IMG/VR virus record: IMGVR_UViG_3300037042_003972
Span: 1 to 36,588 of that record
Reading direction: 5' to 3' (one strand)
Length of the DNA stretch: 36,588 bases
Source: a virus
The first letter of the stretch is position 1, and each line of letters begins with the position of its first letter. Under the pieces are notes generated by a model. That model did not search any database. It was not told the DNA's origin and saw only the letters and a list, made by a program, of their open reading frames with translations. The position numbers and the translations under genes were made by a program. Shown here piece after piece: positions 1-36,588 of the stretch.

Positions 1-127
1 GCAGGTCCGACTGGCGCCATCCCTTCTGTGACCGCAACGCCTTCGGCCACTGGCGTTTTCGTGTATGTTCGGCGCCGCCTAGGGTTGGCGAACGACGGAA
101 CGAGCATGATTTTCGAGAGCGCCACGG
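1..127. repeat. Terminal direct repeat, left copy (contig circularisation overlap)
   Basis: These 127 bases are identical to the last 127 bases of the window. The length of 127 is a common largest k-mer of short-read assemblers, so this is most simply an assembly overlap marking a circular or circularly permuted molecule rather than a biological terminal repeat. The reading frame of the structural gene continues unbroken across the join. Confidence 0.93.
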
Positions 128-1572
128 CAACCAATGCTTCGTTCTATTTCCGAAGCAATTCGGGCGACGCCTCCCCTGGTGTCACCGGGGCTTCCCTCAC
201 GGGCAACCATTCCGCGCCCGTTGCCACCAACGCTTCCGTGGCTTTGTCTTCGAACCCGTTTAGCTACACGCTTTCGCCAACTTCTGAGTTCCGCTTGCAA
301 ATGGCGAGCGACAGAGTCCAGTGGTTCGATTCTGCTGTTGACGTCGCGACCGGCACCACCCAGAGAGCGATTCGGACAAGCGTTTGCCCGAGTCCAACTA
401 AAAAATATCGGCTCAGGTTCCGGGCAACAAACAACAAAGGGCTGACCGTTCCGAATGCCCGAGTGATTTCGGCAACTAAATCGGGCGCCACCACGGCAAC
501 CGTGGTTTTCGACAGGCCTCATGGGTACACCACGAGCGATTTTGTCGTGATGTATGGCAGCCGTAACCAAACGGATTACCCGAACAACGCCACTCCGACG
601 GCGGTTCTGTCTGTGGTGTCTCCAACGTCGATCACCGTTGTTTGGGGTGCTACCACTACGGGGACTGGCAACGGAGGATTCATGGCACGCGCACAGGGCG
701 GCCAAGCTGCGCAGGGCGTGCAGGCCACGGCAGTTCAGTCTGCCAGCATCACCAGCGGTGTTCTGACGCTTGTGGGGGCTGCAAGCTGGAGCGGACTTCT
801 GAACGGAGACTTCGTCAACTTCTTTGGAGGATACGACACCCTTGGCGTTGATGCCAATTTGGATGGGGTTTACAGGGTTACCAACAGCGCAACCACTTCA
901 CTTGACCTTGTTCCAATCGGCGGAACCGTGATTCCAACCACGCTTGCAAGCGTTAACATTGGCGGCGCAGTTATCCGAAGAACTTGCAGTCGTGCTTCTT
1001 GGGCTCGGCTTTTTAGTTATAGCCGAGAGCGCGTTGAGTTTGCACCGCGTCCATCTAGCGACACCACCATTGCCTTGCCTGTACAGGTAACTAGTGCAAT
1101 TGCGGCTCAAGGGGCTGTTGGGAACAACAGCACAACAGTGCCGCTGCCACTGTTGACATCCGTAGTAGGTGTATCCGCCAACCCGACAGCAGGCACTACC
1201 GCTCGTCAGCAGCAGGCTATTGGAACGCTGATTGGTGTTCCAATTACAAAGCCTTACGCAATTCCTGAAGCTGGGTGGAATGCATCGCTTGCGCTTACAA
1301 ATACCACCGCCGCCGCGATTCAAGCTGCCGCTGGCGCTGGATTGAAGCGCCATTGCACTGCGGTTCAGGCGATAAATACCGGGGCGTCTGCGGTGGATTT
1401 AATTATCCTTGATGCCGCGACTGAGCGGTGGAGGCTTACGCTTCCCATCAACATTCCTGTTGCATTCGCGCTCCCAACGGAAATCGTTACGACTGCCAAC
1501 GCAGCACTCAACGCCAACCTTTCTGCTGCTGGCACCGTCCGGGCAAACTTCCAAGGCTACACCGCCCCTTAA
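1..1572 (+). CDS. Large beta-rich virion structural protein, C-terminal part (gene spans the circle junction)
   Basis: This is the 3' part of a gene that starts at 35940 near the window end. Joined over the 127-bp overlap it encodes 697 residues. The frame is already open at base 1, so the GTG at 28 is only an internal codon. The protein is Thr/Ser/Ala/Val-rich and looks all-beta. At least two, probably three, repeats share a pattern of a Thr/Val-rich strand, a P-H-G turn, a YG loop and another strand (TTAAPHGLSIG before the junction, FDRPHGYTTSD after it, and a weaker copy with FFGGYDTLGVD). Such repeats resemble modules in podovirus tail or decoration proteins. The C-terminal 80 residues end FQGYTAP, like beta-sandwich ends of phage tail proteins. 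Its position between the tail fibre and the lysis genes supports a tail or capsid surface role. The exact function is not recognised. Confidence 0.8.
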   Translation, partial: AGPTGAIPSVTATPSATGVFVYVRRRLGLANDGTSMIFESATATNASFYFRSNSGDASPGVTGASLTGNHSAPVATNASVALSSNPFSYTLSPTSEFRLQMASDRVQWFDSAVDVATGTTQRAIRTSVCPSPTKKYRLRFRATNNKGLTVPNARVISATKSGATTATVVFDRPHGYTTSDFVVMYGSRNQTDYPNNATPTAVLSVVSPTSITVVWGATTTGTGNGGFMARAQGGQAAQGVQATAVQSASITSGVLTLVGAASWSGLLNGDFVNFFGGYDTLGVDANLDGVYRVTNSATTSLDLVPIGGTVIPTTLASVNIGGAVIRRTCSRASWARLFSYSRERVEFAPRPSSDTTIALPVQVTSAIAAQGAVGNNSTTVPLPLLTSVVGVSANPTAGTTARQQQAIGTLIGVPITKPYAIPEAGWNASLALTNTTAAAIQAAAGAGLKRHCTAVQAINTGASAVDLIILDAATERWRLTLPINIPVAFALPTEIVTTANAALNANLSAAGTVRANFQGYTAP

Positions 1573-1576
1573 TCAC

Positions 1577-1792
1577 ATGAAATACAAGCTAACCGAAATG
1601 ACGTTGGATTTGCGTTCCGGCACTGTGGCGTGCAGGTGCCAGTTCACTATTCAAACAGTTTACCAAGTGGATTTCACTTTGAACGAAGTGGACCTTTATG
1701 CGGCCGCCGAAGTTGATGGCCGGGATTCTTGGGAAAACGAAGACGTGATTTCTGTTGCCAAGGCAAAGCTCAATGTTGACGTTGAGCTGTGA
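1577..1792 (+). CDS. Small conserved-looking phage protein, unknown function
   Basis: Encodes 71 residues (MKYKLTEMTLDLRSG...). The ATG lies 4 nt after the stop of the large structural gene, without a clear Shine-Dalgarno site (ttaatcacATG), as for several virion genes here. The stop overlaps the GTG start of the next gene in GTGA. The sequence is acidic and probably beta-rich, with two cysteines (CRC) and no membrane segment. No family is recognised. Its place between a tail protein and the lysis genes fits a minor structural protein or an accessory of the lysis cassette. Confidence 0.6.
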   Translation: MKYKLTEMTLDLRSGTVACRCQFTIQTVYQVDFTLNEVDLYAAAEVDGRDSWENEDVISVAKAKLNVDVEL

Positions 1793-2193
1793 GCCTTGAG
1801 CAAGCCCTCCTGACGGGCATTTCAGCCTTAACCGGTGCGCTTGTGTTCCTGTTTCGCATTCTCTGGCAAAGGTCGGAGCAGTGCGAAAAGGACCGGGTGG
1901 AAATGCGGCTCCGGCTTGAGCGGCTTGAAGGCGACAACGGGCGGGCGCAGGGGGAGCTGAAGGCGGTGCAGAACTGCAAGCAGGACAAATGCCCGTTCCG
2001 TGTTGCCGGGTTGGTCGCAGCTTTTGCCGGAATCGCCATGAGCAGTCTGCTTGCCAGTTGCGCTTCGCAGATGAAATGGATCTCAAGCCACGGGATCCGA
2101 CACAACCAGAATTGTAGGTTCTACAAATGCAAAGGCGGGCATCAACCGCGAGCCAAAGGCGAAGGGCGCCCATGCTATTTTTGCAAAGGCTGA
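1789..2193 (+). CDS. Two-helix membrane protein with coiled coil and Cys/His-rich tail (lysis region)
   Basis: Encodes 134 residues from a GTG overlapping the previous stop. Order of parts: hydrophobic helix at about 8-25; charged heptad-like coiled coil at about 27-62; cysteines C63 and C68; second hydrophobic helix at about 72-90; a lipobox-like LLASC ending at C91; then a basic tail with H101, H105, C109, C114, H118, C129 and C132 (spacing C-x4-C ... C-x2-C). The tail resembles a small Cys/His module (HGIRHNQNCRFYK, then a final CxxC) that I recall from environmental phage and bacterial proteins, possibly metal binding. Lying just upstream of a holin-like protein, a lipoprotein and the endolysin, it could be a holin or inner spanin-like component. 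An internal ATG at 2038 would make a separate short lipoprotein-like product. Confidence 0.65.
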   Translation: MSLEQALLTGISALTGALVFLFRILWQRSEQCEKDRVEMRLRLERLEGDNGRAQGELKAVQNCKQDKCPFRVAGLVAAFAGIAMSSLLASCASQMKWISSHGIRHNQNCRFYKCKGGHQPRAKGEGRPCYFCKG

Positions 2194-2197
2194 CACT

Positions 2198-2362
2198 ATG
2201 AAAAACATCCGCACCACCATCCTTGGGGTTCTCACAATTCTGGCCGCGGTCTCAAGGGCCGGGATTGAGTACCTGAAAACCGGAAACGTCTCCCACCTTG
2301 GCGAGCTTTTCTCCGCAATCACCGCCGGAGTCGGCCTCATCGCTGCTTCTGATTCAAAATGA
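2198..2362 (+). CDS. Small two-helix membrane protein, holin candidate
   Basis: Encodes 54 residues: MKNIRTTILGVLTILAAVSR at the N-terminus, a short polar middle (EYLKTGNVSHLGE), a second hydrophobic stretch (LFSAITAGVGLIAA) and the polar tail SDSK. Size, two membrane helices and location two genes before the endolysin fit a small class II-type holin. Similar short proteins with this two-helix plan recur in phage lysis cassettes, but the family name is not certain. Start: ATG 4 nt after the previous stop with a weak AAGG upstream. The stop overlaps the next start in ATGA, so the two are probably translationally coupled. Confidence 0.7.
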   Translation: MKNIRTTILGVLTILAAVSRAGIEYLKTGNVSHLGELFSAITAGVGLIAASDSK

Positions 2363-2520
2363 AAATCGCAGCCCTTCTCCTGGCGGTTCTAGCGACCGGT
2401 TGCAAAACCATCCCGGTTCGGATTGAAGCCTGCACCGACACCCACGGCGTTCGAGCGTGCGGTGGGTACAGTACCGTTGACGGCGCTTACGTTCGCCTTT
2501 CAAAGAACGGATCAAAATGA
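2359..2520 (+). CDS. Small lipoprotein, outer-membrane spanin candidate
   Basis: Encodes 53 residues with a classic lipoprotein signal: MKIAALLLAVLATGCK, lipobox LATGC and acylated Cys15. The mature part is only about 39 residues and has two further cysteines that could form a disulfide. It overlaps the holin-like gene upstream (ATGA) and the endolysin downstream (ATGA). A tiny lipoprotein between holin and endolysin is the usual place for an Rz1-like o-spanin, although the mature part lacks the proline richness of lambda Rz1. An outer-membrane lipoprotein would imply a Gram-negative (diderm) host. Role inferred from signal and context. Confidence 0.7.
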   Translation: MKIAALLLAVLATGCKTIPVRIEACTDTHGVRACGGYSTVDGAYVRLSKNGSK

Positions 2521-3122
2521 CGGTGGCCGAGCAGATCAGAGCAGTCCAGTCTGTGCTTGGAATCACACCCGACGGGGTGGCCGGTCCGGTGACGTGGCGA
2601 GCGATTCACGCCCGGATCTGCGGTGAGTTTGCAAAACAGCCACGCCCAACCCAAGGTTTCACCGTTGATCCAAGGAGCGCAAAAAACATTTCCGGCCTTA
2701 TGGAGCCGTTACAACGCACGGCCGAAGCATTCCTTGAGCGGTGCCAGGCTGAAGGGCTCGGTGTGAAAATCATTTGCGGGGTCCGCACTTTTGCGGAGCA
2801 GGACGCCCTTTATGCGAAGGGACGCACGATCACGGGGGACGTTGTGACGAAGGCCAAGGGCGGCCAGTCTTGGCACAATTTCGGGCTGGCGTTTGACATC
2901 GGCGTCTTTTCGCATGCTGGAGATTACCTTGAAAATTCTCCAAACTACGCAGCCGCTGGCCGGATCGGGGAAAGCCTCGGGCTGGAGTGGGGCGGCCGGT
3001 GGACACGCATGCCAGACGCTCCGCATTTCCAATGGCGCCCACCGTGGGCGATTGGCCTTTCCGATTCGGCGGTGCTCTCCGAGCTCAACCGCACCCGTTC
3101 ACGGGGTGTCCGTACCGCCTGA
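2517..3122 (+). CDS. Endolysin: M15-family (VanY/CwlK-like) peptidase
   Basis: Encodes 201 residues that cleave peptidoglycan stem peptides (L-Ala-D-Glu or D,D-peptidase type) to release progeny. Residues 1-35 look like a short peptidoglycan-binding helix bundle (AVQSVLGITPDGVAGPVTW, the common G-x-x-G-P-x-T-W pattern). The catalytic domain spans about 55-175 with M15 zinc and catalytic residues visible: SWHNFGLAFDIG gives H120 and D127, PHFQW gives H170, and R90 in GVRTFAEQDALY is the conserved Arg region. There is no signal peptide, so release depends on the holin. The start overlaps the lipoprotein stop (ATGA). The 3' end overlaps the convergent helicase gene by 24 bp. Confidence 0.9.
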   Translation: MTVAEQIRAVQSVLGITPDGVAGPVTWRAIHARICGEFAKQPRPTQGFTVDPRSAKNISGLMEPLQRTAEAFLERCQAEGLGVKIICGVRTFAEQDALYAKGRTITGDVVTKAKGGQSWHNFGLAFDIGVFSHAGDYLENSPNYAAAGRIGESLGLEWGGRWTRMPDAPHFQWRPPWAIGLSDSAVLSELNRTRSRGVRTA

Positions 3123-4445
3123 CGCTTGGAAGACTGACACCAGCACCGAGTTGCGTGTCACCTGTTTGCGCCGGATCACGCCTGCAAGCAGGGCAGCCCG
3201 GATCCCGGCATCGGCGGCTTCTGTTGACGATGCGAGGCCCGCGCCGGTGAGTTTCTTCACTAGGGTCCCACGGTCGGCCACCTCACCCCCTTCGGTCAGA
3301 ATGTATCCTCGCACCTCGGCTGGTGAAGGTTCACGCTTCCGGGATCCGCCTTTTCCTCCCCCCACCATCCCGCGTTCCCACTCGTCGAGGTTGAACTCAG
3401 ATTCCGAAAGACGCTCGTACCACATGGTTCGTTCGTTCAGTCTGGCGGCAAACGGCTTCCATGCCCGACCGTTTGAGTTCTTGCCACACCCGACTATGAT
3501 GATTCCAGGGTGCTGGGTTCCGGCGCTTGCCACGTTGATCTGGGACCGCAGCCATCCGATCAGTACCTTCGAGTTCCGGCCGAAGCTTGCAGCGTCATCC
3601 CCGAAAACCTTGGAAGCCTCGGCAGCCCCGGTGCGCCCGTGGTGAATTACGAGCGGCGTGGATTTCGGTGAAGCCTCTCGAACGGCCGACGCAATGCCCC
3701 GGCACATGTCCGTCATGGCGCCATCCTCGTTAGGGTCACCCGCCCCGGCGTCACGCAGCGGGTCAATCCCGACGATGTGCGGCCGGAAGCCGCGAAGCGT
3801 TTTGACAATCGGTTCCCGGTCCCGGTGGTCCTCGTTCATTATGATGCTTGCGAACTCCATCCGGCCGACGTCGAGAATGCGTAAGCAGTCCCTGACGGCC
3901 TCGCGTTCGGTGGTTGTCAGGTCTGAAACCATCCGGCTCAAGTCGTACTGAAGTCGGCGCATGTTATTTTCGGTCTGCAACAGCATCCACCGAAGCCCCC
4001 GGCCATTAGTTTCCCACCCGAGAAAGTCGGAGCCGATAATGGTGCAGATTGCGCTTTGCAGCATCAGTCGGCTTTTGCCAACGCCCGGGGCGCCGATGAT
4101 CGCGGTTGGGTCACCCATCGAAAGAATCCCCCCCGGCCAGATTTCTTCCCGGGGATCTGCCTTGTAGGCCAGCGCATCGTCAAGGTTGACCATGGGAAGC
4201 GCCTCGGCGGTCTTCCGAGGTTCCCGGGCTGCGGCCTGCGCAATCTCCCATGCCGCCCCGGCCGCCGCCCACCCGCACTTCGGGCAGCATGCCGATCCCG
4301 CCGGTTGGTCTGGATCTAAACTGAATCCAAGGTCTGCAACGCAGCGAGGACAGGCGATGACCGCCGCTTCAGGGTTGCCCCCGGGGTCCGGGTGGCAGAG
4401 GAGATTGACGGTTCGGAAGGCATTGAAGATTTCGGAGATTCGCAT
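3099..4445 (-). CDS. RepA-like hexameric replicative helicase / AAA ATPase with N-terminal zinc ribbon
   Basis: Encodes 448 residues. Residues 32-57 hold two Cys pairs (CPRC and CCPKC), a probable zinc ribbon. The RecA-fold core has Walker A GAPGVGKS (118-125), a Glu after a strand (LLQTE, E160), Walker B HIVGIDPLRD (about 223-232) and a sensor-like VIHHGRTG (266-273). This is the pattern of RepA/AAA_25 helicases of plasmids and phages. The last 75 residues (PSPAEVRGYIL...) look like a winged helix. It follows the primase and starts 130 bp inside that gene's 3' end, with no Shine-Dalgarno site visible. The zinc ribbon lies at the edge of the overlap, which supports this early start. It probably unwinds phage DNA with the primase. 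It is the last gene of the leftward arm. Confidence 0.82.
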   Translation of the reverse strand: MRISEIFNAFRTVNLLCHPDPGGNPEAAVIACPRCVADLGFSLDPDQPAGSACCPKCGWAAAGAAWEIAQAAAREPRKTAEALPMVNLDDALAYKADPREEIWPGGILSMGDPTAIIGAPGVGKSRLMLQSAICTIIGSDFLGWETNGRGLRWMLLQTENNMRRLQYDLSRMVSDLTTTEREAVRDCLRILDVGRMEFASIIMNEDHRDREPIVKTLRGFRPHIVGIDPLRDAGAGDPNEDGAMTDMCRGIASAVREASPKSTPLVIHHGRTGAAEASKVFGDDAASFGRNSKVLIGWLRSQINVASAGTQHPGIIIVGCGKNSNGRAWKPFAARLNERTMWYERLSESEFNLDEWERGMVGGGKGGSRKREPSPAEVRGYILTEGGEVADRGTLVKKLTGAGLASSTEAADAGIRAALLAGVIRRKQVTRNSVLVSVFQASGGTDTP

Positions 4446-5530
4446 GGGGTTGGCAGTTCAAAGGGGGCGTAGAAATAAACTTCCTGTCGGACGGTTTCAA
4501 GGCTGGGTTCTTCCCATCCTTCTGGGAGGCTGGCGGCCTCTGGCTTTTCTTTTCTGGGGCGGAGCCCGCCAGGCAGCCGAACAAGCTGGCACTTGTTCCA
4601 GGTGGCTGGATCCGCACCCACCCGTGCGGCAAACGTCATGAGTTTCTGGGCGGTTTCCTCAGACTCAACCGGCCCGTACCACCCGTGCAGTGATTTACCC
4701 CCGGAGTGGACCGCAAGGCGCATGGTGGGCCACCCAAGGCGCACCGCTTGGGCGTTGAGATACCAGTGCAACCCGGCCTGCTCATCAATGCTGCCTTGAT
4801 CGAACTCGAGCACCACCCAGCGCCGGGCGCCGGTGTTCCCGAGGCACCGTGGGGAAGGGCGCCCGTCCTGCGTGGCCCCGAGGCGGGCGGTCATGGGGTT
4901 GGCCACCACCAGCGCAGCATCCGCCGGGAGCACTCCCCATTCTGGCCGGCGCTTTGTGGCGGCTGTCTTGGGGTCCGATGTCCCTAGGCAGACAAACTCG
5001 GAATGTCCGAACAGCTTGGCGATCCACCCCCCCGGGGCAGCCCCGGCTGGAGGGCGGATGGGGGACCGTTCAAAGAGGTCGTACAGAGAACCCACCCCGG
5101 AGCCCTCGGCCCGGGTGCATGCCAGTTCGACGGCAACCCCATCCCGGCGCGGCCACCGAGGGCGAGGGGCGACCACGGGGGAAGGTTGACTCGGTTCCGC
5201 CGGGCGATTGTCAAGGTTCTCAACGGCGTCGGGCTCCGGCACCCCTGCCCACTCGTCATCGCCATCAAGAACCACCGTGGCGGCTTCCAGCCGGGTGGGT
5301 TTCCACGCGGATCCGGACGAGTTGCGGATGGCGTTGCGGATTTCGGTGACAGGCACCAGCCGCTTGCAAGAGCGGGTGGCCGCCACAAGCGCGGCTTCGA
5401 TCTGCTCAGGATCCCAGTGCGCGTGCAGTTGACGGGCAACCCGAAAAAGCCACGCATGCACCCCGCCTCCGGCCTCGGGAGGGTTGGCTAGTAGTTCGGC
5501 CAGCCACGCCGGAATCTTTCGGAGTTTCAT
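4316..5530 (-). CDS. Archaeo-eukaryotic-type (AEP) DNA primase
   Basis: Encodes 404 residues. The N-terminal 75 residues form a helical domain (IPAWLAELL...ITEIRNAIR-like pattern) seen in virus primases, followed by an acidic and Pro-rich linker (about 85-130). The catalytic part has the expected AEP motifs: an acidic strand VVLEFD (239-244), SGGKSLHGW (276-284, the S-x-H-type motif) and QLVRLPGG (315-322). The C-terminal about 50 residues are Ser/Pro-rich and probably disordered; they are encoded in the stretch that overlaps the helicase gene. The start forms TGATG with the upstream small gene. Pairing with a RepA-like helicase gives a priming-plus-unwinding module. No polymerase gene accompanies it. 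Confidence 0.75.
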   Translation of the reverse strand: MKLRKIPAWLAELLANPPEAGGGVHAWLFRVARQLHAHWDPEQIEAALVAATRSCKRLVPVTEIRNAIRNSSGSAWKPTRLEAATVVLDGDDEWAGVPEPDAVENLDNRPAEPSQPSPVVAPRPRWPRRDGVAVELACTRAEGSGVGSLYDLFERSPIRPPAGAAPGGWIAKLFGHSEFVCLGTSDPKTAATKRRPEWGVLPADAALVVANPMTARLGATQDGRPSPRCLGNTGARRWVVLEFDQGSIDEQAGLHWYLNAQAVRLGWPTMRLAVHSGGKSLHGWYGPVESEETAQKLMTFAARVGADPATWNKCQLVRLPGGLRPRKEKPEAASLPEGWEEPSLETVRQEVYFYAPFELPTPCESPKSSMPSEPSISSATRTPGATLKRRSSPVLAALQTLDSV

Positions 5531-5808
5531 CAGTAGGCAGCGTCAACAGCGGCCAGTTTGATTCCGCACTGTTCGAGCATCCCAGCGGTAAGCACCTTTT
5601 CCACTCGGCTCAGGTGAGTCACCTCAAACGCCTCTGCCTGTTCCTGCTTCCAAAAAACCAATAATGCGCAGCACCCAAGAAGAGTGCGGTTAAACACAAC
5701 CATCCGAAGTTCCTTGAATGGTTCTGCAACCTCCGGCGCCTGACCGGTAACCCATTCAGTGAAAGTCACAAACGAAGCGGTTTTGCGGCCTATTTCAAAG
5801 CGTTTCAT
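5530..5808 (-). CDS. Small early protein, unknown function
   Basis: Encodes 92 residues (MKRFEIGRKTASFVTFTEW...). The start at 5808 is chosen because a strong AGGAGG lies just upstream; the frame extends only eight codons further to 5829. The start codon overlaps the stop of the previous gene (ATGA) and the stop overlaps the primase start (TGATG). The middle has a hydrophobic patch (TLLGCCALLVFW), probably a buried helix or strand. No family is recognised. Its position directly before primase suggests an early replication or host-takeover accessory. Confidence 0.55.
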   Translation of the reverse strand: MKRFEIGRKTASFVTFTEWVTGQAPEVAEPFKELRMVVFNRTLLGCCALLVFWKQEQAEAFEVTHLSRVEKVLTAGMLEQCGIKLAAVDAAY

Positions 5809-6074
5809 TTCGCTTCCTCCTGCTTCCACTGCTTGATTGCATCGTGCATGAGCTGAATCGGGGTGTGAGTTGACACCCCAAGTCCGGTCATCCTTATGTA
5901 CGCCATTTTTGCGATGGTCCTTGCCTCGTCCCGCTCGCGCTCAAGGCGGCGTGCGAATTCTGCTGGGACCACTTCACCGTCCTTGGATGCCTTGTAGTCC
6001 CAAGTTTTCAACGGGTCTCCGTAACCGTCTATTCCGTCCATCGCTTCCGCATCCGTTTCCGGTGTGTCACTCAT
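5805..6074 (-). CDS. Small early phage protein of the MSDTPETDA / EFARRLERERDEAR type
   Basis: Encodes 89 residues. It starts MSDTPETDAEAM and contains VPAEFARRLERERDEARTI, a combination that I recognise as recurrent in short accessory proteins of many tailed phages. No biochemical role is known to me. The charged segment should be a coiled coil. The start at 6074 sits behind the repeated AGGAGGAAGCGAA cassette. The C-terminus WKQEEAK is itself encoded by the next gene's ribosome site. The protein is probably expressed early and coupled to its neighbours. Confidence 0.62.
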   Translation of the reverse strand: MSDTPETDAEAMDGIDGYGDPLKTWDYKASKDGEVVPAEFARRLERERDEARTIAKMAYIRMTGLGVSTHTPIQLMHDAIKQWKQEEAK

Positions 6075-6436
6075 TTCGCTTCCTCCTTCCATTTTCCAAT
6101 AGTTCGCAGAAAAGCCTCTGCACGTTGGCGGGCTGTGGCGTGGATGTACCCATCCAGACCGAGTGTTTGGAAATTTTTCCTAAGGGTTTGTGCGTAATCC
6201 TGAAAAAGCCAAAGCGATGATTTGTTTGCAATAATCCAATTCTCCACATCGTGCATGGCGTTCAGATCGGAGCAATAGTTTGGGATGCTACGCCTAAAAA
6301 CAAACTCACCATCCGGCTTAATCGCAAACGATTTGGCAGTCTCCCATGATGCTGTCTTTGCAATGTGGTCTGGATGGTCGCTAAATTTCCACCCATTATA
6401 TTTGCAGATTTCCTCATTAATTTCGTCGTCACTCAT
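6071..6436 (-). CDS. Phage accessory protein resembling the ABA-sandwich (DUF2591-like) family
   Basis: Encodes 121 residues. The segment IPNYCSDLNAMHDVENWI and the C-terminal ATARQRAEAFLRTIGKW match a pattern I recall in short proteins annotated as phage ABA sandwich domain; function unknown. The family assignment is from memory and moderate. The first eight codons (MSDDEINE) are identical in nucleotide sequence to those of the upstream neighbour at 6668, suggesting duplication or recombination at the start cassette. The stop overlaps the next start in ATGA. Confidence 0.65.
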   Translation of the reverse strand: MSDDEINEEICKYNGWKFSDHPDHIAKTASWETAKSFAIKPDGEFVFRRSIPNYCSDLNAMHDVENWIIANKSSLWLFQDYAQTLRKNFQTLGLDGYIHATARQRAEAFLRTIGKWKEEAK

Positions 6437-6446
6437 GCTTCCTCCT
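6413..6446 (-). repeat. Start-cassette direct repeat, copy 1 (ribosome site plus first eight codons)
   Basis: On the minus strand, AGGAGGAAGC (6446-6437) is followed by ATG and 21 further nt. The 24 nt from the start codon (6436-6413) are identical to 6668-6645. The only difference in the whole cassette is three extra bases (GAA) between AGGAGGAAGC and ATG in the other copy. Confidence 0.9.
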
Positions 6447-6668
6447 TTGGTTGATGTTTTCCAAAAGGTTCCTAATCACGGATGCTTGGAAGGATTGGTT
6501 GTGGACTTGGTGGAAATCCACAGCCTGCTCAATGCAGGAAATTGTTTTAAGCAACTCCCTCCTCGCCTCATCCCTATCCTGTAGGGCTTCTTTAAGCTTC
6601 GCCCGCAAAATAGATTCGCGATCTAACACCCTCTCTGGTGGGATCTCATTAATTTCGTCGTCACTCAT
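6429..6668 (-). CDS. Short coiled-coil protein, unknown function (cassette between direct repeats)
   Basis: Encodes 79 residues, MSDDEINEIPPERVLDR followed by a charged, probably helical coiled coil (ILRAKLKEALQDRDEARREL) and a shorter second helix. The gene begins in one copy of the 34-37 nt start repeat and ends in the other, so it is bounded by direct repeats and could be gained or lost cleanly by recombination. It overlaps the next gene by 8 nt. Strong AGGAGG upstream. No family is recognised. Confidence 0.58.
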   Translation of the reverse strand: MSDDEINEIPPERVLDRESILRAKLKEALQDRDEARRELLKTISCIEQAVDFHQVHNQSFQASVIRNLLENINQRRKHE

Positions 6669-6681
6669 TTCGCTTCCTCCT
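6645..6681 (-). repeat. Start-cassette direct repeat, copy 2
   Basis: On the minus strand, AGGAGGAAGC (6681-6672), GAA, then ATG and 21 nt (6668-6645) identical to 6436-6413. Closely similar ribosome sites without the shared codons stand before the starts at 6074, 5808 and 7042. Confidence 0.9.
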
Positions 6682-7042
6682 GTTTGATTTCCTTGATCGA
6701 GTTGAAGGCTTCGGTTGCGGCCCAGTATGCCAACTCTCTAAACTCCTGCATTTGACAAGTGTTGGCGTAAAACTTGAAAATCAGTTTCCGCTGATTTGCT
6801 ATTGTGGATTTGTTTGCAAGCAAGAAAACCTGAACGACAGATTTTCCTGCGTCATCCTCGTCGACTTCGACTACAAAATCTACACGCTCGCAAGTGAGTA
6901 AAGGGACACACGAAGCAAACCTATATGTAAAGTCAGGGAATTGACGCGCCCTATCTCCATCAACTGAACCAAAAACGTGTAAAAATCTTCTGAGGTGCAG
7001 CTCTGAAGCCGCAAACGCATCCCTCTGCGCCTCGTCAGTCAT
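6665..7042 (-). CDS. Early accessory protein, unknown function
   Basis: Encodes 125 residues (MTDEAQRDAFAASELHLRRF...). The start at 7042 is preferred over upstream codons because AGGAGGAAGTGAA stands immediately before it and it overlaps the MazG-like gene stop in ATGA. The sequence looks mixed alpha/beta, with an acidic middle (DFVVEVDEDDAG) and two scattered cysteines. The end IKQEEAK is encoded by the next ribosome site. No family is recognised. Confidence 0.55.
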   Translation of the reverse strand: MTDEAQRDAFAASELHLRRFLHVFGSVDGDRARQFPDFTYRFASCVPLLTCERVDFVVEVDEDDAGKSVVQVFLLANKSTIANQRKLIFKFYANTCQMQEFRELAYWAATEAFNSIKEIKQEEAK

Positions 7043-7353
7043 TTCACTTCCTCCTTCACAAAGCACCCGTTCGGCAGCAGCACTCCCTTGCGGTCCTTGA
7101 TCTGCTCCCACGCTGCACCGAGGCAATCAGCCAAGCACCACCCTTTCAGCGCGCACAGGTTGATGAGGCAAGCCAGCACATCACCCACGGCGTCTTTCAT
7201 TTCGTCATCTCGACCTTTTGCCGTGGCGTCCGCTAGTTCGCCCATTTCGGACACTGCTTTGAGCACTTGGCTTTCGTGTGTCGCGTTTGGGATAATGCCC
7301 CGCGCTTTTGCCCATCGAACGATGAGCGTTTCCAGTTCATTCAAGTCATTCAT
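7039..7353 (-). CDS. MazG-like nucleoside triphosphate pyrophosphohydrolase
   Basis: Encodes 104 residues of the all-alpha NTP pyrophosphatase superfamily, which hydrolyses NTPs or dNTPs to the monophosphate and PPi. The metal-binding pattern is visible: SEMGELADA gives E36-x-x-E39, and DEMKDAVGD gives E51-x-x-D54 plus D58. Length fits the single-domain phage MazG-like group. Phage versions are thought to tune nucleotide or (p)ppGpp pools during infection. The start overlaps the SF2 helicase stop (ATGA), and the gene is followed by the small-gene cassette cluster. Confidence 0.82.
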   Translation of the reverse strand: MNDLNELETLIVRWAKARGIIPNATHESQVLKAVSEMGELADATAKGRDDEMKDAVGDVLACLINLCALKGWCLADCLGAAWEQIKDRKGVLLPNGCFVKEEVK

Positions 7354-8852
7354 TTTCTCAAGAATCCTCCGATTAGTTTTTGCGCCACCTCAAACGTCAC
7401 AGTTTCTGGTGACGGGTGCAGCCTCTGCTTGCGGATGAACGCAAGCTGCTTTGGTGTGGCGAGTCCAAGCTTGCTCCTTTCTGTCAGACGGTCAATCACT
7501 TTCGACGCCAAACCACGGGTCATGTGTTCCAACCAGAACCCATGTTTTTCGAGCACCGTCATCTGACGTTCGGTCGGTGGCTCCTCTTCCCAAGGCATCG
7601 TCGGCTCGTACCCGGCCAGATCCCCGTCTTGGATTCCGACGCCCCACGCGAGCGGGTCGATCAGCCCTCGGGGAATGGTCTTGTCCCGCTCGGCCTTGTC
7701 GATTTCCTCCACGATGGTGGCTTGAACGTCATTCTCTGCGGCCTCGGTGGCTTCAAGGATGTCCATGCCCTCCTCGAGCCGCTTCTGGGTGGCTGCCCTG
7801 CGCTTCTCGTCTTTCGACACCAGATCCGCAGGCATGCAAAGCGGGTGTTGCCCCACCAGCCAAAGCGGATCGAGAATCAGGCAGTTCTCTTTGCCGGGCG
7901 CCAGCCGGGTTCCGCGCCCGATGATTTGCGAGTACAGCGCACGGCTTTTGGTGGGGCGCAGACAGAGGATGGCGTCTACGTCCGGCTGGTCGTAGCCCTC
8001 GGTGAGCAGCATGGCGTTGCACAAGGCCGATCCAGCCGGAGCTTTTGCAAACCACTCCAGCACCTCGGCCCGATCCTCCGAGGCCCCCGAAACAAACCGG
8101 GCCTGCATCCCTTCGGCGGTGAGAGCCGCCGCAAACCGCTCGGCCACGTCGCAACGAGGGAGAAACACCAGCATCTTTCTGTCCCAAGCCTCCCGGGCGG
8201 CCACTTGCGCGACGTCACGCAAGCGCGGCTCCAACATGTCACACGCTTGGTCGAGTGCGTAGTCACCGGCCCGAAGCTTCAGCCCCCGGAGGTCCAGTTT
8301 CACCGGCAACTTCAACGCCCGGATCGGTGACAGGTGGCCCTCTCCGATGAGTTGAACCAGGGTGATTTCAAACGCGATTCGCTGGAAATACTGCCCCAAC
8401 CCCTTCTTGTCCCCACGGTCTGGGGTGGCCGTCACGCCCAGCGTCCGTGCGGGCTCGAAATGCCCCAGCACACGCTGCCACTCGTCGCTAAGGGCGTGGT
8501 GCGCCTCGTCTGCCACCACCAAACCGAAATGGTCACGGTCCCATTTCAGAAGCCGCCTGCGCATGGTCTGCACCGACGCAACCACCACTTGAGCGTCATG
8601 GTCAGCCCGGCGCTCCGCCTTCTCAATGTCCGCGTGGATCCCGGTGGATGCCCGGAGTTTTTCAACGGCCTGATTCACCAGTTCTTCCCGGTGCGCCAGA
8701 ATCAACGTCCGTCCGGGCTGCCTCGCGGCCAGCGCGGAAAACATGATGGTCTTTCCGGCGCCCGTGGCAGCCACTCCAAGCTGGCGCTGGGCGTCGCCCC
8801 ACCCCGCTTCGACCGCCTCAATGGCGGCTTGCTGGTATGGCCGGAGCTTCAT
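7350..8852 (-). CDS. Superfamily 2 DEAH-box helicase
   Basis: Encodes 500 residues. Two RecA-like domains carry the full SF2 set: RPYQ at 4-7, Walker A ATGAGKT (29-35), DEAH (115-118), TATP (141-144) and motif VI QIIGRGTRLAPG (309-320). The first 340 residues match type III restriction/RecG-like phage helicases. The C-terminal 150 residues are charged, with a final helical part (TPKQLAFIRKQRLHPSPETV) that resembles a zinc-free accessory helix bundle. It probably remodels DNA during replication or recombination. Both ends overlap neighbours in ATGA, within the recombination cluster. Confidence 0.88.
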   Translation of the reverse strand: MKLRPYQQAAIEAVEAGWGDAQRQLGVAATGAGKTIMFSALAARQPGRTLILAHREELVNQAVEKLRASTGIHADIEKAERRADHDAQVVVASVQTMRRRLLKWDRDHFGLVVADEAHHALSDEWQRVLGHFEPARTLGVTATPDRGDKKGLGQYFQRIAFEITLVQLIGEGHLSPIRALKLPVKLDLRGLKLRAGDYALDQACDMLEPRLRDVAQVAAREAWDRKMLVFLPRCDVAERFAAALTAEGMQARFVSGASEDRAEVLEWFAKAPAGSALCNAMLLTEGYDQPDVDAILCLRPTKSRALYSQIIGRGTRLAPGKENCLILDPLWLVGQHPLCMPADLVSKDEKRRAATQKRLEEGMDILEATEAAENDVQATIVEEIDKAERDKTIPRGLIDPLAWGVGIQDGDLAGYEPTMPWEEEPPTERQMTVLEKHGFWLEHMTRGLASKVIDRLTERSKLGLATPKQLAFIRKQRLHPSPETVTFEVAQKLIGGFLRK

Positions 8853-9133
8853 TCGATTGCCTCCCTGAAGCTCAGTTCCGTTTGATTCGGATCCCTCAGC
8901 GTGTGCCTCCCTTTGAGCACCGTTTTGACCGAATACCCGAAGGCGGTTTCAATGGTGTTTTTATCCACGTTGATGGTCCCTTTCAGGCTGACGCTGAATT
9001 TTAGCGGGTCTTCGTCGTCCCGGGAGTCTGAAGAATTGCGCAGGTGTTCAAGAATTTCCTGCTCGCGTTCAATTAGCGCGGCCTCGAGGTCCGCTGTCAT
9101 GGCTTTCTGAAGTTGTTCGATGATGTAGTTCAT
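8849..9133 (-). CDS. Small early protein, unknown function
   Basis: Encodes 94 residues. An N-terminal helix (MNYIIEQLQKAMTADLEAAL...) is followed by a beta-rich half, KFSVSLKGTINVDKNTIETAF, and the end PNQTEL. I have seen this layout in short phage proteins near recombination genes but cannot name a family. It overlaps the resolvase stop and the helicase start by ATGA each, so it is coupled to both. It may be an accessory of the recombination/replication module. Confidence 0.6.
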   Translation of the reverse strand: MNYIIEQLQKAMTADLEAALIEREQEILEHLRNSSDSRDDEDPLKFSVSLKGTINVDKNTIETAFGYSVKTVLKGRHTLRDPNQTELSFREAIE

Positions 9134-9513
9134 GGGTTTTTAGGTTCTGGTTCTGGGCAAATAGTGATTTCGATGCGTGGCATGCGTTCGCAAACGTGGA
9201 AGCGCGGACGCTCCGGCCACAGTTCTTTATCGTTTGCAACGATCCCGGCACTGGCGAGGCCGTCGAGGTAGGCTTTCAGGCTGGCCATGAGGTTATCTGG
9301 ATCTGGGCGGCGCTTGGCATTCAAGACGTAGACGTTGGCCCGCATCGAAGCGCGAGGCCAGCGAGGGGGCGGGCACCCGAGGTCATCGAGCACCCGCCTT
9401 GCCTCAGCTTGTGCCACCATCCGCGCCGCCCTTACTGCCCTCGCCTTGACCGCCCAGTGACACCGGGCGTTCGGGTTGAGCTCCTTGGGCGGGAGAGGTA
9501 GCTGGAACGTCAT
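9130..9513 (-). CDS. RusA-like Holliday junction resolvase
   Basis: Encodes 127 residues. The signature of the RusA family is clear: KRRPDPDNLMASLKAYLDGL followed by GIVANDKEL, giving the catalytic acidic residues D71, D73, D84 and D95, with N74 and K80. The N-terminus (FQLPLPPKELNPNARCHW) is the usual first strand. The enzyme would cut branched DNA from recombination or replication before packaging. The C-terminal PEPEPKNP is a short tail. It is coupled by ATGA to the ssDNA-binding candidate upstream and the 94-residue protein downstream. Confidence 0.87.
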   Translation of the reverse strand: MTFQLPLPPKELNPNARCHWAVKARAVRAARMVAQAEARRVLDDLGCPPPRWPRASMRANVYVLNAKRRPDPDNLMASLKAYLDGLASAGIVANDKELWPERPRFHVCERMPRIEITICPEPEPKNP

Positions 9514-9986
9514 GCGAATTCCTCGTCAGCTTCTGCCGCTGCCTTGGCTTTCGCCGCCGCTGCTTTCTTGGCCACCTGCTCTTTCAACCGTGCCGCCCCG
9601 GTCTTTGCGTCGAGGAAATCCAGAACGCAGTTGCGGTCGTTGTTTTTGTTGTCCTTCTCAATCCCGAGTTCGGCGAACACTTCCCACCCCACCATTTCCG
9701 CAGCCTCCAGTTCGATTGGCTCGCCCTCCCCGGGGTGATTCCCGGACGCGGCTAAAAGCTGGTCCACTTTCCAAAAGCAGACTTCCGAAAACACGAGGTT
9801 CTCGTACACGGCGCCCGACGTGCTGCCATCCTTTTTGAGCACCCCGAATTTCAGGGCGATCATGGGGTTGCCCGCTTTCGAGGTTTTTTGGTCCGCCTTC
9901 GTAATCACCAGAGGGTAAACCCCTGGCGCTATTGCTTTTGCGACTCCACCAGCGTTGGGGTTTCCTGCTGTATAGCTGATTGCCAT
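9510..9986 (-). CDS. DUF669-type protein, probable phage ssDNA-binding protein
   Basis: Encodes 158 residues. The core KAGNPMIALKFGVL ... VYENLVFSEVCFWKVDQLL is typical of DUF669 proteins, which sit with phage recombinases and are thought to bind ssDNA. Residues 133-152 are Lys/Ala-rich and the C-terminus is acidic and ends in Phe-Ala (EADEEFA), reminiscent of the protein-docking tips of SSBs. It is the first gene after a 277-bp gap, so it may have its own promoter. No Shine-Dalgarno site is evident except a weak AAGGAGACA (AGGAG about 8 nt upstream of ATG). Next to RusA, SF2 helicase, Sak4 and RecB-like genes. Confidence 0.75.
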   Translation of the reverse strand: MAISYTAGNPNAGGVAKAIAPGVYPLVITKADQKTSKAGNPMIALKFGVLKKDGSTSGAVYENLVFSEVCFWKVDQLLAASGNHPGEGEPIELEAAEMVGWEVFAELGIEKDNKNNDRNCVLDFLDAKTGAARLKEQVAKKAAAAKAKAAAEADEEFA

Positions 9987-10263
9987 TTTTTATGTCTCCT
10001 TGTTGTGCGCCCCCGGACGGCGCGGGATTTCCGGACCTCAAAAGGGAGGGTTTTGATTTTGCGCTGACCCTGAACGCATTTTTGCCCACCTACGATTTGG
10101 GCGTTTCTGAGGTAAAAATACCCAAAAACTTATTGTTTAATAGATTTGCGTTTTTTGTTTGCGTTTCGTTGCGTTAAACAAAAGGGGTGGCGGGCTTTTA
10201 TGCGGTTACCCACCGGGTGATGAATCCTAACCAGCCTCCCGGCCGCCGCAATACCCTCCGGCC
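9987..10263. other. 277-bp intergenic region between two blocks of the early arm
   Basis: No convincing gene. The outer parts are GC-rich but 10100-10185 is AT-rich and holds three TTGCGTT repeats. A hairpin overlaps the stop of the nuclease gene at the right edge. A leftward promoter for the DUF669-to-helicase block is likely here, but no clean -35/-10 pair could be picked by eye. Confidence 0.5.
10146..10175 (+). repeat. Three TTGCGTT direct repeats (possible protein-binding site)
   Basis: TTGCGTT occurs at 10146-10152, 10159-10165 and 10169-10175 in an AT-rich patch. Spacings are 13 and 10 bp. It could be an operator or iteron cluster for the leftward block, or chance low complexity. Confidence 0.4.
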
Positions 10264-10276
10264 TCACTTAGGCCGG
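10258..10276. terminator. Perfect 7-bp hairpin at the nuclease stop codon
   Basis: CCGGCCT (10258-10264) pairs with AGGCCGG (10270-10276) around CACTT. A T-rich run (taattttt) follows only on the plus strand, so as an intrinsic terminator it would stop rightward, not leftward, transcripts. On the early mRNA it is a bare hairpin over the stop codon. Confidence 0.35.
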
Positions 10277-11238
10277 GTAATTTTTAGGGCAACCGTGCCG
10301 GGCTTGGCCTGCACTTTGTCCTCGGGAAATGGTTTCCCGGGGCATTTCTTGGCCCATATTTCCCGCAGTTTTTTGGCCGGCATGGAGCCGTAGGCTTCCA
10401 ACACATCCGCCGTGCCGAGTTCGCGCAAATGCAACTCCACCACGTTGGGTGGCACCGTTTCGGATCCGGACCGTTTGCTAAGGATCACCCCCGGGCACTC
10501 GGAGCCCGCCTGCACCCGCTCTTTGAGCAACTCGGCCGCCCGGTCCCGGAACTCTGCCACGGTGTCCGCCCAGAGGGCGAAATCGCGGAGTTGCTCGAGG
10601 CTGGCAGTGCCCAGATCCATGCCGCCCTCTTCGACGGGCAGCCAGCCGAGCGCCTCCCGGCGAGCCGTGCAGGACCAACGTTTGACGCACCAACCGCAAT
10701 ACTCGTTCGGGGTGGGTAGGGTTTCCGGGTCGTGGTATTTAGCCAACACGTCCCGGACGATTTTGCGGGCGGATTCCACCGTGAACCGCAGCGTAACCAC
10801 GGTTTCCTGGTCTGGGTAGAGCAGGTAGACCGTCCACTCCTCCACCCAGTTTTGGAGCATGAACCCGAGGGCGTAGGCGGCTTGTTGCTCAATGTAATTG
10901 CGAATCTGGCCGCTTTTGAAGTCGGCGCTCCACCCACCTTCCACGCAGAGCAAATCGGCTGTGCCGGGTTTCAGAAACGGCTCCTCGGCATCGGATTTTA
11001 ACGCATCCTCCCGGCTCTCCAGCGGGAGCCCCCCGGCCAGCCCCAGAGCACGCTCGGCGCACCAGCGGGCCGCAGTTTCGATCTCCCGGCTGTACCGACC
11101 GGCGATTGATCCGCCTGCCAGAATCTCCCTCGACGCCTCATCAATCAGGGTCCCCCGGGCGGCTGCCGCCCCGGCGATTGGCTCCGACTCGTACCGGGCG
11201 CAGAGCGCCAATTTTGGTAATGTGCTCGGGCGAATCAT
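10264..11238 (-). CDS. PD-(D/E)XK nuclease, RecB/Cas4-like, with putative four-Cys Fe-S site
   Basis: Encodes 324 residues. The active site reads GTADLL (D95), SADFKSG (D106-x-K108) and a QxxxY-type motif (Q118...Y122), as in RecB/Cas4 and DUF2800-type phage exonucleases. One Cys near the N-terminus (C13 in LALCARYE) and three after the core (C181, C184, C190, in EYCGWCVKRWSC) give the 1+3 arrangement that holds a 4Fe-4S cluster in Cas4 and AddB. A C-terminal helical part of about 120 residues follows. With the Sak4-like ATPase next door (ATGA overlap) it likely forms an exonuclease/annealing pair for phage recombination. Confidence 0.8.
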   Translation of the reverse strand: MIRPSTLPKLALCARYESEPIAGAAAARGTLIDEASREILAGGSIAGRYSREIETAARWCAERALGLAGGLPLESREDALKSDAEEPFLKPGTADLLCVEGGWSADFKSGQIRNYIEQQAAYALGFMLQNWVEEWTVYLLYPDQETVVTLRFTVESARKIVRDVLAKYHDPETLPTPNEYCGWCVKRWSCTARREALGWLPVEEGGMDLGTASLEQLRDFALWADTVAEFRDRAAELLKERVQAGSECPGVILSKRSGSETVPPNVVELHLRELGTADVLEAYGSMPAKKLREIWAKKCPGKPFPEDKVQAKPGTVALKITRPK

Positions 11239-12326
11239 TTGGCACCTCCCTTCACCACGGCCGCCCGGAATGCCTCGGGGCGTTTAATGATGCGGGCTTT
11301 GTAGTCGGCAGGCAGGTCGGTGAAACTCTGGCCGGGTTCGATTTTTCCAGTCTCGGTGAGCCACGAGTTTACCGCCTCGATTTCTTCGGGGGCGAACGTG
11401 GCCTGCATACAAATCACAAAAGGATCTTCCGTCTGTCCCGGCTCAGGAGCCGGGGATGGGCTCATGTCGAGGTTGTCCTCGGGCTCCGGCTCTGGCGCGG
11501 GCGCCGGTTTCGGAGCGGGCGCCGGTTTCGGTGCGGTTTTTTTGGGCGCCGGCTTGGGCTCGGGCTTGGATGCCGCTGGGGCGGTGTCCCACGGTATCCC
11601 TGCCGCCCGGAACGCCTCGCGGATTGGCTCGATGCCCCAATCGTTGACCGGCTCAAGGCCAACTCTGTTTTTCGCCTCAATGGCGGCCGTGCGCTCCGCC
11701 CAGAGGCGGCGCTTTTTCCCTCCAACGCCTTTGCCGTCGGTCACGAGTGTGACGAAGTTGCCGAACAGTAAACAGTCCGCCCACTCTTTGATTAATGGGG
11801 CAACCTGCTTGGACATTTTCAACTCGTAGCGGTCGAACGCTGCGCTGTCCGGTGGCTCATGGCGGGCAACCCGGCTGTGTGCGAGCAGGACAACGTGCTG
11901 CCCGGCCCGGATGCAGCGATCCAGATCCGCCAAAACCATGGTGAGTTTTTCTTTTAGGTAGGTGTACCCCTTCCCATACCCAAACCCCTCAATGGATACG
12001 ATTTTGGCGTCATTTGCCTCGGCAATCACCTCCTCTGCGGCCATGGCCTCCAGCCAATCGACGGTGTCCAGGACAACGGTTCCGGCCACCTCTGGCCCGG
12101 CCTGCGCGATTTCCCGGATGGCTGCCCGGACGGCTGCGCACGAGGGCAATTCGGTGCGCGTCAGGCGGCGCACACTCAGGTGGGCCGTGCCGTCCTCCAA
12201 GTCGAGGAACAGGGGGTTGGGGAATGCTGCGGCCAGCGTGGATTTGCCGATGCCCTCGGCGCCGTAGATTACGGTTTTTTGTGGGCGGGCCGTGGGGCCC
12301 GATTTGATTTTACTTAGGATGCTCAT
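11235..12326 (-). CDS. Sak4-like RecA-fold ATPase (AAA_24), phage single-strand annealing/recombination protein
   Basis: Encodes 363 residues from the ATG at 12326 (MSILSKIKSG). Walker A is YGAEGIGKST (21-30) and Walker B TVVLDTVDW (83-91). The segment GFGYGKGYTYLKEKL and the HSRVARHEPP sensor region are typical of Sak4/AAA_24 proteins. A Pro/Ala/Lys-rich linker (about 258-295) joins a C-terminal helical domain of about 65 residues. The start is uncertain: the frame is open upstream and an ATG at 12416, in ATGA overlap with the preceding gene, would add 30 basic residues. Position 12326 is preferred because the core starts there, but it has no Shine-Dalgarno site. Confidence 0.8.
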   Translation of the reverse strand: MSILSKIKSGPTARPQKTVIYGAEGIGKSTLAAAFPNPLFLDLEDGTAHLSVRRLTRTELPSCAAVRAAIREIAQAGPEVAGTVVLDTVDWLEAMAAEEVIAEANDAKIVSIEGFGYGKGYTYLKEKLTMVLADLDRCIRAGQHVVLLAHSRVARHEPPDSAAFDRYELKMSKQVAPLIKEWADCLLFGNFVTLVTDGKGVGGKKRRLWAERTAAIEAKNRVGLEPVNDWGIEPIREAFRAAGIPWDTAPAASKPEPKPAPKKTAPKPAPAPKPAPAPEPEPEDNLDMSPSPAPEPGQTEDPFVICMQATFAPEEIEAVNSWLTETGKIEPGQSFTDLPADYKARIIKRPEAFRAAVVKGGAK

Positions 12327-12412
12327 AGGTTTGTTGTTTGTTTTTAACGGCGCAGCCACCAGGCGACGCAGAGTGTTGCAATGACCACCAAAATGATGGC
12401 GGCGCTGTGTTT

Positions 12413-12574
12413 TCATTTTGACCGTGGGCCCCACTGCTTTGAGATTTGCCGCCCGTGGCGGCGCAGCTCCCAGCGGTCGCAGGCCCTGCTGATTTCCTGC
12501 GCTAATATGGCGAGGAACTGCTCCCGCGTTCCTGCCTGTTTCCCGCTGTCGCGGGCGCTGCGGCATTTCTTCAT
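12413..12574 (-). CDS. Small basic protein, unknown function
   Basis: Encodes 53 residues: MKKCRSARDSGKQAGTREQF, then a helical part (LAILAQEISRACDRWELRRH) and a basic tail ending PRSK. The start forms ATGA with the upstream membrane-protein stop; the stop forms ATGA with an ATG at 12416. These flanking couplings and the good amphipathic helix argue that it is a real gene despite its size. High positive charge suggests nucleic-acid or acidic-partner binding. No family is recognised. Confidence 0.5.
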   Translation of the reverse strand: MKKCRSARDSGKQAGTREQFLAILAQEISRACDRWELRRHGRQISKQWGPRSK

Positions 12575-12729
12575 AGTCTCCACGCCTCCCGCCGAGCCGC
12601 TGCCCGGCGCCTGCGGCGCATCAATTCGGCCCCGATGCGGGCTGCCTCCATCAGGCAGGCTCCGGCGAGGGAGCCGAGCAAAAACACCACGGCCACATCC
12701 CAGCCGCTTAGGGTGAGGAGGGTGTTCAT
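12571..12729 (-). CDS. Small single-pass membrane protein
   Basis: Encodes 52 residues: a hydrophobic helix at about 11-28 (DVAVVFLLGSLAGACLM) and a strongly basic C-terminus (LMRRRRRAAARREAW). The expected orientation is N-out/C-in by the positive-inside rule. The start overlaps the 178-residue protein's stop in ATGA and the stop overlaps the next start in ATGA. Small early membrane proteins of phages often act in superinfection exclusion or host inhibition, but nothing here proves that. Confidence 0.55.
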   Translation of the reverse strand: MNTLLTLSGWDVAVVFLLGSLAGACLMEAARIGAELMRRRRRAAARREAWRL

Positions 12730-13262
12730 CGCACCACCTCCGTCTCGTAGACTATGCCGTTTTCATCGAGCACCGCCCAAGACACCCCGATCGTGTCGTG
12801 GTTACCAGATCCGTTCTCCTCCCGAAAATACTGATCTGCAACCGCCTTGGCGTCCTCGAACGAGGTGAATTCCCCGTCGATTGAGTCGCCCTGCTCTTCG
12901 GTGGAGTGGAGGCCGCGGACCTCGCGGCTCCAGGTTAGTGTGTAGGTTTTCGCCCCTCCAGCGGTTTTGTAGACGGGTGTCCAATCGCTCGGGTCTTCAA
13001 CTACCCACTCTTCTTCTACTTCGTCCCAAAATTCTTCAACCTCCCACACGGTAAACCATTGGTTGGGCCGCAGATTTCGAGATGCAATTTCTGCGTCAGA
13101 AATAGCCTCAGCCCTGTCCGCGTAGTCCTTGCAGGCGGGCGGATCGGAAAACACCTCCCCGTTTTTTTCCCAGCATAAAACGTAGTGGTACGAGGTTCGT
13201 GTCATTACTCCGCGCTTAAAGCTGTTGGCGATTTCGAGGAGGGTTGGGTTTTTGGTTCTCAT
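12726..13262 (-). CDS. Acidic protein with an apparent internal duplication, unknown function
   Basis: Encodes 178 residues from ATG 13262, or 159 from ATG 13205, which has GGAG just upstream; the choice is open. By count it has 36 Asp/Glu against 17 Lys/Arg. Two halves (about 24-85 and 106-176) share a plan: a Y-x-L-x-W strand, a charged loop, a helix with acidic residues and Ala (DRAEAISDAEIA, SFEDAKAVADQY), then a W-containing strand (FTVWEVEEF, VSWAVLDEN). Early location and acidity would suit a DNA mimic or a host-factor inhibitor, but this is a guess. It is coupled by ATGA to the small membrane protein. Confidence 0.6.
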   Translation of the reverse strand: MRTKNPTLLEIANSFKRGVMTRTSYHYVLCWEKNGEVFSDPPACKDYADRAEAISDAEIASRNLRPNQWFTVWEVEEFWDEVEEEWVVEDPSDWTPVYKTAGGAKTYTLTWSREVRGLHSTEEQGDSIDGEFTSFEDAKAVADQYFREENGSGNHDTIGVSWAVLDENGIVYETEVVR

Positions 13263-13272
13263 AAGGATAGGC

Positions 13273-13327
13273 GGGGGCTTTGCCCCCTGTCGTGAACCCC
13301 GGGGGATACCCGGGGCTCAGGACAGGG
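13273..13327. other. Structured element with three GC-rich stems before the acidic-protein gene
   Basis: GGGGGC (13273-13278) pairs with GCCCCC (13282-13287) over TTT. CCCTGTC (13285-13291) pairs with GACAGGG (13321-13327), enclosing CCCCGGG (13297-13303) paired with CCCGGGG (13309-13315). The first stem and the outer stem share three bases, so they are mutually exclusive at their edge, as in a switch or attenuator. It lies in the leftward leader between genes 13334-13531 and 12726-13262. There is no T-run for a simple intrinsic terminator. Confidence 0.5.
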
Positions 13328-13333
13328 TTGGCT

Positions 13334-13531
13334 CTAGAATTTTATAAACCAACCGCTTTGGTGGCGGACCTCCTTTAACTCCCCCTCGGGGGAGTAGGTC
13401 ATGGAAAATTCCGCCATTTTATAAAACCACTGGCAGTTCACTGACACCAAGTTGAATGGGTGGAGAATCTCCACGCTGAAGGCCCGGCCTTCGTTATCGG
13501 TTCCAAATTTTTGGGTGGTTTCGGTTTGCAT
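13334..13531 (-). CDS. Small protein, unknown function
   Basis: Encodes 65 residues (MQTETTQKFGTDNEGRAFSV...), mixed beta with a W-F-Y-K patch and ending GWFIKF. The start lies 13 nt downstream of the stop of the ribbon-helix-helix gene, and the codons look ordinary. No Shine-Dalgarno site stands out (gggtgtcggcATG). No family is recognised. Possibly an accessory of the regulator upstream. Confidence 0.5.
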   Translation of the reverse strand: MQTETTQKFGTDNEGRAFSVEILHPFNLVSVNCQWFYKMAEFSMTYSPEGELKEVRHQSGWFIKF

Positions 13532-13544
13532 GCCGACACCCTAC

Positions 13545-13820
13545 TTATCCGTCCGACGGTTGCAATATCTTTTTTGGATTTTTTTTCGGTGCCCTCGTGA
13601 AATAGCGGTGCGTGGCCAAAAAATCGGCCACCCCGGAGTAGTGCGGGGCGAGCCGGTGCAGCAGTGCCTGTGTGAGGTCGCCCCGGTGGGCGGCGTCCGC
13701 CTCGGCCTGCAACTGGGTTGCGAGCACTCTCGGCAGCGAAAATGTCTTCCGAATTCGGTCTGGGTGTCTGTCCATTTGCACCCCACCGTCGGACGCCCCC
13801 GGGAATATGTCAACCGTCAT
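13545..13820 (-). CDS. Ribbon-helix-helix (CopG/Arc-like) DNA-binding protein, likely early regulator
   Basis: Encodes 91 residues. Residues 23-61 fit a ribbon-helix-helix: a strand (IRKTFSLP), helix A (RVLATQLQAEADAAH), a Gly turn, and helix B (DLTQALLHRLAPHY). A short C-terminal basic tail follows (RAPKKNPKKI). It is the first gene of the leftward arm and reads away from the control region, where five GGTAT direct repeats at 11-bp spacing and a 20-bp dyad lie 40-140 bp upstream of its start. RHH proteins bind such tandem or dyad sites, so autoregulation and early/late control are plausible. A GGAAG ribosome site is weak. Confidence 0.62.
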   Translation of the reverse strand: MTVDIFPGASDGGVQMDRHPDRIRKTFSLPRVLATQLQAEADAAHRGDLTQALLHRLAPHYSGVADFLATHRYFTRAPKKNPKKILQPSDG

Positions 13821-13860
13821 CAGGCTTCCGCTTCGGGGCTGTTTTGTTTAACAGGTGTCC

Positions 13861-13936
13861 CTCATACCTAATTACGGTATGCCGTCGGTATTGCCTTAGG
13901 TATGAGAACGGTATTGCAGCGGTGTTTTACAGGTAT
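13861..13936 (+). repeat. Helically phased GGTAT direct repeats with an inverted copy (operator/iteron candidate)
   Basis: GGTAT starts at 13876, 13887, 13899, 13910 and 13932: spacings 11, 12, 11 and 22 bp, i.e. one face of the helix. An inverted copy (ATACC at 13864) makes an 11-bp inverted repeat CTCATACCTAA (13861-13871) / TTAGGTATGAG (13896-13906). This matches binding sites of cooperatively binding regulators or replication initiators. Confidence 0.65.
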
Positions 13937-13956
13937 GTATAACCAGCTGTTTATAC
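13937..13956. promoter_or_regulatory. 20-bp dyad, operator candidate
   Basis: GTATAAcCAGCTGtTTATAC is a palindrome over 20 bp with a single mismatched pair (13943/13950). It directly follows the GGTAT repeats and overlaps TTATAC-like -10 elements on both strands, so a bound dimer would block or recruit polymerase. Confidence 0.6.
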
Positions 13957-13992
13957 ACTGTACCAACAAAATGGCCTTAAAATACCCCCCTT

Positions 13993-14018
13993 GGGGTGGG
14001 GGCACCGGGGGGAGGGGG
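13993..14018 (+). other. G-quadruplex-capable tract
   Basis: Four G-runs of 4, 5, 6 and 5 with loops T, CACC and A: GGGG at 13993-13996, 13998-14002, 14007-14012 and 14014-14018. This strictly satisfies the usual G4 pattern on the plus strand. It overlaps the left arm of the long hairpin, so the two structures would compete. Confidence 0.7.
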
Positions 14019-14054
14019 TGGCCCCCTTTAGGGGGTCCCCCCTCCTCCCCCGGT
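14004..14054. other. Long GC-rich imperfect hairpin/cruciform
   Basis: Arms 14004-14026 and 14031-14054 with loop TTTA (14027-14030). The inner stem CCCCC/GGGGG is perfect, the outer ACCGGGGG/CCCCCGGT is perfect, and a few mismatches lie between. There is no U-tract on either side, so it is not a standard intrinsic terminator, though it could block both polymerases or serve replication or packaging. Confidence 0.6.
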
Positions 14055-14092
14055 ACACCACCACCGCAATCAGCGTTTCGGAATTGCAGTTG

Positions 14093-14118
14093 AGCGATAA
14101 GCGATAAGCGATAAGCGA
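14093..14118 (+). repeat. AGCGATA tandem repeat (3.7 copies)
   Basis: Perfect heptamer AGCGATA at 14093-14099, 14100-14106 and 14107-14113, then AGCGA. Located between the GC block and the small terminase gene, where a terminase binding (pac/cos) or origin repeat would be expected. Confidence 0.7.
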
Positions 14119-14170
14119 AAACCGGAGCCATACCCAACCGAAAACCGAAACCTGCAATCGGATACGGCAA

Positions 14171-14188
14171 CCGGAGCCGGAGCCGGAG
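14171..14188 (+). repeat. CCGGAG hexamer tandem repeat (3 copies)
   Basis: Three perfect CCGGAG units, with a fourth isolated copy at 14122-14127. Together with the AGCGATA repeat it makes the 100 bp before the terminase gene unusually repetitive. Confidence 0.6.
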
Positions 14189-14282
14189 CGCCAAGGCATA
14201 GGCTAGCAGTTGAGCAAGCCGCCCGGCAGGGTGACCATAGCGGAGCCCGGAAAAAGGGGCGTTTTTTTGGCGTTTACGGAGC

Positions 14283-14747
14283 ATGGCAAAAAACCGGTTG
14301 CCAAAACCCGGTGAGGGGCAGAGCGTGTTTTGCATGCCCAGGGTTATGCGCAGCCAAATACCTGTCGAAGTACTGGAGTCGGTTTTTGATCGGCTCGCGG
14401 CCGGCGAAACCATGGTCGAGATATGTGCGTGCAAAGGCATGCCGTCGCATAAGACAATTTATAGGCTTCTGGAGGAAAACGCGGAACTGAGACAGAAGTA
14501 CGCGCAGGCACGAGTGAAACAAGCCGACACATTCGCCGAACAGATCGTGGCCGAATCTCGCAAGGCAAAGGACGCGCAGCTTGGGCGGCTACGGATGGAC
14601 GCACTCAAATGGGCGGCCTCGAAAATCGCCCCGAAAAAATACGGGGATCGGGTGGAGCTGGAGCACTCGGGTGAGCAACCGTCCATCGTTGTAAAAATCG
14701 GGGATGCCATCGTGCCCCCAGGGCAACCTCCGAAAAATAATGCCTGA
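14283..14747 (+). CDS. Terminase small subunit (DNA recognition)
   Basis: Encodes 154 residues. A helix-turn-helix-like N-terminal half (VDRL-like helix, AAGETMVEICACKGMPSHKTIYRLLEENAEL) is followed by a helical segment (YAQARVKQADTFAEQIVAE) and RMDALKWAASKIAPKKYGDRV, a pattern typical of small terminase proteins that bind the packaging site and oligomerise. The start at 14283 has GGAG close upstream; ATG 14345 (MRSQIP) is a possible shorter start. First gene of the rightward arm. Its end overlaps the large subunit start by 8 nt. Confidence 0.8.
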   Translation: MAKNRLPKPGEGQSVFCMPRVMRSQIPVEVLESVFDRLAAGETMVEICACKGMPSHKTIYRLLEENAELRQKYAQARVKQADTFAEQIVAESRKAKDAQLGRLRMDALKWAASKIAPKKYGDRVELEHSGEQPSIVVKIGDAIVPPGQPPKNNA

Positions 14748-16071
14748 GCCGGTCACGGTTCAACTCAACCCACGCCCGCAGTTCGCCCCGTACCTGCAAC
14801 GGAGCCAACGTTGGGCGTGCATGGTTGTCCACCGGCGCGCTGGCAAAACGTTCGCGTGTGTGCAGGATTTGATTTGCCGGGCGTTGACCTACTGGCGCCC
14901 AGGGCCGCCTCTCCGATTTGCGTACATCGCCCCCACCCGAGATCAGGCCAAAGACATCGCGTGGGGATACATACGCGAATTTGTGGGGCGTTTGCCGGGA
15001 GTTAAACTCAACGAGGCGGATCTGTGCGCCACACTCGCCAACGGCGCCACTGTGCGACTGTATTCCGGGGAGTCATACGAGCGCCTTCGGGGTGTGTACC
15101 TCGACGGGGTGGTGGTCGACGAGTACGCAGATATCGACCCCAACGCATGGCACGCAGTGCTGCGGCCTTGTTTAACAGATTATCGCGGATGGGCGACGTT
15201 CATCGGCACCCCGAAAGGCCGTAACCAGTTCTGGCGCTTGTGGCAGGCTGCGACACAACAGCAGACAGACTGGTTCACGCTAATACTGCGCGCGAGTGTC
15301 TCTGGTTTGATTCCGCCCGAGGAGTTGTCCGCCATTCGCAACTCCACCCCAGCGCACATTTTCGAGCAGGAGTACGAGTGTTCGTTTGCCGTCGGGCGCC
15401 CGGGGGCAATTTACGCGCAGGCCATTGAATCCGCTCGGGCGGATGGCCGGGTGACTGAGACGGTCGAATGGCACGCGGAAGCGCCGGTGTGGACATCGTG
15501 GGACGTTGGCGCGGCCCGTAACCAAAAAGTGTGGATCTGGCAGGTGTTGGGGGACCGTATCAACTACCTCGAAAGCCTCACCGGCGGGGACGATTGCAAA
15601 ACCCCGGCCGACTGGGCGGGCCGCCTCATGGGAAAACGATACCGCTACGGTGGGCATTTTATTCCCCACGATGCGGCTGCCGAGGTGGGTGGGCTTTGGC
15701 AGGATGCACTCGCCACGGGCGGCCTCGCCAACGTTGTGCCGGTGCCACGCCAGCACTCCGTTTGGGATGGCATCAACCTCGGGCTGGATGCGTTCCCTCG
15801 CATGAGATTCAACCCGGCCGGATGCGCAGAGGGACTGGATGCGCTGGATGCATATCACGCACGCGAGGAGCGGGACGGGGTGACCATCCGAGACGTACCC
15901 GTCCACGACTGGGCCTCCCACTATTCAGATGCGTTTGCGTTGAGCCATCAGGCGATCCGGGCCGGACTGGTGGTGGACCGCTCGGCGATTCGCCACCGGG
16001 TATCCCCGGTGCGCGTGGTGGCTGGGTTCCGGGGTGATTTCGGGGGAGGCAAACCGAGGGTGCTCAGGTGA
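14740..16071 (+). CDS. Terminase large subunit (packaging ATPase/nuclease)
   Basis: Encodes 443 residues from the ATG at 14740, which sits in the last codons of the small subunit; an upstream in-frame ATG at 14704 would add 12 residues without a conserved match. Walker A is HRRAGKT (31-37), Walker B VVVDE (124-128), and the coupling region FIGTPKGRNQFW (154-165). The RNaseH-like nuclease begins with TSWDVGAARN (D255) and continues with FIPHDAAAEV and DWASHYSDAF carrying further acidic residues. It drives DNA into the prohead through the portal. Length is normal for a podovirus terminase. Confidence 0.92.
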   Translation: MPEPVTVQLNPRPQFAPYLQRSQRWACMVVHRRAGKTFACVQDLICRALTYWRPGPPLRFAYIAPTRDQAKDIAWGYIREFVGRLPGVKLNEADLCATLANGATVRLYSGESYERLRGVYLDGVVVDEYADIDPNAWHAVLRPCLTDYRGWATFIGTPKGRNQFWRLWQAATQQQTDWFTLILRASVSGLIPPEELSAIRNSTPAHIFEQEYECSFAVGRPGAIYAQAIESARADGRVTETVEWHAEAPVWTSWDVGAARNQKVWIWQVLGDRINYLESLTGGDDCKTPADWAGRLMGKRYRYGGHFIPHDAAAEVGGLWQDALATGGLANVVPVPRQHSVWDGINLGLDAFPRMRFNPAGCAEGLDALDAYHAREERDGVTIRDVPVHDWASHYSDAFALSHQAIRAGLVVDRSAIRHRVSPVRVVAGFRGDFGGGKPRVLR

Positions 16072-16481
16072 CTCCGGTCTGGATGGCTGCGGCGGTGTAC
16101 GAGGCGGAGCAGTGCGCCCGGAGTTTCCGGGAGGATTTGGAAGCGCACCTGCAAAACGGGTACGTTTTTAGCACCCCCACCGCTTTCGTCATGGGGCGGC
16201 CAGTTGACTCCATGGCGGATCCGGCGCAGATCGTGGATCCGTGGCACGGGTTCGATCCGGCCGAGTGCGACGCTTGGTTGGTTTACCTCGCGGCCGGAAA
16301 TATCGCGGACGTTTTACGGCAGGAGCCTTTCACGTTGACATTCTACCTCTGGGAGCGGAAGAACGTGCTCAGGCGTTTTCACGCCAAAACCGTAAAAAGG
16401 ATATGCTCTCAATTTTCGCTCTATCGACCATCGTTCTGTGGGCGGCATACCGCCCCCCTGAATTTGCATCAGCAGGACTGA
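16068..16481 (+). CDS. Small head-region protein (VFSTPTAFVMGRPV type), unknown function
   Basis: Encodes 137 residues from a GTG that overlaps the terminase stop (GTGA). The stretch NGYVFSTPTAFVMGRPVD recurs, as I recall, in proteins encoded beside terminase in T7-like environmental phages, and the following WHGFDPAECDAWLVYLAAG fits too. The function is unknown. The C-terminal 25 residues overlap the next gene by 79 nt in another frame and look less protein-like, so the true conserved part probably ends near residue 112. Confidence 0.65.
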   Translation: MTPVWMAAAVYEAEQCARSFREDLEAHLQNGYVFSTPTAFVMGRPVDSMADPAQIVDPWHGFDPAECDAWLVYLAAGNIADVLRQEPFTLTFYLWERKNVLRRFHAKTVKRICSQFSLYRPSFCGRHTAPLNLHQQD

Positions 16482-16810
16482 GCCCCCGTGTGAATCGGCG
16501 CCGGTCTCGGCAGGATTTCGGGACTTGGCATAAGGGCGGTGGCGCACCGAGCCCCCCGTCGGACGCCGACACCAAGAAACAGATTGCCGAAATCCAGAAG
16601 CCGCTCCCGAAAGTGGAGATGCCTAAACCGCTTCCGCCCCCGCCCCCTCCCAGCCAGAACATGGACAGCGTTCAACAGGCCACCGAGGATGCACGCCGTC
16701 GGAACGCCCGGGGCCGCGGGATGCAGCAGACGCTGCTCGCCGGTGAGACCGGCGGTTATCGCCCCATGGCACAGGCTGACAACGGCGGGAAACGGACCCT
16801 TCTGGGGTGA
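16403..16810 (+). CDS. Proline-rich small virion-associated protein ending in a TLLAGETGG...KRTLLG motif
   Basis: Encodes 135 residues from ATG 16403: a hydrophobic N-terminus (MLSIFALSTIVLWAAY), a basic stretch, a Pro-rich middle (KPLPPPPPPSQN) and a C-terminus with RGMQQTLLAGETGGY and final KRTLLG. I recognise the last part as a recurrent short motif (RQxTxLTG ... KTLLG) in proteins next to the portal of podoviruses. The role is unknown, perhaps portal or core assembly. The start lies inside the preceding gene; the stop overlaps the portal start (TGATG). Confidence 0.65.
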   Translation: MLSIFALSTIVLWAAYRPPEFASAGLSPRVNRRRSRQDFGTWHKGGGAPSPPSDADTKKQIAEIQKPLPKVEMPKPLPPPPPPSQNMDSVQQATEDARRRNARGRGMQQTLLAGETGGYRPMAQADNGGKRTLLG

Positions 16811-18507
16811 TGGATCCGGCACCTGCCATTTCGCGGACGGAGATTGCGCGGAGCGTGATGCGCCGCCACGAGGCGATGCGTGCCCAGCGGGCGACGTGGG
16901 ATACGCTTTGGCAGGATATTGCCAATTACGTCATGCCTCGCAAAGCGCAGATTACAAATCTGACGCTTCAACCGAGCACTGAAAAACAGGACGTGCTGTT
17001 CGACACCACCGCGATCCGGGCAAACATGGTGTTGGCTAACGGCCAGCTTGCGTGGATGACACCGCACGAAAGCCGGTGGTTCTCGTTTGAGCCGCCCCCG
17101 GAGCTCGACGACAACGATGAAGCCAAAAACTGGTTTAAGCGGTGTACCGAAATCGCGCAGGCGGCTCTGAGCCGGTCTAATTTCTACACCGAAATCCACG
17201 AGCTTTATTTGGACCGTGGGGCGTTTGGAACGGCGTGCATGTTTCTCGAGGAAGGCAAGCGCCAGCCTTTGCTTTTCGACACTTGGAACGTGGGGCTTTA
17301 CAGCATCGCTGAAGACGAGGAAGGCACCGTTGACACGGTATGTCGGGAGTTTGAACTTACCACTATTCAGGCCGAAGAGAAGTTCGGTGAAGAGAACCTG
17401 AGCCCGAAGCTTCGGAAGCTGTACGAGAGCAGCGACGTCAACAACCACCTGCAAAAGCATTGGTTTCTCCACTGCGTTTACCCCCGCGAAGAGCGCGACC
17501 ATCAGAAGGTGGACGGCGAGAACATGCCGTTTGCCAGCGTCTACCTCGAAAAGGAAACGCGGCACGTTTGCCGGGTCGGCGGTTATCGGGAGCTTCCGTT
17601 CTTTGCCACGCGCTACCTCAAATGGGGAAGCAGCGCCTACGGCTGGAGCCCGTCATGGGTGGCCCTCCCAGAAGCCCGGCAGTTGAATTTTCTGGAGCGA
17701 CAGATGGACGCCCTCGCCGAACTCGCGGCATTCCCTCGGGTGCTGGTGCCGTCCGGGATGGATGGGGAAATTGACCTCCGAGCAGCCGGGGTGACCTATT
17801 TCAACCCGGCAAATCCTAGCGCGATCCCCCGGGAATGGGGCACCTCTGGCCGGTACGATGTTGGGCAGATCCGGGGCGATGTTCGGAGGAAGGCGATTGA
17901 GGAGGCTTTTCACGTTGATCTGTTCCAGATGTTCAGCCGGCTGGACAAGCAAATGACGGCCCGGGAAGTGGGGGAGCGGAGCGGGGAGAAGCTGACCCAG
18001 TTCAGCCCGACGTTCACTCGCATGACCACGGAGCTGTTCAACCCGTTGCTTGAGCGGGTGTTTAGCATTCTGATACGTGGTGGCCATTTTCCGCAGCCGC
18101 CTGAGTCTCTGCTGGTGCAGGATCCGGCCAGCGGAGAAGTGTTCCTACCGCCCCCGCGCATGACGTTCAACAGCCGCATCGCGCTTGCGATTCGGGCTCT
18201 CGAAACCAACTCTTTTGCCCGACACATGGATTTCCTCGGCAGTGTCGCCCAGATGCGGCCCGAGGTTCTCGACAACTACGACATGGACCGGATTGCCCGC
18301 GACCTCGCGCGGAACGAGGGGTTGAATGCTGACTGGATGTTTGCCCAGAAATCGGTTGAGGAAACCCGGGCACGCCGGGCGGCGGCGGCCGCGCAGCAAG
18401 CGCAGATGCAGCAGGCGGCGGAGATGGCGAAAGCGGCAGCGGCGGTGGGTAAGGTGCCGGCAGACTCCCCGCTCATGGGAGCCATGGGTGGCGCCATCGG
18501 TTTATGA
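16810..18507 (+). CDS. Podovirus portal (head-tail connector) protein
   Basis: Encodes 565 residues from ATG 16810 (MDPAPAISRTEI), overlapping the previous stop. Features of the T7-gp8-like head-tail connector family: WDTLWQDIANYVMPRK near residue 30, LANGQLAWMTPHESRWFSF around 75-95, YGWSPSWVALPEARQLNFLER, the KQMTAREVGER helix and FSPTFTRMTTELFNPLLERVF. The C-terminus is Ala/Gln-rich and helical (AAAAQQAQMQQAAEMAKAAA). It forms the dodecameric ring at the unique vertex through which DNA is packaged and ejected. ATGA overlap with the next gene. Confidence 0.92.
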   Translation: MDPAPAISRTEIARSVMRRHEAMRAQRATWDTLWQDIANYVMPRKAQITNLTLQPSTEKQDVLFDTTAIRANMVLANGQLAWMTPHESRWFSFEPPPELDDNDEAKNWFKRCTEIAQAALSRSNFYTEIHELYLDRGAFGTACMFLEEGKRQPLLFDTWNVGLYSIAEDEEGTVDTVCREFELTTIQAEEKFGEENLSPKLRKLYESSDVNNHLQKHWFLHCVYPREERDHQKVDGENMPFASVYLEKETRHVCRVGGYRELPFFATRYLKWGSSAYGWSPSWVALPEARQLNFLERQMDALAELAAFPRVLVPSGMDGEIDLRAAGVTYFNPANPSAIPREWGTSGRYDVGQIRGDVRRKAIEEAFHVDLFQMFSRLDKQMTAREVGERSGEKLTQFSPTFTRMTTELFNPLLERVFSILIRGGHFPQPPESLLVQDPASGEVFLPPPRMTFNSRIALAIRALETNSFARHMDFLGSVAQMRPEVLDNYDMDRIARDLARNEGLNADWMFAQKSVEETRARRAAAAAQQAQMQQAAEMAKAAAAVGKVPADSPLMGAMGGAIGL

Positions 18508-18797
18508 CGGACGCAGACTCAAGGGCACGGGCGGCCCAGAAACTTATAAACGCCTACCATCGCACGTTCGGAACCGAAGAAGGGGCCGCGGTTCTCGCGG
18601 ACCTGAAGACCTCGTTCGGGTTCGACTTTCCAGCTTTCTTCGCCCTCGACCGGGGCGGGCACTCAGAGTTCGACCCCATCCATGCGGCGATTAGGGATGG
18701 ACAGCGACAAGTCATTCTTCATGTGCAGGCCAAACTTGCGGCGCCCCCGGCTGGGGAGAACGACGCAAAGGCAAAACGGACCCGCGTGAAGAAGTAA
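18504..18797 (+). CDS. Bbp19-like small phage protein
   Basis: Encodes 97 residues. The pattern YHRTFGTEEGAAVLADLKTS, HSEFDPIHAAIRDGQRQVI then LHVQAKLA is the Bbp19-like layout found between portal and scaffold in many podoviruses; the molecular role is unknown. The tail is Lys/Arg-rich. The start overlaps the portal stop (ATGA), so expression is coupled. The next gene, with its own ribosome site, starts 13 nt after the stop. Confidence 0.72.
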   Translation: MTDADSRARAAQKLINAYHRTFGTEEGAAVLADLKTSFGFDFPAFFALDRGGHSEFDPIHAAIRDGQRQVILHVQAKLAAPPAGENDAKAKRTRVKK

Positions 18798-18810
18798 AAG
18801 GAGAATCAAA

Positions 18811-19659
18811 ATGAGTGACACTCTGTTGCAACAGACCACACCAGCAGACGCAGGGCAGGCATCGGGCGGGCAGGCCGGGCAAACGCAGCAAACCCAGGGC
18901 GGTTTCATCGGGGCCGACGGAGGGTTTGCCGAAGGTTGGCTTGATAAGCTTCCCGGGGATCTGGATCCTTACAAGCCAACGCTGGCCAAGTACAAGGACT
19001 TCGGATCCCTCGCCAAAAGCCACGGTGAGCTTCAGCAACTTCTCGGGAAGAAGTCCTCGGCGGTGAACGTTCCGGGGGAGAAGAGCACCCCGGAGGAAAT
19101 CGCGGCATTCCGCAAAGCTTTGGGCGTCCCTGAGAAGCCCGAGGAGTACAGTTTCAAGCCGGACAAGTTGCCGGATGGAGTGGCGTGGGACGACAACTCC
19201 GCCAAGGCGTTTGCGGCAATCGCCCACAAGCACCACATCCCGGCGTCCGCCATGAAGGAACTTGCGGCTCACCAAATCGCCATGGAGGAGGCCCGGTCAC
19301 AGGAGGCGTTCCGGCAGATGGAAACCGAACTTCTGAACGGGAAGCAGCAGTTGCAGTCCGCGTGGGGCCAGAATTTCGAGAGGAACCTGAACACAGCCGC
19401 CCGCGTTGCCAAGAGCATCGGGCTTGACCCCGAGTCCCCTGGGCTCCGGGATCCGGCCGTGGTTCAGGCGTTATTTAAGGTTAGCCAGATCACGAGCGAG
19501 GACAAACTGGTTTCTCCCACCGACGGGGCAACCAACATGCCCGGAAAACTGCGGGCGCAGGACGTAATGACGAACAAGCAAAATCCACTTTACGAACGTT
19601 ATCAGAACGGCGATTCTGAAATCGTTCAGCTGGTCCGTGACATGCTGCGGAACGGCTGA
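18811..19659 (+). CDS. Capsid assembly scaffolding protein
   Basis: Encodes 282 residues. A Gln/Gly-rich disordered N-terminus (about 1-35) is followed by WLDKLPGDLDPYKPTLAKYKDFGSLAKSHGELQQLLGKK and KPEEYSFKPDKLPDGVAWDD, typical of podovirus scaffolds; then a long charged helical part and an NPLYERYQNGDSEIVQLVRDML C-terminus. It guides capsid protein assembly and is expected to leave or be degraded before maturation. Clear ribosome site AAGGAG 8 nt before ATG. An intrinsic terminator lies 30 nt after the stop. Confidence 0.85.
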   Translation: MSDTLLQQTTPADAGQASGGQAGQTQQTQGGFIGADGGFAEGWLDKLPGDLDPYKPTLAKYKDFGSLAKSHGELQQLLGKKSSAVNVPGEKSTPEEIAAFRKALGVPEKPEEYSFKPDKLPDGVAWDDNSAKAFAAIAHKHHIPASAMKELAAHQIAMEEARSQEAFRQMETELLNGKQQLQSAWGQNFERNLNTAARVAKSIGLDPESPGLRDPAVVQALFKVSQITSEDKLVSPTDGATNMPGKLRAQDVMTNKQNPLYERYQNGDSEIVQLVRDMLRNG

Positions 19660-19688
19660 TTCCGAGAGGACATCGCATTCATAGGGGT

Positions 19689-19733
19689 GGCGCTGGGTGT
19701 GCTGGCATTTCACACTCAGCGCCTTCCTCTTTT
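19689..19733 (+). terminator. Intrinsic terminator/attenuator between scaffold and capsid genes
   Basis: GGCGCTGGGTGTG (19689-19701) pairs with CACACTCAGCGCC (19711-19723): 13 pairs including one G-U, loop of 9, followed by a T-rich run ttcctctttt. Its place inside the structural operon suggests partial termination or mRNA stabilisation that sets capsid expression. The remaining 160 bp before the capsid start contain TTGACT at 19741 but no good matching -10. Confidence 0.7.
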
Positions 19734-19894
19734 ACTGGGCTTGACTTTTTAGCCACTTTGGTTCTACAAGTCGAAACAAGGAAGAGACCTCTTGTGAGCC
19801 TTCCGCTTTCAATACCCGCGACGTTCGACCCTGATTCCTCGGGACACTCGCTGACACGCTGGGGACCGCAACCATTGCAACCCACACAACTACC

Positions 19895-20767
19895 ATGTCA
19901 GCTATTCAACAGATTCCCGAACATTATGTGACCGAGTTCAGCACAAACTGGATGCACCTTGTGCAACAGAAGCAGAGCCGGTTGAAAGAGTACGTCACCC
20001 TTGACACCGTCAACGGTAAGGAAAAGACGTTCAATCAGATCAACGAAATCGCCATGCGCGAAATCACGTCCCGCGCAGGTCAGACGACCGAGCAGGATTT
20101 ACCGCTGGCAAAGCGGTGGATCCGCGAAAAGGGCTACGATTCCGTGAACCTGTTCGACGAGTTCGATGAGCGTCTTTTGGGCACCATCGTGCTGCCCTCC
20201 AGCCAGACCGTTCAAGCCCACGCAGCCGCCTACAAGCGCACTTGCGATCAGGTTGTGATTGATGCTTTGGGTGGTTCCGCGATCAGCGGCGCGGATGGCA
20301 CCACGTTGACCGCGCTCCCGGCATCCCAGAAGGTTGCCATCGGAGGCACCGGGTTGACTCTCGGGAAGATCATCGCCGCCAAGTCCCTGTTCGGAAAAAA
20401 CGACGTGGATGAGGAAGAAGAACTAATCATGACCTACACGCAGGCGCAGCTTGATGACCTGCTCAACTTCGTCAACGAAGTGAAGTCTTCGGACTACAAT
20501 AACGTCCGTGCGCTCGTTGACGGGACCATCACCCGCTTCATGGGCTTCACCTGGGTGCGTTCGCAGCGGTTGCCGAAGGCATCCACGACCCGCCGGATCT
20601 TTGCTTACGCAAAGAGTGGGCTGGTTCTCAGCGACGCTGGCCACCAAGTGCGCATGGATGTCCGGCCTGACCGCAACCATGCGTTGCAGGTTCGCAGCGT
20701 TGCTCGCCTCGGTGCTGTCCGCCTTGAGGAAAAGAAGGTGGTCGAAATCTCTTGCCTCGAGTCCTAA
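19895..20767 (+). CDS. Major capsid protein
   Basis: Encodes 290 residues. The opening YVTEFSTNWMHLVQQKQSRL, DLPLAKRWIREKGYDSVNLFDEFD and LPSSQTVQAHAAAYKRTCDQ follow the phage capsid family of about 300 residues (HK97-like fold assumed) found in many podoviruses, in which proteins begin with a 'helix-QQKgSrL' signature. Position after scaffold and before a small decoration-like protein agrees. No Shine-Dalgarno site: the start context is cacaactaccATG. It is preceded by a 235-bp gap with a terminator, so the capsid may be transcribed from a separate start. Confidence 0.85.
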   Translation: MSAIQQIPEHYVTEFSTNWMHLVQQKQSRLKEYVTLDTVNGKEKTFNQINEIAMREITSRAGQTTEQDLPLAKRWIREKGYDSVNLFDEFDERLLGTIVLPSSQTVQAHAAAYKRTCDQVVIDALGGSAISGADGTTLTALPASQKVAIGGTGLTLGKIIAAKSLFGKNDVDEEEELIMTYTQAQLDDLLNFVNEVKSSDYNNVRALVDGTITRFMGFTWVRSQRLPKASTTRRIFAYAKSGLVLSDAGHQVRMDVRPDRNHALQVRSVARLGAVRLEEKKVVEISCLES

Positions 20768-20806
20768 GCGGAGCCGGTCAACCTCAACCATTAGAAAACA
20801 CCGATC

Positions 20807-21265
20807 ATGCCTCAGTTTAACGCAGACACGTTCAACACTCAGAACACTGCCGAGCTTCGCGCACGGCTCAAGAGCTCGGTTGCATTCGGGGACGTTAAAA
20901 TCCTCCGGGCGACCTACACCGCCACCGGCACCGAAGTGGCCGCAGACACGTTTGCAATCTGCAAGCTGCCTGTCGGCGCCGTGGTGGTCCCGCACGACTG
21001 CCGCTATGCTTTCGCTGCAATGGGTGGCACCGGAACGGCGCTGGCATCCCTCGGGGACACCGGATCCGCAAGCCGGTATTCCTCCACGTCGGTGGCAGTG
21101 ACCTCGGCAGGGACGTCGGCAGTGACGCCCACCAACGCCATCGCATTGACGCCATACGAAATCGAAGCCGGGAATGAAACCATTCTCGTTACGTTGGCGC
21201 TCTCGTCCGGCACGATGACCGCTGGCCAGAAGATCACCTTCTGGATTGCGTACATCATGCCCTAA
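20807..21265 (+). CDS. Small head protein, likely capsid decoration protein
   Basis: Encodes 152 residues: MPQFNADTFNTQNTAELRAR, then beta-rich Ala/Thr/Val sequence (KILRATYTATGTEVAADTF, LPVGAVVVPHDCRYAF) and an end MTAGQKITFWIAYIMP. Proteins with this organisation directly follow the capsid gene in T7-like environmental phages and are assumed to decorate or stabilise the head. Start without Shine-Dalgarno (acaccgatcATG). A strong intrinsic terminator follows 18 nt after the stop. Confidence 0.68.
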   Translation: MPQFNADTFNTQNTAELRARLKSSVAFGDVKILRATYTATGTEVAADTFAICKLPVGAVVVPHDCRYAFAAMGGTGTALASLGDTGSASRYSSTSVAVTSAGTSAVTPTNAIALTPYEIEAGNETILVTLALSSGTMTAGQKITFWIAYIMP

Positions 21266-21282
21266 GCGCGCGACTGATTCAG

Positions 21283-21324
21283 GGCGGCCCGTCTGACGAA
21301 AACCGGGCGGGCCGCCTTCTTTTT
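21283..21324 (+). terminator. Intrinsic terminator after the capsid/decoration genes
   Basis: GGCGGCCCG (21283-21291) pairs perfectly with CGGGCCGCC (21308-21316), followed by ttcttttt. It ends the capsid block 25 bp before the tail tubular A gene, so tail genes need read-through or another promoter. Confidence 0.82.
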
Positions 21325-21349
21325 GCAGAGTTTTCAAACGCTTCAACCC

Positions 21350-21952
21350 ATGGCAACCGACTCAATCACAATCGGAAATCTGGCCCTTGCAAAAATCGGT
21401 TCCATTCGGGTGGCGTCCTTTGATGACGCATCCCAGCCCGCCCGATACCTGAAGCTTTTCTTTGAGCAGACCCGGGACGAGGTGCTTCGGGCGCACGATT
21501 GGAATTTCGCATCCAAGCGGGCTACCCTGACGGCGCTGGCCACCGCCCCGGAGTTCGGGTGGGGATACCAGTACCAACTCCCAATCGACTGCCTGATGGT
21601 CCGGCAGTTGAACGCATGGGAAAGTCACGAACAGCGCGGCCTTTTCGAAATTGAAGGGAAGGTGCTTCTGACCGATTCTGACTCCGCGCAGATCCGTTAC
21701 ACGTCGCAGGTTCTGGATTCCTCCCAGTTCGATCCAATTTTCGTGGAGGCTCTGGCAACCAGGCTTGCGTCCAAGATCTGCCAGCCGTTGACGGGGAGCC
21801 GTCAGCAAGGGCTGGAATACCTAAGTGACTTCAACGCTCAGATTGGTCAACTTGCAATGCAGAAGGACGCAGCGGAAGCCAGAGGAAAGCGTAAGCTGCC
21901 TTGGGTTGAATCGGATCTTGTCCGCCGGCGGTTTGTGTCTGACATCGTATGA
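21350..21952 (+). CDS. Tail tubular protein A-like (head-tail adaptor)
   Basis: Encodes 200 residues from ATG 21350 (MATDSITIGNLALAKIG). The signature QPARYLKLFFEQTRDEVLRA followed by HDWNFASKRATL is that of T7 gp11 / P22 gp4-type proteins, which form a dodecameric collar between portal and nozzle. The C-terminal half (FVEALATRLASKICQPLTGSRQQG) is helical as expected. Start context caacccATG without Shine-Dalgarno. The end overlaps the nozzle gene in ATGA. Confidence 0.85.
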   Translation: MATDSITIGNLALAKIGSIRVASFDDASQPARYLKLFFEQTRDEVLRAHDWNFASKRATLTALATAPEFGWGYQYQLPIDCLMVRQLNAWESHEQRGLFEIEGKVLLTDSDSAQIRYTSQVLDSSQFDPIFVEALATRLASKICQPLTGSRQQGLEYLSDFNAQIGQLAMQKDAAEARGKRKLPWVESDLVRRRFVSDIV

Positions 21953-24219
21953 TTTCCCAACTCACTTCCTCATTTAACGCCGGGGAACTGAGCGCACGGC
22001 TTGAGAGTCGGCCGGACCTCGACAAATACGGGTCCGGGTGCCGGACACTCGAGAATTTCACGCTGATGCCTTACGGCGGGGTAAACCGTCGCCCGGGGTC
22101 CGCGTTCATCGCTGCGGCCAAGCATGCGAACAAGAAGTGTCGCCTAATCAGCTTTAATTTCAGCACCACCACAAACTTCGTGTTGGAGTTCGGTGACCAG
22201 TACGTTCGGTTCTACTCAAACGGCGTGCAGGTGCAGTTGGCAGGGGTGCCCTATGAGGTGGCCAGCCCTTACCTCGAGGCTGAGCTTTTCGACATCCAAT
22301 GGGTGCAGATTAACGATGTCATGTACATCGTTCACCCGTTGCATCCTGTGCACAAACTGAGCCGGTTATCTGATACCAACTGGACGCTTGAGGAAGTGGG
22401 GTGGTCGTTCCCGTCCACCCTGTCTCAGAATGTTTCAGCCACCACAGTTACGCCAAGCGGAACGACCGGTGTAATTACTCTGACAGCAAGCAGTTCCATT
22501 TTCACCGCTCAGAACGTCGGGGGATATTTCGTGGTGATACACAAAAGGTCCTCCACGTCAGAAATAAAAACCTTCGGCTCAAATGGCAGCAGTGCGGCGC
22601 TTCGTGTCATTGGCAACTGGGCGTTTAACACATATAAAACATGGGCCGCCACCGTGGCAGTGGAAAGACAGCAGCTAGGTTCCGCTATTTGGGAGCCTAT
22701 TCGCTCTTATGCAGGAAACTCTGACAGAAACATTTCCACGACCGGCTACGAAACACAGGAGTGTAGTTTACGAGTCACTGTCAGCAATAGAACTGTCGGC
22801 ACGGTTGCCGATGTTGCTTACATCGAAGCCACGGATCCTTCCGTTTACGGGGTTGTCAAAATCACCGGCTTTACAAGCGGGACAGTGGTGACCGGAACAG
22901 TTGTAAAGGATCTATTTGCCAACACGGCGACAACCTTCTGGGCGGAAGGCGCGTGGTCAGACCGACGGGGCCACCCGAGGACGGTGGTGATGCACGAACA
23001 GCGGCTTGTGTTTGGCGGCACGGCGAGCAACGCGCAGACGATTTGGGGCAGCGCAATCAACGACTTTGAGAACTTCAGACTCGGGGTGAATGATGACGAG
23101 TCTTTTGAGTTCGGAATCGCCAGCATCGAAACCAACCCAATCAACTGGATGGTTTCGCAGCAGGCGCTTTTCGTCGGCACATCTGGATATGAGTATGTGG
23201 TCCAAGGAAGCAACGAGTCGCCTCTGACGCCCTCCAATGTCAACGTGCGGCCCCAGTCGCATTTTGGCAGTAAGTACGAAGGCGCGGTGATTGCCAACGA
23301 GGTGACGCTTTTCGTGCAGCGTCAGGGGCGCAAGATTCGGGAGTTCGTCTACCAGTTTGAATCTGACCGCTACGTTTCGCCGGACCTGACGCTTTTGGCC
23401 GATCACGTAACCGAAGGCACTATCGTGCAGACGGCCTTCCAGCAACAGCCGGATGCGATTGTGTGGGTGGTGACCGGTAACGGCACTCTGGCCGGGATGA
23501 CCTACGAACGCAGCCAGAACGTGGTGGGGTGGCACCGCCACACCACGCAAGGCACCTATGAGTCGGTTGCGTGCATCTACGGCCCAGCCGGGGATGAGGT
23601 TTGGGTGGTGGTGAACCGGACGGTGAACGGATCCACGGTCCGCTACGTTGAGCGGTTCGACCCTGGCTACAGGGAGGACCTCGAGTCCGAGGTAAAGGCC
23701 GAGTGGGTCTACCTTGATTCCGCCATCCGGTTCTCTGGATCCCCGGCCACCACGTTTGTGGTTCCGCACCTGACAGGCAAGACGGTGGACGTGCTCGCCG
23801 ACGGTTCGCCGGTGCAGGGAAAGGTGCTGGCAGGAACCACGCTGACGCTGGACATCGCCGCTTCTGACGTGGTGGTGGGGTTGCCCTACACGTCCGAGAT
23901 TCGGACCATGCCACTCGACCCGGGGAACCTTCAGGATGGATCCGCTCAGGGGCGCCAGTTCAAGGTCCACCGGCTCACGCTGCGGATTTACAAGAGCCTC
24001 GGCGGTGAGGTGGAAGTGGAGACCGGCGTCTGGGACGTGCTGGATTTCCGTTCGACAGCGGATCTGATGGATGAAAGCCCACCTCCGTTCACGGGAGATA
24101 AGCAGTTGATGCTGTCTCGGCCCTACGAAACCAAAGGAACTATCGCCATCCGACAGCGGCAACCAATGCCCTTTACTTTGCTTGCAGTTGTGTCGAAGTT
24201 CGATGTGTATGGAGATTGA
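21949..24219 (+). CDS. Tail tubular protein B-like (tail nozzle)
   Basis: Encodes 756 residues. The N-terminus SSFNAGELSARLESRPDLDK, then CRTLENFTLMPYGGVNRRPG and LISFNFSTTTNFVLEFGDQY is the diagnostic start of T7 gp12-like nozzle proteins. Further support: HEQRLVFGGTASNAQTIWGS and IASIETNPINWMVSQQALFV. Length is close to T7 gp12 (about 790). A hexamer forms the tail tip that opens on receptor binding. An Ala/Ser/Thr-rich insertion (about residues 165-325) may be a surface domain. ATGA-coupled to the adaptor gene. Confidence 0.9.
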   Translation: MISQLTSSFNAGELSARLESRPDLDKYGSGCRTLENFTLMPYGGVNRRPGSAFIAAAKHANKKCRLISFNFSTTTNFVLEFGDQYVRFYSNGVQVQLAGVPYEVASPYLEAELFDIQWVQINDVMYIVHPLHPVHKLSRLSDTNWTLEEVGWSFPSTLSQNVSATTVTPSGTTGVITLTASSSIFTAQNVGGYFVVIHKRSSTSEIKTFGSNGSSAALRVIGNWAFNTYKTWAATVAVERQQLGSAIWEPIRSYAGNSDRNISTTGYETQECSLRVTVSNRTVGTVADVAYIEATDPSVYGVVKITGFTSGTVVTGTVVKDLFANTATTFWAEGAWSDRRGHPRTVVMHEQRLVFGGTASNAQTIWGSAINDFENFRLGVNDDESFEFGIASIETNPINWMVSQQALFVGTSGYEYVVQGSNESPLTPSNVNVRPQSHFGSKYEGAVIANEVTLFVQRQGRKIREFVYQFESDRYVSPDLTLLADHVTEGTIVQTAFQQQPDAIVWVVTGNGTLAGMTYERSQNVVGWHRHTTQGTYESVACIYGPAGDEVWVVVNRTVNGSTVRYVERFDPGYREDLESEVKAEWVYLDSAIRFSGSPATTFVVPHLTGKTVDVLADGSPVQGKVLAGTTLTLDIAASDVVVGLPYTSEIRTMPLDPGNLQDGSAQGRQFKVHRLTLRIYKSLGGEVEVETGVWDVLDFRSTADLMDESPPPFTGDKQLMLSRPYETKGTIAIRQRQPMPFTLLAVVSKFDVYGD

Positions 24220-24649
24220 CGCGAAACCGACACTGGCCGGGCGTGCGATTCTATCCGTTCGTATGGTGGACATCGAAACCGACTACCCAGTGGTTTCTGA
24301 GTGGTGGGAGGCGCACGGGTGGCCTGAGCCGTTACCTTTGGCAATGATTCCAAAGCTTGGAATAATGGTGGAACGTAATGGAGAGCCATGCCTTGCAGGA
24401 TGGGTCTACATGGATAATTCGTGCGGGGTTTCAATGCTTGAGTTCGTGGTTGGAAACCCAGCGACGCCACCGCGTGACGTACTCCGTTCGATTGAGCACC
24501 TAACCGCATCGGCTCGGATGTGCGCTTCTCAAAATGGTTACAGCATAATGTTGACCTATTGCAAAACGATGTCCCTAGCAAAAGCGTTTCAAAAAAATGG
24601 GTTTAAACTTACCGATGACGGAATGAAGCATTTAGTTATAAAGGTTTAA
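24203..24649 (+). CDS. GNAT-fold-like protein between tail and core genes
   Basis: Encodes 148 residues from ATG 24203 (MCMEIDAKP), or 146 from ATG 24209; both begin inside the nozzle gene. The second half resembles a GNAT N-acetyltransferase: a central strand (LEFVVGNPATPPRDV), a helix, a strand (YSIMLTYCKTM) and a last AFQKNGFKLTDDGMKHLVI, like the 'k-x-G-F' end of that fold. The canonical acetyl-CoA loop (R/Q-x-x-G-x-G/A) is not evident, so it may be inactive. The base composition turns AT-rich from about 24530. Similar genes sit here in other podoviruses, perhaps as a virion or internal protein. Confidence 0.55.
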   Translation: MCMEIDAKPTLAGRAILSVRMVDIETDYPVVSEWWEAHGWPEPLPLAMIPKLGIMVERNGEPCLAGWVYMDNSCGVSMLEFVVGNPATPPRDVLRSIEHLTASARMCASQNGYSIMLTYCKTMSLAKAFQKNGFKLTDDGMKHLVIKV

Positions 24650-24653
24650 AAAT

Positions 24654-25385
24654 ATGGCTGGTGGAACAGTAGCAATCATTGCAGCAGTTGCCGCAGTGGC
24701 TGCGGCCGGTGTTTCTGCTTACGGACAGCAGCAGCAGGCCGACAACTCAAAGAAGATTGCGGAGTACAACGCCGCGATTCAGCGACAACAGGCTGAGATC
24801 AATGCCGCGCTTGCAGGCCGTCAGAATGAAATCAACCAGCGGGCGCTAGAACTTCAGAGCCAGCAGGCTGAAGTCATTAAGCAGCAGGCCGGGCAAATTG
24901 AGCAGACGGCAAATGAACAGCAGAAGCGTGCTAGAATAGAGCAGCAGCGCATGCTTGCGGCGCAGCGGGCAGCCTATGCGAAAGCGGGCGTGATGACTGA
25001 GGGAAGCCCGATTGCAGTGCTGGCTGAAACGGCTGGGATCTTTGAACTTCAAAATCAGGACGTGGCGTATGAAGCCGACCTGCGGAGCCGGGCGCTTCAG
25101 CGCGAAGCGGAACTGACAAAGTTCGGGCTACAGACTGACCAGTATGTACTGGACCTTCAAAGCAAGGCAGCGGAGGCGGCCCGCAAGATCGGGTTGGATG
25201 AAGCAAAACTGACGCAGTTGCAGGGGCGTGCGGCCGCAGAGGGATACAAAACCCAGAGCTACGCGACACTGCTTTCTGGAGTTTCTCAGGCGGCCTCAAC
25301 CGGAATGACAGCTTACGGCAGCGGCTCAAAAACCAAAACCACAGGCACGGTTTCGACCGGGTCAACCAGCACTTCCTCACGTTAA
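24654..25385 (+). CDS. Internal virion (core) protein, T7 gp14-like
   Basis: Encodes 243 residues. An N-terminal hydrophobic helix of small residues (VAIIAAVAAVAAAGVSAYG) is followed by a long Gln/Ala/Glu-rich coiled coil with no Pro (about 25-110), then GVMTEGSPIAVLAETAGIFE, a segment common to podovirus internal virion proteins, and a Ser/Thr/Gly-rich tail. T7 gp14 inserts in the outer membrane at ejection and forms the entry pore; a helix-plus-coiled-coil protein placed just after the nozzle gene fits. Weak AAGG ribosome site. Confidence 0.75.
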   Translation: MAGGTVAIIAAVAAVAAAGVSAYGQQQQADNSKKIAEYNAAIQRQQAEINAALAGRQNEINQRALELQSQQAEVIKQQAGQIEQTANEQQKRARIEQQRMLAAQRAAYAKAGVMTEGSPIAVLAETAGIFELQNQDVAYEADLRSRALQREAELTKFGLQTDQYVLDLQSKAAEAARKIGLDEAKLTQLQGRAAAEGYKTQSYATLLSGVSQAASTGMTAYGSGSKTKTTGTVSTGSTSTSSR

Positions 25386-25388
25386 CCC

Positions 25389-27014
25389 ATGCCACGCATC
25401 CCACTCGCAGACATTCCGAACGCTCCGGCGCCTGTGCAGCAAGGCCCCGGGAACATCGGATCCCTTGGGCAGGTGAATCTTGCCCCGCTTGGTAGGCAGT
25501 ACCAGCGCAGCCTGTTGCAGCAAGGAAGCTTTGACGGCCCAGCTAAGGGCTTGCAGGCGCTTGGGCAGGCCGGTGGTGAGATCGCTGGAATGCTCGGAAA
25601 GATTGCGCAGGCGAAGGCGGAAGCAGAAGCGGACACGGCCGCAATCGAGGCGGGCAACCGCATGCAGGTTGAGTTCGCTGACTACACTTCAAGGCTGACA
25701 CCGAGCACACCAACAGACGAGTTCGTGAGCGGCTGGCAGTCCCGATTTTCGCAAGTGAAGCAGGAGGTGCTTGGTGACCAGAAGCTTTCACCGCTGGCCC
25801 GGCAGAAGATTGAGCGCAGCGCCTTGAAGCTGGAAGGTGAGTCGATCGCCAACCTGACCACGGCTGCAAACCGCGAAGTTTTCAAGCGTTCGATGAACGC
25901 GCATGAGCAGATCCTTGAACAGAAAAAATCTCGTGGTGATTGGGCTGGCGCTGGTGAGGTCGTTGCGGAGCTGGATCGAAAAGGGCTTATTTCTCGAGAT
26001 ACAGCAAACGCAATGGCCGAAGGGATTGCGTCTGAGTCTGAACTTTATATGGCAAAAAATGCCATTGAAGGGGATCCGATCTTGGCACTTTCCTCGCTTA
26101 ATGATCCGACCCAGTTTACAAGATTGACGATTAGAAACAGGGAACAGCTGAAAGATGAGGCAGGCCGTTCTATCAACCGAAGAAAGGCCGATTTGTTGGA
26201 ACGCATTCGGCTTTCTTTTGAGAATAACCAGTTCGATTCGCTTGAAGATGCAGAACGCTTGTCGGGATCGTATTGGGACGACAAGCTCAAGGCTGAAACG
26301 CAGGTTCTTTTCTCAAGGAAAATGGGTCCGAATGAGGATCTGAAAAACGAACTGGATGCAGGTATCGACGATTACGAACCGACCTCTGACCCAGACGGCA
26401 AAAAGCGGTACGAAATCGAACGGAAGGTGAAGGCATTTGTGCCTGATGGGTTTAAGCAGGGATTCCTTGACCGCATTTCAAGGAAGGCAGGCCCGAGGAC
26501 ACCTTCAAGCCAAGTGGAGTCTCTTGCAAGAGATGTTTTAAAAGCGGCGCGTGACTCTGGTCAATTTGGTGAACTCCATGAAGATTTTTTTAAAGGTAAT
26601 AAAGAAATGCCCGGAGAAACGGTTTTGGATTTTTGGATCAGCGAGTGGGGTAAGACAAAGTCTGAACAGTGGAAAGCAAAGCGGGATGAACGTGATGAAA
26701 CCTTGAAAAGGTACAATCAGGCGAGCGACAGCATTGACCGCTTTTTGCGTGAGCATCCAACATCAAAACGCACAGATGCAGTTTTAGAAGCTAACAAAAT
26801 CCTTGGAATTTTTGGTGCTGAAAAATTTGGGCGAGAAACATTTACTTCCCCAACCAAGACCCAAAGCGGCACCATGAATAAAGTGAAGGGCTTGTTTGGA
26901 GGCACTCCAAAACCCTCCGATGTGTATTCCCCTTTACCTGCAAACAAAGGCAGTTCACCTGTTTCACCGGGTTCATTGACCGGCCCAATGGAAAGCCCTA
27001 AAAAAGACCGATGA
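25389..27014 (+). CDS. Internal virion (core) protein, T7 gp15-like position
   Basis: Encodes 541 residues. Segments LAPLGRQYQRSLLQQGSFDG and PAKGLQALGQAGGEIAGMLG precede a mainly helical charged body with EQILEQKKSRGDWAGAGEVV and ELDRKGLISRDTANAMAEG, a helical-repeat style seen in phage ejection-channel proteins. No enzymatic motif. The C-terminal third (from about 26500) is notably AT-richer than the flanks and ends in a Ser/Pro/Gly tail, suggesting mosaic origin. Assignment comes from order (gp14-like, this, giant gp16-like) and composition. Start aacccATG without Shine-Dalgarno; end overlaps the giant gene in ATGA. Confidence 0.68.
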   Translation: MPRIPLADIPNAPAPVQQGPGNIGSLGQVNLAPLGRQYQRSLLQQGSFDGPAKGLQALGQAGGEIAGMLGKIAQAKAEAEADTAAIEAGNRMQVEFADYTSRLTPSTPTDEFVSGWQSRFSQVKQEVLGDQKLSPLARQKIERSALKLEGESIANLTTAANREVFKRSMNAHEQILEQKKSRGDWAGAGEVVAELDRKGLISRDTANAMAEGIASESELYMAKNAIEGDPILALSSLNDPTQFTRLTIRNREQLKDEAGRSINRRKADLLERIRLSFENNQFDSLEDAERLSGSYWDDKLKAETQVLFSRKMGPNEDLKNELDAGIDDYEPTSDPDGKKRYEIERKVKAFVPDGFKQGFLDRISRKAGPRTPSSQVESLARDVLKAARDSGQFGELHEDFFKGNKEMPGETVLDFWISEWGKTKSEQWKAKRDERDETLKRYNQASDSIDRFLREHPTSKRTDAVLEANKILGIFGAEKFGRETFTSPTKTQSGTMNKVKGLFGGTPKPSDVYSPLPANKGSSPVSPGSLTGPMESPKKDR

Positions 27015-30000
27015 TTACCGACCTTGAAGCGGACAAGCTGGCGGACGAGTACCCGAATGCATCGCCAGAGCGGAAACCGCAGATTGAAACGGCCCTTCGG
27101 ACTTGGGTTTCAGCATCTGAGGCGGAGGCCGCTGACCGTGCGCGGGAGGGGGCCGCCCGGCTCCGGCAGTCTTTCAAGTCGGTGTCTGACTTGGGCGGGC
27201 TCTGGACCAAGGAACAGGAACTCCGGCTCCCCCCGACCGATAACCCCGACGAGGTGAAGGCCCGCGTGGCGAACACCGCTTTTCTGGCGGAAGCCGGGGG
27301 CATGGATTACGACACGGCCGCGAAGACTTACGAGGGGCTCCGGGCGAGGTGGGCGCAGGCCACCCTTGGTAAGAAGGACTCCGGGGATCTGGAGATGTAC
27401 TCTGAGGTATCTCGGCAGTACCAAGACGGGGAAGACAAAGCGAAGCTGGCCTTCCAACGTGACGCCGACGCAGCCTCCCGGGGCTTCCAGCGTGCGCTGG
27501 AGAATGCCCCGCCGGACTGGAGCACACCGGAATCTGAGTGGCGGAAAGGCGCTGAGAAGGCGCCGGGCTTTGATGCGAACTGGGGGTTTGGGCTGGAGCA
27601 GTCGGTAGCCTATCGGGACGCATTCCAGAGGGCTTTCAAGGTTGCCACCGAACACCGGCCGCTTGTGTTGGAAACGCTGGACACGCTCAAGCGTGGCACC
27701 AAGTGGATCAACCAGGGGGCAGGACTCAGTGAAGAGGCTGCAACCCGGCTCATGGAATTGCCCGACGCAGAACGGGCTGACGTGCTCCGTGCCATTGTCG
27801 CCGGGGCGGCTTCGATGTCTCCCGAGGATCCCGGGGCAGCGGTAAGCAACCTTCAAAAGGTTTTCAAGAACATGGGCATTTCAGCCTCCCGAGGGCTGGA
27901 CGCATTGAGGCTTTCCAAGGTTTCGCAGGCGTTGTCTGCAGCTGATGCTGCAAGCGCACTTGAAGCGATCAAGGATGGGAAGCCAGTTTACGACTTGGGC
28001 GGGGGTAGGATTACGCCAAGCTTAACGGCGGTCCAAGGCGCGTTCGGTTTGGAGGTTTCGATGCAAGCTGCGGATCCGGTCCCGGCTTCAGAGATCCCGG
28101 CGCTCACCAAAAAGCTGGAGGGCACGTTGAAGTTCTACCAGATCACAAATCAGCTTGAACAGGTGTCGAGGCAGTACCTTGACCCGATCCGTCCAGCGTA
28201 CAAGACCGGGATCGGTTGGGTGGGCGAAACCATGGCGGTTGGGCTAGCCGGATCCGCGCCGCAGATGGTGGCCGGAGCCATCCCGGGCGTTGGGCTGCCT
28301 TGGATGACTGCAAGCTTTGTGGATTCCGCCTATGAGCGGATTGTGGCGGACCAACCCGACATCGACCCACGGTCAGCACTTGCCATGGCAACGGTTGCCG
28401 GGACCATTGAGGGCGGGATCGAGATGCTTCAGATCCGCAACGCAGTCGGGCTTCTTCCAGCCACGTCCAAGCTTGTGCAGGCGCTGCGCACCCCGAACGT
28501 CAATCTGTTCAAGGAACTAGGGATTCAACTGGGCAAAAACGTCCTTGAGCAGAACGTGGAAGAGGCGCTTCAATACCTCGCCTTGCCGGTTGTCAAATCC
28601 ATCGGGGCGGCCCTGAACAAAGACATCGATGGCGTAACCTGGGCGCAGGAATGGCAGGAGTTCGGCGGCACCCGCCTGGAAACCTTTTTGGGGGTGTTGC
28701 CGTGGACTATCTTCGGCGCAGGAGCCGCCGGGATCCGGGAAACCACGGCATTCAGGAATCTACTGGCGAGCGAACAGTCGCTTGTTGAGTACGGCCTCCC
28801 TCGGGAGGTGGCAGCCAATATCGTGGCGCAGGAAACGCCCGAGGCGCGGCAGGCCGTGTTTTTCGAGGAACAGAGCAAGCGCACCCCGGAGAGCATTAGG
28901 GCGGGCATTGCGGAGGCGGAGGCCCGTGTTGCTCGTGAGACTGTGGCAGCGACGTCGAACGAGACGCCCACCATGGTTTATGAGGGCGGGAAGTTTCGGA
29001 TCGTGGAGCCGGACGGAAGTTCGTCCATGGCGTTTGACGATCCAGAAACGGCATCCTTGGCGCTGCAAAGCCGCAACGAATGGGAGGAGACCGGGGCAGC
29101 CGTGGCGGTGCGCGAGCTTGCCGACTGGCTTGGAATGCGGGATTCCGACAAGCGCAAATGGGAGGTGGTGCCGAAGATCGTGACGCTGGAGGACGACAAG
29201 CTTGCAACGCCGGAGCAGATCGCGGAACGGATGCAGCTTGCGGGGCTGGAAGGGCTTGCGCCTTCCGAAGCCCAAGTGTTCGGACAGAATGTAACCGAGG
29301 TCCGGGATGGCATGGTGCGCGTGGTCAACTCGGTGTTCGTCGGCTCCAACCCCTTGGACGTTGTGGAAGAAGAGGGGCATTTCCGGTTCAGGCAGGAGAT
29401 GGACGCAGGCACAATCACCCGGGATCAGGCGGAAGCCGCAGTGCGTGCGTTCCAAGGTGACCGGGCGCCGCAGACGTTTTCCGATCAGGTATTGGATGAA
29501 GGCGTGGCTGAAATGGTGCGGGCCTATTTCGCAGGGAACACCCGGTTCATCCGCAACCTTCCCAAGAGCGTTCGGTCGTTTTTCTTGCGGATGGCAAAGT
29601 TTTTCCGGGAGACATTCCGAAACGCAGCCAAGCTCAAAAGGCTGATTCGAGAAGGGAAGATTGATGCGAACTGGGTGGCGTTCCTGAACAGGTCCGTTGG
29701 CCTGACTGAAGCAGTGCAAGAGCAGGAAGCGGCAATGAAAGCCGCTCAGGATCTGACCGGGCAGCCCGCTGAAATTGTCACGCGCTTCAGCGTCAGGAAG
29801 AAAAAGGCACCCAAGGAGGAAGCTGCCATTGATGAAAGGCACCTGAACCTTGCGCCGGCTGAGTACATTGGAGGTCGTGGAACAGTTTCCACCCGAGTTC
29901 CAACTGCAAAAAAGGCAGTGGAATCACAAGAGGTTCTCCACATCAACCTTGAAGCCGTCAACCAGTCCGAAGAACTAAAGGCAAAGCTTGCCCAGAATCT

Positions 30001-33000
30001 TCGTGATGGAGTTCAAGAAGGAGGGAGATCGGTAAAGTATTTGACCGACGAGCAGGCCGCTGGAACTGACGATGAAGTCATTAGGCACTTCATTGATTTG
30101 GTGAAAAGCAACCTGCTCTGGTTGTGGGATAAGTTCCCCGAAGAGTACAAGGAGCGGGCAAAGCTTTGGTATGTGGGGGCAAACAAAATTGCAGAAGCAT
30201 GCGCTGAGTTTTACGGGGTAACCGTTGAGCAAGCGGCCGGAGTGCTTGCGGTTGAAAGCCCTCAGAAGGATTGGTTTCAGAACGTGTCCATGGCCGAAAG
30301 GATCATGCGGATCTGGAAGCGGGCGATGAAGGAAGACTTTGTCTTCACCCAAGAAAGATTTGACTACTGCTACAACAACGATGTCGAAGAGGTCAAAGCT
30401 GTTGCAGAGTCTGAGTTCAAGCCTCGAATTTTCAAACCAAAGAAATGGAGTAAGCGTTCTGGAGTTTCAGAGGAGGAATTCAACGATTCAGAAGAACAGC
30501 GCAAAAAGGATCACAGAAAAAAAGAGCGTGAACGAAAGTCCGCTTTTCTTGAAAAGCGAGAAAAAGCCAGGGTTGAGTTCATAAAGAAAAACGCAAAATG
30601 GGAAGCCATTAGACCTCGCGCTGTTGGGAAGCCATGGAGTCAACTTGACTACGACGGGAAAGCCCGTCTTTTCCGTGCCCTTGATGAAATGGAGGGCGAC
30701 CGATCATACAGGATTATTCTGCCAGAAGGCGGACGTGGTGAGATTGCTCTGACGTCAAAGGGTGAGCCGGCCGTGGTCGCATGGAGCAGCTACAACTTCA
30801 TAGCCAAAGCTTTTTCAATACTTGACGATGGAAGCCTTGAGAACATTTCGAGAAACCTTGGCGAAGAGCACAAGGTTAGGAATTTCTTCAACAACATTTC
30901 AGACCCGCACAACGCAAAGGGGTATGTCACAATTGACACCCACGCGATTGCTGCCGCTCTTCTGAATTCGTTGTCTGGAACATCAAAGGAGGTAGAAGAC
31001 AACTTTGGAGCAGCGGGTAGTGACTCTTTTGTGGGGGTTGGCGGAACCTACGGAATTTTTTCCACAGCATACAAAGAGCTTGCAGATGAACTCAGCAGGA
31101 TTCTTGGAAGGCAGGTGCTTGCCCGTGAAGTTCAAAGCGTGACATGGGAAGCCGTCCGACTACTATTCACCAAGGAACAGAAGACATCTGGGAAACTCAC
31201 TCAACAACTTGACGCACTTTGGAATGAACACGCAGAAGGAAAATCCGGAATTGATGATGTCCGCGGAAGGATTTGGGATCTCTCAGGCGGAATTCAGCCT
31301 CCAAGCTGGGCCAATACTGAATTCGGGTATGATGCTCAACAAAGCGGCGTGGCTGGAAATGTTCTCGACGGGGGCCCTTTCATTCCCCTTGGACGCAGAG
31401 CTGGTGGCGCAGATACCTCGATGGATTCCCGGGAGGGTTCCCTCCAGCAAGACGGAGTTGTACGCGGATTTGACTTTCAGAGGTCAGCCCGCTTCAGCGT
31501 AGGCCGCAGGGCGGCGCCGTATGCGGAGCAGTTGGCGGCGCAGATGGATGCGCTGAAAACAAAGCCCACCGTAAGGATCCAGATCTATGAACGCGCGAAG
31601 AAAAAGTTTCGAGAACTGGTGGAGAGAAACCGTGCTGCCATCGCTGAAGCGCAAGCGGCCGACACGCGCAAGCCTGCGGACATCATCGAAGAGGCGAAGG
31701 CCACGCATGACGCAGAGGTGGCGCGGATCGACGCAGAGCGGGACGCAGCCCTCGCTGAAGCCACCACGGACAAGCAGCGAAACACCGCCAGACTGGTTCA
31801 CGGAACCAAACTGAGGGCGGCCAACTTGGCGCTTTCCAAGGCGCTGGCGGCTGCCACCGGCGAAGGCACGCGGCAGGCCCGGACGGCTCAGGTGGTCGGA
31901 GAACTAAACGCCATTCTATCCGCATTCCCCGCCGAGGTCCGTGGGCGCGTTGGCGGGTTTGTTCAGCTTGCAAATCTGAAGACCGAAACCGGAAGAGCAA
32001 ACGAACTTTCGAGGCGACTTACCAAAGCGGAAACCGAACTAGAAAAACTGCTTCGGAAGGAATACCGGGCGCAGCTTGATCGGGTTCTTGACTCATACCG
32101 TCCGCAGCGTGAGGCTGGCAAGAAACCAAAGGGAAAGATTGGAGCGCAGGCGCAAGAAATTCTTGACGCGGCGGAGGCTGCAATGGTCATGGATACCACG
32201 GAGGTGGCGGCGCTGGTTGCAAAATACGACGCGCTTGCAAATGACCCAGACGCAAGCCCGGAAGACGTTATCAAAAACGGAACCATCCGGGACATCCTGC
32301 CTCTGCTTGGTGACATAAAAAATGCCAACTCTGCACGTCTTGTTTCAGCGATTGATGCGGTGAAACTTGTTGGGAGTGAAGGGTGGGCACGCTGGAAATT
32401 CCAACAGCTTCAACTTAAGGAGGACCGTGAGATTGCAAGAAAGGGCCTTGTTCAAGACACCGGAAAAACAGGAGTCCGTGCAGAGAGGGTTGAAGCCGAA
32501 AAGAATGCGGTTTCTGTTGCCGGGAAATCTTTGACCGCGCTTCTGAACCTTTCATCATTCTCTCAGGTTGTGGACTACCTTTTCGGGGCCGAATCAAAGT
32601 TCGGCGCTGAATTCAGAAAGCGTGAAATGGAAGCCTCAAACCAACTTGAGGACAAAATGGATTCGCTGAACACTGCAATCAGCGACCTGTTCACAGAGAT
32701 GGCTGGGGGTGTTGTTGATGGTGAACGGCTGCATTACAAGCTTTCCCAGCGTTCGATCAAAACCGATCAGGGAGAGTTTTCAGAACTGGAAGCATTGACG
32801 GCCGTCTTGATGTGGATGCAGGAGGACGGGAAGCGGCACATGATCGGGAAGCTTAACGAAAATGGGCAGCCCGCTGACGCTTGGCATTACAACCAAGATT
32901 TTGTTGATGCTCTTACCAAGTCTCTTTCACCAGAGGCCGTGAAGGTCATGGATTGGTTGCGAAAGCAATACGATGCAGAGCATGCCGAGTTGAATCCGTT

Positions 33001-34414
33001 GTATCAAAAGCGCCACGGGGTTTCCCTGCCTAAGCATGAAAACTACTCTCCGATCTCGGCAAACCCGCAGCAAACAAAACTCGGGCAGACGGTCGACCCT
33101 GTGTCTGGCGCCCCGGTTTCGGGCTCAATTCTCACCCCTGGCTCACTTCGAAGCCGGTCTTTGACTGCCGTGGCTGAACCCAACTTCAGGGACGCCCTGA
33201 AGGTCTTTCTTGCGCACAAGAGGTCCATGGAACACTGGGCGGCCTACTACGATCTTGCAGTTGATGCACAAGCCATCCTCGCGCATAGGGACGTCACGAA
33301 CGCAGTTGATGCAAAGGCAGGACCGGAAGGGAAGACGGTACTGACTGGGTGGCTGAATTACTTTGCACAGGGCGGAATCCGTGAAGCCGCGGCCAGCCTT
33401 TCGATCAGCAGGCAGTTGAGTAGAATGCTCGGCCGTGCGTCCATGATGGCGCTCTTTGGTCGGGCTTCAACGGTCATGGTTCAATCAACCCAGCTTGCGG
33501 CTGCGTCAGTGAAAATGCCGTTGGGCGCATACGTTCTTCGGCTTTCAAAGCTGATGTCAGGTCAACTTGGGTGGGGAGACGCAATCAAATCCGAGTTCAT
33601 TCAGCGTAGAATCAAGCAGGCGCCGGCAATCGTTCAACAGGCGATGCAGGCCCTTGGAGACGCAGGCAAACCCAATTTGATAAAGCATGCCGCTCGACAA
33701 GTAGGGAAATTGATAACGGGGGCGGACGCCCTCTTCACCGCTGGAACGTATGCAATTCTTTTGGATTTTCACAAAGGCAATGCTGCGGAACTAAATTTGA
33801 CCGGACTAGAGGTTGACATGTTTGCGCATGAACAGGCTGCACAGGACACAGAGGCCGTGGCGCAGCCCACCCGTGCCGCTAACCGTTCGCTCGCTGAATT
33901 GACGGCAACGCACCCAATGGCTCGCCTTGGGTGGTCATTTGCGAGCGAAGCAAGGCAGAAGATTGCGCTTACTTCATGGGCGTTGCAGGGAGGCAATGCC
34001 TCTCAGATTTCAAAAACCATGTTTCTAACATTCATCGTCGGCGGCCTATTCACGCAGATCCTCAAAAACCTTTGGAGGGAAATGAAGGGAGACGACGACG
34101 AAGAGAAGTGGAACGCAAAGCGGTTGGCCATTGCCTCAGTCACCGGACCGCTGAACGGCATTCCGGGATTCAACGCGCTCACCGGGGACGGCGGGACCTT
34201 GTTTTCAAAACTCAAGCAAACCGGACGCGCCGGGGAATCCCTGTTGGAGGGTGACCAGTCTGCGGCGCAGGTGGTGCAGGGGATGAACACGCTGCTTTCT
34301 GCAATGGGGCTTTTCTCCGATAACGCAGCGGCCTTGTCTGTGATGGGCAATGTGGCAACAGACGCAGCGAAACTGCTTCAGAATGTGAGCGGAGAAAAAA
34401 CGTCTTCAAAATAG
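27011..34414 (+). CDS. Giant polyvalent internal virion protein (T7 gp16-like position), 2,467 residues
   Basis: Takes one fifth of the genome. Parts in order: helical core-protein-like N-terminus (1-600), with a hydrophobic GLAGSAPQMVAGAIPGVGLP near 410; a degenerate zincin-like segment VEEEGHFRF (about 785) with DEGVAEMVRAYFAG (about 832), in which Glu stands where HExxH needs its first His; RFSVRKK (925-931); a 565-residue AT-richer insert with ESPQKDWFQN (about 1083), KVRNFFNNISDPHN, TIDTHA (about 1308) and QSVTWEAVR (about 1375), resembling the phage DUF7178 type; RFSVGRR (1494-1500); a long coiled coil (1500-1850); and a C-terminal helical region with GRASTVMVQSTQLAAA typical of polyvalent phage proteins. 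It is probably packed in the head and ejected first. T7's transglycosylase motif was not found. Confidence 0.8.
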   Translation: MITDLEADKLADEYPNASPERKPQIETALRTWVSASEAEAADRAREGAARLRQSFKSVSDLGGLWTKEQELRLPPTDNPDEVKARVANTAFLAEAGGMDYDTAAKTYEGLRARWAQATLGKKDSGDLEMYSEVSRQYQDGEDKAKLAFQRDADAASRGFQRALENAPPDWSTPESEWRKGAEKAPGFDANWGFGLEQSVAYRDAFQRAFKVATEHRPLVLETLDTLKRGTKWINQGAGLSEEAATRLMELPDAERADVLRAIVAGAASMSPEDPGAAVSNLQKVFKNMGISASRGLDALRLSKVSQALSAADAASALEAIKDGKPVYDLGGGRITPSLTAVQGAFGLEVSMQAADPVPASEIPALTKKLEGTLKFYQITNQLEQVSRQYLDPIRPAYKTGIGWVGETMAVGLAGSAPQMVAGAIPGVGLPWMTASFVDSAYERIVADQPDIDPRSALAMATVAGTIEGGIEMLQIRNAVGLLPATSKLVQALRTPNVNLFKELGIQLGKNVLEQNVEEALQYLALPVVKSIGAALNKDIDGVTWAQEWQEFGGTRLETFLGVLPWTIFGAGAAGIRETTAFRNLLASEQSLVEYGLPREVAANIVAQETPEARQAVFFEEQSKRTPESIRAGIAEAEARVARETVAATSNETPTMVYEGGKFRIVEPDGSSSMAFDDPETASLALQSRNEWEETGAAVAVRELADWLGMRDSDKRKWEVVPKIVTLEDDKLATPEQIAERMQLAGLEGLAPSEAQVFGQNVTEVRDGMVRVVNSVFVGSNPLDVVEEEGHFRFRQEMDAGTITRDQAEAAVRAFQGDRAPQTFSDQVLDEGVAEMVRAYFAGNTRFIRNLPKSVRSFFLRMAKFFRETFRNAAKLKRLIREGKIDANWVAFLNRSVGLTEAVQEQEAAMKAAQDLTGQPAEIVTRFSVRKKKAPKEEAAIDERHLNLAPAEYIGGRGTVSTRVPTAKKAVESQEVLHINLEAVNQSEELKAKLAQNLRDGVQEGGRSVKYLTDEQAAGTDDEVIRHFIDLVKSNLLWLWDKFPEEYKERAKLWYVGANKIAEACAEFYGVTVEQAAGVLAVESPQKDWFQNVSMAERIMRIWKRAMKEDFVFTQERFDYCYNNDVEEVKAVAESEFKPRIFKPKKWSKRSGVSEEEFNDSEEQRKKDHRKKERERKSAFLEKREKARVEFIKKNAKWEAIRPRAVGKPWSQLDYDGKARLFRALDEMEGDRSYRIILPEGGRGEIALTSKGEPAVVAWSSYNFIAKAFSILDDGSLENISRNLGEEHKVRNFFNNISDPHNAKGYVTIDTHAIAAALLNSLSGTSKEVEDNFGAAGSDSFVGVGGTYGIFSTAYKELADELSRILGRQVLAREVQSVTWEAVRLLFTKEQKTSGKLTQQLDALWNEHAEGKSGIDDVRGRIWDLSGGIQPPSWANTEFGYDAQQSGVAGNVLDGGPFIPLGRRAGGADTSMDSREGSLQQDGVVRGFDFQRSARFSVGRRAAPYAEQLAAQMDALKTKPTVRIQIYERAKKKFRELVERNRAAIAEAQAADTRKPADIIEEAKATHDAEVARIDAERDAALAEATTDKQRNTARLVHGTKLRAANLALSKALAAATGEGTRQARTAQVVGELNAILSAFPAEVRGRVGGFVQLANLKTETGRANELSRRLTKAETELEKLLRKEYRAQLDRVLDSYRPQREAGKKPKGKIGAQAQEILDAAEAAMVMDTTEVAALVAKYDALANDPDASPEDVIKNGTIRDILPLLGDIKNANSARLVSAIDAVKLVGSEGWARWKFQQLQLKEDREIARKGLVQDTGKTGVRAERVEAEKNAVSVAGKSLTALLNLSSFSQVVDYLFGAESKFGAEFRKREMEASNQLEDKMDSLNTAISDLFTEMAGGVVDGERLHYKLSQRSIKTDQGEFSELEALTAVLMWMQEDGKRHMIGKLNENGQPADAWHYNQDFVDALTKSLSPEAVKVMDWLRKQYDAEHAELNPLYQKRHGVSLPKHENYSPISANPQQTKLGQTVDPVSGAPVSGSILTPGSLRSRSLTAVAEPNFRDALKVFLAHKRSMEHWAAYYDLAVDAQAILAHRDVTNAVDAKAGPEGKTVLTGWLNYFAQGGIREAAASLSISRQLSRMLGRASMMALFGRASTVMVQSTQLAAASVKMPLGAYVLRLSKLMSGQLGWGDAIKSEFIQRRIKQAPAIVQQAMQALGDAGKPNLIKHAARQVGKLITGADALFTAGTYAILLDFHKGNAAELNLTGLEVDMFAHEQAAQDTEAVAQPTRAANRSLAELTATHPMARLGWSFASEARQKIALTSWALQGGNASQISKTMFLTFIVGGLFTQILKNLWREMKGDDDEEKWNAKRLAIASVTGPLNGIPGFNALTGDGGTLFSKLKQTGRAGESLLEGDQSAAQVVQGMNTLLSAMGLFSDNAAALSVMGNVATDAAKLLQNVSGEKTSSK
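29783..29793 (+). repeat. 11-bp repeat at the left edge of the inserted domain
   Basis: CGCTTCAGCGT, coding R-F-S-V, is identical to 31490-31500. The two copies are 1,707 bp (569 codons) apart and bracket the AT-richer domain inside the giant virion gene. Confidence 0.65.
31490..31500 (+). repeat. 11-bp repeat at the right edge of the inserted domain
   Basis: Second CGCTTCAGCGT copy, again coding R-F-S-V and followed by Gly-Arg-Arg (Arg-Lys-Lys in the first copy), so the similarity extends at protein level. Confidence 0.65.
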
Positions 34415-34426
34415 AAGCTGGATTTC

Positions 34427-34443
34427 TTACGGAAAAACCGTAA
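34427..34443 (+). other. Short hairpin before the tail fibre gene
   Basis: TTACGG (34427-34432) pairs with CCGTAA (34438-34443) around AAAAA in the 40-bp gap between the giant virion gene and the fibre. It is too weak and lacks a T-run on the plus strand to be a confident terminator. Confidence 0.35.
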
Positions 34444-34454
34444 AAACACTCGCA

Positions 34455-35927
34455 ATGTCCGTCGAAAGTTCATCAAGTAAGATTGCGTTCATCGGAAACG
34501 ATTCCGACTCGATCCCATACAACATCCCGTTCCGGGTTGATAACACCACGGACTTGGTGGTGGTTGCACGCGATTCCGCCACCGGGGTGGAGGTTTTAAT
34601 TTCAGGCGGTTACACCATTTCGGGGCTTGGTAATCCGGCAGGCTGCACGGTCACCACGCTTTCCCCGTGGCCTCCTGAATCTACGCTCACTTTTTATAGG
34701 GAAGTCCCGGCGACTCAGTTGACCACCTATGCCAGCAACGACTCTTTCCCGGCTGCCTCACATGAGCGCGCTCTGGATAAACTGACGTACTTGGTGCAGC
34801 AGGCGCTTCGGAAAATTGGACAGTGCTTCCGGGTTACTGAAGCAAGCGCAACGCCCACCGAGAAACCCAGTATTCCGCTTTCGGTCCTCGGGCTTGACGG
34901 AGCTGGGCAGTTGGTTTTCCGCTCCTCACAAGAAATGGTCAGCTTCCTGAGCCTGACGGCTCCTCTGGTGAACAACCCGGTTGCCACTTGGGCCGACCCG
35001 TCTGAGCGGGCACTGAAGGTGCCAAGCTTCCTCGGCCAGCTTGGGCTCGAGCGATCCACGCTCAAGGTGTACCATTCCACTGGGGTGGTGGCAGGGAACT
35101 GGGTTGCCTCCCAGGCAGATCCATCGGACGCTTCGGTAACCACCCAAAAGATCATCACGCAAGCGGTCACGAATGGGAAGTTGGCACACATTGCAAGCGG
35201 CACTCTGAAAGGCAGGACGTCGGCAGGCACGGGGGACGTTCAGGACATTACTGTGTCTCAATCTTTAGACACTCTTACTTCCACGTCAACAGGTGGAAGG
35301 CTTGCAGTGCGGAGCGCAACGACTGGCTCTTGGGGTACATTTGACGGACCAAGTTCTGGAAAAGCGAAGTTTTTAAAACACGCATCTTCGGTTAGTGGTC
35401 TTGGTGCTTTGTTTTACAAGGATTTATTTGTTCCGTTTGGAACACTTGGAACAGTAATTGCGCAAGTTATAAACACTGTTATTCCATTCGATGATAGTTC
35501 CCCACTAATTACTGAAGGACAGGAGGTTGCCAACTATTCTTCTGCCACAGATTACGGTGCAACAGGTGTAGTCGGCGCTTCTGGTTTAAGGAATGAAGGT
35601 GACCCATTCGCAGTAGTGTCATTTAGCTCTCCTGTCGTTGCCTCCGCAGTTTCAACGGTTGTCGTATCAGTTTTTAGAGTGATTGATGGCGGAGCGGCCA
35701 CGCTTGTTTACGCGGCTCCTTTTTCTGCGTTGGCAGTAAATCACCGAATGAATGTGGTGTTCAGCTTTTTCGATCAGCTGAATTCAGTTTTATCAAACGG
35801 ATCCACGGTTTCCTATTCCGTCCGGATGGGTGTGACCACTGGCACCGCCACAATCGGAGGCATATTAGGGGGGGGGCTTGGAAACCAGCAGCGCACACTT
35901 TTTAGCGTTCACATTTTTCAGCGTTAA
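34455..35927 (+). CDS. Tail fibre / receptor-binding protein with T7-type N-terminal anchor
   Basis: Encodes 490 residues. Residues 1-125 match the T7 gp17-like virion-anchoring domain: SKIAFIGNDSDSIPYNIPFR, GCTVTTLSPWPPESTLTFYR and PAASHERALDKLTYLVQQAL. The middle (about 130-270) is a linker and shaft with Val/Thr/Ser. The distal part (270-490) is beta-rich and encoded by AT-richer DNA, ending GGGLGNQQRTLFSVHIFQR, like the last strand of a trimeric receptor-binding tip. A run of nine G encodes Gly-Gly-Gly 20 codons before the end. The start lacks a Shine-Dalgarno site (cactcgcaATG). It determines host adsorption. Confidence 0.83.
   Translation: MSVESSSSKIAFIGNDSDSIPYNIPFRVDNTTDLVVVARDSATGVEVLISGGYTISGLGNPAGCTVTTLSPWPPESTLTFYREVPATQLTTYASNDSFPAASHERALDKLTYLVQQALRKIGQCFRVTEASATPTEKPSIPLSVLGLDGAGQLVFRSSQEMVSFLSLTAPLVNNPVATWADPSERALKVPSFLGQLGLERSTLKVYHSTGVVAGNWVASQADPSDASVTTQKIITQAVTNGKLAHIASGTLKGRTSAGTGDVQDITVSQSLDTLTSTSTGGRLAVRSATTGSWGTFDGPSSGKAKFLKHASSVSGLGALFYKDLFVPFGTLGTVIAQVINTVIPFDDSSPLITEGQEVANYSSATDYGATGVVGASGLRNEGDPFAVVSFSSPVVASAVSTVVVSVFRVIDGGAATLVYAAPFSALAVNHRMNVVFSFFDQLNSVLSNGSTVSYSVRMGVTTGTATIGGILGGGLGNQQRTLFSVHIFQR
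35868..35876 (+). repeat. G9 homopolymer in the tail fibre gene
   Basis: Nine consecutive G, in frame as three Gly codons. Loss of one G would replace the last 19 residues by a different 24-residue end whose TGA overlaps the next ATG (ATGA at 35940). Gain of one gives an early TAG. Slippage-prone. Confidence 0.9.
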
Positions 35928-35939
35928 CCATTTCACACC

Positions 35940-36588
35940 ATGAGTATCACGCCCGGATCCGCATACCACTACGTAAACCCGAAGAACGTGACGCCGTTCC
36001 GGGAAGCCTTTGAAGCGTACGCCCCAAACACTGGAGGTCTGTGGAATCAGTCGCTGGGGTCCGGAGACCTTGTGCTTGCCGAAGGAAACGCGTTGGGTGC
36101 GTCCTACTTGGATATTTCCAAGTCTCCCTTTAACGCTGGCACGGAAACGATTGTGGAGACGGCTGAAAGCTGGCCGATGCCGATTGAGCTTTCGCTGGGG
36201 ATCCACCGTTCTCAGAATGCGCTTGGGCAGGAGTTTTCCGTTGAAGTGGTGGATGACGAGACTCCGATTGCAGCGGTCCCGGACATTGCTGTCTCCGTAA
36301 TCTCTCAAAGCACAACCACGCTCACCGTCACCACGGCCGCGCCGCACGGACTGAGCATTGGCCAGTGTATCGGGATTTACGGATGCGCTGACTCGCGTTT
36401 CAACTACGCTTCGCTTGTCGTTGCCAGCGTCAATCCGACCACGAACACCTTTACCTGCACCGCAGGTCCGACTGGCGCCATCCCTTCTGTGACCGCAACG
36501 CCTTCGGCCACTGGCGTTTTCGTGTATGTTCGGCGCCGCCTAGGGTTGGCGAACGACGGAACGAGCATGATTTTCGAGAGCGCCACGG
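35940..36588 (+). CDS. Large beta-rich virion structural protein, N-terminal part (continues at window base 1)
   Basis: Starts MSITPGSAYHYVNPKNVTPF 12 nt after the fibre stop, in a cattttcacaccATG-like context without Shine-Dalgarno. The frame is open to the end of the window, and codon 175 (GCA at 36462) is base 1 of the repeat, so the product is 174 + 523 = 697 residues. The N-terminal 120 residues (YLDISKSPFNAGTETIVETA) look like a virion-attachment beta-sandwich; the P-H-G repeat (TVTTAAPHGLSIG) follows. A conserved-looking protein of the tail region; exact function not recognised. Confidence 0.8.
   Translation, partial: MSITPGSAYHYVNPKNVTPFREAFEAYAPNTGGLWNQSLGSGDLVLAEGNALGASYLDISKSPFNAGTETIVETAESWPMPIELSLGIHRSQNALGQEFSVEVVDDETPIAAVPDIAVSVISQSTTTLTVTTAAPHGLSIGQCIGIYGCADSRFNYASLVVASVNPTTNTFTCTAGPTGAIPSVTATPSATGVFVYVRRRLGLANDGTSMIFESAT
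36462..36588. repeat. Terminal direct repeat, right copy
   Basis: Identical over all 127 bases to positions 1-127. Counting the circle once gives 36,461 bp. Confidence 0.93.

Follow-up and report, generated by a model that had tools for sequence, protein, structure and literature searches.

The intergenic element at positions 13854-14059 is probably the replication origin of the phage analysed here, and would be read by the phage's own RepA-like helicase, as judged from comparison of sequences. The window, i.e. the whole stretch of 36,588 nucleotides under analysis (IMG/VR record IMGVR_UViG_3300037042_003972), has the appearance of a complete phage genome of about 36.5 kb with 127-bp identical ends. 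The late arm is located on the plus strand and is podovirus-like, with genes for an Sf6-type small terminase (terS), terL, portal, capsid and tail proteins. The early arm runs on the minus strand from 13820 down to 3099 and includes genes for a Sak4-like annealing protein, a nuclease, a DUF669/SSB-like protein, RusA, a helicase, MazG, a putative primase (no Pfam match was obtained for this product) and a RepA-like AAA_25 helicase. Relatives of the window terL are present in Verrucomicrobiota MAGs, and therefore the host probably belongs to the Verrucomicrobiota. Among the scanned proteins of the window no integrase was detected, and no match to plasmid Rep families was obtained. A clear replichore signal was absent from the GC skew at fourfold sites. 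A single ORF of 2467 aa (27011-34414) takes up a fifth of the genome, DUF7178 being its sole match. The features of the element and of its counterparts are collected in Table 1.

Table 1. Coordinates of the candidate origin, of genes related to it and of similar elements in sister phages (window positions unless a contig is named).
Feature	Position	Strand	Remarks
RepA-like RecA-fold (AAA_25) helicase gene	3099-4445	-	PF13481, 2.2e-19
Primase-like gene adjoining repA	4316-5530	-	Counterpart upstream of repA in L006, L009 and L010/G391, 49-50% identity
91-aa orphan ORF, weakly RHH-like	13545-13820	-	First gene of the leftward arm; start codon at 13820
Eight-site GGTRT array	13854-13936	+	Steps of 10-12 bp
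11-bp perfect inverted repeat	13861-13906		CTCATACCTAA at 13861-13871, TTAGGTATGAG at 13896-13906; two array sites, opposite orientation
20-bp imperfect dyad	13937-13956		GTATAAcCAGCTGtTTATAC; 18/20 symmetric; overlaps weak promoter-like -10 hexamers
AT-rich stretch, candidate unwinding element (putative role)	13957-13985		38% GC in 13920-13979
Large G/C hairpin	13999-14059		z -2.8 (DNA), -3.4 (RNA)
7-bp tandem repeat AGCGATA x3.7, terS leader	14093-14118	+	
terS, Sf6-type small terminase	14283-14747	+	Downstream neighbour of the element in the window and three sister phages
Array and hairpin, L006	L006:4426-4545		Between repA-like gene and terS
Array and hairpin, L009	L009:4448-4560		Between repA-like gene and terS
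Array and hairpin, G391	L128 2255-2360	-	Between repA-like gene and terS
Second array-plus-hairpin element, G391	L128 13290-13400		Core GGCCA; head of early arm

The array comprises eight sites, namely GGTGT at 13854, an inverted ATACC at 13864, GGTAT at 13876, 13887, 13899 and 13910, GGTGT at 13921 and GGTAT at 13932. The successive steps along these GGTRT/AYACC sites are 10, 12, 11, 12, 11, 11 and 11 bp. The first-pass annotation had reported five GGTAT copies in steps of 11, 12, 11 and 22 bp; these were all found, and the count proved too low once GGTGT and the inverted ATACC were included. The 11-bp inverted repeat that it described is perfect, and the dyad was present at the length given. 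Its placement of the feature 40-140 bp upstream of a regulator gene, between divergent arms, was borne out as well (41-136 bp from the start codon of the 91-aa ORF), the full array extending from 34 to 117 bp upstream of this codon in the divergent region.

The array is real and goes beyond chance. In the exact-pentamer test, which was set beforehand, the longest same-strand chain of any pentamer had 5 members in the window, versus at most 4 (in 2 of 60) in Markov-simulated genomes. The corresponding local test gave 5 observed versus at most 3 in 5000 simulations. When GGTRT was followed on both strands, with the R degeneracy and the use of both strands chosen after inspection, a chain of 8 was obtained, and none of 300 simulated genomes went beyond 3. 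A clustered-copy score identified the array as the sole region of the window with at least 6 copies. It is intergenic, and the ORFs that overlap it have negative coding scores.

The dyad is unique within the window genome with up to 3 mismatches allowed and, scanned as GTATAANCAGCTGNTTATAC, was absent from all viral contigs scanned. No strong sigma-70 promoter was detected in the array region, where weak promoter-like sites are present. At its end the AT-rich stretch has another inverted core, ATACC at 13982, which abuts the C-run. Inside the G/C hairpin, the 14-mer CCCCCTTTAGGGGG (14022-14035) is common to the hairpins of the window and of the sister phages L006 and G391, and was found in no other among 132 loci, duplicates apart. 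The Rfam matches were sub-threshold and nearly all corresponded to microRNA models on the GC hairpin; they were discarded as artefacts. Further downstream, the stretch GGTGACCATAGCGGAG of the terS leader (14230-14245) resembles a conserved part of 5S rRNA, and no 5S match to it was given by Rfam. This stretch belongs to a 29-bp block that is identical in contig L004, the only one matched in a scan with the terS leader, and this contig ends before the array. Over L004:1-590 the leader is 85% identical to that of the window at the DNA level and terL 96% at the protein level, while TerS is just 50% identical, indicating a local exchange of terS.

Three sister phages, L006, L009 and G391 (the record of L010/L128), were found by terL with 71-72% identity. 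All of them carry homologues of the helicase, the primase-like protein and RepA. Between the repA stop and terS, each has an array in which a 5-base core is repeated, some copies direct and others inverted, accompanied by a hairpin whose runs of C and G flank TTTA or GTA. The cores are GGACA in L006 (12 copies), TCCAA in L009 (9 copies) and GGACA in G391 (6 copies), and the step is around 9 bp (mostly 6-10 bp approximately, sparser in G391), compared with 11 bp in the window. The second element of G391 sits between a divergent tyrosine integrase gene (L128 13824-15008) and small RHH-like ORFs, and its palindrome, TAACCCCCC-TTTA-GGGGGTTAGTTAT, is nearly equal to that of the first G391 element. 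Since the two arms of the window diverge, its single element fills both G391-type positions at once.

A search for conservation of the repeats in relatives had been proposed in the first-pass annotation. The anatomy was recovered in the sisters, whereas the same GGTRT array was found in no relative. A nucleotide search with the window locus gave no match in phages and plasmids. The exact 11/12/11 phasing was retrieved in two viral contigs, L105 and L106, the latter being rejected as it falls within a coding repeat. In L105, an unrelated AT-rich phage, 13 GGTAT/ATACC copies occur in about 300 bp (6469-6775), four of them in 11/12/11 steps. This array adjoins a primase/helicase-like gene, a location that is no more than suggestive.

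Comparison of the sisters hints at the protein that reads the core. The RepA proteins of L006 and L009 are identical at 295 of 300 residues (98%) over one part, and at only 24 of 48 (50%) in the C-terminal domain; between the same two phages the array core differs completely, changing from GGACA to TCCAA. In turn, G391 and L006 share the C-terminal RepA string RTFRRKWQQ and the core GGACA. The N-terminal 60 residues of TerS group the phages otherwise, with 52/60 identities for L009/G391, 42/60 for L006/G391 and 39/60 for L006/L009. The core thus follows the C-terminus of the helicase rather than TerS. This covariation of the core with the RepA C-terminal domain, drawn from one pair and a third phage, is suggestive. 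It does not extend to the window, as the window RepA is just 22-25% identical to the RepA of L006, L009 and G391.

In a wider survey, RepA-like genes were collected from 388 Verrucomicrobiota genomes, their loci being picked irrespective of terS, and 33 of them were testable. The 400-450 bp following each stop codon were examined, and a pentamer that occurred at least 6 times in a span of 110 bp counted as an array. By this measure 9 of the 33 genes have an array downstream, whereas 1 of 33 has one in-gene (Fisher p = 0.013), and in the interval 600-1000 bp downstream none of 31 has one (p = 0.002); in 20 of the 33 no array was present (at most 4 copies). The nine arrays have 6-10 copies each, and most show a G/C hairpin beside or within them. 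Their cores are GTGCG, TTGCCAA, GCTGCAA, CGAAA, GGGACA, TGAACA, TTGCCA, GTCTCA and CGACTT, the last two being found with genes related to the window RepA. Two of the nine loci, L163 and L167, were retrieved using the window RepA, and in both the array is immediately downstream of the gene.

When the chain test was applied to other relatives, repeats were located within the ORF preceding a DnaC/IstB-like loader (L072) and within probable initiator ORFs (L030, L086 and L087). The phased pentamers of L071, L072 and L030 are coding repeats inside probable replication genes. The phased 6-12 bp repeats inside the probable initiator genes (L072:1890-1931, L030:3389-3450, L087:9270-9330 and L086:9697-9760) recall origins within lambda O-like genes. 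Neither a DnaC/IstB-like loader nor a repeat-bearing initiator module was recognised in the window, where the GGTRT array is the sole array of the kind. It seems that each phage of the group has one array of this type, together with replication genes.

From these data, we infer that the array is read by the window RepA and that replication starts at the element. A sequence-specific initiator would occupy the helically phased GGTRT iterons, several of its subunits lying next to each other along one face of the double helix. Opening of the AT-rich stretch beside them would follow, and the helicase/primase pair would be loaded. Possible roles for the G/C hairpin are those of a barrier, a priming site or a transcription insulator. 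The likeliest initiator would be the RepA-like helicase; its C-terminal domain would make the contact, as in SaPI Rep and SCCmec Cch2. As the element lies within a divergent promoter region, binding of the initiator could also regulate both arms. Several observations speak against the origin reading. The window array is 9.4 kb from repA, the 3' flank of which has no array, and the second G391 element, located beside RHH-like ORFs, would fit an operator equally well. The remoteness of the window RepA from that of the sisters, the small number of phages behind the covariation, the RepA-like genes that lack an array, the different step in the sisters and the GC skew weigh in the same direction.

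The first-pass annotation had offered three readings of this layout, an autoregulated switch, iterons or a centromere-like site. The iterons are best supported, because of the anatomy conserved in the sisters and the joint change of RepA C-terminus and core. For the switch, dimers of an RHH-like 91-aa protein would coat the phased sites and repress their own leftward promoter as well as the rightward one. The position of the array upstream of this gene, in the divergent region, is in line with such an operator, and the early-arm element of G391 likewise lies beside small RHH-like ORFs. On a home-made RHH profile the 91-aa ORF ranked first of 533 window ORFs, although at 5.5 bits, and 2 of 2000 shuffles outscored it, leaving it in third place. 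Its best single match, at 34% over 50 residues, was an RHH protein from the Verrucomicrobiota. AF2 from the single sequence of the full ORF gave, with low confidence, a possible strand followed by helices at 31-45 and 49-57; in contrast, the 46-aa core was modelled as a single long helix rather than a helix-turn-helix, and a fold search with the low-confidence model was empty. The coding score of the ORF is weak (0.15 bits per codon), yet the best of the six frames. The RHH identity assigned to it earlier was not confirmed in databases: no match was obtained in Pfam, NCBIfam, PHROG or PDB, and every Pfam RHH test failed. No homologues were found in viral contigs, phages, plasmids or the 388 Verrucomicrobiota genomes; the sole genomic match (L113), antisense within an rpsA-like S1 gene, was rejected. 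It is possible that the product is a ribbon-helix-helix protein, and also possible that it is an additional binder or autoregulator of the array. Moreover, no strong sigma-70 promoter was detected in the region, and in L006, L009 and G391 the gene upstream of the terS-side array is repA, not an RHH gene. Position and a marginal RHH resemblance speak faintly for the switch, which we consider unlikely. The operator and origin readings are compatible if RepA and the 91-aa protein both use the site.

The site could also serve partition or packaging. The RHH protein ParR recognises tandem repeats located upstream of its own operon and represses the latter (PMC5016525), and the step size of ParR/parC is similar to that of the window array. 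However, the scanned window proteins gave no match to ParM, ParA or any other partition family, and the RHH identity of the 91-aa protein is only possible, so that a ParR/parC-like centromere of a phage-plasmid is very improbable. As to packaging, a ring of Sf6-type TerS might bind the phased sites with the DNA wrapped around it. The window TerS is a homologue of Sf6 gp1, which forms an octamer whose channel is too narrow to admit DNA (PMC9611059, PMC11331095). The eight sites, spaced by 11-bp steps, would match eight HTH domains that point outward, and the array is upstream of terS in 4 of 4 phages. Nevertheless, L009 and G391 differ in core while their TerS N-termini are the most alike, L006 and G391 share the core despite less similar TerS, and the genomic arrays follow RepA-like genes at loci chosen irrespective of terS. 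These results make packaging improbable. Finally, a chance cluster or a functionless coding repeat would agree with the lack of the same GGTRT array in the relatives found, and is hardly credible in view of the simulations, the intergenic location with negative coding scores and the same anatomy in the sisters.

The origin reading finds parallels in described systems. SaPI Rep and SCCmec Cch2 bind short iterons downstream of their own gene by a C-terminal domain (PMC7581432). The iterons of Cch2 are 5-nt (AAGTG), in direct and inverted repeats (PMC7581432). The likeness to SaPI consists of a helicase initiator with a C-terminal origin-recognition domain and of an origin with multiple short iterons that directly follow the helicase gene (PMC7581432, citing Ubeda et al. 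2007). SaPI Rep is described as being of the DUF927 or the D5/Primase_Cterm type (PMC7581432), unlike the RecA-fold AAA_25 helicase of the window. Other differences are the prominent G/C hairpin of the window and the location of its array, which is not beside the helicase gene; an array just downstream of this gene is found in L006, L009, G391 and the 9 of 33 genomic loci. The putative origin of SCCmec shares the 5-nt direct and inverted iterons downstream of the helicase gene and a primase partner encoded nearby, but has three iterons compared with eight phased sites in the window, and another helicase family (PMC7581432). On this reading the element would work like the SaPI and SCCmec origins, yet its helicase lies outside those families.

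RK2 and R6K iteron plasmids also combine phased repeats beside an AT-rich unwinding region with cooperative initiator binding, although their iterons are 17-22 bp long and bound by non-helicase Rep proteins (PMC4980987). Such a Rep is a winged-helix initiator, and the window has instead a 5-bp core in 10-12 bp steps. At ParR/parC and other operators, RHH proteins recognise short repeats, tandem or inverted, and repress their own expression (PMC5016525), a resemblance limited by the lack of a motor protein among those found in the window and by the merely possible RHH status of the 91-aa protein.

In phage P4, the alpha protein is a primase-helicase whose C-terminal winged-helix domain reads short iterons, and two cis regions, ori1 and crr, are involved. 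G391 has two elements as P4 has two cis regions; alpha belongs to a different protein family from the RepA-like helicase.

The phages and genomes compared here may tentatively be seen as a widespread new replicon type of the Verrucomicrobiota. It would consist of a RecA-fold RepA whose C-terminal reading domain can be exchanged, and of an array that matches this domain, with a short, freely changing core and a G/C hairpin; both would be swapped together to switch origin specificity (replication incompatibility). In the window, the origin would have moved away from the helicase gene into the divergent control region, and there a small regulator could compete for its sites. No description of an AAA_25 version with a G/C hairpin and joint exchange of domain and core was found in the open-access papers searched. 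If the origin reading is true, the anatomy of a short-core array plus a G/C hairpin would pinpoint the origin in many phages that have not been cultured, where sequence comparison fails because the core varies among phages. The L006/L009 pair, whose differences are nearly confined to the reading domain and the repeats, would then represent a natural experiment in which the specificity of origin and initiator changed jointly.
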